Assembly: GCF_027604915.1 (NCBI RefSeq)
Contig: NZ_JAJAQC010000032.1
Coordinates: 1-64,000, forward strand
Direction: 5' to 3'
DNA length: 64,000 nucleotides
Origin: Streptomonospora mangrovi
Lineage (GTDB): Bacteria; Actinomycetota; Actinomycetes; Streptosporangiales; Streptosporangiaceae
In this document: positions 1 through 64,000 of the stretch, piece after piece
How positions within the stretch are numbered: position 1 is the first letter of the stretch
How the letters are laid out: the number at the start of each line of letters is the position of its first letter
The notes under the pieces: model-generated
What the model saw: only the letters and a program-made list of their open reading frames with translations
The model's database searches: none
What the model was told of the DNA's origin: nothing
Made by a program: the position numbers and the translations under genes

Positions 1-47
1 GGCCGGGCCGACCAACCCGACCGGCTCGGTCGGCCCGGCCGGCCCGG

Positions 48-2342
48 TCACCCCGCCGCCCCCGCCGCCGTGTCCGCCAGCTCGGCGCGCACGCGCCGCG
101 CCGCCGCCACCATGTTGCGCAGGCTCGGCTCGACCTCGGCGTAGGAGCGGGTCTTCAGCCCGCAGTCGGGGTTGACCCACAGCCGCTCGGGCGCAACCGC
201 CCGCAGCGCGGTCCGCAGGGCCGCCTCGATCTCCTCCACCGAGGGCACGCGCGGGGAGTGGATGTCGTAGACCCCCGGGCCGATGCCGCGCCGGTAGCCG
301 GCCGACGCGAGGTCGCCCACCAGCTCCATGTGCGAGCGCGCCGCCTCGACGCTGGTGACGTCGGCGTCCAGCGCCTCGATCGCCCCGACGATGCGGCCGA
401 ACTCCGAGTAGCACATGTGGGTGTGGATGCGGGTGCCCGCCGCCACGCCCGAGGTGGCCAGCCGGAACGCGCCCACCGCCCACGCGAGGTAGTCGGCGCG
501 GCGCTCCTCGCGCAGCGGCAGCAGTTCGCGCAGCGCCGCCTCGTCCACCTGGATGTGGCGGATGCCGGCGCGCTCCAGGTCGGCGATCTCGTCGCGCAGC
601 GCCAGCGCCACCTGGCGGGCGGTGTCGCCCAGCGGCTGGTCGTCGCGCACGAAGGACCACGCCAGCATGGTCACCGGGCCGGTCAGCATGCCCTTGACCG
701 GCTTGGCGGTGCGCGACTGGGCGTAGGTGGTCCACTCCACCGTCATCGGCGCGGGCCGGGCGACGTCGCCGTGCAGGATGGGCGGGCGCACGCAGCGCGA
801 CCCGTAGGACTGCACCCACCCGTTGGCGGTGGTGGCGAACCCGTCGAGCCGTTCGGCGAAGTACTGCACCATGTCGTTGCGCTCGGGTTCACCGTGCACC
901 AGCACGTCCAGGCCGATGTCCTCCTGGAGCGCGATCACCCGGTCGATCTCGGCGCGCATCAGCCGGGTGTACTCGGCGTCGCCGATGCGCCCGGCCCGGT
1001 GGTCGGCGCGCGCCCGCCGCACCTCGGGGGTCTGCGGGAAGGACCCGATGGTGGTGGTGGGCAGCAGCGGTTCGCGGCCGGCCGCCGCGCCGCGCCGGTC
1101 CTCGCCGGCGCGCTCGGCGGGCTCCCCCAGCGCGTCCAGGCGGGCGCGCACCCGCGCGTCGACGGCGGGCGCGGGCCGGGGCGCGCGGGCGGCGGCCATG
1201 GCGGCGGCCTCGGCGCCGCCCCCCGACAGCGCGGTGCCCAGCAGCACGACCTCGTCCACCTTCTGCCGGGCGAACGCCAGGCGTTCGCGCAGCGCGGGGT
1301 CCAGGTCGGGCTCGGCGGCCAGGTCGATGGGCACGTGCAGCAGCGAGCAGGAGGTGCTCACCTCGACCTCGCGGGCCAGCCCGAGCAGGGAGCCGAGCAC
1401 GGCCAGGGCACGGGGGACGTCGCAGCGCCACACGTTGCGCCCGTCGACCACGCCGGCGACCAGTGTCTTGTCGCCCAGGCCGGAGACCCGGGCCAGGTCC
1501 TCGACCGACTCCGGACCGCTGACGAGGTCCAGCCCGACGGCCTCCACGGGGGTGCGCTTGAGCGCCTCCAGGACGCCCGGTCCGACCGCGCCGAAGTAGG
1601 TGGACACCACCAGGCCGGGGCGCTCGGCCAGGCCGCCCAGGCGCGTGTAGGCGCGCTCCAGGGCGGTGGTCTCGGCGCGGCCCTCGTCGGTGGCCAGGAC
1701 CGGCTCGTCCAACTGCACCGACTCGGCGCCGGCGGCGCGCAACTGGCCCAGCAGGTGCGCGTAGCACTCCAGGAGGTCGTCCAGCAGCTCCAGGGGCCGC
1801 CAGCCCTCAGGCGCGTCGGCGGCGGGCTTGGCCAGCAGCAGCAGGGTGAGCGGGCCGACGAGCACCGGGCGGGTGGGGATGCCCAGGCCGCGCGCCTGGG
1901 TGTACTCGGCCAGCGGCTTGCGGCCGGCCAGGCGCGGGCGGGTGGCGGGCGACAGCTCGGGCACCAGGTAGTGGTAGTTGGTGTCGAACCACTTGGTCAT
2001 CTCCATGGGCGCGAGGTGGTCGGTGCCCCGGGCCATGGCGAAGTAGGCGCGCAGTTGCCCGTCGCGGTCCTCGGCGGCGTCCACCAGCGGGCGGAACCGC
2101 TCGGGGACCAGGTCGAACAGCACGGCGTGGTCGAGCACGTGGTCGTAGTAGGAGAAGGTGTTGGAGCAGACGGCGGTGACGCCGGCGCCGCGCAGCGTCT
2201 CCCAGACGCCGCGGCGCAGCCGGGCGGCCGCGGCGTCGAGGTCGGCGGCGCCGGTGCGCCCGGCCCAGTAGGACTCGCAGGCCCGCTTCAGCTCCCGGTC
2301 GGGTCCGATGCGGGGGTAGCCGTGGACGGCGGTGGTGGTCAT
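48..2342 (-). CDS. metE: Cobalamin-independent methionine synthase MetE
   Basis: This 764-residue protein should transfer a methyl group from methyltetrahydrofolate-polyglutamate to homocysteine in the cytoplasm, the last step of methionine synthesis. The N-terminus ([13 protein letters not shown]) and the full length match the family. The C-terminal catalytic barrel shows the zinc ligands: HTHMC near residues 640-644, a Glu near 666 (TSVEAARS) and the Cys of NPDC near 727. The open frame extends upstream to 2801, but the start at 2342 gives the family N-terminus, and the upstream part is riboswitch. The leader carries a cobalamin riboswitch, so expression should fall when B12 is available and MetH can work. 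Identity is near certain. Confidence 0.97.
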
Positions 2343-2490
2343 GGTCGGCGTGTTCTCTCCCTCGTCGATCAGCCTGCGGGCCGGACGCCGTCGAGGGCGG
2401 GAGGAGAGGGGCGCGCGGGCACGCCGGCGCACCGCCCTGGCCCTCCCTCGGGGCGCACGGACCCAGCCGTGGGCGCGGGGCGCGGCCACG

Positions 2491-2700
2491 GGCGGTGGCA
2501 GGTCTTCGGACTCGCGGGCGCGGAGGCGGCCTCGTGGCCGCGTCCTCCTACCGGCCGTCGCTTCCCAGGCGCGCGGCGCCCAGTGCCGATGACGGCTTTC
2601 GTTCCCGCTTACCGCTGCGGGGCAGTCCCGGATTCGCACCGGGTTCCCTCTTGCGACACGCGCGCCGGGGCGCGCGTGTACCGACCGCGGCGCCAGTATA
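2491..2700 (-). promoter_or_regulatory. Cobalamin (B12) riboswitch upstream of metE
   Basis: Read on the minus strand, this stretch contains the conserved pieces of the adenosylcobalamin riboswitch in order: AGAGGGAACCCGGTGCGAATC, then GACTGCCCCGCAGCGGTAAG, a CACTGG-like segment, and a 3' B12-box region GAGTCCGAAGACCTGCC. A TATACT -10-like box lies at 2700-2695, so the transcript would begin near 2690. The element ends about 150 nt before the metE start. This is the classic arrangement in which B12 represses the B12-independent methionine synthase. The exact 5' and 3' limits are approximate. Confidence 0.93.
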
Positions 2701-3140
2701 GGCGCGGCCCTCCCGGCGGCCGGGGAGCGGGCGGTGCCGGACGCGCGGCCGGCGCGGGTCCGGCGGCGGCGATCGGTGGGCCGGGGGCGTGCGACACGCA
2801 CGTCCCGGCGTGCGATCGGTCCGTGCGGCTGGCAGGATGGGCGCTGCTGTCATGACGCCCGCGGGCGCCCGGCGGGGCGCCGGTCGACGGCGCGCCGGGT
2901 GCCCAGCCGCTCCCCCGGTCCGCGGCCGCGCCGCGTGGGATGACCAAACCTTGCCGTTGTTGCCCGCATCATGACGCTCTCTGTTGCCTGTCCTGGCTTT
3001 TCGCCTTTTACGCTCAACCGATGGACCGTGTCCGAATTGATATATCAATCGCGGAACTCGCCCGGTTGCCACGGGCGACAGAGTCACCGGCACCCAAACC
3101 CAGGACCGCGAAGGACGCTCACCCATTGAGGAACCAGCCC
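2701..3140. other. Intergenic region between metE leader and lipoprotein gene
   Basis: This is the divergent space between the metE promoter and the first polysaccharide deacetylase gene. The part from about 2940 to 3060 is visibly less GC-rich than its surroundings and holds a perfect palindrome (listed separately). The open frame of the lipoprotein gene runs back through here to 2940, but this part has no signal-peptide or domain character. I see no gene in it. Confidence 0.6.
3036..3049. promoter_or_regulatory. Perfect 14-bp palindrome, candidate operator
   Basis: ATTGATATATCAAT is its own reverse complement and stands out as AT-rich in a GC-rich genome. It lies 92 bp upstream of the GTG start of the first deacetylase lipoprotein gene, a normal place for a repressor or activator site. 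No regulator gene lies next to it, so the binding protein is unknown. Confidence 0.4.
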
Positions 3141-4688
3141 GTGCGCCCGCAACCGTTGACCTCCGCCCGGCGCCGGCGCGCCGCCCGACCCGGACCGGCC
3201 CTGCGCGCGGCCGCGGGCGCCGCCGTGCTGTCGCTGCTCGCGCTGACCGCCTGCTCGGGCGATGAGGCGCGGCCGACCTCGGGCGACGGCGCTCCCGAGC
3301 CCACACCGGCCACGGGCGAGCCCGACGAGCTGACGGTGGTCGACACCGAGCACGTGCCGGGGCTGACCGAGGAGCGCACGGCGAGCAAGGACGGCGGGGT
3401 GGACGTCGAACTGGCCTACCCCAAGGTCCGCAACGCCGGCCCGTTCGCCGAGCGGCTGGGCGAGATCACCGAGCAGGACGCCGCCGACTTCGCCGGCGCG
3501 GCCGACGACCCCAAGTCCTACACGGTCGACTGGGAGTTGAGCGTGGCCGGGCAGGGCGTCATGGCGGTGCGGCTGACCCAGCGGGAGAAGGACGGCGAGG
3601 GCAAGCGGACCGGCTACTCCACCTACTGGTACGACGCGGAGTCGGGCCGCACCGCCTACTCCACGGAGCTGCTGGGCGGCCAGCGCCAGCTCGACCGGCT
3701 CCACGAGCGGGTCAGCGAGCTGCTGAAGAAGGAGGACGGGGTCGACGTCTCGACGCTGCACCCCATCGCCCGGATGTACGACTCCATCGGGTTCAACCCC
3801 GACGGCGACCTGGTGGTGGAGTTCGACGAGGGCCAGATCGCGCCCGCCAAGTCGGGGCGGGTGCACGCGGTGGTCCCCCGGGAGGACGCCGCGCCGCTGC
3901 TGTCGGAGTTCGGTGAGCGCGCGCAGTCGGCCGCCGTGGTGGTCACCCCGGAGTTCCGGATCCGCCGCGCCGCCAACGCGCCCAAGGACGGCCCGCCCGA
4001 GGGCGGGGTGCCGGGCATGATGGCCACCGCCGACCCCGACGTCGACTGCGCCGACCCCGAGTCCAAGTGCATCGCGCTGACCTTCGACGACGGTCCGGGC
4101 GCGCGCACGCCCGAGCTGCTCGACGCGCTGGCCGAGCACGACGCGCGGGCGACGTTCTTCGTGACCGGCGGGCCGGTGCGCGAGCACCCCGACGTGGTGC
4201 GGCGCGAGTACGCCGAGGGCCACGAGGTCGCCAACCACACGGTCCACCACCCCGACCTCACCTCGGTGGGCGAGGAGGAGATCGACGAGGAGCTGACCAC
4301 GGTCAACGAGCTGGTGCGGCGCGAGACCGGCTACACCATGGACCTGATGCGCCCGCCCTACGGCGCCACCGACAACAAGGTGGAGGAGGTCACCGAGCGG
4401 CTGGACCAGGCGCAGATTTTGTGGAGCATCGACACCAACGACTGGCGCGACCACAACCCGGGACTGGTGGCCGACCGGGCGGTGCAGGACGCGCGGCCGG
4501 GGTCCATCGTGCTGATGCACGACATCCACGACACCACCATCGACGCGGTGCCCGACATCCTGGAGCGGTTGGACGAGAAGGGTTACACCATGGTCACGGT
4601 GTCGCAACTGCTCGGGGAGACCGAACCGGGCCGCTCCTACATCGACGGCCACCCCGAACCGGAGGAGTCGCCCTCGGCCGAGGACTGA
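3141..4688 (+). CDS. Lipoprotein polysaccharide deacetylase (NodB domain, PdaC-like)
   Basis: The 515-residue product starts at a GTG preceded by GAGG nine bases upstream. It has an Arg-rich lipoprotein signal peptide with lipobox LTAC near residue 33, so it should be anchored outside the membrane. The middle part resembles the DUF4163/DUF3298 region fused to the deacetylase in Bacillus PdaC. The C-terminal half is a carbohydrate esterase 4 domain: TFDDGP near 314, NHTVHHPDL near 364, RPPYG, a DTNDW segment and LMHD. These supply the metal-binding Asp/His and catalytic residues. It probably removes acetyl groups from peptidoglycan or another envelope sugar polymer. A close paralogue lies at 6154. 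The substrate is inferred. Confidence 0.88.
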   Translation: MRPQPLTSARRRRAARPGPALRAAAGAAVLSLLALTACSGDEARPTSGDGAPEPTPATGEPDELTVVDTEHVPGLTEERTASKDGGVDVELAYPKVRNAGPFAERLGEITEQDAADFAGAADDPKSYTVDWELSVAGQGVMAVRLTQREKDGEGKRTGYSTYWYDAESGRTAYSTELLGGQRQLDRLHERVSELLKKEDGVDVSTLHPIARMYDSIGFNPDGDLVVEFDEGQIAPAKSGRVHAVVPREDAAPLLSEFGERAQSAAVVVTPEFRIRRAANAPKDGPPEGGVPGMMATADPDVDCADPESKCIALTFDDGPGARTPELLDALAEHDARATFFVTGGPVREHPDVVRREYAEGHEVANHTVHHPDLTSVGEEEIDEELTTVNELVRRETGYTMDLMRPPYGATDNKVEEVTERLDQAQILWSIDTNDWRDHNPGLVADRAVQDARPGSIVLMHDIHDTTIDAVPDILERLDEKGYTMVTVSQLLGETEPGRSYIDGHPEPEESPSAED

Positions 4689-4753
4689 CCAGGCGCTGAC
4701 CAGGGCGTTCACCGCCCGGAGGGCGCCGGGCGGATGTGGTGCGTACGACACGC

Positions 4754-4786
4754 GGCGGGGTGTCCCCAGTGCGGGGGCACCCCGCC
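4754..4786 (+). terminator. Strong hairpin, probable terminator
   Basis: GGCGGGGTGTCCCC at 4754-4767 pairs with GGGGGCACCCCGCC at 4773-4786, with one G-T wobble and a 5-nt loop. It lies 65 bp after the deacetylase stop. There is no clear U-tract, as is common for actinomycete terminators. Confidence 0.65.
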
Positions 4787-4983
4787 GGCGCGCGTAGGCT
4801 GGTTCGCCGTGGTGGGAGCGTCCCACCGGGTACCCGCCGGGCGACTTCCCAACCGCCCGGGCGTGTCCTGAACCGGACCGCTTGGCGGCGGCGTCAGCGG
4901 GAACCCGATGATAGAGGCGGTCGTTCCCGACGATGAGAGCAGCCACCACAGCGTGACCCCGTGGATGTGTGAAGGGAAGTCCG

Positions 4984-5592
4984 ATGGCCGTTGCGTGCGC
5001 GCGCGACTATGCCTGGTTGCGGGAGACCCAACCGGACCTCGCCGAAGCGTACTGCCTCTCCTATGTGCGGGGGCTGAGCAAGGCCGCCGCGCTGGGGAGG
5101 CTGGGGGTCGCCGAGCGCGACCTCCGCTCCCTGCCCATCGCCGAGGCCGTCGAGGCGGCGCTGTGCGCTGAGGGGCGTCCGCCGATGACCGTGCACGCGC
5201 TGTCGGTCAACGGCTGGACGGTGATCGTGGAGCCCACCGGCTGCCGCGTGACCCGCCCCGAGTGCTACCGCGCCCTGTCGGCCGAGACCGAACTGGTGTC
5301 GGTGCGGGTGCTGATGGGCCACCGCTACGAGTTCCGCTGGGTGATCGACGGCGTGCTCCAGACCTTCTTCGACGCCCGCGCGCCGCGCGTCCGCCGGGGC
5401 ACCCGCCCCGACGCCCTGGCGGCGCAGATGGGCGCCGTGGGCCTGGACGGCCAGACCCCCGCCACCGACCCCGGCGCCGCCGTGCTGGCCCTGGCCGACC
5501 GGGTCACCGGCGTGCGCATCCGCTCCTCCCACCTGGCCGGCCCCCTGCTGGGCGCCGAACTCGACGCCGCCCTGCCGATCGCCCAGCGCTAG
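4984..5592 (+). CDS. DUF6461 family protein
   Basis: This encodes a 202-residue soluble protein of unknown function. The start ATG is preceded by GAAGGGA at good spacing; a GTG 15 bp upstream in the same frame is less likely. The YAWLRETQPDLAEAYCLSYVRGL opening, the NGWTVIVEPTG segment in the middle and the FRWVIDG segment are typical of DUF6461 proteins of actinomycetes. No signal peptide or membrane segment is visible. It sits between two paralogous lipoprotein deacetylases on the same strand, but hairpins on both sides suggest separate transcription. A functional link to them is not shown. Confidence 0.75.
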   Translation: MAVACARDYAWLRETQPDLAEAYCLSYVRGLSKAAALGRLGVAERDLRSLPIAEAVEAALCAEGRPPMTVHALSVNGWTVIVEPTGCRVTRPECYRALSAETELVSVRVLMGHRYEFRWVIDGVLQTFFDARAPRVRRGTRPDALAAQMGAVGLDGQTPATDPGAAVLALADRVTGVRIRSSHLAGPLLGAELDAALPIAQR

Positions 5593-6153
5593 CCCGCCCC
5601 GGCCCGGCTTCCGGCCGCGCGGCGGCCTGCTGCCGCCGCGCCCCGGCCCGGCACCGCCGCCGGGCCGCGTTGCGGACACCCGCGCCCCGATACGGTCCCG
5701 CCCGCCCCCAGCCGGTCGGCCGACCGGAACCCGCCCAGCCGCCGGAACCTCCGGGGGTCCCGCCCGATGCGCGCGGGGATCCCGAGCGTCGGCCGTCCCG
5801 GCACCACCCGCTCAGCCTCCTGCGCCGTCCCGCCCCGCGCCCGGCCGCCGGGAGGTTCCGGCGGCTCCGCCCGGTGCGTAGGGCCCTCCGCGAGCGGCGG
5901 TCGGCGCCACCCCATCGGCACGTCCGCGCCGGTCCCCCGGCGCGCCCGGCCGCCCGCGCGGGCGCGTGACCTGATGTGGCCACTTCGCGGCTGCGCGGTG
6001 CCGCCGCGGCGCCGGGCGATCTACGTTCGTCTTCTACGCCCTTCGCCCGTTCGCCGACCGTTTCCTCCGGCCGCCGGCACGCGGCCGCCCACCGCCGCAC
6101 GACCGCCCCCCGCGCAGCGGTCGCGGGCCGCCACACGAAGGAGCCCCCGGCGC
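5593..6153. other. GC-rich intergenic stretch without a gene
   Basis: This 561-nt stretch follows the DUF6461 gene. Apart from the hairpin at its start and the ribosome-binding site (GAAGGAG at 6137-6143) of the next gene at its end, I see only GC-rich sequence. Frames are open only because stop codons are rare at this base composition. Confidence 0.6.
5617..5641 (+). terminator. Perfect 10-bp hairpin, probable terminator
   Basis: GCGCGGCGGC pairs exactly with GCCGCCGCGC across a 5-nt loop, 24 bp after the DUF6461 stop. It probably ends that transcript. Confidence 0.6.
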
Positions 6154-7692
6154 ATGCCCAGCCTCCCCCACGGCTCCCCCGCCCCGGTGCCGCGACCGGG
6201 CCGGCCGCGCCGCACCGCCCGGACCGTCCGTGCCTCCCGCACCGCCGCCGTGCTGGCCGCCGGGGCGCTCCTGGCCGCCGCCTCGGGCTGCGGCAGCCTG
6301 AAGCCGCCCGACCCCGCCCCCACCGCCGCCACCCGGGTCGCCCAGGAGAACGTGCCCGGCATCGGCGCCCGCCCGGCCGGCGCCGACGCCGCCGGCCGCG
6401 GGTTCACCGTGCGCGCCTCGGTCCCCGACATCCCCAACGCCGCTCCCCTGGCCGACCACCTCGCCGGGGTGGTGGCCCAGGAGGCCGCCGACTTCCGCGC
6501 CGCCGTGGACTCCGCCACGCGCCTGGAGGTCGACTGGGAGCTGACCGCCGCCGGCCGGGGCCTGGTGGGCGTGCGGCTGGTGCGCACCGAGCACGACCAC
6601 CGGGGCGTCCACGACTCCTACGCCACCTACTGGTACGACACCGCCACCGGCGCCACGGCCTACTCCACCGAACTGCTGGCCGGCGACGCCGAGCTGCGCC
6701 GGCTGGACCGCCTGGTGGCCGCCGCGCTGGAGAAGGGCGGCGGCGACCCCGCCGCCCTGCACCCGGGGTTCCGGCTGTACGACTCCCTGGCCTTCAACCA
6801 CGACGGCGACCTGGTGGTGGAGTTCGACGCCGGGCGCGTGGCGCCGCTGGAGCGCGGCCGGGTGGCGGCGGTGGTCGCCGCCGAGGACGCCCGCCCGCTG
6901 CTGTCGGACCTGGGCCGCCGCGCCCGCGCCGCCTCGGCGCTGACGCCGCACGCCTTCTCCATCGCCGAGCCCCCGGCCGGGGACCCGCGGGAGCGGCGCG
7001 AGCGGCCCGTGCCCGGCTCCCGGCCGCCGGCCGAGGACCACGACTGCGGCGGCGCCGTCACCTGCGTGGCGCTGACGTTCGACGACGGCCCCGACAAGCG
7101 CACCCCCGAGGTGCTGGACCTGCTCGCCGCCTACGACGCCAAGGCCACGTTCTTCGTGCCGGGCCACTCGGTCCGCAACGAGCCGGCGCTGGTGGGCCGC
7201 GCCTTCGCCGAGGGCCACCAGTTGGGCAACCACGGCGACACCCACGAGACGTTCGCCGGCGGCGGCCGCGACCGGATCGACGCCGAACTGTCCGCGGTGG
7301 ACGCGCTGATCCGCCGCGAGACCGGCACCACCGTGGACATCATGCGCCCGCCGTTCGGGCGCACCGACCCCGCCGTGGCCGAGGTCGCCCGCGAGCACGG
7401 CCAGGCGCAGGTCATCTGGGACACCGACACCGAGGACTGGACCGGGCTGAGCGCCGAGGAGGTGCTGGCCAACACCGTCGCCCGCACCCCGCCCAACGGG
7501 GTGGTGCTGCTGCACGACACCGAGGACGCCACGGTGGACGCGCTGCCGCGGATCCTGGAGCACTTCACCGCCCAGGGCTATGCCCTGGTCACCATCGCCG
7601 ACCTGCTGGAGGAGACCGAGCCGGGCGCGGTGTACTACAGCGCCGACCCGGCCCTCAACGCGGTCTGTATCCGGCTGGCGGGCTGCCCGTGA
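6154..7692 (+). CDS. Lipoprotein polysaccharide deacetylase, paralogue 2
   Basis: The 512-residue product starts at an ATG with GAAGGAG upstream. An Arg-rich signal peptide ends in lipobox AASGC near residue 46. The domain order is the same as in the gene at 3141: a PdaC-like central region, then a NodB/CE4 domain with TFDDGP near 309, NHGDTH near 358, RPPFG, DTEDW and LLHD. In the second metal motif the usual Ser/Thr after the first His is Gly, though both His are kept. The two proteins align along their whole length, including STELL, so this is an old duplication. It should act on an acetylated envelope or extracellular polysaccharide. Confidence 0.86.
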   Translation: MPSLPHGSPAPVPRPGRPRRTARTVRASRTAAVLAAGALLAAASGCGSLKPPDPAPTAATRVAQENVPGIGARPAGADAAGRGFTVRASVPDIPNAAPLADHLAGVVAQEAADFRAAVDSATRLEVDWELTAAGRGLVGVRLVRTEHDHRGVHDSYATYWYDTATGATAYSTELLAGDAELRRLDRLVAAALEKGGGDPAALHPGFRLYDSLAFNHDGDLVVEFDAGRVAPLERGRVAAVVAAEDARPLLSDLGRRARAASALTPHAFSIAEPPAGDPRERRERPVPGSRPPAEDHDCGGAVTCVALTFDDGPDKRTPEVLDLLAAYDAKATFFVPGHSVRNEPALVGRAFAEGHQLGNHGDTHETFAGGGRDRIDAELSAVDALIRRETGTTVDIMRPPFGRTDPAVAEVAREHGQAQVIWDTDTEDWTGLSAEEVLANTVARTPPNGVVLLHDTEDATVDALPRILEHFTAQGYALVTIADLLEETEPGAVYYSADPALNAVCIRLAGCP

Positions 7693-7762
7693 CCGCTCCC
7701 GGCCGCCCCGGCGCGGGGCATGGGAACGGCCGCGGCCCCGGGCGCGGCCGGGGGCGCGGGGC

Positions 7763-8890
7763 TCAGGAGCGCTCGGCGGCGGGGCTGGGGGCGTCGGCCC
7801 CCACCGCCTCGCCCACGGAGCGGTAACCGGCCTGGCGCACCAGCCGGGCCAGGCCCCGGTGCAGGCGCAGCGGCCACAGCGGGCCGCCGTAGATGAGGCC
7901 GGTGTAGCCCTGCACCAGGGAGGCGCCGGCGCGGATGCGCTCCCAGGCGTCCTCGGGCGTGGCCACGCCGCCCACCGCGATGAGAGTGAGCCGGTCGCCG
8001 GCGCGGGCGCGCAGCCGGCGCAGCACCTCAAGGGAGCGGCGGCGCAGCGGCTCGCCCGACAGCCCGCCGGCCCCGGCGGCGGCGACCTCCTCGGCGGGGG
8101 TGCGCAGCCCCTCGCGGCTGATGGTGGTGTTGGTCGCGATGATCCCGTCCAGGCCCAGCTCCACGGCGAGGTCGGCCACGGCGTCCACGTCGTCGTCGGC
8201 GAGGTCGGGGGCGATCTTCACCAGCAGCGGCAGGGAGCCGCGGCCGTCCTCGTCCAGGGCGGCGCGCACCGCCGTCAGCAGCGGGCGCAGCCGCTCCACG
8301 GCCTGGAGGTCGCGCAGGCCCGGGGTGTTGGGCGAGCTGACGTTGACGACCAGGTAGTCGGCGAAGGGCGCCAGCCGGCGGGCGCCGGCGACGTAGTCGG
8401 CGACCGCCTCGGACTCCGGCACGGTCTTGGTCTTGCCGATGTTGACCCCCACGATCGCGCGCCGCCCGGCGGGGCGGGCGCGCAGCGCGGCCAGGTTGTC
8501 GGCGGCCACCACCGAGCCGTGGTTGTTGAACCCCATGCGGTTGACGATCGCGCGGTCGGCGGTCAGCCGGAACAGGCGCGGCTTGGGGTTGCCCGGCTGC
8601 GGGTGGGCGGTGACGGTGCCGACCTCGACGTGGCCGAACCCCAGCGCGGTGAGCCCGATGACCCCTTCGGCGTTCTTGTCGAACCCGGCGGCCAGTCCGA
8701 GCGGGCCGGGGAACTCCCGGCCCAGCGCGGTGACGGCGAGTTCGGGCCGGCGCGGCCCCAGGACGCGGCGCATGGCCTCCGGGGCGCCGGGCACCGCCGC
8801 CAGCCCGCGCAGGGCGGTGAAGGCCAGCCGGTGGATGGACTCGGCGTCGGTGCGGCGCAGCACCGCGGAGAAGAGCAACTGGTAGAGCAC
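7763..8890 (-). CDS. pyrD: Dihydroorotate dehydrogenase (quinone), class 2
   Basis: This FMN enzyme oxidises dihydroorotate to orotate in pyrimidine synthesis and passes electrons to membrane quinone. The start is taken at the GTG giving (M)[14 protein letters not shown], with AGGAA just upstream; the frame stays open into the G/C tract but that part is not gene-like. Diagnostic segments are [26 protein letters not shown] (the Ser marks the quinone-dependent class 2) and ATNTTISR. The N-terminal helical part that contacts the membrane is present. The length of 375 is slightly above usual because of a loose C-terminal tail. It is transcribed toward the convergent deacetylase gene. Confidence 0.95.
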
Positions 8891-8920
8891 GGGGTTCCTG
8901 AGGTCGGTGGGTGGGGTGGG

Positions 8921-9078
8921 ACGCGCGGTGCGGCGGAGTGCCGCGCGGTGCGGCGGGGGGGGCCGGGGGGGGGCCCCCCCCCCGCCCCCCCCGGGCCCCC
9001 CCCCCCCCCCCCCGGGGGGGCCGGGGGGGGCGTGGGGGGGCACGCGCGGTGCGGCGGAGCGCCGCGCGGTGCGGCGGG
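8921..9078. repeat. Poly-G/poly-C tract between two 37-bp direct repeats
   Basis: A 37-bp sequence beginning ACGCGCGGTGCGGCGGAG occurs at 8921-8957 and again at 9042-9078 with one mismatch. Between them are long homopolymer runs, including 18 C at 8996-9013 and several runs of 7-10 G or C. The tract lies between the pyrD start and the stop of the PAC2 gene. It could form quadruplex structures or be slippage-prone, and it is also a typical place for assembly error. Confidence 0.8.
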
Positions 9079-9116
9079 CGGCGCCGGGCGGCGGCCCGCC
9101 CGGCGCCGCGCCGGTC

Positions 9117-10037
9117 TCAGCCCTCGCCGCCGCGTTCGCGCTCGGCGAGGAAGCGCTCCAGCTCCTCGCCCAGTTCGTCGGCGGTGGGCAGGTCGGACAG
9201 CTCACCGCCGAACAGGGTGTCGCCGGTGCCGTCCTCGCGCGCGGACATGAACTCGTCGTACTGCCGCTCCAGGTTGGCCACCACCCGCTGGACCTCCTCG
9301 GAGGCCGACACCTGCTGGTCGATCTCGGTGTCGGTCTGGCGGGCGGAGTCCTCCAGGCGGTCGCCGGGCAGCGCCAGGCCGGTGGCGCCCGAGACGTAGT
9401 CCAGGGCGGCGATGGCGGCGCGCGGGTACTCCGACTGCGCGAGGTAGCTGGGCACGTGGACGGCGTAGCCCACCACGTCGTGGCCGGCCTCGCCCAGCCG
9501 GTACTCCAGCAGCGCGGCGGCGCTGGCGGGCACGGTGACGCGGCTGACCCAGGGGGTGTGGTCGGCGACGAGGTCGGGGCGGGTGGCGTGGGCCGTGACG
9601 GTCGCCGGGCGGGTGTGGGGCACCGCCATGGGGATGCCGTGCACGCCCACCGTCAGGGTGATCTCGAAGCGCTCGATCAGCAGGCGGACGGCCTGGGCGA
9701 ACGCCTCCCACTCGCGGTCGGGCTCCAGCCCGTAGAGCAGCAGGAAGGGGGTGCCCTCGGTGTCGCGCATCTCATAGAGCGCGAGCTGGGGCGGGGTGTA
9801 GGCGGTGTAGGCGTTCTCGACGAAGGTCATCACCGGCCGCCGGTCGCGGTAGTCGAGCAGGCGGTCGATGTCGAAGGCGGCGAGTTCGCGCGCCTCATAG
9901 GCGTCGAAGAGGGCCTCGGCCGCCTGGCGGCCGACCGTGCCGGCGTCCACGAACCCGTCGAGAACGACCAGCATGACCGTTGCGTCGGTTTCGGCGTCCG
10001 GGGTCACCCGGAAGAGATCGGCTGCGTGGTCACGCAC
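9117..10037 (-). CDS. PAC2 family protein
   Basis: The 306-residue product begins at a GTG (VRDHAADLF) preceded by GGAG. The early LDGFVDAG segment, the [12 protein letters not shown] region and the [12 protein letters not shown] segment are characteristic of the actinobacterial PAC2 family, which is related to proteasome assembly chaperone 2. The biochemical role in bacteria is not established. It is soluble and has no signal peptide. The Glu/Arg-rich C-terminus from about residue 240 is predicted helical and possibly coiled coil. It lies on the same strand as the ABC-class ATPase upstream, 121 nt away, so co-transcription is possible. Confidence 0.85.
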
Positions 10038-10158
10038 CTGGCATGCTCCATTCGCACACGGACGGCTGTACGCGCGGTGGGCGCACGGCACGCGGGGTTC
10101 GCGTTCCAGAATAGACGACCGGGACCGGCATACCCCCCGATCCCGGACGTCGCCGACC

Positions 10159-11934
10159 TCACGTGGAGCGCACGACCCGCAGGCTGCGCAGCCGGTTGAG
10201 CGCGCCGGCCACCTCGTGGCGGCGCGGCAGCGCGTAGTCGCCGGCGTAGCCCCGGCCCAGCGCGGTCACTCCGTCGGCGGCCAGCCGCTCCTCCAGGGCG
10301 TCCAGCGCCTGGGCGAGGGTGCGCTCGCCGTCGAGCAGGCCGTCCTCGGCGAGCAGCCGCAGCGCCAGGCCCACGCCGATGACCTGGCCGGGATCCACGA
10401 GCTGGGTCAGCCCGCGCACGTCGATGTCGTCCTCGCCGAAGGTCAGCACGTCCATGTCGCGGCGCTTGACGCGGGCGCGCCCGCGCGCGGTGGCGTCGAC
10501 CGAGCGGGGGTCCACCACGCGGGCGGCGGGCGAGGTGAACGCGGCGTCGGCGCGTTCGGCGGCCAGCTCCTTGGCGCGTTCGGTGACGTCGTAGGGGCGG
10601 TAGCCGTCGAGCATGACCACGTGGTCGGCCACGTCGAAGTAGTCGCCGCTGCCGCCCATGACCAGCACGGTGGAGACGCCGTGCTCGCGGTGCAGGGGGC
10701 GGACGAGGTCCACGAAGGGGGTGAGGGGCTCGCGGTCGCCGTGCACGAGCCGCTGCATGCGGGCGTCGCGGATCATCAGGTTGGTGGCGGTGGTGTCCTC
10801 GTCCACCAGCAGGGTGCGGGCGCCGGCCTCCAGGGCCTCGGCGATGTTGGCGGCCTGGGAGGTGGAGCCCGAGGCGTTGTCGGTGGAGAAGTCGGCGGTG
10901 TCGGCGCCGGTGGGCAGGTTGCGCACGAACGCGCTGACGTCGGTGCGCTCGACCCGGCGGCCCTCCTCGGCGCGGATCTTCACGGCGTCGGCGCGGGTGG
11001 CGACCAGTTCCCGGCCGTCGCCGGGGACGTGGTCGTAGACGCCGCGCTCCAGGGCGTGCAGCAGGGTGGACTTGCCGTGGAACCCGCCGCCGACGATGAG
11101 CGTGATGCCCTCGGGGATGCCCAGCCCGCTGACGCGGCCGGCGTGGGGCAGGTCCACGGTGACCCGCATGCTCTCGGGCGCGGTGAAGGGGACGGCCGCG
11201 CCCTCCATCGGCAGGTCGCTGACGCCGCTGCGGCGGGGCAGGACCGCGCCGTCGGCGACGAACGCCACCAGGCCCAGGCCGGGCAGCAGGTCGCGCAGCG
11301 CGGCGGTGTCCTCCACGGAGTCGGCGAAGGCGGTGGCGGCGGCGGTGTCCAGGTGCGGCCAGCGCAGGGCGTCGACCAGGGCGGGCAGCCGATCGCACAG
11401 TTCCCGCTCGGCGGTGCGGGCGTCGATGCGGCGGCCGTGGCCGGGCAGCTCGATGCCCAGGCGCAGCTCGACGGCGCCGTCGCGGATCTGCCCGGAGGCG
11501 CGGGCGATCACCTCCTGGCCGCCGGCGTCGATGCGCAGCCGGGCGCCCTTCAGCTCGCGGTGGGCGCGGCGCACCAGGTGGTCGGCGGTGGCGCGGCGGC
11601 GCACCGGGTGGTGCCAGGCGTGGTCGGGCAGCCCGGCCACCTCGGCGGGGATGCGCACGGCCACGCGGGAGGGCGGCGCGAAGGGGTCGGACTGCACGCG
11701 CTCGACGGTGAGGGTGAAGTCGGGGAAGGCCCAGTCGCCGGTGAGCGACTTGTAGCGGCCGTAGGAGGCGCCGTCCATGCGGCGCAGCTCCTCGGCCAGG
11801 CGGTCGCCGTCGCGGCGGCCGCGGATCTCGGGTTCGGGGCGCCGCGCGCCCGAGGGCGGGCCGCCGTGGCCGCCGCGCCGTTCGGGACGTCCCCCGCCGT
11901 GGCGGCGCTCCTGGCCGCCGTACCGTCCTGGCAT
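10159..11934 (-). CDS. ABC-class ATPase of the COG3044 type
   Basis: The 591-residue protein starts at the ATG giving MPGRYGGQERR, with an AG-rich ribosome site upstream. After a disordered Arg/Gly-rich first 45 residues come the family segments LDGASYGRYK-like (MDGASYGRYKSL) and DFTLTVERVQSDPFAPPSR. A Walker A variant, GGGFHGKST, lies near 279-288, followed by STDNASGSTSQAANI and LLVDEDTTATN (Walker B). These match the predicted ABC-class ATPases of unknown function (PF09818), which are not transporters. It is cytoplasmic and stands alone apart from the PAC2 gene downstream. A nucleic-acid role is sometimes suggested for the family, but nothing here shows it. Confidence 0.85.
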   Translation of the reverse strand: MPGRYGGQERRHGGGRPERRGGHGGPPSGARRPEPEIRGRRDGDRLAEELRRMDGASYGRYKSLTGDWAFPDFTLTVERVQSDPFAPPSRVAVRIPAEVAGLPDHAWHHPVRRRATADHLVRRAHRELKGARLRIDAGGQEVIARASGQIRDGAVELRLGIELPGHGRRIDARTAERELCDRLPALVDALRWPHLDTAAATAFADSVEDTAALRDLLPGLGLVAFVADGAVLPRRSGVSDLPMEGAAVPFTAPESMRVTVDLPHAGRVSGLGIPEGITLIVGGGFHGKSTLLHALERGVYDHVPGDGRELVATRADAVKIRAEEGRRVERTDVSAFVRNLPTGADTADFSTDNASGSTSQAANIAEALEAGARTLLVDEDTTATNLMIRDARMQRLVHGDREPLTPFVDLVRPLHREHGVSTVLVMGGSGDYFDVADHVVMLDGYRPYDVTERAKELAAERADAAFTSPAARVVDPRSVDATARGRARVKRRDMDVLTFGEDDIDVRGLTQLVDPGQVIGVGLALRLLAEDGLLDGERTLAQALDALEERLAADGVTALGRGYAGDYALPRRHEVAGALNRLRSLRVVRST

Positions 11935-12317
11935 CGCCGGTGGTACCTCTCTTCCTTCTCTTCCTGTCTCTGCCGTCTTTCCGGTCCGCCGCGCGCGGCG
12001 GGCGCCGCTCGCGCGTCCCTCCGACCCGGCCCTACCCGCCCGGCCCGCGTGCAGGCTCGCGTTAAGACGGCGCGAAGGAAACGGCGCCACGCCGGGCGCG
12101 CCCGGGAACTTCGGTCACACTGTCCCGGGCATGGTTAGTTTGTCCTGGAGCATCCGGTTTGAACCTGGAGCACCGGCCGGCACGCGGCGCCGCCGCACCC
12201 GCTGAGCTGGGCGGGCGTCCGCGCGCCCGGCCGCGCACATGACGTGGCGGACCGGTGACACAGGGACACGGGGCGCCGCGTCGGCGGCCACGCGATTCAA
12301 GGGGACACGGGAAGACA
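11935..12317. other. Divergent intergenic region, ATPase / K+ transporter
   Basis: This 383-nt stretch should hold the divergent promoters. A moderately AT-richer patch lies around 12105-12165. I found no clear palindrome and no match to the c-di-AMP riboswitch that often precedes K+ transporter genes. Confidence 0.5.
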
Positions 12318-13739
12318 GTGATCGGACGCGGTTCTGCGAGCGACGCCTCACGCCGGTCGCGCCTGCTGCGCGGGTTCGACCTGGAGTCGGCCCTGCACCG
12401 GCTGCCGGGCTGGGGCCGGCCGCCGCAGTTGACGGCGGCGGCGTTCGCCGGGGTGGTGGCCATCGGCACCGCGCTGCTGGCGCTGCCGGCGGCCACCGAG
12501 AGCGGCGAGTCCGCAGGATGGCTGAACGCGCTGTTCACCGCCACCTCCGCCGCGTGCGTCACCGGGCTGATCATCGTGGACACCCCCGCCTACTGGTCCA
12601 CCTTCGGCGAGATCGTCATCCTGGTGCTGATCCAGGTCGGCGGCCTGGGGATCATGTCGCTGGCCACGATGCTGAGCCTGCTGGTGACCCGCCGGGTGCG
12701 GCTGCGCCAGCAGGTGCGCACCGAGGCCGAGACCAAGAGCCTGACCCTGGGCGACGTCCGGCAGGTGGTCGCCGGGATCGTGGTCGTCACGGCGGTGGTG
12801 GAGGGGGCGGTGGCCGTCCTCCTCTCGGCGCGCTTCCTGCTGGGCTACGGCGAGCCGCTGGGCCGGGCGCTGTACCTGGGGGTGTTCCACGCGGTCTCGG
12901 CGTTCAACAACGCCGGGTTCGCCCTCTACACCTACAACCTGGAGGACTTCGCCGGCGACCCCTGGATCCTGCTGCCGCTGGCGTTCGCGGTGGTCTTCGG
13001 CGGACTGGGGTTCCCGGTCTGGGTGGAGCTGTGGCGGCACGCGCGGCGCCGGCGCGAGCGCCACCACTGGACGGTGCACGCCAAACTCACCCTGGTCACC
13101 ACCGCCGTGCTGCTGGTGGTGGGGTTCGTCGCGTTCACGGCGCTGGAGTGGCACAACCCGCGCACCATGGGGCCGCTGAGCGTGGCCGGCAAGCTGCTCA
13201 ACGGGTTCTTCCAGGCGGTGGTGCCGCGCACCGCCGGGTTCAACTCGCTGCCGTTCGGCGAGATGACCACCCAGACGCTGTTCGTCACCGACGCGCTGAT
13301 GTTCGTGGGCGGCGGCAGCGCGGGCACCGCCGGCGGCATCAAGGTCACCACGTTCGCGCTGCTGGCATTCGTCATCTACACCAACGTCCGCGGCGAGACC
13401 ACGGTACACGTGGCCAACCGCAAGGTGGCGCGCAGCGCCATCGAGCAGGCCATCACCGTGGTGACCATGGCGCTGGGCCTGGTGATCGTCTCGACGTTCT
13501 GCCTGCTGACCATGACCACCTTCACCCTGGACCAGATCCTGTTCGAGGTGGTCTCGGCGTTCGCCACGGTGGGGCTGTCCACCGGCATCACCGCCGACAT
13601 CCCGCTGGCCGGCCAGCTCATCCTGGTGTTCCTGATGTTCGCGGGCCGCATCGGGCCGATCACCCTGGCCTCGGCCCTGGCGCTGCGCCGCCACCCGCGC
13701 CGGTTCGAGTACCCCGAGGAGCGGCCGATCGTCGGCTGA
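12318..13739 (+). CDS. TrkH/KtrB family potassium transporter
   Basis: This 473-residue membrane protein should form the K+ pore of a Trk/Ktr uptake system. The start is a GTG with GGAAG a few bases upstream. Four P-loop repeats are visible: SAACVTGLIIVDT, SAFNNAGFALYT, PRTAGFNSL and FATVGLSTGIT, each with the filter glycine. The long GGGSAGTAGGIKVTT segment is also typical. About ten hydrophobic helices follow the soluble N-terminus. The regulatory KtrA/TrkA RCK subunit that normally gates it is not encoded next to it, so it must be elsewhere. Confidence 0.93.
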   Translation: MIGRGSASDASRRSRLLRGFDLESALHRLPGWGRPPQLTAAAFAGVVAIGTALLALPAATESGESAGWLNALFTATSAACVTGLIIVDTPAYWSTFGEIVILVLIQVGGLGIMSLATMLSLLVTRRVRLRQQVRTEAETKSLTLGDVRQVVAGIVVVTAVVEGAVAVLLSARFLLGYGEPLGRALYLGVFHAVSAFNNAGFALYTYNLEDFAGDPWILLPLAFAVVFGGLGFPVWVELWRHARRRRERHHWTVHAKLTLVTTAVLLVVGFVAFTALEWHNPRTMGPLSVAGKLLNGFFQAVVPRTAGFNSLPFGEMTTQTLFVTDALMFVGGGSAGTAGGIKVTTFALLAFVIYTNVRGETTVHVANRKVARSAIEQAITVVTMALGLVIVSTFCLLTMTTFTLDQILFEVVSAFATVGLSTGITADIPLAGQLILVFLMFAGRIGPITLASALALRRHPRRFEYPEERPIVG

Positions 13740-13766
13740 GCGCCCGGCCGGCCCACCGGCCCCGGC

Positions 13767-14219
13767 TCACCGGCCCGGTTCGCCCAGCGCGGGCTCGTCC
13801 AGGATGAACATGGTCTGGGTGCTGCGGACCTCGGGGATGCGCTGCAACCGCTCCAGCACGAAGGTGCGCAGCGCGGCGGGGTCGGCCACCCGGACCAGCA
13901 GCAGCAGGTCGACGTCGCCCGAGACCAGGGCGGCGTGGTCGACCTCGGGGATGTCGCGCAGGTAGGCGCGGAACCGCTCCCAGGAGTGCTGCTGGATGCG
14001 CACCGACACATAGGCCGACAGCCCCTTGCCGTACTTCTCGTGGTCCACGACGGCGGTGAAGCCGCGGATCACGCCGTCGGCGCGCAGCCGGTCCAGGCGG
14101 GCGTAGGCGTTGGCGCGCGAGATGTGCGCCCGCTCGGCGACGGCCCGGATGGACATGCGGCCGTCGGCGCGCAGCAGGTCGATGATCCGGCGGTCGACGT
14201 CGTCCAGGGGCACGGCCAT
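13767..14219 (-). CDS. Lrp/AsnC family regulator divergent from bkd operon
   Basis: This 150-residue protein has an N-terminal winged HTH (LDDVDRRIIDLLRADGRMSIRAVAERAHISRANAYARLDRL) and a C-terminal RAM/Lrp effector domain (YVSVRIQQ, DVDLLLLVRVAD). ATG at 14219 follows GAGGTGAG. It is transcribed away from a branched-chain oxoacid dehydrogenase operon, the same arrangement as BkdR in Pseudomonas, which is also an Lrp relative. It probably senses a branched-chain amino acid or oxoacid and controls that operon. Inverted repeats between the two genes are candidate sites. Confidence 0.93.
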   Translation of the reverse strand: MAVPLDDVDRRIIDLLRADGRMSIRAVAERAHISRANAYARLDRLRADGVIRGFTAVVDHEKYGKGLSAYVSVRIQQHSWERFRAYLRDIPEVDHAALVSGDVDLLLLVRVADPAALRTFVLERLQRIPEVRSTQTMFILDEPALGEPGR

Positions 14220-14236
14220 GTGTCTCACCTCACACC

Positions 14237-14324
14237 GTCCACATGCTGGACGCCGGGGACGAATGCGCCGCGGCGACCGCTCCGCGCGGCCACCTGTCCA
14301 CGGTCCGCGCCGCATTATGGACAG
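14237..14324. promoter_or_regulatory. Two GTCCA/TGGAC inverted repeats in the Lrp-bkd intergenic region
   Basis: GTCCA-CATGC-TGGAC lies at 14237-14251. CTGTCCA at 14294-14300 pairs with TGGACAG at 14318-14324. The same GTCCA half-site recurs in both and both sit between the divergent starts, the second only 30 bp before the bkdA ATG. Binding by the divergent Lrp protein is inferred from position. Confidence 0.5.
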
Positions 14325-14353
14325 TATGCGGCGGCCGACCGCATATTCAAGGC

Positions 14354-15499
14354 ATGACGACCAGCGACGCACCCCGCGGCCCGGCGGCCGACCCCGCCGC
14401 CCTGCTGCCCTCGCTGGAGCCGGTCCGGCTCGTGGAGCCCGACGGCACCCGCGCCGCCCCCGCCTCCGGCGCGGGCTTCGCCCTGCCCGAACCCGACGTC
14501 CTGCTGGCGCTGCTGCGCGCCATGGTGATCGGCCGCCGGTTCGACCGCCAGGCCGACTCCCTGGCGCGCCAGGGCCGCCTGGCCGTCTACCCCTCCTCCC
14601 ACGGCCAGGAGGCGTGCCAGGTCGGCGGCGTCCTCGCGCTGGCCGACGACGACTGGCTGTTCCCCACCTACCGCGACTGCGTCTCGCTGGTCACCCGCGG
14701 GGTGGACCCGGTCGAGGTGCTGACCCTGCTGCGCGGCGACTGGCACAGCGGCTACGACCCCGCCCGCCACCGCTGCGCGCCCCAGTGCACCCCGCTGGCC
14801 ACCAACGCCTCCCACGCGGTGGGCCTGACCTATGCCGCCCGCCGCAAGGGCGAGGACGTCGCGGCGCTGGTCCTCATGGGCGACGGCGCCACCAGCGAGG
14901 GCGACGCGCACGAGGCCTACAACTTCGCGGCGGTGTGGAACACCCCGGTGGTGTTCCTGGTGCAGAACAACCAGTGGGCCATCAGCGTCCCGCTGCGCCG
15001 GCAGAGCGCCGCGCCCACGCTCGCGCACAAGGCGGTGGGCTACGGCATGCGCGGCTACCACGTCGACGGCAACGACGCCGCCGCCGTGCACGCGGTGGTC
15101 GCGCGCGCCCTGGCCGAGGCGCGGGCGGGCGCCGGCCCCGCGCTGGTCGAGGCGCGCACCTACCGGATCGACCCGCACACCAACTCCGACGACCCGCGCC
15201 GCTACCGCGACGACGCCGAGGTCGCCCACTGGCGGCGCCGCGACCCGGTGGCGCGGCTGGAGGCGCTGCTGCGCCGCGAGGGCGGCCTGGACGACGCCGC
15301 CCACCAGGAGATGGTCGACGCGGCCGACCGGCTGGCGATCTCGGTGCGCGAGCGGATCGCCCGGCTGGGCGCCCCCGCGCCCGAGGAGCTGTTCGACCAC
15401 GTCTACGCCGCGCCCACCGCGCCGCTGCGCGGCCAGCGCGAGGAGGTGCGCGCCTGGGTCCGGGCGCGCCGCGCCGCCCCCACCGGTGAGGAGGTCTGA
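14354..15499 (+). CDS. bkdA: Branched-chain 2-oxoacid dehydrogenase E1 alpha
   Basis: This 381-residue subunit carries thiamine diphosphate and decarboxylates branched-chain 2-oxoacids with E1 beta. The TPP motif begins GDGATSEGD near residue 176 and ends with QNNQWAISVP near 204. The LVEPDGT opening, GDWHSGYDP and HKAVGYGMRGYHVDGND closely follow BkdA proteins of mycobacteria. Pyruvate dehydrogenase E1 alpha is the main alternative, because the families are close and substrate cannot be read from sequence. Only one base separates its stop from the next start. Confidence 0.9.
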   Translation: MTTSDAPRGPAADPAALLPSLEPVRLVEPDGTRAAPASGAGFALPEPDVLLALLRAMVIGRRFDRQADSLARQGRLAVYPSSHGQEACQVGGVLALADDDWLFPTYRDCVSLVTRGVDPVEVLTLLRGDWHSGYDPARHRCAPQCTPLATNASHAVGLTYAARRKGEDVAALVLMGDGATSEGDAHEAYNFAAVWNTPVVFLVQNNQWAISVPLRRQSAAPTLAHKAVGYGMRGYHVDGNDAAAVHAVVARALAEARAGAGPALVEARTYRIDPHTNSDDPRRYRDDAEVAHWRRRDPVARLEALLRREGGLDDAAHQEMVDAADRLAISVRERIARLGAPAPEELFDHVYAAPTAPLRGQREEVRAWVRARRAAPTGEEV

Positions 15500-15500
15500 C

Positions 15501-16571
15501 ATGGCCGAGGTCAGCCTGGGCCGGGCGCTCAACCGCGCGCTGCGCGACGCGCTGGCCACCGACCCCGACGTCGTGGTCTACGGCGAGGACGTCGGCCCGC
15601 TGGGCGGGGTGTTCCGCGTCACCGACGGCCTCACGGCGGAGTTCGGCGAGGACCGCTGCTTCGACTCCCCCCTCGCCGAGTCCGGGATCGTGGGCACGGC
15701 GGTGGGCATGGCCATGTACGGGCACCGGCCCGTGGTCGAGATGCAGTTCGACGCCTTCGCCTACCCCGCCTTCCAGCAGGTCGTCTCGCACGTGGCCAAG
15801 ATGCGCAACCGCACCCGGGGGCGGCTGGCCCTGCCCATCGTCATCCGGGTGCCCTACGGCGGCGGGATCGGCGCCGTGGAGCACCACGGCGACTCCTCCG
15901 AGACCTACTACGCCCACACCCCCGGCCTGCGCGTGGTCACCCCCGCCACGCCCGCCGACGGCTACTCCATGCTGCGCGAGGCCGTCGCCTGCCCCGACCC
16001 GGTGGTGTTCCTGGAGCCCAAGCGGCGCTACTGGGCCACCGAGGAGGTCGAACTCCCGGTGCGCACCGCGCCCATGGACCAGGCGGTGGTGCGCCGCGCG
16101 GGCGCCGACGTCACCCTGATCGCCTACGGGCCGACCGTGGACACCGCGCTGCTGGCCGCCGAGGCGGCGGCCGAGGAGGGCCGCGAGGTGGAGGTGGTGG
16201 ACCTGCGCAGCCTGGCGCCGTTCGACGACGCCACGGTGACCGCGTCGGTGCGCCGCACCGGGCGCGCGGTGGTGGTGCACGAGGCGTCGGCGTTCGCCGG
16301 GTACGGCGCCGAGGTCGCCGCGCGCGTCACCGAGCGGTGCTTCCACTACCTGGAGGCGCCGGTGCTGCGGGTGGCCGGGCTGGACATCCCCTATCCCCCG
16401 CCCCACCTGGAGGAGTACCACCTGCCCAGCGTCGACCGGATCCTCGCCGCCCTCGACCGGCTCCAGTGGGAGGCGGCGTGGGTACCGCCTCCGGCGCAGG
16501 CGCCGACCTCGGCGGGTGCGGACGCGGCGGCGCGCGCCGGGCGGGCGCACCGGCTGGAGGTGGGGGCGTGA
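15501..16571 (+). CDS. bkdB: Branched-chain 2-oxoacid dehydrogenase E1 beta
   Basis: This 356-residue protein is the beta subunit of the heterotetrameric E1. It has the transketolase pyrimidine-binding domain (GEDVGPLGGVFRVTDGL, DSPLAESGIVGTAVGMA, EMQFDAFAYPAFQQ) and the C-terminal transketolase domain (DVTLIAYGPTV, VVDLRSLAPFD). The last 35 residues are a loose Ala/Pro-rich tail. The start ATG directly follows the bkdA stop with GAGGAGG just upstream. Its stop overlaps the start of the E2 gene by 4 nt. Confidence 0.93.
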   Translation: MAEVSLGRALNRALRDALATDPDVVVYGEDVGPLGGVFRVTDGLTAEFGEDRCFDSPLAESGIVGTAVGMAMYGHRPVVEMQFDAFAYPAFQQVVSHVAKMRNRTRGRLALPIVIRVPYGGGIGAVEHHGDSSETYYAHTPGLRVVTPATPADGYSMLREAVACPDPVVFLEPKRRYWATEEVELPVRTAPMDQAVVRRAGADVTLIAYGPTVDTALLAAEAAAEEGREVEVVDLRSLAPFDDATVTASVRRTGRAVVVHEASAFAGYGAEVAARVTERCFHYLEAPVLRVAGLDIPYPPPHLEEYHLPSVDRILAALDRLQWEAAWVPPPAQAPTSAGADAAARAGRAHRLEVGA

Positions 16572-18232
16572 GCGCCGCGGAGCCCGGCGGCGTGCGCGCC
16601 TTCCTGCTGCCCGACCTGGGCGAGGGGCTGGCCGACGCCGAGATCCTGGCCTGGCTGGTCGAGGTCGGCGACGAGGTGGCGGTGGACCAGCCGGTGGCCG
16701 AGGTCGAGACCGCCAAGACGACCGTCGAGGTGCCCTGTCCCTACGCCGGCCGGGTCACCGCCCTGCACGGCGCTCCCGGCGAGGCGGTCCCGGTGGGCGC
16801 GCCCCTGATCAGCGTGGACACCGGTCGGACGGAGGCCGGTGGCGGACCGGCCGCCGGCCCCGCGCCGGCGGCCCGCGCCGCCGAGGGCGGCACGGACGGC
16901 GACGGCACGGACGCGGGCGGTGCCCCGGTCCCGGCCGCCGGGGCGGCGGGCGCCCCCTCCCCCGCCGCCCCCTCCCCCGAGCGGCCGACCGCCGCCGAAC
17001 GCGTCCTCGCCAGCCTGCGCGCACTCCCCGCCGACCGCGGCGCCGCCGATACACCCGGCGGCCCCGCGCCCGCACCGGAGTCCGCGCCCCCCGGCGCCGA
17101 CGGCTCCGCCCCGCTGTCGGGTGCCGTGCTCGTGGGCTACGGCACCCGCGCCGAGCAGCGGCCCAGCCCGTCTCGCCGCCGCCCCCAGCGGCGAGACCCG
17201 GCGGAGGGCGGCCCGCGGCCAACGGCGTCCGCGGCGCCGCCCCCGCCCCCCGCCGCCGGCGCGGCCGGCGGCGCGCCACACCCCGTGCCGGTGGTGTCGC
17301 CGCTGGTCCGGCGCATCGCCCGCGAGCACGGGATCGACGTCGCCGCGCTGGTCGGCAGCGGCGAGGGCGGCCTGGTGCTGCGGCGCGACGTCGAGGCGGC
17401 GGTCGCCGCGCGGCGCGCGGGCACCGCACCGGCAGCTCCGGCGCCGCCCCCGGCCGCCGCGGCGGCCGTGCCCGCCGCCCGGCCCGAGGCCGACCCCGTG
17501 TCCCCGCCGGCCCAGCCGGCTCCGGCGGCCGCGCCCGCCGGGGCGCGGCGGGTCCCGCTGAGCGGTCCGCACCGGGAGATGGCGCGGCGCATGGCCCGCT
17601 CGCGCCGGGAGATCCCCGAGGCCACGGTGTGGGTGGACGTGGACGCCACCGGCCTGCTGGACCTGCGCGCGGCGCTGACCGCGGCCGACCCCGACCGCCC
17701 GGTGGGCCTGCTCGCCCTCCTCGCCCGGTTCTGCGTGCTGGGGCTGCGCCGCTTCCCGGCGCTGAACTCCCGGTTCGACGCCGAGCGCGGCGAACTGGTC
17801 GAGCCGCCGGGCGTGCACCTGGGGTTCGCGGCGCAGACGCCGCGCGGGCTGGTGGTCCCGGTGGTGCGCGACGCCCACGCCCTGACCACGCGGGAGCTGG
17901 CCGGCGAACTCACCGCGCTGACCGAGCGGGCGCGCGGCGGGAGCCTGCCGCCGGACCGGCTCACCGGCGGCACGTTCACGGTGAACAACTACGGGGTGTT
18001 CGGGGTGGACGGCGCCGCCGCCGTCATCAACCACCCCGAGTCGGCCATCGTCGGTGTGGGGCGGATCGTCAAGCGGCCCTGGGTGGTGGGCGACGACCTC
18101 GCCGTGCGGCCGGTGACCGAGCTGACCCTGGCGTTCGACCACCGGGTGTGCGACGGCGCGGTGGCGGCGGGGTTCCTGCGGTTCGTCGCCGACTGCGTGG
18201 AGCGCCCGGAGCTGCTCATCGGCGACATGTGA
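16568..18232 (+). CDS. bkdC: Dihydrolipoamide acyltransferase E2
   Basis: This 554-residue core subunit accepts the acyl group on lipoate and transfers it to CoA. A single N-terminal lipoyl domain has the lipoylated Lys near residue 50 (ETAKTTVEV). A very long Ala/Pro-rich linker follows. The peripheral subunit-binding domain starts near 243 (SPLVRRIAREHGIDV), and after a second linker comes the catalytic domain with DHRVCDG near 523. The GTG start overlaps the bkdB stop. No E3 (lipoamide dehydrogenase) gene is in the window, so the complex must borrow one. Confidence 0.94.
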   Translation: MSAAEPGGVRAFLLPDLGEGLADAEILAWLVEVGDEVAVDQPVAEVETAKTTVEVPCPYAGRVTALHGAPGEAVPVGAPLISVDTGRTEAGGGPAAGPAPAARAAEGGTDGDGTDAGGAPVPAAGAAGAPSPAAPSPERPTAAERVLASLRALPADRGAADTPGGPAPAPESAPPGADGSAPLSGAVLVGYGTRAEQRPSPSRRRPQRRDPAEGGPRPTASAAPPPPPAAGAAGGAPHPVPVVSPLVRRIAREHGIDVAALVGSGEGGLVLRRDVEAAVAARRAGTAPAAPAPPPAAAAAVPAARPEADPVSPPAQPAPAAAPAGARRVPLSGPHREMARRMARSRREIPEATVWVDVDATGLLDLRAALTAADPDRPVGLLALLARFCVLGLRRFPALNSRFDAERGELVEPPGVHLGFAAQTPRGLVVPVVRDAHALTTRELAGELTALTERARGGSLPPDRLTGGTFTVNNYGVFGVDGAAAVINHPESAIVGVGRIVKRPWVVGDDLAVRPVTELTLAFDHRVCDGAVAAGFLRFVADCVERPELLIGDM

Positions 18233-18367
18233 GGGTGTCGCCGCGCCCGAGAACCCCGCGCGCGTTCCTCCCCGCGCGCTTCCCCCATAAGAAGAAGGTG
18301 TGGTGGCGCCCGCGGCGGGGCGCCCCCCCCCCCTCCCCGGCATCGGTCGGCGACCCTGGAGACGCGA

Positions 18368-18403
18368 ACGGCGCCCCCGCCCGTTGCCGGGCGGGGGCGC
18401 CGT
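18368..18403. terminator. 16-bp perfect hairpin between convergent genes
   Basis: The arm starting ACGGCGCCCCCGCCCG (18368-18383) pairs perfectly with 18388-18403 across a TTGC loop. It sits between the end of the bkd operon and the end of the convergent barrel-protein gene, so it probably works in both directions. Confidence 0.8.
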
Positions 18404-18471
18404 CGTGCGTGGCGGGTGCCGGGGGCCGGTGGTGACCGGTCCGCCGGTTCACACCCGCGATGCGGCGGTGG

Positions 18472-19458
18472 TTACTCGCCGCCCTGCGAGCCGGTCCGGC
18501 GGTCGCGGATACGGTCCGCGACGCGGGTCCAGTACGCGTTGGCGCTGGACGTGGCCTCGCTCCAGGAGCTGGGGAGCCGGTCGCGGACGCTCTGCACCGT
18601 CTCGCGCAGGCCCTCGGCGGTGAGGAGGGAGTCCGCGCGGTGGCGGCCGCCCTCGGTGGCGTAGTCGGTGGCCGCGCGGCGGCGGCCGAAGAGGAACGCC
18701 ACCAGCAGGGCCGGGACGATCGCCAGGGTGAGCAGCCCGGCGGCCATCGGCAGGTCGTCGCCCGCCAGCGCGATACCGGAGGTGTCGTTGGCCGCGGTCT
18801 CGGCCGTCAGGCCCTGGCCGGAACCGTCGCCGCCGTCGTCCTTGCCGGACGGCGCGGCCTGCTGCTGCTCGGAGTCCTCGCCCTTGCCGGTGCCGGAGCC
18901 CTCGTCGGCGGACTGCTCCGCGGACTCGTCCTTGGCGTCGTCCTTGGGCTGCTGCTTCTGGCCCTGGTCGCCCTCGGACTTCTTCTTGTCCTCGCCGCCG
19001 TCCTTCTTGGCGGAGGCGGGGACCGGCGAGACGGCGTCGTCGCAGACCTCGGAGCCGCTCATGGGCTGGGGAGCGCCCGGGGTACCGGCGCCGTCACCCC
19101 ACTCGGTGATGTAGTACTCGACGTCGATGTGGCCCTGGCCGCCCGTGACGGTGTAGGAGTCGTCGTTCCAGGACTCGCCGGTGAGCTTGGCGAACGTCTT
19201 GCCGTCGAGGTCGAGGAGGACGTTGCAGCCTTCGGCGGGGTCGCCCGGACCGCGGTCGCCGATGAAGAACTCTGCCTTCTTGCCGTTGTACTCGACGTAG
19301 CCCTCGGTGCCGAGCGGCCAGCTCGGGCTGGCCGCCAGGCCCTCCTGCATGGGCTCGCCCGAAGCGGGCGCACCGGTGTCGCCGTTGATGCCGGAGCCGT
19401 CGTCCCAGAAGTAGGAAGCCTTGACGTTGCCGTACTGGACAGGATTCTCAGAACTCAT
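18472..19458 (-). CDS. Membrane-anchored RlpA/expansin-like barrel protein
   Basis: The predicted product is 328 residues. Residues 1 to about 105 resemble a double-psi beta-barrel: KASYFWDDGSGINGDTG, GEPM, ASPSWPLGT and FIGDRGPGD, then DLDGKTFAKL. GDRGP and the following Asp match the RlpA/expansin core. Then comes a long Lys/Asp/Gln/Glu-rich disordered linker, one hydrophobic helix near 234-255 followed by GRRR, and a 70-residue cytoplasmic-type tail. No N-terminal signal peptide is visible, which is odd for a wall-directed fold. An in-frame TTG lies 12 bp upstream, and neither start has a clear ribosome site. The fold assignment is by motif only. Confidence 0.65.
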   Translation of the reverse strand: MSSENPVQYGNVKASYFWDDGSGINGDTGAPASGEPMQEGLAASPSWPLGTEGYVEYNGKKAEFFIGDRGPGDPAEGCNVLLDLDGKTFAKLTGESWNDDSYTVTGGQGHIDVEYYITEWGDGAGTPGAPQPMSGSEVCDDAVSPVPASAKKDGGEDKKKSEGDQGQKQQPKDDAKDESAEQSADEGSGTGKGEDSEQQQAAPSGKDDGGDGSGQGLTAETAANDTSGIALAGDDLPMAAGLLTLAIVPALLVAFLFGRRRAATDYATEGGRHRADSLLTAEGLRETVQSVRDRLPSSWSEATSSANAYWTRVADRIRDRRTGSQGGE

Positions 19459-19971
19459 CAAATGAACCAAAGTTTGGGTGCAGGGCCGAGCGAGACCGGG
19501 TACAGGCGTGGATCCCGTGCTCGGGGCATGCCGGATGGGCAGCCCGAATCCGGGCGGTTACCTGGTGGGGGCGCCCGCGTGGATCGCGGGGCGCTGCGGG
19601 GAGTCGGTCGCCGTTGGGAACGGAGTACCGGGCCGGCGTTGAGACCGCGCGGCCACCCGCTGGAGGTTGGGGGCCTCGTTCCCCGGTGCCGTGGAGCACC
19701 TGGGGCTCGGCATCGGTGTGGACCCGCAAGGTAATCCGCAGGTCACGAACCGATCACGAAGGACTCTAGCCCACGAAAAAGTCAAATGCCACGACTCAAA
19801 ACGTAAAACCGCAGATCAGGACCCTTGGGGCAGCATGGACACGCACCGAAACCCCCCGCACACACGGGTTTTCCGGGCTTTAAACATGCGAAATCGTGAC
19901 TCGTGCCACAGTGCTGAACAACGGGTCATCCGAGGGGGTGGGCGGCGCGTCGGCGGCCGACGCGCCGTGGC
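19459..19971 (-). other. Long leader or intergenic region upstream of barrel-protein gene
   Basis: These 513 nt separate the barrel-protein gene from kynU. The part nearest the gene is GC-rich and can form several short hairpins, for example GGTGC/GCACC and CCGTT/AACGG on the minus strand. The part at 19740-19900 is clearly AT-richer and likely contains the promoter. In actinomycetes, wall-enzyme genes often have structured leaders such as the c-di-AMP riboswitch. I could not match its conserved core here. Confidence 0.45.
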
Positions 19972-21207
19972 TCAGGTCACCTGGTGGCGGCGGGCAAAGG
20001 CCGGGTCACGCCACTCCCCGGTGCGCACCACCTCCGCTAGCGCGGCGGCTGCGTCGAAGACGTCGACATAGCGCAGGTAAAGCGGGGCGAAGCCGAACCG
20101 CATGATGTCGGGCGCGCGGAAATCGCCGACCACACCGCGCTTGATGAGCGCCTGGACGATCGCGTAGCCGTCGGGGTGGCGCAGCGACACCTGGCTGCCG
20201 CGCCGCGCGGCCTGGCGCGGGGTCACCGCGGCGAACCCGGCCCGCTCCGTCATGTCCAGGAAAAGCTCGGTCAGCGCCAGGCTCTTGGCGCGCAGCCGGC
20301 CCAGGTCCACCCGCGCCCACAGGTCCAGGGAGGACTCCAGGGCGGCGGCGGCGACCAGCGACTGCGATCCGCTGAGGAAGCGGCTCGCGCCCTCGGCGGG
20401 GACGTACTCGGCGGCGAAGTCGAACGGGCGGGCGTGGCCGTGCCAGCCGGTGAGGGGCTGGCGGGCGGCGGCCTGGTGGCGGTGGGCGACGTAGGTGAAC
20501 GCGGGGCCGCCCGGGCCGCCGTTGAGGTACTTGTAGGTGCAGCCCACGGCGAAGTCCGCGCCGGTGGCCGCAAGTTCCACCGGCACCGCGCCCACGCTGT
20601 GGCACAGGTCCCAGACCGTCAGCACGCCGTTGGCCCGGGCCAGGCGGTTGATCTGGGCCATGTCGCGCAGCACGCCGGTGCGGTAGTCGACGTGGCTGAG
20701 CACCACGGCCGCCACGTCGCCGGCCGCCAGCGCGGCGGCGAGCGCGGCCCGGTTGTCGGGGTCGACCCGGCGCTCCACCACGCCCATGAGTTCGGTCACG
20801 CCCTGGGTGACGTAGAGGTCGGTGGAGAAGTTGGCGGTCTCCCCCACCACCGCGCGGCGGCCGGGGTTCAGCCGCAGGGCCGCCACCAGCGTCTTGAACA
20901 GGTTGGCCGAGGTGCCGTCGCCGACCACCACCTCGTCGGGAGCCGCCCCCACCAGCGGGGCGAGCTTGGCGCCCAGCGTGCGGGGCTTGTCCCACCAGCC
21001 CGCCTCGTTCCAGCTCGCGATGAGCCCCTGGCCCCACTCGCGCTCCACCACCTCGGCGACGCGGCCGGGCGTGGCGGCGGGCAGCGCGCCCAGCGAGTTG
21101 CCGTCGAGGTAGATCACGTTGTCGGGCAGCGTGAACTCCGCGCGGAAGGCGGCCAGCGGGTCGGCGGCGTCGCGGCGGAGGCAGTCCTCGCGGGTGATGG
21201 GCGTCAT
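19972..21207 (-). CDS. kynU: Kynureninase
   Basis: This 411-residue PLP enzyme cleaves kynurenine to anthranilate and alanine. Diagnostic parts are YLDGNSLGALP, the GDGTSANLFK phosphate-binding turn, the VWDLCHSVGAVP cofactor Asp region, the PLP lysine in GCTYKYLNGGPG near residue 226, GWHGHARPFDF and FLSGSQS. Length and start (MTPITREDCL) are normal. Tryptophan 2,3-dioxygenase is encoded just upstream on the same strand, 256 nt away. The intermediate step, kynurenine formamidase, has no gene here. Confidence 0.96.
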   Translation of the reverse strand: MTPITREDCLRRDAADPLAAFRAEFTLPDNVIYLDGNSLGALPAATPGRVAEVVEREWGQGLIASWNEAGWWDKPRTLGAKLAPLVGAAPDEVVVGDGTSANLFKTLVAALRLNPGRRAVVGETANFSTDLYVTQGVTELMGVVERRVDPDNRAALAAALAAGDVAAVVLSHVDYRTGVLRDMAQINRLARANGVLTVWDLCHSVGAVPVELAATGADFAVGCTYKYLNGGPGGPAFTYVAHRHQAAARQPLTGWHGHARPFDFAAEYVPAEGASRFLSGSQSLVAAAALESSLDLWARVDLGRLRAKSLALTELFLDMTERAGFAAVTPRQAARRGSQVSLRHPDGYAIVQALIKRGVVGDFRAPDIMRFGFAPLYLRYVDVFDAAAALAEVVRTGEWRDPAFARRHQVT

Positions 21208-21463
21208 GTCGACAGGGCCTTCCTAGCCTCGGGCGGGCGCTCGGCGCGGTCGGTCGGGCGCACCGCCGCCCGCGCCCGGGGCGGGCGGGTGCGAGGCGCG
21301 CACAGGGTGCGGCCGGTGGCCAGTATCCCCGCGCGGCGGCGGTTCAGACCCGCCGACCCCCCGCCGGACGCGGCCGGGTCCGGCCGCCCGCCGCCGCAGA
21401 CGGCGGGGCAGGCGGCGGGGTGGGCGGCGGGGCGGGCGCGCGGGCCGGGCGCGGCGGGCGGTC

Positions 21464-22342
21464 TCACAGCGCGGTCCGCAGCGACCACAGCTCGGGGAAC
21501 ACGTCCTGAGCGGCGTTGCGCGCCAGCCAGTCCAGGCCGCTGGACCCGCCGGTGCCGGGCTTGGCCCCCATGGCGCGCTTGACCGCCATCAGGTGGCGGT
21601 GCCGCCAGCGGGTTACCCGCTCGGCGGTGTCCACCAGCGCCTCGGCCAGGCGCAGCAGCTCGTTGCCGGGGCGCTCGTCGGCGTAGACCCGCGCCCACGC
21701 CTTCTCCACGTCGGGGTGGGGCCGGTAGGGGCGGCGCCAGTCGCGCTCGGCGGACGCGGCGGGCACGCCCAGGCCGCGCCGGTGCAGCAGCCGCAGCGCG
21801 GCGTCGTAGAGGCCGGGCTCGGCGAGGGCGCGCTCCAGGTCGCGGTGCACCTCGGGCTGGGCGCGGAAGGGGCGGATCATGCCCGGCGACTTGTTGCCCA
21901 GCAGGAACTCCAGGTGCCGGTAGCTGGGCGACTGCACGCCCGAGGCCACGCCCAGGGAGTCGCGGAACCGGTCGAACTCGGCGGGGGTGAGGGTGCCCAG
22001 CAGCGCCCACGACTCCACCAGGACGTCCTGGGCGCCGGCTCCCCGGCGCAGGGCGGCGATCGCCGCCTCGGCGTCGTCGGCCTCCAGCGCGTCGCGCGCG
22101 GCGGTCCAGTGTTGGCGGACCAGGGTGAACAGCAGCTCCATCACCTGGGTGGCGATGATGAACGACAGCTCGGCGGGCTCGCCGGTGCGGGGCCGCTGGA
22201 GGTCGAGCAGGGTCTGGGTGCGCACGTAGTCGGCGTAGGCCGCGGCCTGGTCGGCGGCCTCCAGGGGGCACCCGCCGGCCGCCCCCGTCCCGCCGGCGCC
22301 GCCGCCGGCCGCGTCCTGGTCATGGGCTGCCGCCACCGCCAT
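21464..22342 (-). CDS. kynA: Tryptophan 2,3-dioxygenase
   Basis: This 292-residue haem enzyme opens the indole ring of L-tryptophan to give N-formylkynurenine. The start ATG follows GAGGGGG. Family segments are YADYVRTQTLLDLQRP, FIIATQVMELLF (with haem-side residues), SPSYRHLEFLLGNKSP (substrate Arg/Tyr) and TRWRHRHLMAVKRAMGAKPGTGGSSG (proximal His region). A short Ala/Gly-rich extension precedes the core. With kynU it forms a tryptophan-degrading unit feeding anthranilate. A divergent Lrp-type regulator starts 197 bp away. Confidence 0.96.
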   Translation of the reverse strand: MAVAAAHDQDAAGGGAGGTGAAGGCPLEAADQAAAYADYVRTQTLLDLQRPRTGEPAELSFIIATQVMELLFTLVRQHWTAARDALEADDAEAAIAALRRGAGAQDVLVESWALLGTLTPAEFDRFRDSLGVASGVQSPSYRHLEFLLGNKSPGMIRPFRAQPEVHRDLERALAEPGLYDAALRLLHRRGLGVPAASAERDWRRPYRPHPDVEKAWARVYADERPGNELLRLAEALVDTAERVTRWRHRHLMAVKRAMGAKPGTGGSSGLDWLARNAAQDVFPELWSLRTAL

Positions 22343-22539
22343 GATCCGATCCCCCTCGTGCCGTCGCCACCGGTCCGCAGTCGACCTCGCCGCGCGCCGC
22401 GCGTGGTGCCGGTGCGGCGGGAGTCCCCCAAGGATGCTCCCGCCGGTGCCCCGCGCTGAAGCGCGAACGCGAGCGCCTGACCGGGACGGACTTAGCATTC
22501 GTAAGTGATTTGGGACCATTCCCTACCGAACGGGAGACC

Positions 22540-22974
22540 ATGCTCGACAACGTGGACCGCCGCATCCTCGCCGAACTCCAGGGCGATGCCCGGCTGTCCT
22601 ACAACGAGCTGTCGCGGCGGGTGAACCTGTCCCCTCCGGCGGTGGCCGACCGGGTCCGCCGCCTCCAGGACCGGGGCGTGATCACCGGCTACCACGCCCA
22701 CGTGGACCCGGCCGCGGCCGGCCTCCCGGTAACGGCGCTGGTCCGCATGGAGTGCTTCGGCCCCCTGTGCCTCCTGCGCGACGAGGCCGCCATGTCCCGC
22801 CCGGAGATCCTGCAACTCCACCGGGTCACGGGCGACGCCTGCTGCGTCCTCCTCATCGCGGTGGCCTCCATGGCCCACTTCGAGCAGATCATCGACCAGT
22901 TGGCCGAACACGGCCGCCCGTCCAGCACCATGGTGCTGTCCAGCCCCTACCCCTGGCGCCCCGTCCGCCCCTGA
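22540..22974 (+). CDS. Lrp/AsnC family regulator divergent from kyn genes
   Basis: The 144-residue product has the N-terminal HTH (LDNVDRRILAELQGDARLSYNELSRRVNLSPPAVADRVRRLQDRG) and a RAM domain. The position and the family, whose ligands are usually amino acids, suggest it controls kynA-kynU in response to tryptophan or kynurenine. Compared with the regulator at 13767, the effector domain is less typical and contains a GDACCVLLIAVASM segment. The ATG is preceded by CGGGAG. Confidence 0.92.
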   Translation: MLDNVDRRILAELQGDARLSYNELSRRVNLSPPAVADRVRRLQDRGVITGYHAHVDPAAAGLPVTALVRMECFGPLCLLRDEAAMSRPEILQLHRVTGDACCVLLIAVASMAHFEQIIDQLAEHGRPSSTMVLSSPYPWRPVRP

Positions 22975-22996
22975 GCTTGCGGCGGCGAACCGGGGA

Positions 22997-23021
22997 CCGG
23001 GGCGGTCGGAGACCGCCCCGG
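22997..23021. terminator. 11-bp perfect hairpin between convergent genes
   Basis: CCGGGGCGGTC pairs exactly with GACCGCCCCGG across a GGA loop. It lies between the Lrp gene stop and the end of the ABC permease gene, and so probably ends both transcripts. Confidence 0.75.
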
Positions 23022-23069
23022 CCGTGGCCGGCGGACCGGGTGGTGGGACCGGAAACCGTTCCGGGCGGG

Positions 23070-23825
23070 TCAGACGGCCAGGCGGCGCATCATGCGGGTG
23101 CCCGCCGCCAGGGCGACGGCGGCGATCGCCACCGCCACGCCTGTTCCCGCCAGGACCGAGACGTCGGCGAAGTCGCCCGCGAACAGGGCGCGCTCGGCGT
23201 CGACCACGTGGCTGACCGGGTTGGCGCGAGAGAGCGCGTAGAGCCAGGCCGGGGCCAGGTCCATCGGCAGCATCACGCCCGACAGCAGGATGAGGGGCAT
23301 GATCATCGTCTGGAGGGCGGCGGCGAACATGCTCTCCTCCCGCAGGGTCATCGCCAGCAGGTAGGACAGCGTGCCCAGGCCCGTGCCCAGGACCATCAGC
23401 AGGACCAGCCCGGCCGCCGCGCCCGGCAGCGACACCTCCAGGCCGAAGGGCAGCACCGCCAGCAGGATGACCACCGACTGGACGAGCAGCACGGACACGT
23501 CGCGCAGGACGCGCCCCAGCAGCAGCGCCACCCGGCTGGCGGGGGTGGCCAGCATCCGCTCGTGGGCGCCGCTGCGGATCTCGGGCAGCAGGCCGAACCC
23601 GGCGAACGCCGTGCCGAACAGGCCGAGCATGGCGAGCACGCCCGGCACGAACCACTGGAGGGAGTTGTCGCCCATGGCGCCGGGCATCCCCGACAGCAGC
23701 GGGGCGAACAGCACCAGGTAGAGCACCGGCTGGAGCATGCTGAACCCCAGGCCGAAGACGGGCGCGTGGAGGGTGGGCCGGAGCTGGCGCAGGTAGACGA
23801 TCCAGGTGTCGCGGAGGAAGGACAT
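23070..23825 (-). CDS. ABC-2 type exporter permease (DrrB-like)
   Basis: This 251-residue membrane protein has six hydrophobic helices and the ABC-2 family segments GFGLLPEIRSGAHERMLATPASR and LSGVMLPMDLAPAWLYALSRANPVSHVVDAER, as in DrrB-type drug exporters. ATG at 23825 is chosen because it opens the transmembrane part. The reading frame stays open further upstream, but that part overlaps the ATPase gene and has no sense. It is the last gene of the padR-ATPase-permease set. The exported compound is unknown. Confidence 0.92.
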   Translation of the reverse strand: MSFLRDTWIVYLRQLRPTLHAPVFGLGFSMLQPVLYLVLFAPLLSGMPGAMGDNSLQWFVPGVLAMLGLFGTAFAGFGLLPEIRSGAHERMLATPASRVALLLGRVLRDVSVLLVQSVVILLAVLPFGLEVSLPGAAAGLVLLMVLGTGLGTLSYLLAMTLREESMFAAALQTMIMPLILLSGVMLPMDLAPAWLYALSRANPVSHVVDAERALFAGDFADVSVLAGTGVAVAIAAVALAAGTRMMRRLAV

Positions 23826-23875
23826 GGGGGTCGGCGTGCCTTTCGGGGTGTGCGGACTGAGGGCGGCGGCGGCGC

Positions 23876-24832
23876 TCACGCGGCGCTCTCGCGCAGGCTG
23901 CGCCCGGTGAGGGTGAGGAAGACGTCGTCCAGCGAGGGCCGCTGCACCTGGACCGTGCGGAGTTCGAGCCCGCGCGCGTCGGCCGCGCGCAAAATCTGCG
24001 GCAGGGCGCTCTCGCCCCGGTCCACGCGCAGCCGGACCGTGGTGCCGGTGGTGTCGAGGGAGTCGGCGGCGGCGAACGCGGCGACGGCCGCGGCCGCCTG
24101 GCGGGCGTCCTCCTCGCTGGCGGCCTCCAGGGTCACCAGGTCGCCGGCCACCTTGCCCTTGAGGTCGTCGGGGGTGCCGTCGGCGATCACCGCGCCGTGG
24201 TCGATGACCACCACCCGCTCGGCCATGGTGTCGGCCTCGTCCAGGTAGTGCGTGGTCAGGAAGATCGTGGTGCCGTAGTCCTCGCGCAGCCGGGCGATGT
24301 GGGTCCACAGGTTGGCGCGGCTGTGCGGGTCGAGCCCGGTGGAGGGCTCGTCCAAAAACAGCAGGTCGGGCCGGTGGATGAGCCCCATGGCGATGTCGAG
24401 GCGGCGCCGCTGCCCGCCGGAGAGCTGGGGGGTGTGGCGCTTCTCCAGCCCCTCCAGGTCCAGGTCGGCCATCAGCCGCGCGGCGCGGGTGCGCGCCTCG
24501 GCGCGGGTCAGCCCGTAGAGCCGCCCCTGGGTGACCAGTTCCTCGCCGAGGCGCTGGCCGTAGCCGGCGCCGTGGCCCTGGCCGACGTAGCCGATGCGGC
24601 GCCGCACGCCGTGGGGGTCGGCGACCACGTCGTGCCCGGCCACGGTGGCGGTGCCCGAGGTGGGCGCGAGCAGGGTGGTGAGCATGCGCAGGCTGGTGGA
24701 CTTGCCGGCGCCGTTGGGGCCGAGGAAGGCGACGATCTCGCCGGCCTCGACGTCGAGGGTCAGGCCGCGCACCGCCTCGACGGTGCCGGATTTCGTGGTG
24801 AAGCTGCGGGTGAGGTCGCGGGTGTGGATCAC
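23876..24832 (-). CDS. Drug-type ABC exporter ATPase (DrrA-like)
   Basis: The 318-residue ATPase has Walker A GPNGAGKST near 38-46, signature LSGGQRRR near 136, Walker B LLFLDEPSTGLDP and the H-loop TTHYLDEAD. The C-terminal portion after about 225 is the DrrA-type accessory domain ending in RPSLDDVFLTLTGRSLRE. It energises the permease encoded 50 bp downstream. Two copies of an AT-rich palindrome lie directly upstream, so the exporter pair is probably repressed by the PadR protein and released by its substrate. Confidence 0.95.
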   Translation of the reverse strand: MIHTRDLTRSFTTKSGTVEAVRGLTLDVEAGEIVAFLGPNGAGKSTSLRMLTTLLAPTSGTATVAGHDVVADPHGVRRRIGYVGQGHGAGYGQRLGEELVTQGRLYGLTRAEARTRAARLMADLDLEGLEKRHTPQLSGGQRRRLDIAMGLIHRPDLLFLDEPSTGLDPHSRANLWTHIARLREDYGTTIFLTTHYLDEADTMAERVVVIDHGAVIADGTPDDLKGKVAGDLVTLEAASEEDARQAAAAVAAFAAADSLDTTGTTVRLRVDRGESALPQILRAADARGLELRTVQVQRPSLDDVFLTLTGRSLRESAA

Positions 24833-24879
24833 AGTGCCCCCATGCGGCGGCCGCCGGGCGGCCCGGCGCCGCGCGTCCG

Positions 24880-24897
24880 GTAGTCAAATTTGATTAC
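24880..24897. promoter_or_regulatory. PadR-type operator, copy 1
   Basis: GTAGTCAAATTTGATTAC is palindromic except for one G/T position. It lies 48 bp before the ATPase start and is repeated exactly 48 bp away. The location in a padR-ABC transporter intergenic region makes it the probable site of that PadR protein. Confidence 0.7.
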
Positions 24898-24923
24898 TCG
24901 GCTGGAATCATCCCGCCCGAGAT

Positions 24924-24949
24924 CCGGGTAGTCAAATTTGATTACCCGG
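24924..24949. promoter_or_regulatory. PadR-type operator, copy 2 (extended palindrome)
   Basis: The same 18-bp sequence GTAGTCAAATTTGATTAC lies at 24928-24945 and is extended by CCGG arms to a 26-bp near-perfect palindrome. It covers the TAA stop codon of the padR gene at 24942-24944, so coding and operator sequence overlap. Centre-to-centre distance to copy 1 is 48 bp. Confidence 0.7.
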
Positions 24950-25577
24950 TCTCGCGACGCTCCCCGGGCACCCCGCCCGGCCCGCGCGGCGCGGCGGCCG
25001 GCTCGCCGAACGCCCGGCCGCCCTCGCCCGCCATGCTGTAGGCGCCGCCCTCCAGCCGCTCGATCAGCTCCCGGGTGAAGGCCTCGTTCGCCTCGGCCGC
25101 CACCACCCAGGACCGGAACAGCTCGTAGACGTGCGCCGGCTTGTATCCCATGACCTCGGTGCCCAGCAGGGACTCCGCCGTGCGCCGGGCCTTCTCCAGC
25201 CCCTCCAGGCGGAACCGCAGGAGCCCCAGCGCGCGGGAGCGCGGCAGCGCGGTCATGAACGTGATGGCCGCGCCGAAGTACTCCGGCTTGGCCTCGGCGT
25301 CGGACAGGGCCTCCTGGAGCAGCCGGAAGAACTCCTCCTCGCCGGCGGCGGTCACCTCGAACAGGGCGCGCTCGGGCCCCTCGCCGCTCTCCTCCACCCC
25401 CGCACTGCGCAGCATGCCGCCCTTGAGCAGTTGGCGCAGCGCGTGGTAGATCGAGCCGGGTTTGACGTTGGCCCAGGTGTCGGCGCCCCAGGACAGCAGC
25501 TCGCGCCGTACCTGGTAGCCGTGGGCGGGTCCGAACGACCGCACCATGCCCAGCACCAGCAGCCTCGTCGCCGACAT
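24942..25577 (-). CDS. PadR family transcriptional regulator
   Basis: The 211-residue protein has the PadR winged helix at its start (LLVLGMVRSFGPAHGYQVRRELLSWGADTWANVKPGSIYHALRQLLKGGML) and a Vir_C-like helical C-terminal domain, then a disordered Gly/Pro/Arg-rich tail. A GGAG sits before the ATG. It lies directly upstream of a DrrAB-type exporter on the same strand, the usual layout for drug-responsive PadR repressors. Its stop codon lies inside one of the two proposed operators. Confidence 0.93.
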   Translation of the reverse strand: MSATRLLVLGMVRSFGPAHGYQVRRELLSWGADTWANVKPGSIYHALRQLLKGGMLRSAGVEESGEGPERALFEVTAAGEEEFFRLLQEALSDAEAKPEYFGAAITFMTALPRSRALGLLRFRLEGLEKARRTAESLLGTEVMGYKPAHVYELFRSWVVAAEANEAFTRELIERLEGGAYSMAGEGGRAFGEPAAAPRGPGGVPGERRETG

Positions 25578-25803
25578 CTCGCGCTCCCGCTCTCCTCGGA
25601 CTCCCCCACCCGAGCCTAGGTCGGCGGGCGGCCCGGCAGCGCCGGGGGGAGGCCGCTTCGACCGGCCGCGCCGCCCGCGCACACCGTCACTTCACCCGTC
25701 TTGCCGGTTAAAAGATGCCTTACGCGCACGAACAGTGCGTGACGTCTTCTCACTCAGTGTGACATGGTTCGGCTAAGGCGACGCTTGGCAGTGGGGAGAC
25801 GAC

Positions 25804-26298
25804 ATGAAGGTCTGGGTGCTGGCCGGAATCACCGCGGGCGCGCTCGTGCCGGGCACCGCGCCCGCCTGGGCCGAGGCCCAGCAGATCGAGGTCTCCCCCG
25901 AGGCGGTGGCCCCAGGCCAGTCGATCACCCTGACCTCCGCCTGCGAGGGCGACGCCCGGCAACTGGAGTTCACCTCCGACGTGTTCCCCGGTACCGCCTC
26001 GGCCGAACTGGAGAACACCTTCGGCACCGTGCCCGTGGTGGTGGCTCCGGGCACCCCGCCGGGCGTCTACGCCGTGCACGCCGAGTGCGTGGGCGGTACC
26101 TCCACCGAGACCGCCCTGGGCAAGGTCACCGTCATCCGCGGCGCGCTCACGCCCACGCCCTCGGGCGCCCCCCAGACCGGCGGGGGCGGCGTCCCGGAGT
26201 CGGCGGGGCCGGCCCGCGCCATGGCCGCCGGGCTGCTGGCGGGCCTGGCGGGCGCCGCCCTGGCCCTGGGCCGGCGCGCCGCACGCCGTGGCCGGTGA
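25804..26298 (+). CDS. Secreted protein with sortase-type C-terminus
   Basis: The 164-residue product has a signal peptide (cleavage likely after AWA near 24), an Ig-like beta domain, and a C-terminal sorting-type end: APQTGGGG, a hydrophobic stretch and RRAARRGR. The site lacks the Leu-Pro of a canonical LPxTG, but the layout is that of a sortase substrate. The next gene is a class F-type sortase overlapping by 11 nt, so substrate and enzyme are probably co-expressed. The start ATG follows GGGGAGACGAC. Confidence 0.75.
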   Translation: MKVWVLAGITAGALVPGTAPAWAEAQQIEVSPEAVAPGQSITLTSACEGDARQLEFTSDVFPGTASAELENTFGTVPVVVAPGTPPGVYAVHAECVGGTSTETALGKVTVIRGALTPTPSGAPQTGGGGVPESAGPARAMAAGLLAGLAGAALALGRRAARRGR

Positions 26299-26911
26299 GG
26301 CGGCGGCCCACGCGCTGGCGGCCGTCTGCGCCGCCGGCGCGCTGCTGACCGCCTCGCTCGGCCCCGTGGCCGCCCCCGAGTCCGCCGCGCGCGCCCCCGA
26401 GCGCCCGGCCCACGACGCGGGCGGCGCCCCGCCCGCACCCGCCGGCGCAGCGCACGCGGCCGGCGCCCCCGTCCACCTGGAGATCGGCGCCATCGGGCTG
26501 CGCGCGCGCCTGCTGCCCCTGGGGCTGGACCCCGAGGGCGCCCTGGCCCAGCCCCCGCTGGAGCGCACCGGCGTGGCCGGCTGGTACGCGCTGGGGCCGG
26601 CACCGGGCGACCCTGGGGCCGCCGTCATCACCGGGCACCGCGACACCCGCACCGGGCCGTCGGTCTTCTGGCGCCTGGGCGACCTGCGGCCCGGCGACGA
26701 GATCCGGGTGCGCCGGGCCGACGGCCGCGACGCCGTGTTCGCGGTGCGGCGCAGCGAGCGCGTGGACAAGGGCGCGTTCCCCGCCGAGGCGGTCTACGGC
26801 CCGGTGGAGCGGCCCGAGATCCGGCTGGTCACCTGCGCGGGCGCCTTCGACCACGCCACCGGCCACTACGAGCGCAACCTGATCGTCTACGGCGCCCTGG
26901 CGCGGGGCTGA
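26288..26911 (+). CDS. Class F-type sortase
   Basis: This 207-residue transpeptidase should act outside the membrane. An N-terminal hydrophobic helix (residues about 6-28) anchors it. The core has the catalytic His in TGHRDTRTG near 117, Cys in LVTCAGAF near 183 and Arg in YERNLIVYG near 196. The EIGAIGLRARLLPLGLD opening and the WYALGPAPGDPGAAVITGH segment are typical of class F sortases of actinobacteria. A GTG start at 26288 overlaps the previous gene. The probable substrate is the protein just upstream. Confidence 0.9.
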   Translation: MAGEAAAHALAAVCAAGALLTASLGPVAAPESAARAPERPAHDAGGAPPAPAGAAHAAGAPVHLEIGAIGLRARLLPLGLDPEGALAQPPLERTGVAGWYALGPAPGDPGAAVITGHRDTRTGPSVFWRLGDLRPGDEIRVRRADGRDAVFAVRRSERVDKGAFPAEAVYGPVERPEIRLVTCAGAFDHATGHYERNLIVYGALARG

Positions 26912-27105
26912 GCGGACCGGCGGCCGCCGCCGCGACCCTGCCGCCGACCGGGTGTCCCGGTGACCTGGTGGCCCGGTCGCCGGGTGGCCCGGTGGCCCGG
27001 TGGCGGGCGAGCGGGTCCGGGCGGCCGGGTGCCCCCGCCGCCCCACCTCCCCGGCGGTCCCGGACTCGACCTCGGCCTCGGCACCCGCGACCCGGCCGCG
27101 CCGCG

Positions 27106-27789
27106 CTAGGGCAGCCGGTAGCCCCGGGTGTCGACCAGGGCGCACCGGCCGCCGATCTCGACCGTGCCGTCCGGGCCGGGGCGGGCGTCGATCCGCGAGC
27201 CCACCCCCTGGCGGATCACCAGCGGGCGGCGCAGCAGCCCGCACAGCCGCAGCGCGGCCGCGCCCGTGGCCTCGTCCTCGCCGATGCCCATCTCGGCGGG
27301 GAACACCCGCACCCGCACCCGCCCGGCCGTCTCGTCCTCCCACGCCCACACGTGCAGGTTGACGCCGGGCTCGCCACCGACCAGGGCGTCGACCTCGGCC
27401 GGGGAGGGCAGTTGGCGGGTGTCGAACTCCGGCGCCAGCGCCGGGTCGGCGCGGATCCAGGTGTGGTCGCCGTCCTCCCAGGTGGGCACCACGCCGGCCG
27501 GCGGGTACAGGGAGTCCCGGCCCATCCCCTGGTGGCGCAGCAGCCATGAGGTGCCCACGAGCGGGTGGCCGGCCAGCGGCAGCTCGATGGCCGGGGTGTG
27601 GATGTGCATCCGGCCGGTGGCGGTGTCCTCCACGAACACGGTCTCGGAGAACCCGAGGTCGGCGGCGACCGCCTGCCGGGCGGCGTCGGACATGCCGGCG
27701 GCGTCCAGGAAGACGCCGAGTTCGTTGCCGCCCGTGCCGTGCTCGCCGAGGAAGACGGTCACGACGTGAAGTGTGGTGGTTGTGCTCAT
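27106..27789 (-). CDS. PhzF family isomerase-like protein
   Basis: The 227-residue product matches the PhzF/diaminopimelate-epimerase fold: VVTVFLGEHGTGGNELGVFLD at the start, the catalytic Glu in FSETVFVED, LPLAGHPLVGTSWLL, and GEDEATGAAALRLCG. It is shorter than the usual 260-300 residues, with reduced loops in the second half. The family isomerises or epimerises small acids (dihydro-hydroxyanthranilate in phenazine synthesis), but most members have unknown substrates. No phenazine genes are nearby. Confidence 0.88.
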   Translation of the reverse strand: MSTTTTLHVVTVFLGEHGTGGNELGVFLDAAGMSDAARQAVAADLGFSETVFVEDTATGRMHIHTPAIELPLAGHPLVGTSWLLRHQGMGRDSLYPPAGVVPTWEDGDHTWIRADPALAPEFDTRQLPSPAEVDALVGGEPGVNLHVWAWEDETAGRVRVRVFPAEMGIGEDEATGAAALRLCGLLRRPLVIRQGVGSRIDARPGPDGTVEIGGRCALVDTRGYRLP

Positions 27790-28138
27790 ACCCGCCACTC
27801 TGCCAGCAGGCGGCGCGCAGCTCCACTTATCGTTCCTTGGGTCACGGTGAAGCACTCCTTCACAGTCGCGCTGAACACGCCAGACGCCGCGCGGCCGTGA
27901 CACCGGGTGTGAACAGCCTCACGCCGGGCCATGGACCGAGGCCGCGCGGCGCGGGAACGCCCTGCCCGCAGGGGGTGTGCGCCCCCACCCGCACCGCCCG
28001 CGACCTGCGCCGCATTCGCCCCGTTAAGCCTGTATTAAGGCCGGGTTGAGCGTGGCGGTCCCCCACGTATTCTCGGGAACCGTGCTAACGCTGTTCCCAC
28101 CCCGCAGACGGACACCGGACCGTCGAAAAGAGGTCTCC
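27790..28138. other. Divergent intergenic region, phzF-like / VOC gene
   Basis: The 349-nt gap between divergent genes contains a good vegetative-type promoter for the VOC gene (separate entry). An AT-richer patch, TTAAGCCTGTATTAA, lies just before it at 28024-28038. I see nothing else. Confidence 0.5.
28046..28073 (+). promoter_or_regulatory. Candidate promoter of the VOC gene
   Basis: TTGAGC at 28046-28051 and TATTCT at 28068-28073 are separated by 16 bp, about 65 bp before the VOC start codon. It is a reasonable housekeeping-type -35/-10 pair, judged only by eye. Confidence 0.4.
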
Positions 28139-28546
28139 GTGCCCCGAGTGACCGGTCTGGCGCACATCACGCTGTCCGTGCGCGACCGCGACGCCAGCAT
28201 CGACTTCTACCGCACCGTGCTCGGGTTCAAGGAGTTCAAGACCCGGGACGGCAAGCAGTGGCTGCTCACCGAGTGCCGCCACCCCAGCGGTGTCGTGCTC
28301 GGGTTCATCCAGCACAAGGACCAGTTCAAGGCGACCTTCGACCACCGCCACACCGGCATGGACCACCTGGCGTTCCAGGTGGGCAGCCTGGGCGAGCTGG
28401 ACTACTGGGAGGACCGCCTCACCGACCTCGACATCGACCACTCGCCGATCGTGCACGCCGACCACGGGTCGATGATCTCCTTCTCCGACCCCGACGGCAT
28501 CCAACTGGAGCTGTACTGCCCGGCGGAGCTGGTCAGCGAGGACTGA
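28139..28546 (+). CDS. VOC family (glyoxalase/dioxygenase superfamily) protein
   Basis: This 135-residue single-domain protein starts at a GTG with AGAGG upstream. It has two beta-alpha-beta-beta-beta halves. Candidate metal ligands are the His in LAHITLSVRD, the His in MDHLAFQV and the Glu in IQLELYC. SDPDGIQLELY is the standard C-terminal VOC signature. Members include glyoxalase I, extradiol dioxygenases and antibiotic-binding proteins, and sequence alone does not tell which. The gene stands alone. Confidence 0.88.
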   Translation: MPRVTGLAHITLSVRDRDASIDFYRTVLGFKEFKTRDGKQWLLTECRHPSGVVLGFIQHKDQFKATFDHRHTGMDHLAFQVGSLGELDYWEDRLTDLDIDHSPIVHADHGSMISFSDPDGIQLELYCPAELVSED

Positions 28547-28747
28547 CCGGGCGCGTCTGAGAGCCGGTGGCAGCGCCGCCGCCGGGCTCCGCGCCCCCCT
28601 TTTCCCGGCGACCTCCCCGGCCGCGCCGAGGCCGCCCGCACCGCCTACCCGGCCCCCTGCGGCCGTCCGCCGCCTCCACCCGTGAAGACCCCACCGCGTG
28701 TCCGTGCCGCGCGCCCGCGTCCCGGCGGCGCCGCCCCGCGCCCGGTC

Positions 28748-29518
28748 CTAATCCGGGGAGACCAGTTCCAGCCGCACGTCCTGGGCGCGGATCTCGTCCA
28801 CCGCCGACTGCGGCAGCCGGTCGTCGGTGATGATCAGGTCGAACTCCTCCAGGCGCGCCACCCGGAACGTCCCGAACTTGCCGTACTTGGTGCTGTCGAC
28901 GGTGAGCACGCTCTTGGAGGCGATCCGCAGCAACTGCTGCTTGGCCACCACCTTGGCCTCCGAGGGCGTGGTGGAGCCGCGGTCGACGTCCCAGGAGCTG
29001 CTGGCGATGAACGCGATGTCGACGTTGACCTGGCGCAGGAAGTCGGCGGTGAACTGGCCCACCGAGGAGTGGTCGGCGTGGGAGACCACGCCGCCGGTGT
29101 GGATCAGCTCGATGTTGGGGTACTCCATGAGGTGCCCCACGACATTGAAGTCGTTGGTGACCACGGTGAGCCCGACCTTGTCGGTGAGCATGGGCACCAT
29201 CTGGAGCGAGGTCGTGCCGGCGTCGAGGAAGATCGTGAAGTTCTCGCGCACCAACTGCGCCGCCGCCCGGGTGATCGCCCGCTTGGCCGGGACCTCCAGT
29301 TGGGCCTTGGCAAGGTAGGAGGGTTCGCTCTTGAGCCGCGCCGCCAGCCGCACCCCGCCGGTGACCGAGAGCACCTTGCCGTCGTTCTCCAGCGCCTGGA
29401 TGTCGCGCCGCACCGTCATGTGCGACACCGACAGCATCGAGGTCAGCTCGTTGATGCTGAGCACGTGCCGCTCCTGGAGCAGCTTGAGGATGTGCTCGCG
29501 GCGCTGGTCGGGGATCAT
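28748..29518 (-). CDS. DeoR family transcriptional regulator
   Basis: The 256-residue protein starts MIPDQRREHILKLLQERHVLSINELTSMLSVSHMTVRRDIQAL, the standard DeoR HTH. The sugar-phosphate sensing domain follows: DAGTTSLQMVP, VVTNDFNVV, TGGVVSHADHSSVG, and SVLTVDSTKYGKFG with the effector Lys. It would repress a sugar catabolic gene until a phosphorylated sugar binds. The nearest candidate target is the divergent gene at 29764. A 24-bp near-palindrome lies between them. Confidence 0.94.
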   Translation of the reverse strand: MIPDQRREHILKLLQERHVLSINELTSMLSVSHMTVRRDIQALENDGKVLSVTGGVRLAARLKSEPSYLAKAQLEVPAKRAITRAAAQLVRENFTIFLDAGTTSLQMVPMLTDKVGLTVVTNDFNVVGHLMEYPNIELIHTGGVVSHADHSSVGQFTADFLRQVNVDIAFIASSSWDVDRGSTTPSEAKVVAKQQLLRIASKSVLTVDSTKYGKFGTFRVARLEEFDLIITDDRLPQSAVDEIRAQDVRLELVSPD

Positions 29519-29544
29519 TCTTCGCCTTCGGAGTCGATGCGGGG

Positions 29545-29568
29545 GCGTGTTCACCAGTGTGAAGACGC
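29545..29568. promoter_or_regulatory. Near-palindrome, candidate DeoR operator
   Basis: Arms GCGTGTTCAC and GTGAAGACGC flank CAGT and match in nine of ten positions. The site lies 27 bp upstream of the deoR start codon, where a repressor would control its own gene. Confidence 0.5.
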
Positions 29569-29763
29569 GCGGGACACACCACAAGTCTCCCAGCCGGCCG
29601 CCGTGGGGCGCGGCCAGCCCCGAGTGAGGACGGTCGCACCGCAGCCGGGGCGGCGACGGATTTGCGGGTCCCGCCCCCGTGCGCGCGCGGACTTTGGCAC
29701 TCTAGTCTCCAGCACCCGGCGGCATCCCTCGCCGGTTCCTCGGGGCAACGAAAGACTGGGCAC

Positions 29764-30612
29764 ATGACGCTGGCGATCGCCCTCCGCGGTGACACCACCC
29801 GGTTCCGCGAGAACACGCTGCCTGCAATCCGCTCGGCGTTCGCCGAAGGCGCCGACGTCGTGGCCGTCGACCTGCGCACCACCGCCGACGGCCACGTCGT
29901 CGTCGTGCGCGACCACGCCCTGGAGTACACCTGGCGCCTGGCGCGCCCGGTGGCGCAGGCGACCCTGGCCGACCTCGCCGTGCTGGGCCACGACGTCCAG
30001 CAGCGCATCCCCACCCTGATGGAGGTGCTGGCCGAGGCCGCCGGCCCGCCGGTGCGGGCGCTGCTGCTCGACGTCGACCGGCTGGAGACCGCCCTGGCGG
30101 CCGAGGCCGTGGTGGGCGAGCACGGCATGGGCGAGCACATCATCTACACCGGCCCGCTGGAGGTGCTGCGGGCGCTGCGCGCGCACCGCCCGCAGGTGGG
30201 CCTCCTGCTGTCGTGGGAGCTGCCCACGCTGCCGCCGCCCGACGTGTGGCAGTCGGTGCGGCCGCGCTACTACAGCACCGAGCACCGGATGCTGACGCGG
30301 GAGCTGGTGGCGGAGATCCAGCGGCACGGGTACCGGATCGCCACCTGGACGGTGGACGATTTTCCGGAAATGGTGCGGCTGGCCGGAATGGGCGTGGACG
30401 CGATCATCACCAACAACATCGCCGAACTCGCCAACCTCAGCGGGCGCCAGAGTGCGCCGGGTGCGGGGGGGCCGCCCCGCGGCGCGCACGGTGTTTCCGG
30501 TCCCCACGGTGTTTCCGGAGTGCACGGTGTTTCGGGTCCGCACGGTTTCTCCGGCGCGCCCGCTGTTCCCGCTCCGCCCTATGACCTGCGGCCCGGTGAC
30601 CACCGGCGCTGA
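29764..30612 (+). CDS. Glycerophosphodiesterase-like protein, active site degenerate
   Basis: The 282-residue protein follows the GDPD barrel from end to end: ENTLPAIRSAFAEGAD, TTADGHVVVVRD, RIPTLMEVLAEA, IATWTVDD and GVDAIITNN. The key residues are changed. The family's HRG is LRG, the Glu of ExD is Ala (VAVD), and the His of the HD motif is Arg (VVRD). Both catalytic His and a metal-binding Glu are therefore missing, so hydrolysis is unlikely. A regulatory or binding role is possible. The C-terminus carries four hexapeptide repeats, HGVSGP-like, after about residue 241. No signal peptide is seen. Confidence 0.8.
   Translation: MTLAIALRGDTTRFRENTLPAIRSAFAEGADVVAVDLRTTADGHVVVVRDHALEYTWRLARPVAQATLADLAVLGHDVQQRIPTLMEVLAEAAGPPVRALLLDVDRLETALAAEAVVGEHGMGEHIIYTGPLEVLRALRAHRPQVGLLLSWELPTLPPPDVWQSVRPRYYSTEHRMLTRELVAEIQRHGYRIATWTVDDFPEMVRLAGMGVDAIITNNIAELANLSGRQSAPGAGGPPRGAHGVSGPHGVSGVHGVSGPHGFSGAPAVPAPPYDLRPGDHRR
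30487..30558 (+). repeat. Four in-frame 18-bp repeats in the GDPD-like gene
   Basis: CACGGTGTTTCCGG-type units start at 30487, 30505, 30523 and 30541. They encode HGVSGP, HGVSGV, HGVSGP and HGFSGA. The codon choice (TTT, GGT, TCC) is more AT-rich than the surrounding gene. Copy number may vary between strains. Confidence 0.8.
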
Positions 30613-30929
30613 GACCGGCGGCGGTCCACTCGCTCGGATGCATTCAAACTGAATTCAGTTTATTGCGGTCGCACGTATGCAAAACACGGTGCGAGATTTC
30701 CTCGGGCAAGCTGCCCGCTTTTCCCTGAAAGCGACCCCGGGCACCGCTATGCTGGAAACGGCCGGTGTTTCCCGCACCGGCGTCGCGGTGCGCCGAGCCG
30801 TTCCCGATTCGCGGCCCGCCTCCCCCATCGCGCGGCGGCGCTCGCCCGCACGCGCGGCCGCACCCGGCAACGCCACCGCACCCGCTCCCACCCCTCGTCT
30901 ACGCCCGCGACCTCCGGGGCATTGCAGAG
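30613..30929. other. Intergenic region upstream of TetR gene
   Basis: This 317-nt stretch has an AT-rich first third around a 16-bp palindrome (separate entry), then normal GC-rich sequence up to the TetR gene. No gene is visible. Confidence 0.5.
30646..30661. promoter_or_regulatory. Perfect 16-bp palindrome, candidate TetR-type operator
   Basis: AAACTGAATTCAGTTT is its own reverse complement. It lies in an AT-rich patch between the GDPD-like gene and the TetR-family gene, about 270 bp upstream of the latter. Size and symmetry fit a TetR-family site. The distance from the start codon is larger than usual. Confidence 0.45.
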
Positions 30930-31559
30930 ATGATCATGACAGCGGACCTGTCCCACATCGACGCGCGCGCCTTCGACCGCGTGCTCCACACCGCGGCGGG
31001 GCTGTTCGCCCGCCACGGCCTCAACGGCATCGGCATGGCCGCTCTCGCCCACGAGGTCACCGCCGCCACCGGTGTCGACCCCGTCGCCTTCCGCAGAGCC
31101 TTCCCCACCCGCCTCGACCTCGCCTACGCCGTGGCCCTGCACTCCACCCGCGACCTCGTGCAAAGCCAACTCGACTCCCCCGCCGTCGGCCTGTCCCCCA
31201 CCGAGCGCGTGGACCGCCTGGTGCGGCGGCACATCCGGCACTGCTGGCGGTACCGCACCGCCGAGCACCTGCGGCGCACCCTGCTGCCCACGCTGCGGAC
31301 CGTCCACCCCGAGCGCCACCGGGAGCTGACCGACCTCCTCCAGGGCTACCGCGCGCACATCCGCCAGCTCATCGCCGAGGGTGTGGCCGCCGGCGAGTTC
31401 CGCGTGCCCGCCGGAGCCGACACCGCCGGCGTGGTGGTCGACACCCTCGACTCCGTGCTCGACTGGTACGACCCCGAGGGCGGCCTGACCCTGGCCGAAC
31501 TCGGCGACGTCAACGCCGACCTGGTCATCCACCACCACCTCGGCCGCCCGCGCGAGTAG
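30930..31559 (+). CDS. TetR family transcriptional regulator
   Basis: The 209-residue product has an N-terminal HTH-like region: FDRVLHTAAGLFARHGLNGIGMAALAHEVTAATGVDPVAFRRAFPTRLDLAYAVALH. This is TetR-like, although the recognition helix is unusual. An all-helical ligand domain follows. Two start codons, ATG at 30930 and 30936, differ by two residues and cannot be separated. The effector is unknown. No efflux gene is adjacent, so the target is also unknown. A palindrome upstream suggests autoregulation. Confidence 0.8.
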   Translation: MIMTADLSHIDARAFDRVLHTAAGLFARHGLNGIGMAALAHEVTAATGVDPVAFRRAFPTRLDLAYAVALHSTRDLVQSQLDSPAVGLSPTERVDRLVRRHIRHCWRYRTAEHLRRTLLPTLRTVHPERHRELTDLLQGYRAHIRQLIAEGVAAGEFRVPAGADTAGVVVDTLDSVLDWYDPEGGLTLAELGDVNADLVIHHHLGRPRE

Positions 31560-31593
31560 CGGGGCGGCCGCGCGCGGCGGCCGGCGCCCCCGG

Positions 31594-32253
31594 TCAGCCG
31601 GCCAGGCGGTAGCCCATGCCCCGCACGGTCTCGATCCGCCCGGAGCCGATCTTCTTGCGCAGCGCGCGCACGTAGACGTCCACCACGTTGGACCCGGGGT
31701 CGTGGTCGTAGCCCCAGACGTGGGAGAGGATCTGCTGGCGCGAGAGCACGTGGTCGCGGTGCCGCAGCAGCAGCTCCAGCAGGGCGAACTCCCGTGCGGT
31801 GAGGTCGACCGTGCCGGTGGCGGTGGCCGCCCGGCGGGTGCGCAGGTCCAGGGTGAGCCCGGCGGCGCTGAGCGTCGTGTGCTCGGCGGTCCGGTCGGTG
31901 CGCAGCCGCAGCCGCACCCGCGCCAGCAGCTCCTCGAACCGGAACGGCTTGGTCATGTAGTCGTCGGCGCCGTTCTCCAGGCCGGTGACGGTGTCGGCGA
32001 TCCCGTCCCGCGCGGTGAGGAAGATCACCGGCAGGGTGGACCCCCCGGCGCGCACCCGCCGCAGCACGGCGAACCCGTCGAGGTCGGGCAGGCCGATGTC
32101 CAGCACCAGCAGGTCGAACTCGCCCGAGAGCGCGTAGTCCACCGCCTCGGCGCCGGTGGCCACCACGGCGGCCGCGAACCCGTTGGCCACCAGTCCCTTG
32201 CGGACGAACGCGGAGATGCGCTCCTCGTCCTCGGCGATCAGGATTCGACTCAC
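31594..32253 (-). CDS. OmpR/PhoB-type response regulator
   Basis: The 219-residue protein has a receiver domain (acidic pair in IAEDEE, phospho-Asp in LVLDIGLPD near 51, LTAR, and Lys in MTKPF) and a C-terminal winged helix (LTAREFALLELLLRH, VDVYVRALRKKIGSGRIETVRGMGYRLAG). The GTG start overlaps the kinase stop by 4 nt. It is the output of the membrane kinase encoded directly upstream and probably controls its own operon. Confidence 0.96.
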   Translation of the reverse strand: MSRILIAEDEERISAFVRKGLVANGFAAAVVATGAEAVDYALSGEFDLLVLDIGLPDLDGFAVLRRVRAGGSTLPVIFLTARDGIADTVTGLENGADDYMTKPFRFEELLARVRLRLRTDRTAEHTTLSAAGLTLDLRTRRAATATGTVDLTAREFALLELLLRHRDHVLSRQQILSHVWGYDHDPGSNVVDVYVRALRKKIGSGRIETVRGMGYRLAG

Positions 32254-33767
32254 ATCCGCTCCTTGGCTCTGTCGGTGTGGGTGGGGGGCAGGATGAGGGA
32301 GAACTCCGCGCCCCGGCCGGGCACCGAGCGCAGTTCCACCCGGCCGTGGTGGGCCTCCACGATCGCGCGCACGATCGCCAGCCCCAGGCCGGCGCCGGTG
32401 CGGTTGCGGGCGCCCGAGCCGCGCGCGAACCGCTCGAAGATGCGGGCGCGGTCGGCCTCGGGGATCCCCGGGCCGGTGTCGCCGACCCACAGCACGGCCC
32501 CGCCGCCCTCGACCATGGCCGACCCGATGCTGATGGTGTCGCCGGGCCCGGTGTGCTGTGCGGCGTTGGACGCCAGTTGCACCATGGCCTGGGTGATCCG
32601 CTGGGGGTCGACGTGGACCGCGCCCTCGCCGACGTGCGCGAGCCGCCAGTTGCGGTCGGCCAGCGCCCGGACCTTGGCGTCGATGTCGCCGGTCAGCTCG
32701 GCCAGCCACACGGTGCGCGGCTGGACGAAGTCGGGCCGCTCGGCCTTGGCCAGCAGCAGCAGGTCGTCCACGATGCGGGCCATGCGGTCCAGTTCGTCGG
32801 TGACCAGCCGCACGACCTCGCGCCGCTCCTCGGGGTCGTCGCCCATCAGCTCCAGGTGGCCCCGGACGATGGTGATGGGCGTGCGCAGTTCGTGGCCCGC
32901 GTCGTCCACGAACCGCCGCTGCGCCGAGAACGACTCCTCCAGCCGGTCGAGCATGGCGTTGAACTGCTCGGCCAGCGCGGCGACGTCGTCGTTGCCGGGG
33001 ACGTCGATGCGCCGGGTGAGGTCCTCCTCGCTGATCTGGGCGGCGGTCTGGCGCACCAGCCGGATGGGCGCCAGGATGCGGCCCGAGACCCACCAGGCGG
33101 CGGCGCCGGCGATGAGCAGGCCGACCGCGCTGACCAGGGACAGCGTGCCGATGGTGCGGTTGACGTCGGCCAGTTCGGGCTCCACGAAGTAGCCGATGAC
33201 GAACCAGCCGCCGGGGTTGCCCGAGGACGCGGGCTGCACGTCGAGCCGGGCCTTCTGCCAGCGCAGGGCGCCGGCGGGGGTGTCGACCACGCCGCGCCCG
33301 GCCGAGGACTCCAAAATCTGCGCGCGCAGGTCCTCGTCGGCTGAGACGTCGTAGAGCGGTTCGGGGAACTGGCGGACGCGGCCGGTGGGCACCTGGGCGC
33401 CCGGCTCCTCGTCCACGTGGCCGAAGATGATCTCGTTGTCGTCGGGGTACTGGCCGACCACGTAGGTCCGCAGCGCCGCGTCGACCGTGGTGAAGCCCTG
33501 CGGTGCCTGGGGATTGTTGCCCTCGAAGAACTGCGCGAACTCGTCGTGCTCCTGGGTCAGCGCGCTGTCGATCCGGTCGTCCACCCCGGTGCGCAGCGCC
33601 TGCCAGGTGATGACGTTGACCAGGGTGAGCACGCCGACCATCAGCAGCACCACCCAGACCATGATCCGCACCCGGGCGGGGATGCGCCGCCAGAGCGCGG
33701 GCCTGCCCGGCTCCGGCGCGGGTGCGGGTGCGCGGTCCTCAGTCGTCGCCGTCGTCGTCGCCGTCAT
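32250..33767 (-). CDS. Sensor histidine kinase
   Basis: The 505-residue kinase has a first membrane helix near 34-58, an extracytoplasmic sensor of about 120 residues, a second helix, and a HAMP domain (SGRILAPIRLVRQTAAQISEEDLTRRI). The H-box DDAGHELRTP is near 287, and the ATPase domain has N-box QLASNAAQHT, DTGPGIP and TGAGLGLAIV. ATG at 33767 is chosen because GAGGAAGGGG precedes it; an ATG at 33788 has no such site. Its start lies inside the upstream small gene, so translation of the two is coupled. Confidence 0.95.
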   Translation of the reverse strand: MTATTTATTEDRAPAPAPEPGRPALWRRIPARVRIMVWVVLLMVGVLTLVNVITWQALRTGVDDRIDSALTQEHDEFAQFFEGNNPQAPQGFTTVDAALRTYVVGQYPDDNEIIFGHVDEEPGAQVPTGRVRQFPEPLYDVSADEDLRAQILESSAGRGVVDTPAGALRWQKARLDVQPASSGNPGGWFVIGYFVEPELADVNRTIGTLSLVSAVGLLIAGAAAWWVSGRILAPIRLVRQTAAQISEEDLTRRIDVPGNDDVAALAEQFNAMLDRLEESFSAQRRFVDDAGHELRTPITIVRGHLELMGDDPEERREVVRLVTDELDRMARIVDDLLLLAKAERPDFVQPRTVWLAELTGDIDAKVRALADRNWRLAHVGEGAVHVDPQRITQAMVQLASNAAQHTGPGDTISIGSAMVEGGGAVLWVGDTGPGIPEADRARIFERFARGSGARNRTGAGLGLAIVRAIVEAHHGRVELRSVPGRGAEFSLILPPTHTDRAKERM

Positions 33768-34071
33768 CGTCCCCTTCCTCGTCGTCATCGTCCGCGTCGT
33801 CGTCGCCGGTGACAGGGGGCGGCGGCGAGACGATGTCGTCCTCGGAGGGGTGCGGGGACGGGCTGTCCGACGGCGCCGCCGACGGGCTGGCCGACGCCTC
33901 TCGGCCGGGCCCCTGCCCGGCGGGGTTGGACGCGGGCGACTCTCCCACTATGACCTGCTCGGGAGGGGGCTCGGGAGCGGTGTCGCGGCTCATGGCCCAG
34001 GCCAGGGCCGCGATGAGCAGGGCGGCGATGGCGACGCCGCCGATCAGCGTGACGCGGTACAGCGGTTTCAT
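33739..34071 (-). CDS. Small membrane protein with acidic C-terminal tail
   Basis: The 110-residue product begins MKPLYRVTLIGG, followed by one hydrophobic helix, a Pro/Ser-rich linker and a tail of almost only Asp/Glu over the last 22 residues. It should be anchored with the tail outside. It is the first gene of an operon with the kinase and regulator, overlapping the kinase start by 29 nt. It may modulate the kinase or bind cations, but this is not shown. Two further in-frame ATGs lie at 34083 and 34107, and none has a clear ribosome site. The same GATGAG/CTCATC repeat upstream (34116-34133) may be a regulator site. Confidence 0.65.
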   Translation of the reverse strand: MKPLYRVTLIGGVAIAALLIAALAWAMSRDTAPEPPPEQVIVGESPASNPAGQGPGREASASPSAAPSDSPSPHPSEDDIVSPPPPVTGDDDADDDDEEGDDDGDDDGDD

Positions 34072-34268
34072 GACTGTGATCATGGCCCGCGACCGTGGAG
34101 GAGCCATGAAACCGAGATGAGAAAACCCTCATCCAAGGAGGGCGGCGACGGCCCAGGTCACAGCGCCGGAGCGGTCCGGCGCGGGGGCGCGCGTGAAAAA
34201 CGGGCGCCGCCGCCGAGACCGGCGGCGGCGCCCTCTCCGGAAGGGCAGAGGTACCCGGTGGTGCCCCT

Positions 34269-34826
34269 CTAGGGCGCGTCGGGAATGGAGAACGCGGCCC
34301 AGACCACCTTTCCCTGCCCGTCGAGGATGTTCCAGCCCCACTTGGAGCTGTAGGTGTCGATGAGGCGGAGCCCGCGGCCGCCCTCTTCGCAGTCGTCGGG
34401 GTCGGCCATGGCCGGGGCGACGAGGCTGGGGTCGAAGACCATGCAGGTCAGCTCGTGGTCGTCGCGGACCAGGCCGAACTGGATGGACCACTCCGAGATC
34501 AGTCCGGCGTCCACGGGGGCGGCGTGCCGGCAGGCGTTGGTGACGAGTTCGGAGACCACCAGGCGCACGTCCCCGGACAGCCCGGCGTAGCCCCACTCGG
34601 CGAGCACGGAGTGGGCGAAGTCGCGCGCGGCTTTCACCGAGGCCGGGTGGAAGCCCAGGCCGCGCACCGCGGTGACCGGCCGGATGAAGTGCTCTCCCAC
34701 GGGCAGCGGGGCCGGTGACAGCCCCTGCCAGCCTCCCGGCACGTCAAGACGGACGGGCGGCAGCCGGCCGCTGCTGGACTCCAGGTACAGGTCGCCGGCT
34801 CTGAAGTGGGCAGAGTGCGCAGTCAT
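34269..34826 (-). CDS. RsbW-type ATP-binding (anti-sigma/HATPase) protein
   Basis: The 185-residue protein starts at an ATG with GGAG upstream. After about 50 less conserved residues comes a GHKL ATPase domain with N-box LVVSELVTNACRHA and the G-box EEGGRGLRLID. Such single-domain kinases of actinomycetes belong to the RsbW/SpoIIAB family and accompany WhiJ/DUF397 gene sets. Here the DUF397 gene is divergent and the HTH gene lies beyond it, so the three are likely one functional set. The partner sigma factor or antagonist is unknown. Confidence 0.88.
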   Translation of the reverse strand: MTAHSAHFRAGDLYLESSSGRLPPVRLDVPGGWQGLSPAPLPVGEHFIRPVTAVRGLGFHPASVKAARDFAHSVLAEWGYAGLSGDVRLVVSELVTNACRHAAPVDAGLISEWSIQFGLVRDDHELTCMVFDPSLVAPAMADPDDCEEGGRGLRLIDTYSSKWGWNILDGQGKVVWAAFSIPDAP

Positions 34827-34895
34827 CGCGCTCCTTGCGCTGTGGGGCTCGCAGCGTACGGGTTCACGTGCACCCTTTTCTCTCGTCACTTACAG

Positions 34896-34912
34896 ACGTA
34901 AGCACGAATGCA
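34896..34912. repeat. 17-bp shared motif, copy 1
   Basis: ACGTAAGCACGAATGCA matches ACGCAAGCACCCCTGCA at 35213-35229 in 13 of 17 positions (ACG.AAGCAC...TGCA). It lies 70 bp upstream of the HATPase start. Confidence 0.5.
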
Positions 34913-35212
34913 TGTGCAAAACCGAGTCTAGTGAGAAGTGCGGCGCGTGTCCCCCCCGGAGCGGTTCGTTATGAAAACTTAAGCGAACCCCGGGAACACT
35001 CGAGCGTCTCGCGCGGGCGCGCGTTCCGCTTTATCGCAGGTCAACAAAGGGCGACACGAAGCGTCACGGGAACCAGCGGCACCAGGTGGCCGTGACCTGG
35101 CGCGACGTGAGTCCGCAGCAAGTCCCATTACTCCCCAATCGTCACAAAGCGCCCGACTTGCGAACCACGGCGGCAGATGGCCAGGTATGGCCGTACTTGG
35201 CGTGGTTTACTG

Positions 35213-35229
35213 ACGCAAGCACCCCTGCA
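35213..35229. repeat. 17-bp shared motif, copy 2
   Basis: ACGCAAGCACCCCTGCA is the partner of the motif at 34896-34912. It lies about 80 bp upstream of the DUF397 gene. A motif shared by both promoters suggests a common regulator, possibly the HTH protein at 36158. Confidence 0.5.
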
Positions 35230-35236
35230 AACACAT

Positions 35237-35248
35237 ATGCACGTGCAT
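35237..35248. promoter_or_regulatory. Perfect 12-bp palindrome before DUF397 gene
   Basis: ATGCACGTGCAT is its own reverse complement, 60 bp before the DUF397 start. A related ATGCATGTGCA lies at 34908-34918 next to motif copy 1, so the pair of motifs recurs on both sides. Confidence 0.5.
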
Positions 35249-35307
35249 CCGGTAGTCTGCGCGAGTCGCGGATGATCTTGTGTCGCGGCAGATAGGAGAG
35301 ACCACAG

Positions 35308-35544
35308 ATGCAGCAGACCTACAACGGCATCCCCGCCAGCCGGCTGCGGGGGGTCGTGTGGCGCAAGTCGGAGTTGAGCAACCCCAGCGGCAACTGCGTC
35401 GAGGTGGCCCAACTCCCCGACGGCGCCATCGCCGTGCGCAACTCCCGCCACCCCAACGGGCCGGCGCTGATCTACACCCCCGCCGAGATGAAGGCGTTCC
35501 TCAGCGGCGCCAAGCAGGGCGAGTTCGACCACCTGATCGACTGA
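35308..35544 (+). CDS. DUF397 domain protein
   Basis: The 78-residue protein is a complete DUF397 unit: WRKSELSNPSGNCVEVAQLPDGAIAVRNSRHPNGPALIYTPAEMKAFL. The ATG follows TAGGAGAG. DUF397 proteins are abundant in sporulating actinomycetes and act with an XRE-family partner (WhiJ type), often as its antagonist, in developmental control. The partner here is likely the HTH protein at 36158, separated by 613 nt. Confidence 0.94.
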   Translation: MQQTYNGIPASRLRGVVWRKSELSNPSGNCVEVAQLPDGAIAVRNSRHPNGPALIYTPAEMKAFLSGAKQGEFDHLID

Positions 35545-36157
35545 CCCCGGGCGCACGCCGCGCGCGACGCCCGCCAGGGCCGGCGACCGCGGCACCGCCC
35601 GCGCGAGCCGGGTCCGAAGCAGGGACGGCACGCGCCGGCAGGCACCCCGACCGGCGACCGCCTCCGCGGCCCGCCCACCTCGCCCATCCTGTCCGCCGCC
35701 CGCCGCGCGCGGGACCGTCCCGGCGGGCACCCGCCCAACCGCGAGGGCACCGGGTGGCCAGGTGAGCGGCCGGTCGACCGCCCGGGGGAAATACCGCCGA
35801 GCGCACCGAGGCCTTCGTCGTGAACACCGGATTCCCACCGGATTACCTGCACTTTCGCGGTAGGCCGCAATTAGCCGCCAATTCCCATCGGGGGCGCTCC
35901 GCCCGAACGCGCCCGCGCACCGGCGGACCCCGGCTACCCTCGGAACCGGGGATAGGGCACCATTCGCATTCGACCGGCCACGGCAGGGCGCCGCAACCCC
36001 GCCGCCTCGGACGATTCCGAGCGGCGCGGCGATTTCGCGCCCGGCGTCACAGCGCGTCGTCGTGACTGCTAGGAGAGTAACGCGCAGTTCGACGGCGATT
36101 GCCGTAATGGTCGTTATTCTGATTCACTGGCGTCGACCAGCGCTCTTGGGAGGGCAA
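35545..36157. other. Intergenic region between DUF397 and HTH genes
   Basis: This 613-nt stretch is GC-rich at first and AT-richer from about 35820 on, where the promoter of the HTH gene probably lies. CCGGATT is directly repeated at 35827 and 35838. No convincing gene is seen, and the short open frame at 35820-36065 has random-looking composition. Confidence 0.5.
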
Positions 36158-37066
36158 ATGGAGGTAGTGCGGACGGAGGACGAGTCTCCTCCGGCGAACG
36201 TACTCGCCCAGTCACGCGGCGGGCCGACCGTGCTGCGCATCCTGCTCGGCACGCAGTTACGGCGGCTGCGCACCGCGAAGGGCATCAGCCGCGAGGCCGC
36301 CGGGTATGAGATCCGCGCCTCGCACGCGAAGATCAGCCGCCTGGAGCTGGGGCAGGTCAGCTTCAAGGAGCGCGACGTCGCCGACCTGCTCACCCTCTAC
36401 GGTGTGACCGAGCCCGAGGAGCGCGACACCCTGCTCTCCCTGGCGCGGCAGGCCAACACCCCCGGGTGGTGGCACAAGTTCAGCGACGTCCTGCCGAACT
36501 GGTTCGAGGTCTACGTCGGGCTCGAGGAAGCCGCCTCGATCATCCGCACCTATGAACTCCAGTTCGTGCCCGGCCTGCTCCAGGCCGAGGAGTACGCCCG
36601 CGCCGTCATCATGCTCGCCCACGGCAACGCGCCCGTCGAGGAGATCGACCGCCGCGTGCACCTGCGCATGACCCGCCAGCAGCGGCTCACCGGCCCCGAC
36701 GCGCCCCGCCTGTGGGCCGTGGTCGACGAAGCCGCGCTGCGCCGCCCGCTGGGCGGCGCCCACGCCATGCGCGCCCAACTCGAGCACCTCATCGAGATGG
36801 CCACCCTGCCCAACGTCACGCTCCAGATCGTGCCGTTCAACCGGGGCGGCCACGCCGCCGCGGGCGGGCCGTTCAGCATCCTGCGCTTCACCGGCGCCGA
36901 CCTGCCCGACGTCGTCTACCTGGAGCAGCTCACCAGCTCCGTCTACTTCGACAAGCCCGAGGAGACCGACCACTACATGGCGGTCATGGACCAGCTCTGC
37001 CTTGAGGCGGCGCCGGCCTCGGAGACCCCGCGCTTCCTGCGCCGCATCCTCGACGACATGGGCTAG
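36158..37066 (+). CDS. XRE-family HTH regulator with DUF5753 (WhiJ-like)
   Basis: The 302-residue protein has an N-terminal HTH (LGTQLRRLRTAKGISREAAGYEIRASHAKISRLELGQV) and a C-terminal DUF5753 domain (TYELQFVPGLLQAEEYARAVI, RQQRLTGPDAPRLWAVVDEAALRRP, FSILRFTGADLPDVVYLEQL). The ATG follows GGGAGGG. This is the WhiJ type of regulator paired with DUF397 proteins in actinomycete differentiation. The motifs at 34896 and 35213 are candidate targets. Confidence 0.93.
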   Translation: MEVVRTEDESPPANVLAQSRGGPTVLRILLGTQLRRLRTAKGISREAAGYEIRASHAKISRLELGQVSFKERDVADLLTLYGVTEPEERDTLLSLARQANTPGWWHKFSDVLPNWFEVYVGLEEAASIIRTYELQFVPGLLQAEEYARAVIMLAHGNAPVEEIDRRVHLRMTRQQRLTGPDAPRLWAVVDEAALRRPLGGAHAMRAQLEHLIEMATLPNVTLQIVPFNRGGHAAAGGPFSILRFTGADLPDVVYLEQLTSSVYFDKPEETDHYMAVMDQLCLEAAPASETPRFLRRILDDMG

Positions 37067-37232
37067 CACTCCCCCCGGCCGGCCCGCCCGGGCCGGACCG
37101 GCACCGCCGCCGCGGGCGCTCAGGCGCCCGCGGTGGCTCTGTACTGCCCGCAGCCCTGGCGCACCGACCTCCGCGCCCGCCCCCGCGAGCCCCCGACCGC
37201 CCCGTTCCACCCGGCCGGCGGGATTGACTTTT

Positions 37233-37257
37233 GATTAGTCCGGAAACCAAACTAATC
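37233..37257. promoter_or_regulatory. Inverted repeat before xylB, candidate xylose-repressor site
   Basis: GATTAGT at 37233-37239 and ACTAATC at 37251-37257 form a 7-bp inverted repeat in an AT-rich patch 59 bp before xylB. TTAGT...ACTAA symmetry is like the sites of ROK-family XylR repressors. No such regulator gene is in the window. Confidence 0.5.
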
Positions 37258-37315
37258 CCCGCGAGCATGTCGTGGATCACGTTCGGCACACCCCCACAGC
37301 GCTTGGAGGCCGAGG

Positions 37316-38722
37316 ATGCTGGTCGCCGGAGTGGACTCCTCCACCCAGGGCACCAAGATCGTGGTGCGCCGCGCCGACACCGGCGAACCCGTGCGCGCCG
37401 CGCAGGCGCCCCACCCCGACGGCACCGAGATCGACCCCCGCCACTGGTGGGAGGCGCTGCTGGGCGCCTGCGGCGACGGCATGCTGGAGGGCGTGGCCGC
37501 CATCGGGGTGGCCGCCCAGCAGCACGGCATGGTCGCCCTCGACGCCGACGGCGCGGTGGTGCGGCCCGCGCTGCTGTGGAACGACACCCGCTCGGCCGGC
37601 GCCGCCCGCGACCTCGTCGCCGAACTTGGCGGCCCCCAGGCGTGGGCGCGGGCCGTGGGCAGCGTGCCGGTGGCCAGCCTCACCGTCACCAAGCTGCGCT
37701 GGCTGGCCGAGCACGAGCCCGCCAACGCCGCGCGGGTGGAGCGCGTGCTGCTGCCCCACGACTGGCTCACCTGGCGGCTGACCGGCGGCGGGGGCGCCGA
37801 GGCGCTGACCGACCGGGGCGACGCCTCGGGCACCGGCTACTACTCCCCCGCCGACGGCGCCTACCGCCCCGACCTGCTGCGCGCGGCCTTCGGCCGCGAC
37901 CTGGCCGTGCCGCGCGTGGCCGCACCGAGCGAGAGCGCCGGTCCGGTCCGCGCCGCAGGGCTGCCCGCCATCGGCACGGTGTCGGTGGGCACCGGCGACA
38001 ACATGGCCGCCGCGCTGGGCCTGGGCGCCGGCCCCGGCGACGTGGTGGTGTCGCTGGGGACCTCGGGCACCGCCTTCGCGGTGGCCGAGGAGCCCACCTT
38101 CGACGCCTCCGGCCTGGTCACCGGGTTCGCCGACGCCACCGGCCGGTTCCTGCCGCTGGTGTGCACGCTCAACGCCGCCCGGGTCATCGACGCGGGCGCC
38201 CGCATGCTCGGCGTGGACCTGGCGGAGTTCGGGCGGCTCGCGCTGGAGGCGCCGCCCGGCGCCGGCGGCCTCACCCTGCTGCCCTACCTCGACGGCGAGC
38301 GGACCCCCAACCTGCCTGATGCGGCCGGCCGCCTCGACGGCCTGACCCGGGCCAACCTCACCCCGCCCGCGATCGCCCGCGCGTTCGTGGAGGGCATGCT
38401 GTGCGGCCTGGCCGACGCGGTGGACGCGCTGACCGCCCAAGGGGTGCCGGTGCGGCGGGTGCTGCTCATCGGCGGCGCCGCGCGCTCGGCGGCGGTGCGC
38501 GCCGTCGCCCCGCAGGTCCTGGGCCGCCCCGTGGTGGTGCCCGAGCCCGGAGAGTACGTGGCCGACGGCGCCGCGCGCCAGGCCGCGTGGGCGCTGGCGG
38601 GCACCCCCGAGCCGCCGGAGTGGGGCGGCACGGCCGCGGCCGAGGTGTACGAGGCCGACCCGGTGCCCGGCGTGCGCGAGCGCTACGCCGAGGTGCGCGC
38701 CGGGCTGACCGGCGCCGCATGA
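37316..38722 (+). CDS. xylB: Xylulokinase
   Basis: This 468-residue FGGY-family kinase phosphorylates D-xylulose. It has DSSTQGTK at the start, AQQHGMV, the WNDTRS segment, the adenosine-side [26 protein letters not shown], and [11 protein letters not shown] near the end. The ATG follows GGAGG. It is slightly shorter than E. coli XylB. The xylose isomerase gene lies 106 bp downstream on the same strand, so xylose is taken to xylulose 5-phosphate. Confidence 0.95.
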
Positions 38723-38828
38723 GCCCGCTCCGCCCCTCTCCGCCCGTCCGACCCCTCTCTTCCCCCGACCTGCCCCGGCGTCACCCGGCGCCGCCCCGCC
38801 CCAACACCGACACGAGCGAGGACATCTG

Positions 38829-39986
38829 ATGAGCGACTACCAGCCGGTGCCGGAGGACAAGTTCAGCTTCGGCCTGTGGACCGTGGGCTGGCGCGGTGTC
38901 AACACCTTCGGCGAGGCGGTCCGGCCGCCGCTGGACGGTGCCGACGCGGTCCGCCGGCTCGCCGACCTGGGCGCCTACGGGATCACCTTCCACGACGACG
39001 ACCTGTTCCCGCCGGGCTCCGGCGCCGCCGAGCGCGAGGCGATCCTCACCCGGTTCCGCGCGGCCCTGGCCGAGACCGGGCTCACCGTGCCGATGATGAC
39101 CACCAACCTGTTCAGCCACCCGGTGTTCCGTGACGGCGGGTTCACCTCCAACAGCCGCGACGTGCGCCGCTACGCCATCCGCAAGGTGGTCCGCAACATC
39201 GACCTGGCCGCCGAACTGGGCGCGCGCACCTACGTGTGCTGGGGCGGCATGGACGGCGCGGAGTCCGAAGCGGGCAAGGACGACCGCGCGGCGCTGGACC
39301 GGCTGCGCGAGGCGTTCGACATCCTGTGCGGCTACGTGCGGGAGAAGGGCTATGACCTGCGGTTCGCGCTGGAGCCCAAGCCCAACGAGCCGCGCGGCGA
39401 CGTGCTGCTGCCCACGGTGGGCCACGCGCTGGCGTTCATCAACGAACTGGAGCACCCCGAGATGGTGGGCCTCAACCCCGAGGTCGGCCACGAGCAGATG
39501 GCGGGGTTGAACTTCGTGCACGGGGTGGCCCAGGCGCTGTGGCACGGCAAGCTGTTCCACATCGACCTCAACGGCCAGCGCGGCGTGAAGTACGACCAGG
39601 ACCTGCGCTTTGGCGCCGGCGACGTCAAGGAGGCGTTCTTCCTGGTCGACCTGCTGGAGACGGCCGGCTACGACGGCCCGCGCCACTTCGACTTCAAGCC
39701 GCCCCGGACCGAGGACGCCTCGGGCGTGTGGGAGTCGGCGGCGGCGTGCATGCGCAACTACCTGATCCTGCGCGAGAAGGCGGCGGCGTTCCGCGCCGAC
39801 CCCGAGGTCGCCAAGGCGCTGGAGGCGGCGCGGGTCGCCGAGCTGGCCCAGCCGACCCTGGGGCCGGGCGAGTCGCTGGGCGACCTGCTGGCCGAGGACC
39901 TCGACCTGGCGGCGGCGGGCGAGCGCGGCTACCACTTCGAGCGGCTGGACCAGTTGGCGATGGACCACCTGTTCGGCGTGCGCTGA
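38829..39986 (+). CDS. xylA: Xylose isomerase
   Basis: This 385-residue enzyme is of the short actinobacterial class. It has [10 protein letters not shown], the catalytic His in [28 protein letters not shown], the metal Glu in [48 protein letters not shown] with its metal Asp residues, and [19 protein letters not shown] replaces the usual GGREGAE, a small change. The start has GAGGAC upstream. It is the last gene of the xyl operon, and a strong hairpin follows. Confidence 0.97.
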
Positions 39987-39991
39987 GCGCG

Positions 39992-40020
39992 GCGCGCCCC
40001 CGCCGGCGGCGGGGGCGCGC
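39992..40020. terminator. 13-bp perfect hairpin after xylA
   Basis: GCGCGCCCCCGCC pairs exactly with GGCGGGGGCGCGC across a GGC loop. It starts 6 bp after the xylA stop and lies before the end of the convergent reductase gene. Confidence 0.8.
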
Positions 40021-40124
40021 GCACGGGGGCGGTGCGGCGGGGTCCTCGCGGGGCCGCCGCACCGCCCCCTTTCCCGTTCCCGTTGCCCCGGGCTCTCCGG
40101 GGAGCGGCCGGGGGGCCGCGCCCC

Positions 40125-41279
40125 TCAGGCGGCGAGGCCCTTGCGCAGCCGGGTGAAGGCGCGCGGGCGGTCCAGGGCGACGGCCGCCACCGCCCGCCCG
40201 TCGCGCTCGTAGACGGCGGCGAAGGCGCGGTCGGCCAGGGCGCCCTCGACCACCCGCAGGGTGTCGCCGGGCCGGGTGTGGCCGGCGAACTGGAGGCGCA
40301 CCCCGTACTGGTCGGACCAGAAGTAGGGCACCCGCGCGTAGGCGGCCACGGTCCGGCCGGCGAGCAGGTTGCGCACGGCCACCGGCGGCTGGTCGTTGGC
40401 GGCGCTCCAGTGCTCGGCGCGCGCGGTGGTGCCGTCGGCGCGGCGCACCCGCGCGGCGTCGCCCACCGCCACCACCCCGGGCAGGGCGGTGCGCAGCCCG
40501 GGGTCGCACACCACGCCCCGGTCGAGTTCCAGGCCCGACCCGGCGAGCCAGTCGACGGCCGGGCGGGCGCCGATCCCCACCACGACCACGTCGGCGGCCA
40601 CGGCGCGGCCGTCGGCCAGGACCAGCCCGGTGACCCGGTCGGTGCCGGTGAGCGCGGCCACCGGCGTGCCGCACAGCAGCCGCACGCCGTTGGCGGCGTG
40701 CAGCCCGGCGACGGCGGCGGCGACCTCGGGCCCCAGCACGGCCGCGAGCGGGGCCGGCGCCGCCTCGACCACGGTGGTCTCCAGCCCCAGCGCGGCGCAG
40801 GCCGAGGCGATCTCGGCGCCGATGAAGGAGCCGCCGACCACGGCCACGCGCGGCGACCCGGCCGCCAGGTCGGCGCGCAGCGCCTCGGCGTCGTCCAGGG
40901 TGCGCAGGGTGTGCACCCCGGCCAGGCGGGGCGCGCCGGGCAGCGGGAGCGCGGCGGCGCCGGTGGCCACCACCACGGCGTCGGAGGCGATCTCGGTGCC
41001 GTCGGCCAGCACCACGGCGCGCCGCCCCGGTGCCAGCGCCGCCGCCGGCGTCCCCAGCCGCCAGTCCACCTCCAGGGCGGCGTCGTCCTCGGCGGCCAGG
41101 GCGAGGTCGGCGGCCTCGGCCTTGCCCAGCAGGAAGTCCTTGGACAGCGGCGGGCGGTCGTAGGGTGCGTGGCGCTCGGCGCCCACGACGGTCAGCGCGC
41201 CCGTGTACCCCTGCTCGCGCAGGGCGCGGGCGGCCCCCAGGCCCGCCAGGGACGCGCCGACCACGGTGACGGCCTTCAC
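40125..41279 (-). CDS. FAD-dependent ferredoxin reductase
   Basis: The 384-residue flavoprotein has the N-terminal FAD motif VVGASLAG, RPPLSKDFLLG, the NAD-binding VVGGSFIGAEIA near 155, and GVVAVGDAA near the end, followed by the reductase C-terminal domain (EHWSAANDQPPVAV). This is the reductase type that feeds Rieske or 2Fe-2S ferredoxins of oxygenases and P450s. The GTG start overlaps the stop of the Rieske ferredoxin gene by 4 nt, so the two form an electron chain. The oxygenase at 45781 is the likely acceptor. Confidence 0.93.
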   Translation of the reverse strand: MKAVTVVGASLAGLGAARALREQGYTGALTVVGAERHAPYDRPPLSKDFLLGKAEAADLALAAEDDAALEVDWRLGTPAAALAPGRRAVVLADGTEIASDAVVVATGAAALPLPGAPRLAGVHTLRTLDDAEALRADLAAGSPRVAVVGGSFIGAEIASACAALGLETTVVEAAPAPLAAVLGPEVAAAVAGLHAANGVRLLCGTPVAALTGTDRVTGLVLADGRAVAADVVVVGIGARPAVDWLAGSGLELDRGVVCDPGLRTALPGVVAVGDAARVRRADGTTARAEHWSAANDQPPVAVRNLLAGRTVAAYARVPYFWSDQYGVRLQFAGHTRPGDTLRVVEGALADRAFAAVYERDGRAVAAVALDRPRAFTRLRKGLAA

Positions 41280-41608
41280 GCGGCGCCTTCGGCGACGGGC
41301 TGGGCCACGGCGGCGTGGACGTAGACGGCGCCGTCCTCGGCGACGGTGACGGCGTGGGTGCGCACCGCGCGCTTGGCCGGCAGGCAGGTGGGCGCGCCCG
41401 TGCGCAGGTCGAAGGCGGCCTCGTGCAGCGGGCACTCGATGAAGCAGCCCTCCAGCCAGCCGTCGGAGAGCGAGGCGTTCTGGTGGGTGCAGGTGTCGTC
41501 GACCGCGTAGAGGCGCCCGTCGACGTTGAACACGGCGATCGGCACGTCGGCCATCACCCGGATGGACTCGCCCTTGGGCAGGTCGTCGAGGTGGCAGGCG
41601 TAGATCAT
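41276..41608 (-). CDS. Rieske [2Fe-2S] ferredoxin
   Basis: The 110-residue protein has the Rieske cluster ligands CTHQNASLSDG and CPLHEAAFD, as in BphF-type ferredoxins. ATG at 41608 follows GGGAG; an earlier in-frame ATG at 41620 adds four residues without a ribosome site. It takes electrons from the overlapping reductase gene product. The opposite strand carries the betaine-degrading genes from 42040, including a Rieske oxygenase that needs such a donor. Confidence 0.94.
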   Translation of the reverse strand: MIYACHLDDLPKGESIRVMADVPIAVFNVDGRLYAVDDTCTHQNASLSDGWLEGCFIECPLHEAAFDLRTGAPTCLPAKRAVRTHAVTVAEDGAVYVHAAVAQPVAEGAA

Positions 41609-44517
<2,909 letters not shown>

Positions 44518-44560
44518 GCGCCGACCCGACCACCGCACGCAGGACACGGAGGACTTCGCC

Positions 44561-45784
44561 ATGGCCACCACAGCGAGCAACGGCAGTACCGGCGCGCCGG
44601 CCGCGCGCGCCGGGCGCTCCTACGACGTCGCCGTCCTGGGCCTGGGCGCGATGGGCGGCGCCGCCGCCCGCCACCTGGCCGCGCGGGGGCTGCGCGTGCT
44701 GGGTCTGGAGCGCTTCGGCCCCGCCCACGACCGGGGCTCCAGCCACGGGGGCTCCCGCATCATCCGCCAGTCCTACTTCGAGCACCCCGACTACGTCCCG
44801 CTGCTGCTGCGCTCCTATGAGCTGTGGGAGGCGCTGGAGCGCGACTCCGGCGCCGACCTGATGACGCTGACCGGCGCGCTGATGCTGGGCCGCCCCGACA
44901 GCCGCACGGTCGCCGGCAGCCGGGAGTCGGCGCGCCGCTGGGGGCTGCCCCACGAGATCCTGGAGCCCGCCGACATCCGCCGCCGCTTCCCCACCTTCGC
45001 GCCGCGCGCCGACGAGGTCGCGCTGTATGAGGAGCGCGGCGGGTTCGTGCGGCCCGAGGCGGCCGTGGCCGCCCACCTGGACCTCGCCCGGCGCGACGGC
45101 GCCGACCTGCGCTTCGGCGAACCCGCCCTGGACTGGGCGGTGCTGCCCGGCGGCGACGGCGTGCGCGTCACCACCGCCGCCGGCCGCTACACCGCCGAGC
45201 GGCTGGTGGTCTGCCCCGGCGCGTGGGCGCCCGAGGTGCTGGCCGGCCTGGGCGTGCCCCTCACCGTGGAGCGCCAGGTGCAGTACTGGTTCCACCCGCG
45301 CACCGGCACCGCGCCCTTCGCCGCCGAGCGCCACCCCGTCTACGTGTGGGAGGACGCCGCCGGCGTGCAGATCTACGGGTTCCCCGCCTACGAGGGGCCC
45401 GAGGACGGGGTCAAGGCGGCGTTCTTCCGCAAGGGCGTGGCCTGCACACCCGACACTCTGGAGCGGCGCGTGGCGCCCGAGGAGGTCGAGGCGATGGCCG
45501 CGCACCTGCGCGACCGGCTGCCCGACCTGCCGGGCCGCTTCCTGCGCGCCGCCACCTGCATGTACACCACCACGCCCGACGAGCACTTCGTCATCGCCGT
45601 CCACCCCGAGCACCCGCAGGTCACGGTGGCCTGCGGGTTCTCCGGGCACGGGTTCAAGTTCACGCCGGTGGTCGGGGAGATCCTGGCCGACCTCGCCACC
45701 GCCGGCGCCACCGCCCACCCCATCGGCCTGTTCGACCCCCGGCCGCGCCGCGTCCGGCCGACCCAGCACGAGGTGACCACGTGA
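44561..45784 (+). CDS. Monomeric sarcosine oxidase family protein
   Basis: The 407-residue flavoenzyme matches the MSOX/N-methyltryptophan oxidase family: [43 protein letters not shown], and the covalent-flavin Cys in [34 protein letters not shown] closes the active site. It would oxidise sarcosine to glycine, formaldehyde and hydrogen peroxide. Its place between a dimethylglycine dehydrogenase-like gene and a betaine-type oxygenase supports sarcosine over methyltryptophan as substrate. An N-terminal extension of about 20 residues is present. The stop overlaps the next start by 4 nt. Confidence 0.92.
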
Positions 45785-46959
45785 CAGCGACGGACCTGCC
45801 CGCCACCCCGAGCCTGATCCCGACCCCGCCCGGCCGCGACTACACCGACCCCGGCGTCTTCGCCCGCGAGCAGCGGCTGATCTTCGAGCGCACCTGGTTC
45901 TGCGCGGTGCGCTGCGCCGACCTCGCCGCTCCCGGCGACTTCCGCACGGTGCAGGTGGGCCGGGAGAGCGTGCTGCTCACCCGCACCCGCGCCGGCGAGG
46001 TCCGCGCGTTCCTCAACGTGTGCCGCCACCGGGGGGCGCGGCTGTGCACCGAGGAGGCCGGCAGCGTCAAGCGGTCGCTGCGCTGCCCCTACCACGCCTG
46101 GACCTACGACCTGGACGGCCGGCTGGTGGCCGCGCCCAACCTCGCCGACATGGCCGACGTGCGCCGGGAGGACCGCGGCCTGATCACCGTGCACGTGCGC
46201 GAGTGGCTGGGCTACGCCTGGGTGTGCCTGGCCGATGAGCCGCCCTCCTTCGCCGACACCGTGCAGGCGGCCGTGACCGAGCGGCTGGGCGATGCCGCCG
46301 CCGTGGACCGCTACGGGGTGGAGCGCCTGGCGCTGGGCCGGCGCATCACCTACGACGTGGCGGCCAACTGGAAGCTGATCGTCGAGAACTTCATGGAGTG
46401 CTACCACTGCGGCACCATCCACCCCGAACTGACCGAGGTGCTGCCGGAGTTCGCCGAGGGCTACGCCGCCCAGTACTACGTGGGCCACGGCGCGGAGTTC
46501 GGCGCCGGAGTCGACGGGTTCACCGTCGACGGCGGCGCCGGGTTCGGCCGCCTGGAGGGCGTGGGCACCGACCAGGACCGCCGCTACTACGCCGTCACCG
46601 TGCCGCCGCAGGTGTTCGTCAACCTGGTGCCCGACCACGTGATCGTGCACCGCATGTTCCCGCTGGCGCCCGACCGCACCCGGGTGGAGTGCGACTGGCT
46701 CTACAGTCCCGCCGTGGTGGAGTCCGGCGCCGACCTGTCGCGCTCGGTGGAGCTGTTCGACCGGGTCAACCGGCAGGACTTCGACGCCTGCGAGCGCTGC
46801 CAGCCGGCCATGGACTCCCGGGCCTACCGCGACGGCGGGGTGCTGGTGCCCGTGGAGCACCACATCGGCGCCTTCCACGCCTGGGTGGCGCGGCTGCTGG
46901 CCGAACCCGAGACCGAGACCGGCCCCGGACCGGGCGCCGGCGCCCCCGGCGGCCGGTAG
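45781..46959 (+). CDS. Rieske ring-hydroxylating-type oxygenase, glycine betaine demethylase-like
   Basis: The 392-residue protein has the Rieske ligands CRHRGARLC and [14 protein letters not shown] near 80-105, then the mononuclear iron site [22 protein letters not shown] (Asn, His, His) near 198-219, and a C-terminal SRPBCC domain. The CYHC spacing is that of the GbcA/choline monooxygenase group, which removes a methyl group from glycine betaine. The GTG start overlaps the sarcosine oxidase stop. It probably draws electrons from the ferredoxin and reductase encoded on the opposite strand at 40125-41608. Confidence 0.9.
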
Positions 46960-46987
46960 CGGCCACGCCCGCGGCGGCGGGGGCGCA

Positions 46988-47009
46988 CCGGCCCGGGCAC
47001 CCGGGCCGG
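46988..47009. terminator. Perfect 10-bp hairpin after the oxygenase gene
   Basis: CCGGCCCGGG and CCCGGGCCGG pair exactly, though only a 2-nt spacer separates them, so the inner pairs will open. It lies 29 bp after the oxygenase stop and probably ends the betaine operon. Confidence 0.55.
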
Positions 47010-47175
47010 CCTGCGCCGACCCCGCCGCCGCCGGGCACCGCGCCACGCGCGGATACCCGCCGTCCACCTGGGCGCCACCTGACCGCCCCGCACCGGCCGC
47101 CTGCCGGGCGGACAATCCCCTCGGACAACGCGTGGAGCGCCGCCGCCGGGATCCGGCGCGGGTGAGGGGAGACCG

Positions 47176-48339
47176 GTGAGACGCATCGGTGCGCTGGTGG
47201 TATCGGCTCTCCTGGTGGCGGGGGTGGCGGTGGCCGCCGCGTGGAACCTGTGGGGCCCCTCGACCACGGTGGTCACCGGCGTGATCGGCTCGGAGAAGGC
47301 CACCTTCTTCGCCGACCCCGAGGTGGTCGAGCGGCTGGCCGAACTCGGCTACGAGGCCGACATCCGCACCGGCGGCTCCCGCGAGATCGCCACCACCGAC
47401 CTGGACGGCGTGGACTTCGCCTTCCCCAGCAGCGACCCCTCCGCCGAGGTGCTGCGCCGCAACAACGCGGTGGACCGGGTGTACCGGCCGTTCTACTCCC
47501 CCATGGTGGTGCTGAGCTACCGGCCCGTGGCGCAGGCGCTGGAGGGCGCCGGGGTGGCCGAGCGGGCGCAGGACGGCACCTGGGACCTCGACATGGCCGC
47601 CTACCTCGACCTCACCGAGGAGCGCACCCGCTGGCGCGACCTGCCCGGCGCCGCACTGGAGGGGGCCGGGCGCGGCGAGGTGCTGATCCGCACCACCGAC
47701 CCGCGCACCTCCAACTCCGCGGCGATGTACCTGGTGGTGGTCTCCTACCTGCTCAACGGCGAGGAGGTCGTCACCGACGCCGCCGCCGAGCCCGACCTGG
47801 TCGAGGAGGCCGCCCGCCTGTTCCTCGCCCAGGGCAGCCCGCCCGCCAGCTCCCAGCAGCCCTTCGACCAGTTCGTGGCGCTGGGCGCCGGGCACACGCC
47901 GCTGCTGTGGGCCTACGAGCAGCAGTACATCACCGCGCGCACCGGCCCCGGCGGGCTGCCCGAGGACGTGGTGCTGCTCTACCCCGGCCCCACCACCGTG
48001 GCCACCCACACCATGCTCCCGCTGTCCGAGGACGGCGACGAGTTCGGCCGGCTGCTGACCGAGGACCCCGAACTCCAGCGCCTGGCCGCCGAGCACGGGT
48101 TCCGCACCACCGAGGCCGGGCGGTTCGCCGACCTGGTCCGCGAGCGGGAGCTTCCGGTGCGCGACCAGGTCGCCGACGTCGTGCCCGCCCCCACCTACGA
48201 GGTGGTCGAGGACCTGATCGGCCGCATCGAGGAGCGCTACACCGCCGACGGGATGCCCGCGCCCGCCGAGGACGACGGCGCGCCCGGCGGCACCGCGGCA
48301 GTGACGACACCGGTACCGGAGGAAGTGGTGCGCACGTGA
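47176..48339 (+). CDS. Membrane-anchored solute-binding-like protein (operon gene 1)
   Basis: The 387-residue protein has an N-terminal hydrophobic helix (residues 3-25) with no clear cleavage site, so it is probably anchored outside. The rest resembles a periplasmic-binding-protein fold of type 2: TGVIGSEKATFFADPEVVERLAELGYEADI, GVDFAFPSSDPS, and TTDPRTSNSAAMYLVVVSYLL. The SNS motif after a TxP is shared with the binding domain of the gene at 49517. No ABC transporter genes accompany it. GTG start with GGGGAG upstream. It begins an operon with TelA, a vWA lipoprotein and an XpaC-like protein. The ligand is unknown. Confidence 0.75.
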   Translation: MRRIGALVVSALLVAGVAVAAAWNLWGPSTTVVTGVIGSEKATFFADPEVVERLAELGYEADIRTGGSREIATTDLDGVDFAFPSSDPSAEVLRRNNAVDRVYRPFYSPMVVLSYRPVAQALEGAGVAERAQDGTWDLDMAAYLDLTEERTRWRDLPGAALEGAGRGEVLIRTTDPRTSNSAAMYLVVVSYLLNGEEVVTDAAAEPDLVEEAARLFLAQGSPPASSQQPFDQFVALGAGHTPLLWAYEQQYITARTGPGGLPEDVVLLYPGPTTVATHTMLPLSEDGDEFGRLLTEDPELQRLAAEHGFRTTEAGRFADLVRERELPVRDQVADVVPAPTYEVVEDLIGRIEERYTADGMPAPAEDDGAPGGTAAVTTPVPEEVVRT

Positions 48340-49520
48340 GCGCCGACACCCCGCTCTCACCCCCCGAGGACGACCTCGTCCTCACCCCGCCCGAGCCCGT
48401 GCGGCCGGTGCGCCCCGAGCGCGCCCGCGACCTCGTGCCGATCGAGGAGGCCAAGCGCGCCGAGCTGCACCGCCGCGCCGACAGCTACGCCGCCGAGCTG
48501 GCGGGCCTGGACCCCCGCTCCCCCGAGTTCCTGGCCCGCGTCGGCGACATCGCCGCCCTGGGCGAGGGCGAGATGCGGGCCTCGGCGGAGTCCACCAACC
48601 GGCTGCTGCGGCGCTCGGTGTCGGGCATGAGCGGCGCCAAGGGCGAGGGCGCCGACGCCCAGCGGCGGGTCGGCGAGGGGCTGCTGGAGCTGCGCCGCAC
48701 GGTCGAGGACCTCGACCCCAAGGACGCCGGCCGCCTCACCGGGCGCCGCCTGCTGGGCTTCCTGCCGTTCGGCAACGCGGCGCGCGACCTGGTCCACCGC
48801 TACCAGGCGGCCGACACCAGCCTCAACCGCATCGTGGCGAGCCTGCGCTCGGGCCAGGACGAGCTGCGCCGCGACAACGCCGCGCTGCACAACGAGCGGG
48901 CCCGGCTGTGGGAGACCATGGGCCGCCTCCAGGAGTACGCGGTGCTGGCCGAGGCGCTGGACGCCGCCGTGCAGCGCCGCGTGGACGCCGCCGACCCCGA
49001 CACCGCCGCCCGGCTGCGCGCCGACGTGCTGTTCCCCGTCCGCCAGCGCCACCAGGACCTGCTCACCCAGCTCGCCGTGTGCGTGCAGGGCTACCTGGCG
49101 CTGGACACCCTGCGGCGCGGCAACGAGGAGCTGATCAAGGGCGTGGACCGCGCCGCCACCACCACGGTCTCGGCGCTGCGGGTGGCGGTCACCGTGGCCC
49201 AGGCGCTGGCCAACCAGAAGCGGGTGGTGGAGCAGGTCGACGCGCTGCGCGGCACCACCGAGGACATCATCGCGGCCAACGCCGAGATGCTGGCCACCCA
49301 GAGCGAGGACGTCCAGCGCATCGCCGCCGACCCGGCGGTGGGCGTGGAGACGCTGCGCGAGGCGTTCCGCCGGATCTACGCCACCATCGACAAGATCGAC
49401 CACTTCAAGGAGCAGGCGGTGGAGAACATGGCCGCCACGACCGAGGCCCTGCGCGGCGAACTGGAGGCCGCGGGCACCTACCTGGAGCGCTCGCGCCGCC
49501 CCGGCGAGTCGGACCGATGA
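48336..49520 (+). CDS. TelA family toxic anion resistance protein
   Basis: The 394-residue cytoplasmic protein is largely helical and coiled coil. It has the TelA features: LTGRRLLGFLPFGNAARDLVHRYQAADTSLNRIVASL, ELRRDNAALHNERARLWETMGRLQEYAVLAEALD, and TTTVSALRVAVTVAQALANQKRVVEQVDALRGTTEDIIAANAEML. TelA/YaaN proteins are linked to tellurite and envelope-stress resistance, but their mechanism is not known. The GTG start overlaps the previous stop by 4 nt and the stop overlaps the next start by 4 nt. Confidence 0.92.
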   Translation: MSADTPLSPPEDDLVLTPPEPVRPVRPERARDLVPIEEAKRAELHRRADSYAAELAGLDPRSPEFLARVGDIAALGEGEMRASAESTNRLLRRSVSGMSGAKGEGADAQRRVGEGLLELRRTVEDLDPKDAGRLTGRRLLGFLPFGNAARDLVHRYQAADTSLNRIVASLRSGQDELRRDNAALHNERARLWETMGRLQEYAVLAEALDAAVQRRVDAADPDTAARLRADVLFPVRQRHQDLLTQLAVCVQGYLALDTLRRGNEELIKGVDRAATTTVSALRVAVTVAQALANQKRVVEQVDALRGTTEDIIAANAEMLATQSEDVQRIAADPAVGVETLREAFRRIYATIDKIDHFKEQAVENMAATTEALRGELEAAGTYLERSRRPGESDR

Positions 49521-51139
49521 GGGCGGCGCGGGCGTGGGCGGCGGCCCTCGCCGCCGCGGCGCTGGCCCTGGCCGGCTGCACCCCCGGCGCGGAGGGGCCG
49601 GGGACCGGCCCGGGCGCGGCCGGTGAGCTGCGGATCCTGGCCGGCAGCGAGATCCGCGACCTGGAGCCGGTCCTGGAGCGCGCCGCCGAGGAGATCGGCG
49701 TCACCGTGCACCTGGACTACACCGGCACGCTGGAGGGCGTGGAGGAGGTCGTCTCCGGGCGCACCGAGGACCGCTACGACGCGGTGTGGTTCTCCTCCAA
49801 CCGCTACCTCAACCTCCAGTCGGGCGGCGCCGAGGCGATCGCCGAGGAGACCCCGGTGATGGCCTCGCCGGTGGTGCTGGGGGTCACCGAGTCGGCGGCG
49901 GCCGACCTGGGGTGGGCCGGGGGCGCCGAGGTCACCTGGGGCGACATCGCCGAGGCCGCGTCATCGGGCGACCTGCGCTTCGGCATGACCAACCCGGCCG
50001 CCTCCAACTCCGGGTTCAGCGCGCTGGTGGGCGTGGCCTCGGCGCTGGCCGACACCGGCTCGGCACTGCGCCAGGAGGACGTGGACGCCGTGGCGCCGCG
50101 GCTGCGCGCGTTCTTCTCCGGCCAGGAGCTGACCGCCGGGTCCTCGGGCTGGCTGGCCGACGCCTACATCCGCCGCGCGTCGGCGCAGGGCGCCGGCGCC
50201 CCGGTGGACGGCCTCATCAACTACGAGTCGGTGCTGCTGTCGCTGAACGAGTCCGGCGACCTGCCCGAGCCGCTGACGCTCGTGCACCCCGCCGACGGCG
50301 CGGTCACCGCCGACTACCCGCTGTCGCTGCTGGCCAGCGCCGACGAGCGGGTGGCCGAGGGCTACGACCGGCTGGTGGAGTACCTGATGTCCGCCGAGGT
50401 GCAGCGGGAGATCACCGACACCACCCACCGCCGGCCGCTGTCGGCGGAGGTCAGCGCCGAGGTGGAGTTCCCCCAGGTGGCCGAGCTGCCGTTCCCCGCC
50501 CAGGAGGAGGTCGCCACCGGGCTGATCCGCAGCTACTTCGACGAGCTGCGTCGGCCCGCCCGCACCGTCTACGTGCTGGACCTGTCGGGGTCGATGGCCG
50601 GGGACCGCCTCGCCGACATGCGCACCGCCATGGGCACCCTCACCGGCGGCGACACCAGCTCGGTCAGCGGCCGGTTCCAGCGCTTCTACGGCCGCGAGCG
50701 GGTGACGCTGCTGCCCTTCGACGGCCGGGTGCGGCCCGCCGAGACCTTCGAGGTGCCCGAGGAGGACCCCGGCCCGGTGCTGGACGACATTCAGGCCAGC
50801 GTGGAGTCGATGGAGGCGGTCGGCGACACCGCCGCCTACTCCGCGCTGTACGAGGCGTTCGAGCGGCTGCGCGGCGAGGACGACGTGGCCGACCGGTTCA
50901 CCTCGGTGGTGCTGATGACCGACGGCGAGGTCAACGCCGGGCTCACCCTGGAGGAGTTCCGCCACGAGCACGCGGGCCTGCCGGCCGAGCTGCGGGAGGT
51001 GCCGGTGTTCCCCGTCGTCTTCGGGGAGTCCGACGCCGCCGAGCTGGAGGAGCTGGCGGAGCTGACCGGCGGGCGCGCGTTCGACGCCCGCCGGGACTCC
51101 CTCGACCAGGCGTTCCGGGAGATCCGTGGCTACCAGTGA
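49517..51139 (+). CDS. Lipoprotein with solute-binding and vWA domains
   Basis: The 540-residue protein has a lipoprotein signal (lipobox LAGC near 21), then a type-2 solute-binding domain (residues about 35-320: LRILAGSEIRDLEPVLERAAEEIG, YDAVWFSSNRYL, MTNPAASNSGFSALVGVASAL, INYESVLLSLN). A von Willebrand A domain follows from about 350. Its metal site is visible: DLSGSM near 355 and MTDGEV near 467. The fusion suggests that ligand binding outside is coupled to metal-dependent protein contact. It is the third gene of the TelA operon, overlapping on both sides (ATGA, then 14 nt). Confidence 0.88.
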   Translation: MRAARAWAAALAAAALALAGCTPGAEGPGTGPGAAGELRILAGSEIRDLEPVLERAAEEIGVTVHLDYTGTLEGVEEVVSGRTEDRYDAVWFSSNRYLNLQSGGAEAIAEETPVMASPVVLGVTESAAADLGWAGGAEVTWGDIAEAASSGDLRFGMTNPAASNSGFSALVGVASALADTGSALRQEDVDAVAPRLRAFFSGQELTAGSSGWLADAYIRRASAQGAGAPVDGLINYESVLLSLNESGDLPEPLTLVHPADGAVTADYPLSLLASADERVAEGYDRLVEYLMSAEVQREITDTTHRRPLSAEVSAEVEFPQVAELPFPAQEEVATGLIRSYFDELRRPARTVYVLDLSGSMAGDRLADMRTAMGTLTGGDTSSVSGRFQRFYGRERVTLLPFDGRVRPAETFEVPEEDPGPVLDDIQASVESMEAVGDTAAYSALYEAFERLRGEDDVADRFTSVVLMTDGEVNAGLTLEEFRHEHAGLPAELREVPVFPVVFGESDAAELEELAELTGGRAFDARRDSLDQAFREIRGYQ

Positions 51140-51818
51140 GCGCCGGGGCGCGCTCGGCGCCGCGGTGGACTACCTGGGCTCCACCCGCAACCTGTGGGGC
51201 GCGGTCGGCGGGCTGGCCGGCCTGGCGCTGGCGTTCACCGGGCTTGTGGGCGCGTTCTGGCCGCTGGCGGTGGCCGCGCTCTACACCGCCGGCGCGCTGG
51301 CGGCGCCCCCGGCCCGGGTGCACCTGGTCGCGGAGTCCACGCGCGCCGAGCTGCGGCGCACCCTGGACGCGCTGGACCGGCTGGCCGGGCGGGTGCGCGA
51401 GCGGCGGTCCCGGCTGCCCGACGGGGTGCCCGAGCGGTTCGCGCGCATGGAGGACAAGCTGCGCGACCTGCTGGGCCGGGAGGAGCTGGTGGCCGCCGAC
51501 CCCGAGGCCGGCTACGAACTGGAGCGGATCGTGCGGCGCGACCTGCCCGAGGCGCTGGAGACCTACCTCAACCTGCCGTGGTGGTACGACGCCTCGCGGC
51601 GGGCCGGGGGCGGCACGAGCGCGGCGGCGCACCTGCGCGAGCAGGTGGAGCTGCTGGAGCGCGACGTGGACCGCACGGCCGAGCGGATGCTGGAGGCCCA
51701 CGCCCGCCGGCAGGACGACCACACCACCTACCTGCGGGAGCGCGGTCGCGCCGGCGGCGCGGCGGACCCGGGCAACCCCCTTGGCGGCCCTGCCGCGGAG
51801 GACGGGGAGCCGGACTGA
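51126..51818 (+). CDS. XpaC-like membrane protein (operon gene 4)
   Basis: The 230-residue product starts at a GTG inside the end of the vWA gene. Two hydrophobic segments form a hairpin near residues 22-58. A helical, charge-rich cytoplasmic part follows (ELRRTLDALDRLAGRVRERRSRLPDG, FARMEDKLRDLL, YELERIVRRDLPEALETYLNLPW). This layout and the YLNLP segment resemble XpaC/YaaM-type proteins, which are encoded beside the TelA homologue YaaN in Bacillus. That pairing supports the assignment, but similarity is modest and was judged by eye. It ends in a disordered tail. Confidence 0.65.
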   Translation: MATSERRGALGAAVDYLGSTRNLWGAVGGLAGLALAFTGLVGAFWPLAVAALYTAGALAAPPARVHLVAESTRAELRRTLDALDRLAGRVRERRSRLPDGVPERFARMEDKLRDLLGREELVAADPEAGYELERIVRRDLPEALETYLNLPWWYDASRRAGGGTSAAAHLREQVELLERDVDRTAERMLEAHARRQDDHTTYLRERGRAGGAADPGNPLGGPAAEDGEPD

Positions 51819-51934
51819 GCCGGGGCGGGTCCGGGTGGGCCGCTGAGTCGGGCCGGGCCGGGCCGAGTGAGAGCGGGCAGGAGCGGGTCGGACCGAGCCG
51901 GCCGCCGGTCGCCGGCGGCCGGGCACGCTGAAGG

Positions 51935-51970
51935 CCGCGGCGCCCGCACGGTGCGGTGCGGGCGCCGCGG
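51935..51970. terminator. 15-bp perfect hairpin between convergent genes
   Basis: CCGCGGCGCCCGCAC (51935-51949) pairs exactly with 51956-51970 across a 6-nt loop. It lies between the end of the TelA operon and the end of the small secreted protein gene on the other strand. Confidence 0.8.
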
Positions 51971-51980
51971 CGCGGCGGGA

Positions 51981-52331
51981 TCAGCCCGTGTAGTTGGGCT
52001 GCTCCTCCTGCGGGGCGCCGGGGGCCGCCTCGGGCACCTCGCCCCACTCGAACTCCTCCGAGGGCTCGGCCACCGGCGGATCGGCCGGAGTCGGCTCGAC
52101 CACCGGCGGGTCAGCAGGAGTCGGCTCGACCACCGGCGGATCGGCCGGCTCCTCGCCCGGCGGCCGGGTCGGGTCGGCCCCCTCGCCCGGCGGGACGGGG
52201 GCCGCCGACGGCGGGGTGCCCGGCCGGGGGTCATCGGTTCGGGGGGGCTCCACGTCGGCGAGGGCGGAGCCGCCGCCGAAGAGCGCCGCCGCGGCGACGA
52301 ACCCGGCGACCAGGGACATCTTGAGTCGCAT
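51981..52331 (-). CDS. Small secreted Pro/Glu-rich repeat protein
   Basis: The 116-residue product has a signal peptide (MRLKMSLVAGFVAAAALFGG, cleavage likely after ALA near 25). A disordered Pro/Glu/Asp-rich mature part follows, including three copies of ADPPVVEPTP-like units. ATG at 52331 has AAAGG at 7 nt; another ATG 6 bp upstream is too close to it. No domain is recognisable. It could be a wall-spanning or surface peptide. The next gene on this strand upstream is an L,D-transpeptidase. Confidence 0.6.
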   Translation of the reverse strand: MRLKMSLVAGFVAAAALFGGGSALADVEPPRTDDPRPGTPPSAAPVPPGEGADPTRPPGEEPADPPVVEPTPADPPVVEPTPADPPVAEPSEEFEWGEVPEAAPGAPQEEQPNYTG

Positions 52332-52457
52332 TGACATGCCTTTCGTCTGAGGGGGTGGACGGTGCGGCGCGGACGGGCTGTGCGCGCCGCACCGGGGACC
52401 GGCGCCGCGCACCGCAGGGCACTCGCGGCGGGGGCCGGGGCTGTGGGGGTCAGGCGG

Positions 52458-53225
52458 TCATTCGGTGACCTCGACCGGGGTGCCCAGCGGGAGGTTCTCG
52501 GCCATCCAGGTGATGTCGTCGTTGGCCACGCGGACGCAGCCGTGGCTGACCTCGCCGCCCAGCTTCGACTCGTCGTCGGTGCCGTGCACCGCGAGCTGGC
52601 CGGGGCCGCCGGCGAACTCCTCCAGAGTGGGCGAGAACCCGCTCAGGCCGAAGGCGTAGGCGCCGTAGTCGCCGTCGGGCTCGGGCGGCCGGAGCAGCTC
52701 GGTGAAGTAGTAGCGGCCGGGCGGGGTGGGGGTGTCCTCGGTGCCGACCGCGATATCGCCGGAGCGGACCTCCTCGCCGCCGTCCAGCACGCGGAAGGCG
52801 AAGTCGCCGAGGTCGACGTGCAGGCTCAGGGTGGTGCTCGACAGCTCGACGTCGGAGGTGCGCACCCAGCCGGTGCTGCCGTTGGGGCGGACGGGCAGCA
52901 GCACCTCCAGCCAGTCGCCCCGCTCCTCCTCGACCAGGAAGGTGCGGTCGGCGCCGAAGTCGTTGGGGCTGGCCAGGGTCTCGGTGACGGCGCCGTCCGG
53001 CGCGTCGCGCACCTCGATCTCGGCGCCGGCGGCGGTGGCGATCAGCGCGGGCCGCCCGTCCTGCGCGGCGGGCGCGTCCTCCTCGGCGGCGGGCTCCGCG
53101 CCGCCCTCGTCGGAGGTGCCGCCCGAGGAGCAGCCGGCCAGGGCCAGCAGCAGGGCGGCCAGGGCGGGGGCGGCGGCGCCGCGCACGGCCGCGCCGGGGC
53201 GCCGCGTTCGGGGGTGAGGGTTCAT
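52458..53225 (-). CDS. L,D-transpeptidase (YkuD) lipoprotein
   Basis: The 255-residue protein has a lipoprotein signal peptide (lipobox LAGC near 32), an SH3-like domain (VRDAPDGAVTETLASPNDFGADRTFLV, GWVRTSDVEL) and a C-terminal YkuD domain. The catalytic motif is HGTDD ... SHGCVRVAND near 215-240, with Cys as nucleophile. It should make 3-3 cross-links in peptidoglycan or attach proteins to it. The Ala/Glu-rich linker after the lipid site is disordered. RBS GGA lies 5 nt upstream. It is divergent from a two-component system that may control it. Confidence 0.93.
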   Translation of the reverse strand: MNPHPRTRRPGAAVRGAAAPALAALLLALAGCSSGGTSDEGGAEPAAEEDAPAAQDGRPALIATAAGAEIEVRDAPDGAVTETLASPNDFGADRTFLVEEERGDWLEVLLPVRPNGSTGWVRTSDVELSSTTLSLHVDLGDFAFRVLDGGEEVRSGDIAVGTEDTPTPPGRYYFTELLRPPEPDGDYGAYAFGLSGFSPTLEEFAGGPGQLAVHGTDDESKLGGEVSHGCVRVANDDITWMAENLPLGTPVEVTE

Positions 53226-53457
53226 GCTTCCATCCGGTCGGTGGTCCGCCGCCGGGGGCGGCGCCGCGGCGCCGCGTCCGCCGGGGCGGTGCGGGGTGGG
53301 ACGGCAACGCACGCTGCCCACCGGATGTGTGAGCGTCGTGAGCGAAATGTGTGATTCCTGTGTGCCCGTGGCCGGGCGCCCCCCTGCGGGCCGCCCGGCG
53401 CGGCGGCGCGGCATACGATCACCCGACAGGAGACCGCGCGGAAGGGGGACCGGCGTC

Positions 53458-54156
53458 GTGTGCGCCCATGTGCTCATCGCCGAGGACGACGTGCAGCAGG
53501 CCGACCTGGTCCGGCGCTACCTGGAGCGCGAGGACCACACCACGGCCGTGGTCCACGACGGCCGCGCGGCCCTGGCCGAGTACCGCCAAGGCCGGCCCGA
53601 CCTGGTCGTGCTCGACGTGATGCTGCCCGGCATGACCGGGCTGGAGGTGTGCCGGCGGCTGCGCGCGGAGTCCGACGTGGCCGTGCTCATGCTGACCGCG
53701 CGCTCCACCGAGGACGACCTGCTGGCCGGCCTGGACATCGGCGCCGACGACTACGTGACCAAGCCCTACAGCCCGCGCGAGCTGATGGCGCGCATCCGCA
53801 CCCTGCTGCGGCGCGCGGCCGCCCCGAGCGGCGCCGAACGGCCGCTGCGCGCCGGCGCGGTGGTGGTCGATCCGGCCCGCCACACCGTGCACGTCGACGG
53901 CGCGCCGGTGGAGTGCACGCCGGCGGAGTTCCAGATGCTGGCGGCGCTGGCGGCCCGGCCCGAGCAGGTCTTCACCCGCTCTCAACTCCTGGAGCGCATC
54001 CACGGCATCGACCGGTTCTTCACCGAGCGCACGATCGACGTGCACGTGAAGAACCTGCGCAAGAAGCTGGAGCCCGACCCGCGGGCGCCCCGGCGGCTGG
54101 TCACCGTCTACGGGGTCGGCTACAAGCTGAGAGGCGGCGATGGGCCGGCGGCGTGA
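53458..54156 (+). CDS. OmpR/PhoB-type response regulator
   Basis: The 232-residue protein starts at a GTG with GGGGGA upstream. The receiver has the acidic pair in IAEDD, phospho-Asp in LVVLDVMLPGMTG near 52, MLTARS, and Lys in VTKPY. The winged helix carries LTR-like ECTPAEFQMLAALAARPEQVFTRSQLLERIHG and TIDVHVKNLRKKLEPDP. It pairs with the kinase gene that overlaps its end by 17 nt. The divergent transpeptidase gene is a possible target. Confidence 0.95.
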   Translation: MCAHVLIAEDDVQQADLVRRYLEREDHTTAVVHDGRAALAEYRQGRPDLVVLDVMLPGMTGLEVCRRLRAESDVAVLMLTARSTEDDLLAGLDIGADDYVTKPYSPRELMARIRTLLRRAAAPSGAERPLRAGAVVVDPARHTVHVDGAPVECTPAEFQMLAALAARPEQVFTRSQLLERIHGIDRFFTERTIDVHVKNLRKKLEPDPRAPRRLVTVYGVGYKLRGGDGPAA

Positions 54157-56371
54157 GGGCGCGCGGCGCCGCGGGGCGGCGCGGCGCGGCTCACGGGTGC
54201 GGGGCGCGCTGCGGCACAGCCTGCTGGGCCGCCTGCTGACCACCTCGGTGGTGGTGGCGGTGTGCTCCATCACCGCAACGGCGTGGCTGGCGGTGCAGGG
54301 CACCTCCGAGTCGATCAGCGTGCAGCAGGGCCAGACGCTCACCGCCGACACCCGCATCCACGATGAACTGATCGCCTATGCCGCCACCCACCCGGAGTGG
54401 CGCGGGGTGGACGCCGTGCTGGCGGGGCTGGCCGAGGACACCGGGCGGCGGATCGCGCTGACCACGGAGAACCGGCGGCTGATCGCGGACTCCGCCGCCG
54501 GGGGCACCCCGCTGCCCACCCGCACGGCCTCGGTCGTGGACCCGCTGGCGGTGGACCTCACCCTCGCCGCCGAGGACGCCGACCGCATCGACCCGCGCGC
54601 GGTCGGCCCGTTCGCGCTGCCGCGCGGCGAGCGGGAGCGGCTGGCGCACACCGCCGAGTCCGGGGCCGAGTGCCTGCGCACCCGGTTCGGCACGGCCGCC
54701 GAGGCCGGGACGGCGCCCTCGGGGCGGCCGGTCGTCACCCTGTCCGAAGGGCCGGTGACCGAGCCGGAGTGGGTCGCCTGCGAACTGGACGGCCTGGAGG
54801 AGCCCACCGACACCGAGCGCGGGGCGCTGGCCGACCTGAACCGGCTCATCGAGGCGTGCGCCGCGCCGCACGGACTGGAGGTGCGCGCGCGGATGGACTC
54901 CGCCACCGGCGTGCCCACCGCCGCCGTGGAGCCGACCCCGCCGCCGGAGGTCGGCGCGGACGGCGACGGCGGGGGCGAGGGCGACGGCGGAGGCGGGGAC
55001 GGCGGGGGCGAGGGCGACGCCGAGGGCGGGGGCTCCGCCACCGCCGACGAGGCGCGGCCGCCCGAGGCCGAGGCCCCGGCCGGCGGCACCCCCTCCGACC
55101 CGCCCGTCGCACCCTCCTCCGGCCCCGAGGCCGTCGAGGAGTATCCCTGGCCGGGCGCGGACGCCCCGGGTGCATCGGTGGAGGAGCCCGCGACCCAGCC
55201 GGAGCCTCCGGCGGCCGTCGTGGAGACGCCGGCCGCGGAGCCGGTGCCCGAGCCCGTGCCGGGGGCGCCGGTCGACCCCGAGGCGGCGCCCCACGACGCG
55301 GCGGCGCAGTTGGACCCGCGCGCGGCCGACTGCCTGGACTCCGCGCGGCGCCGCCAGCTCGACCCCTACACCGCGCCGGCGGCGCTGCTGTTCATCGGCG
55401 ACCCCGAGCCGCAGGCCGTGGGCGGGCTGGAGCTGTCGCGCGAGGGGCTGCTGCGGGTGTCGGGGGTGGTGCTGCTGGTGCTGCTGCTGACGGTGGGGGT
55501 CAGCGCGGGGGCGGCCGCGCGGCTGGTGCGCCCGGTGCGCGACCTGACGGAGGCGGTGCGGCGCATGCGCGCCGGCGAGGGTTCGCCTCGGGTGCCGGTG
55601 CGCGACTCCGGCGAGATCGGGCGGCTGGCCGAGGCGTTCAACGAGATGTCGGCGCACCTGGAGCGGCTGGAGGGCCAGCGCCGCGCCATGGTCAGCGACG
55701 TCTCCCACGAACTGCGCACACCGCTGGCCAACCTGCGCGGCTGGCTGGAGGCGGCCCAGGACGGGGTGGCCGAGCTGGAGCCGGCGCGCACGGCGCTGCT
55801 GGTGGAGCAGACGATGCTGCTCCAGCGCATCATCGACGACTTGCAGGACCTGGCGCTGGCGGAGGCGGGCAAGCTGACGCTGGTGCCCGAGCCGCTGGAC
55901 GCCCGGGACCTGGTGGAGCAGGCGGTGGACGGCCACCGCATGGCCGCCGCGTCGGCGCGGGTGGAGCTGGTCGCCCGGACCGCCGACGAGGAGGTCCCGG
56001 TGGCGGCCGACCGGGTGCGCATGCTCCAGGTGCTGGGCAACCTGCTGGGCAACGCGGTGCGGCACACCCCCGCCGGGGGGCGCGTGACGGTGCGGGCGCA
56101 CGCCGAGGACGGTGCGGCGGTCATCGAGGTCGCCGACACCGGCGACGGGATCAGCCCGGCGCACCTGCCCAACGTCTTCGACCGGTTCTGGCGCGCCGAC
56201 AAGTCCCGCAGCCGCCAGACGGGCGGCAGCGGGCTGGGCCTGGCCATCGTCCGCAACCTGGTGGAACTCCACGGGGGGACGGTGACGGCCGCCAGCACCC
56301 CGGGCGAGGGCGCGGTGTTCACCCTGCGCCTGCCCCGGCCGGAGCCGGAGCCGCCCGCCGCGACGGACTGA
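54140..56371 (+). CDS. Sensor histidine kinase with long low-complexity outer segment
   Basis: The 743-residue kinase is much longer than its relatives. After an Arg-rich start and first membrane helix (about 32-52), the outer part extends to a second helix near 436-462. Within it, about residues 270-400 are Gly/Asp/Glu-rich and then Pro/Glu/Ala-rich, with no fold. HAMP (RLVRPVRDLTEAVRRMRAGEG), H-box VSDVSHELRTP near 521, N-box LGNLLGNAVRHT, DTGDGIS and GGSGLGLAIV complete a normal kinase. The insert may reach into the cell wall as a spacer. It is translationally coupled to the regulator gene. Confidence 0.94.
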   Translation: MGRRREGARRRGAARRGSRVRGALRHSLLGRLLTTSVVVAVCSITATAWLAVQGTSESISVQQGQTLTADTRIHDELIAYAATHPEWRGVDAVLAGLAEDTGRRIALTTENRRLIADSAAGGTPLPTRTASVVDPLAVDLTLAAEDADRIDPRAVGPFALPRGERERLAHTAESGAECLRTRFGTAAEAGTAPSGRPVVTLSEGPVTEPEWVACELDGLEEPTDTERGALADLNRLIEACAAPHGLEVRARMDSATGVPTAAVEPTPPPEVGADGDGGGEGDGGGGDGGGEGDAEGGGSATADEARPPEAEAPAGGTPSDPPVAPSSGPEAVEEYPWPGADAPGASVEEPATQPEPPAAVVETPAAEPVPEPVPGAPVDPEAAPHDAAAQLDPRAADCLDSARRRQLDPYTAPAALLFIGDPEPQAVGGLELSREGLLRVSGVVLLVLLLTVGVSAGAAARLVRPVRDLTEAVRRMRAGEGSPRVPVRDSGEIGRLAEAFNEMSAHLERLEGQRRAMVSDVSHELRTPLANLRGWLEAAQDGVAELEPARTALLVEQTMLLQRIIDDLQDLALAEAGKLTLVPEPLDARDLVEQAVDGHRMAAASARVELVARTADEEVPVAADRVRMLQVLGNLLGNAVRHTPAGGRVTVRAHAEDGAAVIEVADTGDGISPAHLPNVFDRFWRADKSRSRQTGGSGLGLAIVRNLVELHGGTVTAASTPGEGAVFTLRLPRPEPEPPAATD

Positions 56372-56538
56372 GGCCGGCCGTACGGGATCGGCGGGCCGGA
56401 TGGGCGCCGGACCGGTGGCCGGAGGGCCGGGGAGGACGAGGGGGGCCGGGAGGACGAGGAGGACTAGAAGAGTCGGGGAGGACGAGGAGGGCCAGGAGGG
56501 CGAGGATGGCCGGAGGGTCAGGGGACGGTCGTCCGGTA

Positions 56539-57150
56539 TCAGCGGGCCGCGTGGCCGCTCTGGTAGGCGAGCCGGGTGTCAGCGGCGGCGGCCACCGGGG
56601 CGACCGCGTCGTCCAGCCGGAGGAACCACTCCCACGCCTGCCCTCCCGCACGCTCCGCCAGCCGCGCGGCCAGCGACTCCTCCAGGTCGGCCTCCCTCTT
56701 GCCCTTCCACACCTTGTCGGCGAGGCTGACCAGCAGGTCCTCCAGCTCCACCGGCTCCGTGCGCCAAGCGGCATGGGTGCGGGCGAACCGCGCCAGCCGC
56801 TCCTCCACTCCCTGTTCCCGCAGCAGGCGGTACCCGGCCTCCTCGTGCCGCGCCCCGGGCCCGAGCAGTTCGCCGGGGTGCCGGACCTTGCCGATGTCGT
56901 GGGTTGCGGCCCCGAACAGCACCGCCGAACGGTCGAAGGCGGGCTCGACGCCGCCGCCCAGCGCCTCGGTCACCTCCCAGGCGGCGTGGTGCACGATGCG
57001 CAGATGCGCCCCGAGCCGGGGCGGCGCGGCCAGGTCGCGCAGCAGCGCGGCGGCGTCGGCGGGCAGATGGCGCAGCGGCGGATCAGCGGCCCCGGTCAGC
57101 GCCCGCTCCAACTCGTCGTCGCCTGCGAGGGCACGGTGGTCGGTGGACAC
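56539..57150 (-). CDS. HD domain phosphohydrolase-like protein
   Basis: The 203-residue protein has HD metal-ligand residues: HHAAWEV (His), FGAATHDIGKVRHPGEL (His-Asp) and a conserved late Asp in LVSLADKVWKGKREADLE. HD proteins hydrolyse phosphate esters or nucleotides, but the substrate cannot be told. The GTG at 57150 is the only good N-terminus, and its ribosome site is weak. It is soluble and stands alone, convergent with the kinase gene. Confidence 0.88.
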   Translation of the reverse strand: MSTDHRALAGDDELERALTGAADPPLRHLPADAAALLRDLAAPPRLGAHLRIVHHAAWEVTEALGGGVEPAFDRSAVLFGAATHDIGKVRHPGELLGPGARHEEAGYRLLREQGVEERLARFARTHAAWRTEPVELEDLLVSLADKVWKGKREADLEESLAARLAERAGGQAWEWFLRLDDAVAPVAAAADTRLAYQSGHAAR

Positions 57151-58010
57151 CGCACCGACTTTAGACCGTTCGACCTATGGCCAGGGGCCGCCCTAATCGC
57201 ATCGCCGGGCGGGTGACTGAGGCGGCAACGGTGGCGGCGACGGCAGCGGACGGCCGAGGCGGGCAGTCACCGCACCGCAGGGCGGGCGATCAGGATGGCG
57301 ACGATGGCAGCGACGGCAGCGGACGGCCGAGGCGTGCGGTCACCGCACCGCAGGGCGGATGGCCGAGGCGGCAACGGGGCGCCGAGGGCGGCGGGCGCGG
57401 CGGCGTCGCCGCTTCTCTCGCTTTTAGTGCACGACCAGCGCCACCGACTCGTTCTCACCTCCGAACAAAACGGACGCCCTCCCGCTGGAATCTCACATGA
57501 TGAGACGAAAACGGCCTCTTTCACGACGAGATGCGCCTACGGTTCGCCGTTTTGAAGCAGAGAGCAGTTTCTCCATCCAGAGAAACGGACACTTCAGACA
57601 AAAGGGCGCACCGCAAGCCGCATCTGTCTCACCATATGGACACCAGGACATCGACGTAGCCCCTCAAGCACCCCCGTCACCACCCCCGGCGGGGACAAAT
57701 TGGTCATAAGCCAACAAAAAACCGCCTTGCATACAGTCGACATGCGGGTTTTACTCATCCGCCTCCACCATCGGCGCACCCAGAGCAGAACTAGGCCATG
57801 TGGCCCTTCCCTGCGGGCGGGCACCCACCCCGGCCCGAACCGCCACCGGCCGCGCCGACCCGTTGGCGCCCCGACCATCCGCCATGAGCGCCGATCACCG
57901 CCACGCCGGACCCCCGCCCGCCCTCGCCGCCCCCCGTCACCACCCCAACCACCCACCCACCGCACCGATCACCGCGAACCCGGCCTCGGCGGACCGTGTG
58001 TCACCCGGAT
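57151..58010. other. 860-nt noncoding region with base-composition change
   Basis: The first 270 nt are GC-rich and repetitive (separate entry). From about 57420 to 57780 the sequence is far less GC-rich than anything else in the window. It then returns to GC-rich up to the IclR gene stop. Short open frames occur but none has a ribosome site plus coding-like composition. This could be a decayed insertion or a relic of transferred DNA. I see no transposase fragment or terminal inverted repeat. Confidence 0.6.
57240..57358. repeat. Two 46-bp direct repeats
   Basis: A sequence starting ACGGCAGCGGACGGCCGAGG lies at 57240-57285 and again at 57313-57358, with three or fewer mismatches and a 73-bp period. 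Partial copies (GAGGCGGCAACGG at 57219 and 57364) flank them, so the unit seems to have been duplicated in tandem. Confidence 0.8.
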
Positions 58011-58763
58011 TCAGGACGGCCCGCCTGCCCAGCCCAGCTCCTCGCTGATGGCTGCGGCCGCAGCGGTGAGCGTGGGGACCAGGGCCAGCAGGTCGGGGCG
58101 GTCGACCACCACGCGCGGGGCCGACACCGACACCGCCGCCGCGACCGCGCCCGTGGCGTCGCGCACGGGGGCGGCCACGCAGTGGATGAACTCCTCGTGC
58201 TCGAAGTCGTCCACCGCCCAGCCCCGGCGGGCGACGGCGGCGAGGTCGGCGTCCAGTTCGGCGCGGCCGGTGCGCGTGTTGGGGGTGCAGCGGCGGAACG
58301 GCGGCGGGCCGAGGACGGCGTCGCGCTCGGCGGGGGCCATGTCCGCCAGGATCACTTTGCCCACCGCCGTGGCGTGCAGCGGGGCCGATGCGCCCACCCG
58401 GGAGTACATCCGCACGGCGTGGCGCGACTCCACCTTGTCCAGGTAGACCACGCCGTCGCCCTCCCGGGCGGCCAGGTGCACCGTGTGCCCGCAGGCGTCG
58501 CCGAGGTCGCGCAGGTGGGTGGCGGCCGCCGCGCGGACGTCCAGACCCTCCAGCGCCGCCTGCGCCAGGGTGGTCATGCGCGGGCCGATCCGGTAGCGGC
58601 CGTCAGGGGTGCGGCGGACGAACCGCTCCTCCTCCAGGGTGCGCAGCAGCCGCAGCGAGGTGGTGCGGTGCACGTCCAGCCGCCGCCCGATCTCGCTGAT
58701 GGTGGCCGGTCCGGCGGCCAACTCCACCAGGATGCGCAGCGCGCGCTCGACACTGCTGGACAC
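58011..58763 (-). CDS. IclR family transcriptional regulator
   Basis: The 250-residue protein has an N-terminal winged HTH (VERALRILVELAAGPATISEIGRRLDVHRTTSLRLLRTLEEERFVRR) and an IclR effector domain (HTVHLAAREGDGVVYLDKVES, LHATAVGKVILADM, FIHCVAAPVRDATGAVAAAVSVSAP). It begins at a GTG. The sugar-acid kinase gene lies 112 bp upstream on the same strand, and a divergent deacetylase and deaminase follow. IclR proteins often control sugar-acid catabolism, so this cluster is its likely target. Confidence 0.94.
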   Translation of the reverse strand: MSSSVERALRILVELAAGPATISEIGRRLDVHRTTSLRLLRTLEEERFVRRTPDGRYRIGPRMTTLAQAALEGLDVRAAAATHLRDLGDACGHTVHLAAREGDGVVYLDKVESRHAVRMYSRVGASAPLHATAVGKVILADMAPAERDAVLGPPPFRRCTPNTRTGRAELDADLAAVARRGWAVDDFEHEEFIHCVAAPVRDATGAVAAAVSVSAPRVVVDRPDLLALVPTLTAAAAAISEELGWAGGPS

Positions 58764-58875
58764 CGCCCGGGCCTCCCTCCTGCCTTGGCCACCGGCGGGC
58801 GCGGTGCGCGCCCGCCTCCATTGTGACGGCCCCTGACCGACCGCGGCGCGACGGCGTCCGCGCCTCTCCCCCGCC

Positions 58876-59826
58876 TCAGCTCGGGCGCGGCGGGATGTCG
58901 CCGCGCACGCCCAGCGCCGTGCCCGCCAGGCGGGCGCCCTCGGCGAGCGCGTCGGGCACCTCGGCGCCGGTGAGCAGGCCGTGCAGCACCCCGGCCGCGA
59001 AGGCGTCCCCGGCGCCCACGGGCTCGACCACCTCCACCTCGGGGGCGGGCGCGAACCAGCTCTTCCCGTCCCGGAAGGCCGTGGCGCCCTCGGCCCCCTG
59101 CTTGACCACGAGCAGGTCGGGGCCGCCCTCCAGCAGCTCCCGCACGTCGTCCAGGGTCGCCGCGCCCCACAGCGCCTCGGCCTCGTCCAGCCCGCAGAAG
59201 ACCACGTCGGCGCGGCGCGCGGTGGCGCGCAATACCCGGGCCTCCTCGGGGCCGTGCAGGGCGGGCCGGTAGTTGACGTCGAAGGAGCGCAGCGTGCCCG
59301 GCGCGGCGTCGGCGAACAGGGCGTCGACCAGGGCGCGGCAGCTCGCCGACAGGGCGGGGGTGATGCCGGTGGTGTGCACCAGTCGAGGGGACTCCGCGCG
59401 CACGCGGGCGGCGTCGGCGGCGTCCAGTGCGGAGGCCGCCGAGCCCTTGCGGTAGTAGCGCACGCGGGTGCGCCCGGTGCCGTCGAACTCCTTGAGGTAG
59501 AGGCCGGTGGGGCGGTCGGGGTCGGTGCGCACGCGGCAGTCCACGCCTTCGGCGGCGAGCCGGCCGTGCACGTGGCGGCCGAGGTCGTCGTCGCCCAGCG
59601 CGCTGTACCAGGCCACCCGCAGGCCGGTGCGGGCCAGGTGGACGGCGACGTTGGACTCCGCGCCGCCGATCTCCAACTCGAAGGAGCGGCGCCCGTCGAC
59701 GCCGGCCGGGTCGGGCACCAGCAGGGCCATGGTCTCGCCGACGCACACGGCGTCGAGCCCGGCGCCCCCGGCGGGCGGCGGGGGCTGCTCCTCGGGCCGG
59801 AGGTCCGTGTGCCGCTGGTGGTCCAT
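58876..59826 (-). CDS. PfkB family sugar kinase, 2-keto-3-deoxygluconate kinase-like
   Basis: The 316-residue kinase has the ribokinase-fold segments GETMALLVPDPAG, GGAESNVAVHLARTG, RTDPDRPTGLYLKEF, RYYRKGSAAS, FDVNYRPALHG, and the catalytic-base motif EPVGAGDAFAAGVLHGLL near 270. YYRKGSAAS and FDVNYRP are marks of KDG kinases. It would make 2-keto-3-deoxy-6-phosphogluconate. ATG at 59826 is used; a TTG six bases upstream has the better-spaced GAAGGGG and could be the true start. A Pro-rich N-terminal extension precedes the core. Confidence 0.88.
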   Translation of the reverse strand: MDHQRHTDLRPEEQPPPPAGGAGLDAVCVGETMALLVPDPAGVDGRRSFELEIGGAESNVAVHLARTGLRVAWYSALGDDDLGRHVHGRLAAEGVDCRVRTDPDRPTGLYLKEFDGTGRTRVRYYRKGSAASALDAADAARVRAESPRLVHTTGITPALSASCRALVDALFADAAPGTLRSFDVNYRPALHGPEEARVLRATARRADVVFCGLDEAEALWGAATLDDVRELLEGGPDLLVVKQGAEGATAFRDGKSWFAPAPEVEVVEPVGAGDAFAAGVLHGLLTGAEVPDALAEGARLAGTALGVRGDIPPRPS

Positions 59827-59941
59827 GCTCAACCGCGCCCCTTCCGCCGGTGCCGGTGCGGCGGCGGGGATCGCCGCCGGGCCGGGTGCTGACGCCGGGT
59901 GTTGACCCGCGTTCCGGCGGAATGCTATTCACGGTGCTGAG

Positions 59942-59975
59942 ACATACGCAACAGTGCTGCGCCCTGCGCAGCACT
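59942..59975. promoter_or_regulatory. Candidate IclR operator in kinase/deacetylase divergent region
   Basis: ACATACGCAACAGTGCT at 59942-59958 shares the 11-bp core ACGCAACAGTG with the betaine control region. It overlaps a perfect inverted repeat with 10-bp arms AGTGCTGCGC (59953-59962) and GCGCAGCACT (59966-59975) around CCT. It lies between the divergent kinase and deacetylase starts. Confidence 0.55.
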
Positions 59976-60010
59976 CGGGCGCGGCCGCGCGAACCTGGGG
60001 GTGGGCGGGC

Positions 60011-61360
60011 ATGGACGGCACGGCCGACACGGGCACGGGCACGGGCGCGGACACGGGCGGCGCGGTGGACCTGCTGCTGCGCGGGGGCCGGGTGATCGAC
60101 CCCGCCTCAGGGCTGGACGGGCCGGCCGACGTCGCGGTGCGCGGCGGGCGCATCGCCGAGGTCCGGCCCCGCCCCCCGGCGGGCGGCGCGGCCGAACCGG
60201 CCGCCCCTGCCGGCCCGCGCGCGGCCGAGGTGGTCGACCTCCACGGCGCGCTGGTCACCCCCGGCCTGGTGGACCTGCACACCCACGTCTGGCACGGCGC
60301 CACCTACTGGGGCATCGACCCCGACCCCGTCGCCTGGCGCACCGGCGTCACCACCTGGGTCGACGCCGGGTCGGCCGGGGCCTACGGCCTGGCCGGGCTG
60401 CGCCGCTTCGTCGCCGAGCCCGCCCGCGTGCGCGTCCACGCGCTGATCAACGTGTCGGGGCTGGGCCTGGTCGCCGAGACCGGCGAGCACCACGACCTCG
60501 CCAACCTCGACATCGACACCGCCACAGCGGTCGCCGCCCGCCACGGCGACTTCGTGCGCGGCGTCAAGGCGCGCATCGACTCCCGCACCGTTGGCCGCCA
60601 CGGCCTGGAGCCGCTGCGCCGCGCGGCGGCCCTGGCGCGCCGGCTGGAGCGCCCGCTGATGGTGCACATCGGCTACGGCCCGCCCACCGTCGCCGACATC
60701 GTGCCGCACCTGGCGCCCGGCGACATCATCACCCACTGCGCCTCGGGCTGCCCCGCCGACCTGGTGGCCGGGGGCCGCCTCACCGACGCCACGCGGCGCG
60801 CGCTCGACAGCGGGGTGGTGTTCGACCTGGGCCACGGCTCCGGCGCGCTCGCCTTCGACGTGCTGGAGACCGAACTGGCGGCCGGGGTGCGCCCGGTGGC
60901 CTCCACCGACCTGCACGCCCGCTCGGTGCACGGCCCCGCCTTCGACCTGCCCACCGTGCTGGCCAAGCTCACCGCAGCCGGCGCGGGGCTGGCCGAGGCC
61001 GTCGCCGCCGCCACCGTGCGCCCGGCCCGCGCGCTGGGGCTGGACCCCGGCGTCGGCACGCTGACCCCGGGCGCCCCCGCCGACATCGCCGTCTTCGACC
61101 TCGCCGAGGGCCGGTTCCCGGTGCTGGACGTGCACGGCGGGGTGCGCCACGCGCCGGTGCGGCTGACCAACACCGCCACCTACGTGGCGGGCCGGCCGCT
61201 GTCGCCGTGCGCTGCCGAGCCGCCCGCGCCCTGGATCCCGCTCAGCGCGGCCCAGCACGCCGCCGAGGCCGAGCGGCGCGCGCGCACCCGCGACGCGGTG
61301 CGCCGCCTGGACCGTCCCGAAGACTTCGACGAGCCGTTCCCGCGCCCGTCGGGGCCGTGA
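60011..61360 (+). CDS. Amidohydrolase/deacetylase family metallohydrolase
   Basis: The 449-residue protein has LLLRGGRVIDPASGLDGPADVAVRGGRI, the metal motif VDLHTHVWHG near 90, the carboxylated-Lys region VRGVKARID, LMVHIGYGPP, ITHCASGCP and ASTDLHARSV. It belongs to the EF_0837-type deacetylases related to dihydroorotase and D-aminoacylase. Its neighbours, a KDG-type kinase and a PLP deaminase, suggest an N-acetylated amino acid or amino sugar acid as substrate. ATG at 60011; the frame extends 19 codons further, into the proposed operator. A weak ribosome site precedes it. Confidence 0.85.
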   Translation: MDGTADTGTGTGADTGGAVDLLLRGGRVIDPASGLDGPADVAVRGGRIAEVRPRPPAGGAAEPAAPAGPRAAEVVDLHGALVTPGLVDLHTHVWHGATYWGIDPDPVAWRTGVTTWVDAGSAGAYGLAGLRRFVAEPARVRVHALINVSGLGLVAETGEHHDLANLDIDTATAVAARHGDFVRGVKARIDSRTVGRHGLEPLRRAAALARRLERPLMVHIGYGPPTVADIVPHLAPGDIITHCASGCPADLVAGGRLTDATRRALDSGVVFDLGHGSGALAFDVLETELAAGVRPVASTDLHARSVHGPAFDLPTVLAKLTAAGAGLAEAVAAATVRPARALGLDPGVGTLTPGAPADIAVFDLAEGRFPVLDVHGGVRHAPVRLTNTATYVAGRPLSPCAAEPPAPWIPLSAAQHAAEAERRARTRDAVRRLDRPEDFDEPFPRPSGP

Positions 61361-61466
61361 TGCGGCCCGCCGCAGCGCCCGCGTCCGCCGTCCACCACCG
61401 CACCCGGAGGGAGGCAAGCGGTGCCGCCCGCCGCGCCGCCGGGCCGGCGGGTGCGCCGCACGCCCG

Positions 61467-62858
61467 ATGAACCGACCCCGCAGCAGCACCGGACCCCAGC
61501 CGCCGTCCACTCCCCCGTCCGCCGCCACCGTTTCGGCTCCCGACTCGGCGCCCGGCTCGGCGCCCGCCTCCGCGCTCGCCGGGAGCGGGCTGCCCGCGCA
61601 CCCGCTCGCCGCCCTGGACGCCGAACCCGTCGAGGCGCGCTCGCTGCCCGAGAGCCCCGCCTCGCCCGCGCGCGTGCGCGCCGCCGGGTGGGGGCTGGCC
61701 GACCTGTGGCTGCCCGCCGTGGTGCTGGAGGAGGACGCGCTGCGGCACAACCTCGACCGGTTCGCCCGCTGGTGCGCCGAGCACGGCGCCGACCTCGCCC
61801 CGCACGGAAAGACCACCATGGCCCCGCTGCTGTGGTCGGCCCAGCTCGACCACGGCGCCTGGGGGCTGACCGCCGCCACCGTCGCCCAGGCGCGGGTGAT
61901 GCGCCGCTTCGGCGCGCGGCGCATCGTCATCGCCAACGAGGTCACCGAGCCCGCCCAGCTTGCCTGGCTGGCGCACGAGCTGGCCGACGCCGCGTTCCAG
62001 CCGCTGGTGCTGGTCGACTCCGCCGAGGGCGCGGCCCGCACGGCGGCCGGCCTGGCCGGCGCGCCGCGCCCCCTGCCGGTGCTGGTGGAACTGGGCGTGC
62101 CGGGGCGGCGCGCCGGCGCGCGCGGCGTGGAGGCGGCGCTGGAGGCGGCCCGCGCGGCGGCCGCGTCCGACGCGCTGGTGCTGAGCGGGGTCGAGGGGTT
62201 CGAGGGGGTGTTCCCGCAGCGCCGCGACGACGACTCCGCCGCGCGGGTCCGCGCCTGGCTGGCCGGCTTCGCGGAGTTCGTGCGCCGCGCCGACGCCGAG
62301 GGCCTGTTCGCGCGGGCCGAGGAGGTGGTGGTCACGGCCGGGGGCAGCGCGTTCCCCGACCTCGCGGCGGCGGCGCTGGCCGACCTGCCCGAGTTGTCGC
62401 GCCCGGTCCGCCGCGTTGTCCGCTCCGGCTGCTACCTCACCCACGACGACCTGCTGATGGAGCGCGCCTCGCCGCTGCGCTCGGGCGCCGTCCCCGACCC
62501 GCTGCGGCCCGCCCTGACCTGCTACGCCCGGGTGCTGTCGTGCCCGGAGCCCGGCCGGGTACTGCTGGGGGCGGGCAAGCGCGACGTGTCCTTCGACATC
62601 GACCTGCCGGTGGTGCGCGCCGTGCTGGAGGGGGGCGCGGCCGGCCGGCGCAGGCCGGCCGGTGCCGGGATGCGGGTGGTGGAACTGAACGACCACCACG
62701 CCTTCCTCGACGTCGACCCCGGCACCCCGGCCCCGCGCGCGGGCGACGTGGTGGAACTGGGCCTGTCCCACCCGTGCACGGTGTTCGACAAGTGGCCGCT
62801 CATCCCGGTCGTGGACTCGGCGGGCCGCGTGGTCGACGCGGTGCGCACGCTCTTCTGA
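61467..62858 (+). CDS. Fold-III PLP amino acid deaminase (DSD1/D-glucosaminate dehydratase-like)
   Basis: The 463-residue enzyme starts with a disordered Ser/Pro/Ala-rich 60 residues. The alanine-racemase-type barrel follows with the PLP lysine in LAPHGKTTMAP near 114. The C-terminal domain has NDHHAFLDV and SHPCTVFDKWP, whose His and Cys match the zinc site of eukaryotic-type D-serine dehydratase. The family eliminates water and ammonia from D-serine, D-threonine or, in some members, D-glucosaminate. With the upstream deacetylase (107 bp away) and the KDG-type kinase, the last is the best guess. No strong ribosome site is visible. Confidence 0.87.
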   Translation: MNRPRSSTGPQPPSTPPSAATVSAPDSAPGSAPASALAGSGLPAHPLAALDAEPVEARSLPESPASPARVRAAGWGLADLWLPAVVLEEDALRHNLDRFARWCAEHGADLAPHGKTTMAPLLWSAQLDHGAWGLTAATVAQARVMRRFGARRIVIANEVTEPAQLAWLAHELADAAFQPLVLVDSAEGAARTAAGLAGAPRPLPVLVELGVPGRRAGARGVEAALEAARAAAASDALVLSGVEGFEGVFPQRRDDDSAARVRAWLAGFAEFVRRADAEGLFARAEEVVVTAGGSAFPDLAAAALADLPELSRPVRRVVRSGCYLTHDDLLMERASPLRSGAVPDPLRPALTCYARVLSCPEPGRVLLGAGKRDVSFDIDLPVVRAVLEGGAAGRRRPAGAGMRVVELNDHHAFLDVDPGTPAPRAGDVVELGLSHPCTVFDKWPLIPVVDSAGRVVDAVRTLF

Positions 62859-62893
62859 GAGCCCGCCGCTGGAAAACCCCCGGCGCGGAAAAA

Positions 62894-62926
62894 GGCGGCC
62901 GGCCCCTCGCCGAGGGGCCGGCCGCC
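62894..62926. terminator. 15-bp perfect hairpin after the deaminase gene
   Basis: GGCGGCCGGCCCCTC (62894-62908) pairs exactly with 62912-62926 across a GCC loop. It lies 36 bp after the deaminase stop and should end that operon. Confidence 0.85.
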
Positions 62927-63173
62927 AATGAATGCACATGGCTGGAGCTGGCCAGGGAGTGTGGAGTCCCTCAAGTGGTTTTTACCTGTTGCGATTGACC
63001 GGTGACCGTCTACCGGATACCCGCGCGGATGTGGAGTCCGCGCCTACCTGTATGCAACAAACGCACCTGCTGAGTGAGTGGTAGGCGGATAGGCGAAAAG
63101 ACGCGAGTACGCCGCTACCTTTTACGAACCGACACTTCGGTGCTCCAGCCATGCGGTCTCAGGGGAGAGGGGC
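62927..63173. other. Noncoding region with short direct repeats
   Basis: These 247 nt between convergent genes are AT-richer than average. TGTGGAGTCC occurs at 62960-62969 and 63030-63039, each followed by TACCTGT (62983 and 63045) and a GC(A)AAC-type segment, so the two halves look like diverged copies of one unit. TGTTGCG at 62987 is the reverse of the CGCAACA motif seen in the two catabolic control regions. No gene is supported. Confidence 0.5.
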
Positions 63174-63836
63174 TCAGCCCTCGTCCAGTTCGATCAACTC
63201 GGTCTTGTTGGCGCGGTTGACGGCCTGCTTGACGCGCTGGGCGAACTCGCCGATGCGGTCGATCTCGTCCCACTGGGCGCGCCGCTGGAGGCCGTAGTCG
63301 GTGACCTCCACGACGTCGTAGCCCTCCAGGACGACCTCCTCGACCTTCAGGCCCTTGTCGCTGAAGGACTCCCGCTTGCGCTCGACCCGCTTGACCGTGC
63401 GGTAGCGGATCCAGTCGGGGCCGGCCTCGACCACGCCGACGTCGTCGGCGCGCAGCGGCACCGCGCGGGCGGCCGCCTCCAGCTTGGGGATGACGTCGTC
63501 CTTGAGCACGAGGAGTTCGGGGATGGACAGCTCGCGCACGGTGCCGTCGAGGTCCTCGATCTCGGCGCGGGCGCGCTGGTTGGTGCGGGAGATCCGCAGC
63601 GCCAGCCGCTCGTCCTCGGCGAGGATGGCCGCGATGCGCTCGCGGCACTCCTGCACGGTGTAGGTGCGGGTGGTGGTCTTCTCGGTTCCCGGAGCCGGAC
63701 GGTAGGCGTCGTCGCCGTCCAGGGCCGCGGTCCGGTACGTGCGCCGCTCGGCCCCGGCGAGCTTGAGGCGGTTGATCCAGCTCTGGAGGTCCGCCGCGAG
63801 TTTCTTCCGCCGGTTGAAGGCGTCGCCAAGGGTCAT
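63174..63836 (-). CDS. DIP1984 family protein
   Basis: The 220-residue protein starts MTLGDAFNRRKKLAADLQSWINRL and continues with the family pattern TYTVQECRERIAAILAEDERLALRISRTNQ and ELSIPELLVLKDDVIPKL. It is helical and soluble and has no signal peptide. The family is widespread in actinobacteria and sometimes labelled septicolysin-like, but no function is proven. A GTG two codons upstream (63842) is an alternative start. No ribosome site is visible, so translation may be leaderless. The downstream 160 nt of the window hold no gene I can support. Confidence 0.88.
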   Translation of the reverse strand: MTLGDAFNRRKKLAADLQSWINRLKLAGAERRTYRTAALDGDDAYRPAPGTEKTTTRTYTVQECRERIAAILAEDERLALRISRTNQRARAEIEDLDGTVRELSIPELLVLKDDVIPKLEAAARAVPLRADDVGVVEAGPDWIRYRTVKRVERKRESFSDKGLKVEEVVLEGYDVVEVTDYGLQRRAQWDEIDRIGEFAQRVKQAVNRANKTELIELDEG

Positions 63837-64000
63837 GTTCACGAAGGGGAAACTATCAGCGCCCCGGAATTGCGGCCACCTTTTTTCCACCCGGCCCGGA
63901 GCGGCCCCGCAATTCACCTCTCGTCTTTCGGGTTTCGCGTTTCACCTTTCGTGTTTCATGTTCGGTGTCCGGCGTTCACCGCGCCAGGTCCAGCCGGGCG

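Follow-up and report, generated by a model that had tools for sequence, protein, structure and literature searches.

What would an operon do that joins a TelA protein to two proteins of the solute-binding type? The question is raised by four genes in a 64,000-nucleotide stretch of the Streptomonospora mangrovi contig NZ_JAJAQC010000032.1, the whole of which is here called the window. We addressed it through gene calls, profile searches, predicted structures, gene order in relatives, and upstream sequence motifs. What is new here is the link of the operon to PhoP boxes and thus to phosphate starvation.

Organization of the Operon

The four genes lie on the + strand at 47176-48339, 48336-49520, 49517-51139, and 51126-51818, with overlaps of 4, 4, and 14 nt, and an independent codon-model gene caller returned the identical four starts and stops. 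In order, they encode a membrane-anchored solute-binding protein (SBP1), TelA, a lipoprotein with a solute-binding domain and a vWA domain (SBPvWA), and a small membrane protein (gene 4). The features referred to below are as follows.

46960-47175, +, upstream region without a recognizable PHO box (best match with 4 mismatches, a score equalled by 47% of controls)
47176-48339, +, SBP1, predicted membrane-anchored type-II solute-binding protein, 387 aa (gene call, predicted model, hydropathy)
47176-47256, +, N-terminal membrane anchor of SBP1, residues 1-27 (hydropathy; model helix 2-25)
47695-47718, +, TDPRTSNS loop of SBP1, residues 174-181 (S179 and S181 invariant in the alignment)
48336-49520, +, TelA, 394 aa, no hydrophobic segment (PF05816; hydropathy)
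49517-51139, +, SBPvWA lipoprotein, 540 aa (gene call, Pfam, predicted model)
49568-49579, +, lipobox LAGC of SBPvWA, with C21 (sequence)
49616-50560, +, solute-binding domain of SBPvWA, residues 34-348 (fold match to Sbp 5um2)
49988-50011, +, TNPAASNS loop of SBPvWA, residues 158-165 (alignment)
50552-51136, +, vWA domain of SBPvWA, residues 346-540 (alignment; fold match to 9c4f_I)
51126-51818, +, gene 4, hydrophobic hairpin and helical part, 230 aa (gene call; hydropathy)
51192-51299, +, hydrophobic region of gene 4, residues 23-58 (hydropathy)

An earlier note on the window, made from its letters, had described four overlapping genes on one strand, with TelA as the second, a shared TxP-SNS motif and solute-binding fold in the first and third, an intact vWA metal site in the third, and no ABC or TerD gene nearby; each of these points held. 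The 14-nt overlap of genes 3 and 4 was seen again in many relatives, and also in Sphaerotilus and Deinococcus. A Pfam scan of the ten window genes around the operon gave no ABC match and no TerD match, and the PknG kinase and the GlnX sensor were absent from the operon when it was scanned together with these ten genes. A promoter and terminator scan of positions 46900-52100 found none. Three ECF-type promoter patterns were tried upstream of the operon in Streptosporangiales and rejected, with hits in 2/65, 4/65, and 0/65 regions versus 21/485, 15/485, and 1/485 controls, respectively. Comparison of the operon with a defence library yielded no convincing match.

The Two Receptors

SBP1 gave no Pfam match at E<=1, and its profile found nothing at the same threshold in a PDB sequence search. 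Its predicted model (mean pLDDT 90.1) aligned with the sulfate-binding protein 1sbp over 275 residues (Z 24.3, rmsd 3.3). SBPvWA matched SBP_bac_11 (35.6 bits, cut-off 25) and VWA (23.9, cut-off 23.8); in its model (mean pLDDT 91.7), the binding domain aligned with Sbp 5um2 over 286 residues (Z 26.1, rmsd 3.8), and the vWA domain with the inter-alpha-inhibitor vWA 9c4f_I over 178 (Z 22.5, rmsd 2.1). Foldseek ranked Sbp first for SBP1 and AfuA first for SBPvWA. The Z scores for SBP1 and SBPvWA were 21.0 and 24.6 with AfuA, and 21.2 and 24.1 with 6lkg, which bears the title of a two-component signal protein and which we take to be HptA. By predicted fold, both receptors belong to the sulfate-binding group of the type-II solute-binding proteins; with both models, the thiamin-binding 2qry came within about 1 Z unit of Sbp, and the fold is therefore no guide to one particular ligand.

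The two receptors are homologous to each other (hhalign 97%, E 7.6e-11) and have in common the motif TxPxxSNS, as TDPRTSNS in SBP1 and TNPAASNS in SBPvWA. The SNS, YE, and SSG loops, whose residues line the cleft in this fold, rank among the most conserved positions in both. SBP1 carries a single N-terminal hydrophobic segment, with a lipobox-like pattern in just 1 of 56 relatives; a loose lipobox pattern occurred in SBPvWA in 50/56 relatives, a pattern that also fired in 24/39 gene-4 proteins. SBPvWA contains both DLSGSM and MTDGEV, and its metal-site residues D355, S357, S359, T438, and D469 were invariant in 56/56 aligned proteins. No SBPvWA copy was found in 50,697 phage records.

TelA and Gene 4

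The second gene matched PF05816 with 277 bits against a cut-off of 30. In Bacillus, Listeria, and Lactococcus, TelA-XpaC pairs are responsive to envelope stress, and the mechanism of TelA is described as not understood, according to the accessible parts of the literature.

The XpaC-like label that the earlier note had given to gene 4 had to be abandoned. None of 39 gene-4 members matched PF10112 at E<=0.1, the sole Pfam match of the window's gene 4 was at E 0.13, and the profile link to XpaC was weak (hhalign 22.9%, E 0.0009); at one locus (L121), the equivalent gene does match PF10112, with 39.7 bits. A hydrophobic N-terminal segment was present in 35/39 members, and gene 4 is homologous to the short proteins encoded next to TelA in other actinobacteria (hhalign 99.8%).

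Conservation and Gene Order

We analyzed the best 80 of at least 555 related loci, among which shares are not shares among species and some loci, such as L169, end at contig ends. The linkage was kept across genomes: the complete tetrad occurred in 60 of these best 80 loci, and none of 78 of them had a same-strand gene within 30 nt upstream of the operon. The tetrad was found in three gene orders within Actinomycetota and also in Pseudomonadota (Betaproteobacteria); another class had the same genes in the orders SBPvWA-XpaC-SBP1-TelA and SBP1-SBPvWA-gene4-TelA. The labels f19, f20, "Coriobacteriia-like", and "Streptomyces-like" that we used for relatives are guesses at class or family.

TelA as an essential core was rejected: 13 of the best 80 loci (of at least 555) keep only SBP1 and SBPvWA, the Deinococcus operon is present without TelA, and in 8/8 genomes tested with a TelA-less locus there was no TelA anywhere. 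The constant part of the system is the receptor pair, and since this pair persists without TelA, TelA cannot be its sole output.

The claim that the system is transporter-free stood in part. Among the same best 80 of at least 555 loci, an adjacent ABC ATPase occurred in none, and one lay anywhere within about 11 kb in seven, in a count that covers ATPases identified by motif only. In one other class, however, ABC genes lay upstream in 8/11 loci, four of the LIV type and four of the NMT1 type, two unrelated kinds. A transporter or phosphate gene was thus not always adjacent, yet a PhoX phosphatase gene lies directly upstream of the tetrad in Sphaerotilus, with a 4-nt gap.

No description of the operon was found within the papers and listings searched, in the parts accessible. 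SCO4975-4978 was considered as the Streptomyces locus and rejected, because the accessible parts of papers assign SCO4978 to a hemolysin-III-like protein and SCO4979 to PEPCK; the operon, if S. coelicolor has one, would therefore lie at about SCO4980-4983, of which we found no mention in the literature searched. A low-phosphate Streptomyces proteomics study (PMC7244524), in its accessible part, includes tellurium-resistance proteins and none of SCO497x.

PHO Boxes Upstream of the Operon

An exact tandem PHO (PhoP) box was present upstream of SBP1 in 28/137 regions and in 0/1,273 control genes; some of the 137 regions belong to paralogous SBP1 genes, certain genomes are represented twice, Lentzea contributes 14 of the 28 boxes, and genes with less than 200 nt of upstream sequence were excluded among targets and controls alike. 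Unit pairs within 40 nt were spaced by 11 in 28 regions, by 12 in one, and by 19 in two, and a spacing of 11 never occurred in controls. In Pseudonocardiales, a box within one mismatch was found in 38/40 regions. Upstream of TelA genes without SBP1, it was found within one mismatch in 0/25 and within two in 1/25, in a control where TelA is not always first in its operon. A three-unit PHO pattern with two mismatches gave eight sites, versus one control site, and was set aside.

In seven genomes, the box was rare genome-wide (4-12 copies each; 44 sites in total versus 4 for the reversed pattern) and preceded the best pstS in 7/7. These genomes were chosen for the exact box at their SBP1, so that the independent evidence they offer is limited to the box at pstS and its rarity across each genome. 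The pstS gene occurs separately in 19/19 genomes tested.

The box was not conserved throughout. In the window, the best upstream match is the unrecognizable one listed above, and the same genome has two pstS genes, one of them with an exact box. Only 1/14 Nocardiopsaceae loci and 0/3 loci of f19 (a guessed label) fell within the top 5% of controls, and in Streptosporangiaceae the box was seen solely in a reversed, weaker form that also occurs in 23/1,273 controls. A scan of five promoters for Pho-type sites showed a forward site within two mismatches in two, against a background of 6 in 911 overlapping windows; a Pho-box-like site precedes phoX in Sphaerotilus, and no Pho-type site lay upstream of the Variovorax operon. 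Judged from sequence, the putative PhoP link in relatives points to phosphate or oxyanion physiology over generic tellurite stress.

Proposed Function and Alternatives

We tentatively favour, at somewhat below even chances, a pair of oxyanion or phosphate receptors that has no transporter of its own, is coupled to envelope protection, and is under phosphate-starvation control in several lineages. SBP1, with its one-helix anchor, and SBPvWA, with its lipid anchor, would be paralogous outside receptors with the predicted fold of sulfate- and sugar-phosphate-binding proteins, and they may bind either a phosphate ester or an oxyanion similar to phosphate. The vWA metal site would grip a partner, for which SBP1 or a component of the envelope is the simplest candidate, in a contact set by the ligand state. 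The helix of SBP1 and the hairpin of gene 4 would carry the signal across the membrane to TelA, which, lying under the membrane, would lead to envelope protection. PhoR-PhoP would control the operon in Pseudonocardiales, Streptomycetaceae, and perhaps others, and PhoP would most simply activate it when phosphate is exhausted. The genes, the metal-site residues, the linkage, the PHO boxes in relatives, the predicted folds, and the lack of an adjacent ABC ATPase in the best 80 of at least 555 loci were read from sequence. The overall reading of the earlier note, with two extracytoplasmic receptors linked to TelA and its partner, survived in these respects; TelA proved optional, and the note had missed the PhoP link.

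An alternative that we consider unlikely is that anion uptake opened by starvation leaks arsenate, tellurite, or selenite, which the receptors detect or trap outside and against which TelA protects inside. The name of TelA, the sulfate/molybdate type of the predicted SBP1 fold, and the PHO boxes upstream in relatives would fit, as would the admission of tellurite by phosphate transporters (PMC4531530, accessible part) and the 2-fold tellurite susceptibility of a Listeria telA mutant, known second-hand from part of PMC12791056; however, the receptors are retained where TelA is lost, and the effect of that mutation is greater for nisin (4-fold).

We give still less credence to a role of the receptors in supplying Pst, or a different ABC permease encoded elsewhere, with phosphate or its esters. 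The solute-binding fold, the same PHO box at pstS and SBP1, the PhoX phosphatase gene preceding the Sphaerotilus operon, and the ABC genes upstream in 8/11 loci of one other class suit uptake, but SBP1 is helix-anchored, the best 80 of at least 555 loci lack an adjacent ABC ATPase, a separate pstS was present in all 19 genomes tested, and the vWA domain and TelA would have no obvious role. Least credible is an envelope-remodelling scaffold for phosphate starvation, in which ligandless binding folds and vWA serve as adhesion modules that hold polymers of the cell wall, and the membrane is stabilized by TelA and gene 4: the metal site invariant in 56/56 and the envelope-stress response of TelA-XpaC genes (accessible literature) agree with it, but the highly conserved SNS, YE, and SSG loops of both receptors argue for a ligand.

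The favoured reading, a receptor pair without its own transporter, can be extended into a bolder and more doubtful one: a new class of phosphate-starvation receptors in at least three phyla, in which two anchored oxyanion receptors, one with an extracellular integrin-like vWA switch, would translate the external status of phosphate or its esters into a membrane change that depends on TelA, without kinase or transporter, and TelA-gene 4 would be a movable output module that serves TerD or GlnH-GlnX-PknG elsewhere. If true, it would add, beside GlnH, another case of solute-binding proteins as transporter-free receptors, and a bacterial example of an extracellular vWA switch. TelA is widespread, and its role becomes testable through its partners and above all through the putative phosphate switch, which goes with the two receptors and not with TelA alone.

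Comparison with Known Systems

In many relatives, the operon resembles the actinobacterial Pho regulon in being preceded, like pstS, by 11-nt GTTCAC units in tandem; it differs in that it was not found as a Pho member in the literature searched and in that the box in the window is not recognizable. With AfuA, HptA, and Sbp, the sugar-phosphate receptors and the sulfate-binding protein, it shares the predicted fold, but it has a vWA fusion and neither a histidine kinase nor a permease partner. Like the Bacillota XpaC-TelA (YaaN) operon, which is under envelope-stress regulation according to accessible sources, it combines TelA with a small membrane protein; unlike it, its gene 4 falls outside the XpaC Pfam family, two receptors are added, and many relatives have a PHO box. 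Ter systems (TerD, TerB, TerF-vWA, TelA) likewise combine TelA with a vWA protein and have ligand-binding and sub-membrane parts (PMC7824862, accessible part), whereas the vWA domain of the tetrad sits on an outside lipoprotein and no TerD was found among the ten window neighbours; in other actinobacteria, TerD accompanies TelA-gene 4. In the GlnH-GlnX-PknG system of mycobacteria and corynebacteria, a membrane protein relays the signal of a solute-binding lipoprotein to a kinase (PMC6069109 and PMC9769921, accessible parts), but the tetrad has no kinase, four-helix sensor, or amino-acid-type receptor, and has two receptors, one with vWA. A TelA-gene 4 pair stood beside an apparent GlnH-GlnX-PknG operon at 7 of the 36 TelA loci analyzed, out of 48 such places outside the window's family.

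Structure of the Operon and Its Predicted Receptors

The earlier note had described four overlapping genes on one strand, and this arrangement was borne out, with overlaps of 4, 4, and 14 nt; a second, independent gene caller gave identical boundaries for all four genes.

47176-51818, + strand: the operon (tetrad), consisting of the following genes in order
SBP1 (gene 1), + strand: predicted type-II solute-binding receptor, 387 aa
TelA (gene 2), + strand: TelA protein, 394 aa
SBPvWA (gene 3), + strand: predicted type-II solute-binding receptor with a C-terminal vWA domain, 540 aa
Gene 4, + strand: small membrane protein, 230 aa

The assignment of TelA to PF05816 (277 bits) is beyond doubt. No Pfam model matched the SBP1 of the window, and SBP_bac_11 was weakly matched by 7 of 56 SBP1 relatives (best E 0.0018); hhalign aligned the SBP1 profile to the solute-binding part of SBPvWA (97%, E 7.6e-11). 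The AlphaFold model of SBP1 (pLDDT 90.1) resembled the sulfate-binding protein 1sbp (Z 24.3, rmsd 3.3, 275 residues), and that of SBPvWA (pLDDT 91.7) resembled Sbp 5um2 (Z 26.1, rmsd 3.8, 286 residues), tied with thiamin-binding 2qry (25.9, less than 1 away); Foldseek alone ranked the sugar-phosphate receptor AfuA first for SBPvWA. The C-terminal part of SBPvWA matched the vWA domain of the inter-alpha-inhibitor heavy chain (Z 22.5, rmsd 2.1, 178 residues), and its metal-site residues were unvarying in 56/56 members. A loose lipobox pattern was present in 50/56 SBPvWA compared with 1/56 SBP1 proteins, the window SBP1 carrying a single N-terminal hydrophobic helix in its place. Both receptors share TxPxxSNS, which presumably occupies the position of the anion-binding loop in Sbp.

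The operon starts 216 nt after the end of the preceding gene, and the next gene called 3' of it is on the opposite strand. One flank holds FAD oxidoreductase and Rieske oxygenase genes, and the other an L,D-transpeptidase and a two-component system. This second flank (52458-56371), immediately downstream, in which the L,D-transpeptidase adjoins a response regulator and a histidine kinase, has equal-sized genes after the operon in L032, a locus of the same genus; no such recurring neighbor was observed elsewhere.

Conservation of the Tetrad

Within the taxonomic order of the window, 93 of 150 genomes had a match to gene 3, which scored at least 466 bits in 65 of them. Among 53 stretches fetched around such matches, 25 contained the full tetrad (the window being additional, and one of the 25 having a shortened SBPvWA), 13 the receptor pair only, 1 the set without TelA, 1 SBPvWA alone, and 13 paralogues. 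The order SBP1-TelA-SBPvWA-gene4 also recurred in 60 of the 80 best of at least 555 genome-scan matches. Of the remaining named loci, 13 had the receptor pair only, 3 the full set minus TelA, and 1 SBPvWA alone; 2 others, one of which lies at a contig end, had no adjacent SBP1, and in 1 gene 4 was not called. We thereby demonstrated both the parts of the operon and their linkage.

Among these best 80 matches, an ABC ATPase, recognized by motif, lay next to the block in none and anywhere in about 11 kb in 7. For 78 of these best matches, a same-strand gene lay within 30 nt upstream of the block in none and within 30 nt downstream in 6, and the gene neighborhoods differed between lineages. In the Streptomyces-like locus L105, the genes downstream of gene 4 encode PEP carboxykinase and a hemolysin-III-like protein. 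They match SCO4979/SCO4978, where a CutR ChIP peak is reported (PMC10433416).

TelA was absent genome-wide in 8/8 tested genomes with a TelA-less locus, and exactly one TelA per genome was found in 6/6 tested genomes with TelA at the locus. Because the receptors were kept where TelA was absent from the whole genome, the receptor pair is the constant part of the system. In L048 (= L178, Thermomonospora echinospora), TelA has been lost from between SBP1 and SBPvWA, leaving about 36 N-terminus-like codons. L079, L083, and L084 contain a further SBP-vWA family of longer proteins (about 30% identity), followed by two small proteins and one large protein (670-860 aa); this is apparently a different conserved set.

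Other Gene Orders and Phyla

In another class, tentatively Coriobacteriia, SBPvWA was matched in 18 of 246 genomes, and gene order was compared in 11 loci (L121 and ten more). Six showed SBPvWA-XpaC-SBP1-TelA, one of them with a second XpaC-like gene, and five showed SBP1-SBPvWA-gene4-TelA, gene 4 being missed by the profile in one. In 8/11 of these loci, ABC genes lay upstream. The upstream genes were of the LIV type in L121, L205, L206, and L208 and of the NMT1 type in L210, L211, L212, and L214, assignments that were Pfam-checked in L211 and partly in L205 and otherwise taken from similarity or position; in L211, 368 nt separate them from SBP1. No upstream ABC genes were found in L207 and L213, and L209 had merely a weak ATPase match on the opposite strand.

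In a plasmid collection, SBP1-TelA-SBPvWA-gene4 was observed in Sphaerotilus and, with a small additional gene, in Variovorax, and SBP1-SBPvWA-gene4 without TelA in Deinococcus; the genes of all three operons were verified with profile searches. Sphaerotilus and Deinococcus retain the 14-nt overlap between genes 3 and 4. On the Variovorax sp. SRS16 plasmid (L259), the tetrad is flanked by a flotillin-domain gene and annotated Wadjet (Jet) system genes.

TelA and Gene 4 as a Putative Movable Module

Gene 4 had been labeled XpaC-like, a label that failed the family test: PF10112 matched 0/39 members, of which 35 have an N-terminal hydrophobic region. It is homologous to short proteins 3' of TelA in other actinobacteria (hhalign 99.8%), and direct profile comparison with XpaC was weak (22.9%). 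PF10112 did match (39.7 bits) the protein at its place in one genome from another class. Thus, gene 4 is a counterpart of XpaC by position and not by family membership. In L209, a single operon combines SBPvWA, SBP1, and TelA with two XpaC-like genes (8095-8652 and 9915-10436), one of which matches PF10112 under the cut-off. TelA-XpaC genes are reported as part of the Bacillus sigma-W regulon, the Listeria garvicin response, and the Lactococcus membrane-protein stress response.

Among 36 TelA loci fetched from outside the family of the window, 12 contained the tetrad. Seven others (L085, L086, L088, L089, L090, L091, and L094), with TelA and a gene-4 relative directly upstream, continued with an AAA ATPase, a GlnX-like membrane protein, a GlnH-like receptor, an unknown protein, and a PknG-like kinase, the kinase being present in all six loci long enough to show it. 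SBP_bac_3 was verified in L085, L091, and L094 and the PknG rubredoxin domain in L085 and L091; the GlnX-like label was read from position, a Pfam match being absent in L085. GlnH-GlnX-PknG is described as a receptor pathway (PMC6069109, PMC9769921), and the seven loci tie TelA to this nutrient-sensing pathway.

In other TelA loci, a TerD-type protein adjoins gene 4 (L092, L095, L098, L099, L101, L102, L112, and L116; TerD verified in L092, L098, L099, L101, and L116). In L092, L098, and others, a long proline-rich stretch in the middle of this protein precedes a conserved C-terminal domain; that C-terminal part occurs alone in L093, L104, and L124, and the two of these that were scanned gave no Pfam match.

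A PHO Box Upstream of SBP1 in Several Lineages

A search for common signals upstream of SBP1 returned GTTCAC/T units 11 nt apart. The exact tandem occurred within 250 nt upstream in 28/137 SBP1 regions compared with 0/1,273 control genes taken from those loci; with at most one mismatch the counts were 45 and 7, and with at most two, 67 and 43. Unit pairs up to 40 nt apart had a spacing of 11 in 28 SBP1 regions, 12 in 1, and 19 in 2, and none of the four control pairs had a spacing of 11. At most one mismatch separated the box from consensus in 38/40 Pseudonocardiales (40/40 at two or fewer), a group whose Pseudonocardiaceae include Actinosynnema, and in 1/32 Streptosporangiales; it was exact in 3/3 Kitasatospora and, at two or fewer mismatches, present in 8/9 and 1/3 loci of two guessed families, f20 and f19. 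A PHO box of GTTCACC direct repeats of 11 nt is reported for S. coelicolor (PMC4415409), and gel shifts reported for Actinosynnema show PhoP binding GTTCAC motifs, acting there as a repressor (PMC9019756). Judged by its sequence, the tandem upstream of SBP1 is this published PHO box.

In seven genomes, all selected for a boxed SBP1, the best match to the phosphate-binding protein gene pstS also carried the box (7/7), and box sites numbered 4-12 per genome (7-12 Mb), 44 in total compared with 4 for the reversed pattern. TelA loci without SBP1 had the box at one mismatch or fewer in 0/25, and TelA-less Kitasatospora operons had it exactly; thus, the box travels with the receptors. In Sphaerotilus, the tetrad lies 4 nt after a gene annotated as a PhoX-family phosphatase and is followed by an annotated extracellular nuclease; phoX is preceded by a Pho-box-like site of the E. 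coli type with two mismatches, equaled by 6/911 overlapping background windows. This PhoX context lends independent support to the phosphate link. No Pho-box-like site was found upstream of the Variovorax operon.

No PHO box was recognizable upstream of the window SBP1, the best candidate having four mismatches and being matched or beaten by 47% of controls; 1/14 Nocardiopsaceae loci scored within the top 5% of controls, and the genome of the window has an exact box at one of its two pstS genes. Thus, phosphate control appears supported for the system in the several lineages with boxes, and not for the window copy.

Streptosporangiaceae showed a related repeat in reversed orientation (28/137 SBP1 regions compared with 23/1,273 controls), whose tighter form, GAAC-N8-AATT, occurred in 25/65 compared with 0/485. 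The reversed PHO-type element, GTGAAC-N5-(G/A)TGAAT, often followed by CATAAT, lies mostly 90-150 nt upstream of SBP1, both in L049, L050, L052, L054, L058-L060, L062, L064-L068, and L070 and in named Streptosporangiaceae (e.g., L186, L189, and L204).

Proposed Mechanism and Comparison with Known Systems

We infer a ligand, contacts, and an output as follows. The two anchored receptors would sense a phosphate-like anion or ester outside the cell, and a contact dependent on metal would be made through the vWA domain. The receptor state might be relayed through the membrane by the SBP1 helix together with gene 4, and TelA would alter or protect that membrane. With a PHO box, the system would be coupled to phosphate supply, most simply by being produced at phosphate shortage.

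No description of the operon was found in the literature searched, which stopped short of the likeliest survey. The tetrad resembles both known transporter-free signaling receptors and known TelA pairs, and it is plausible that it represents more than a variation on either.
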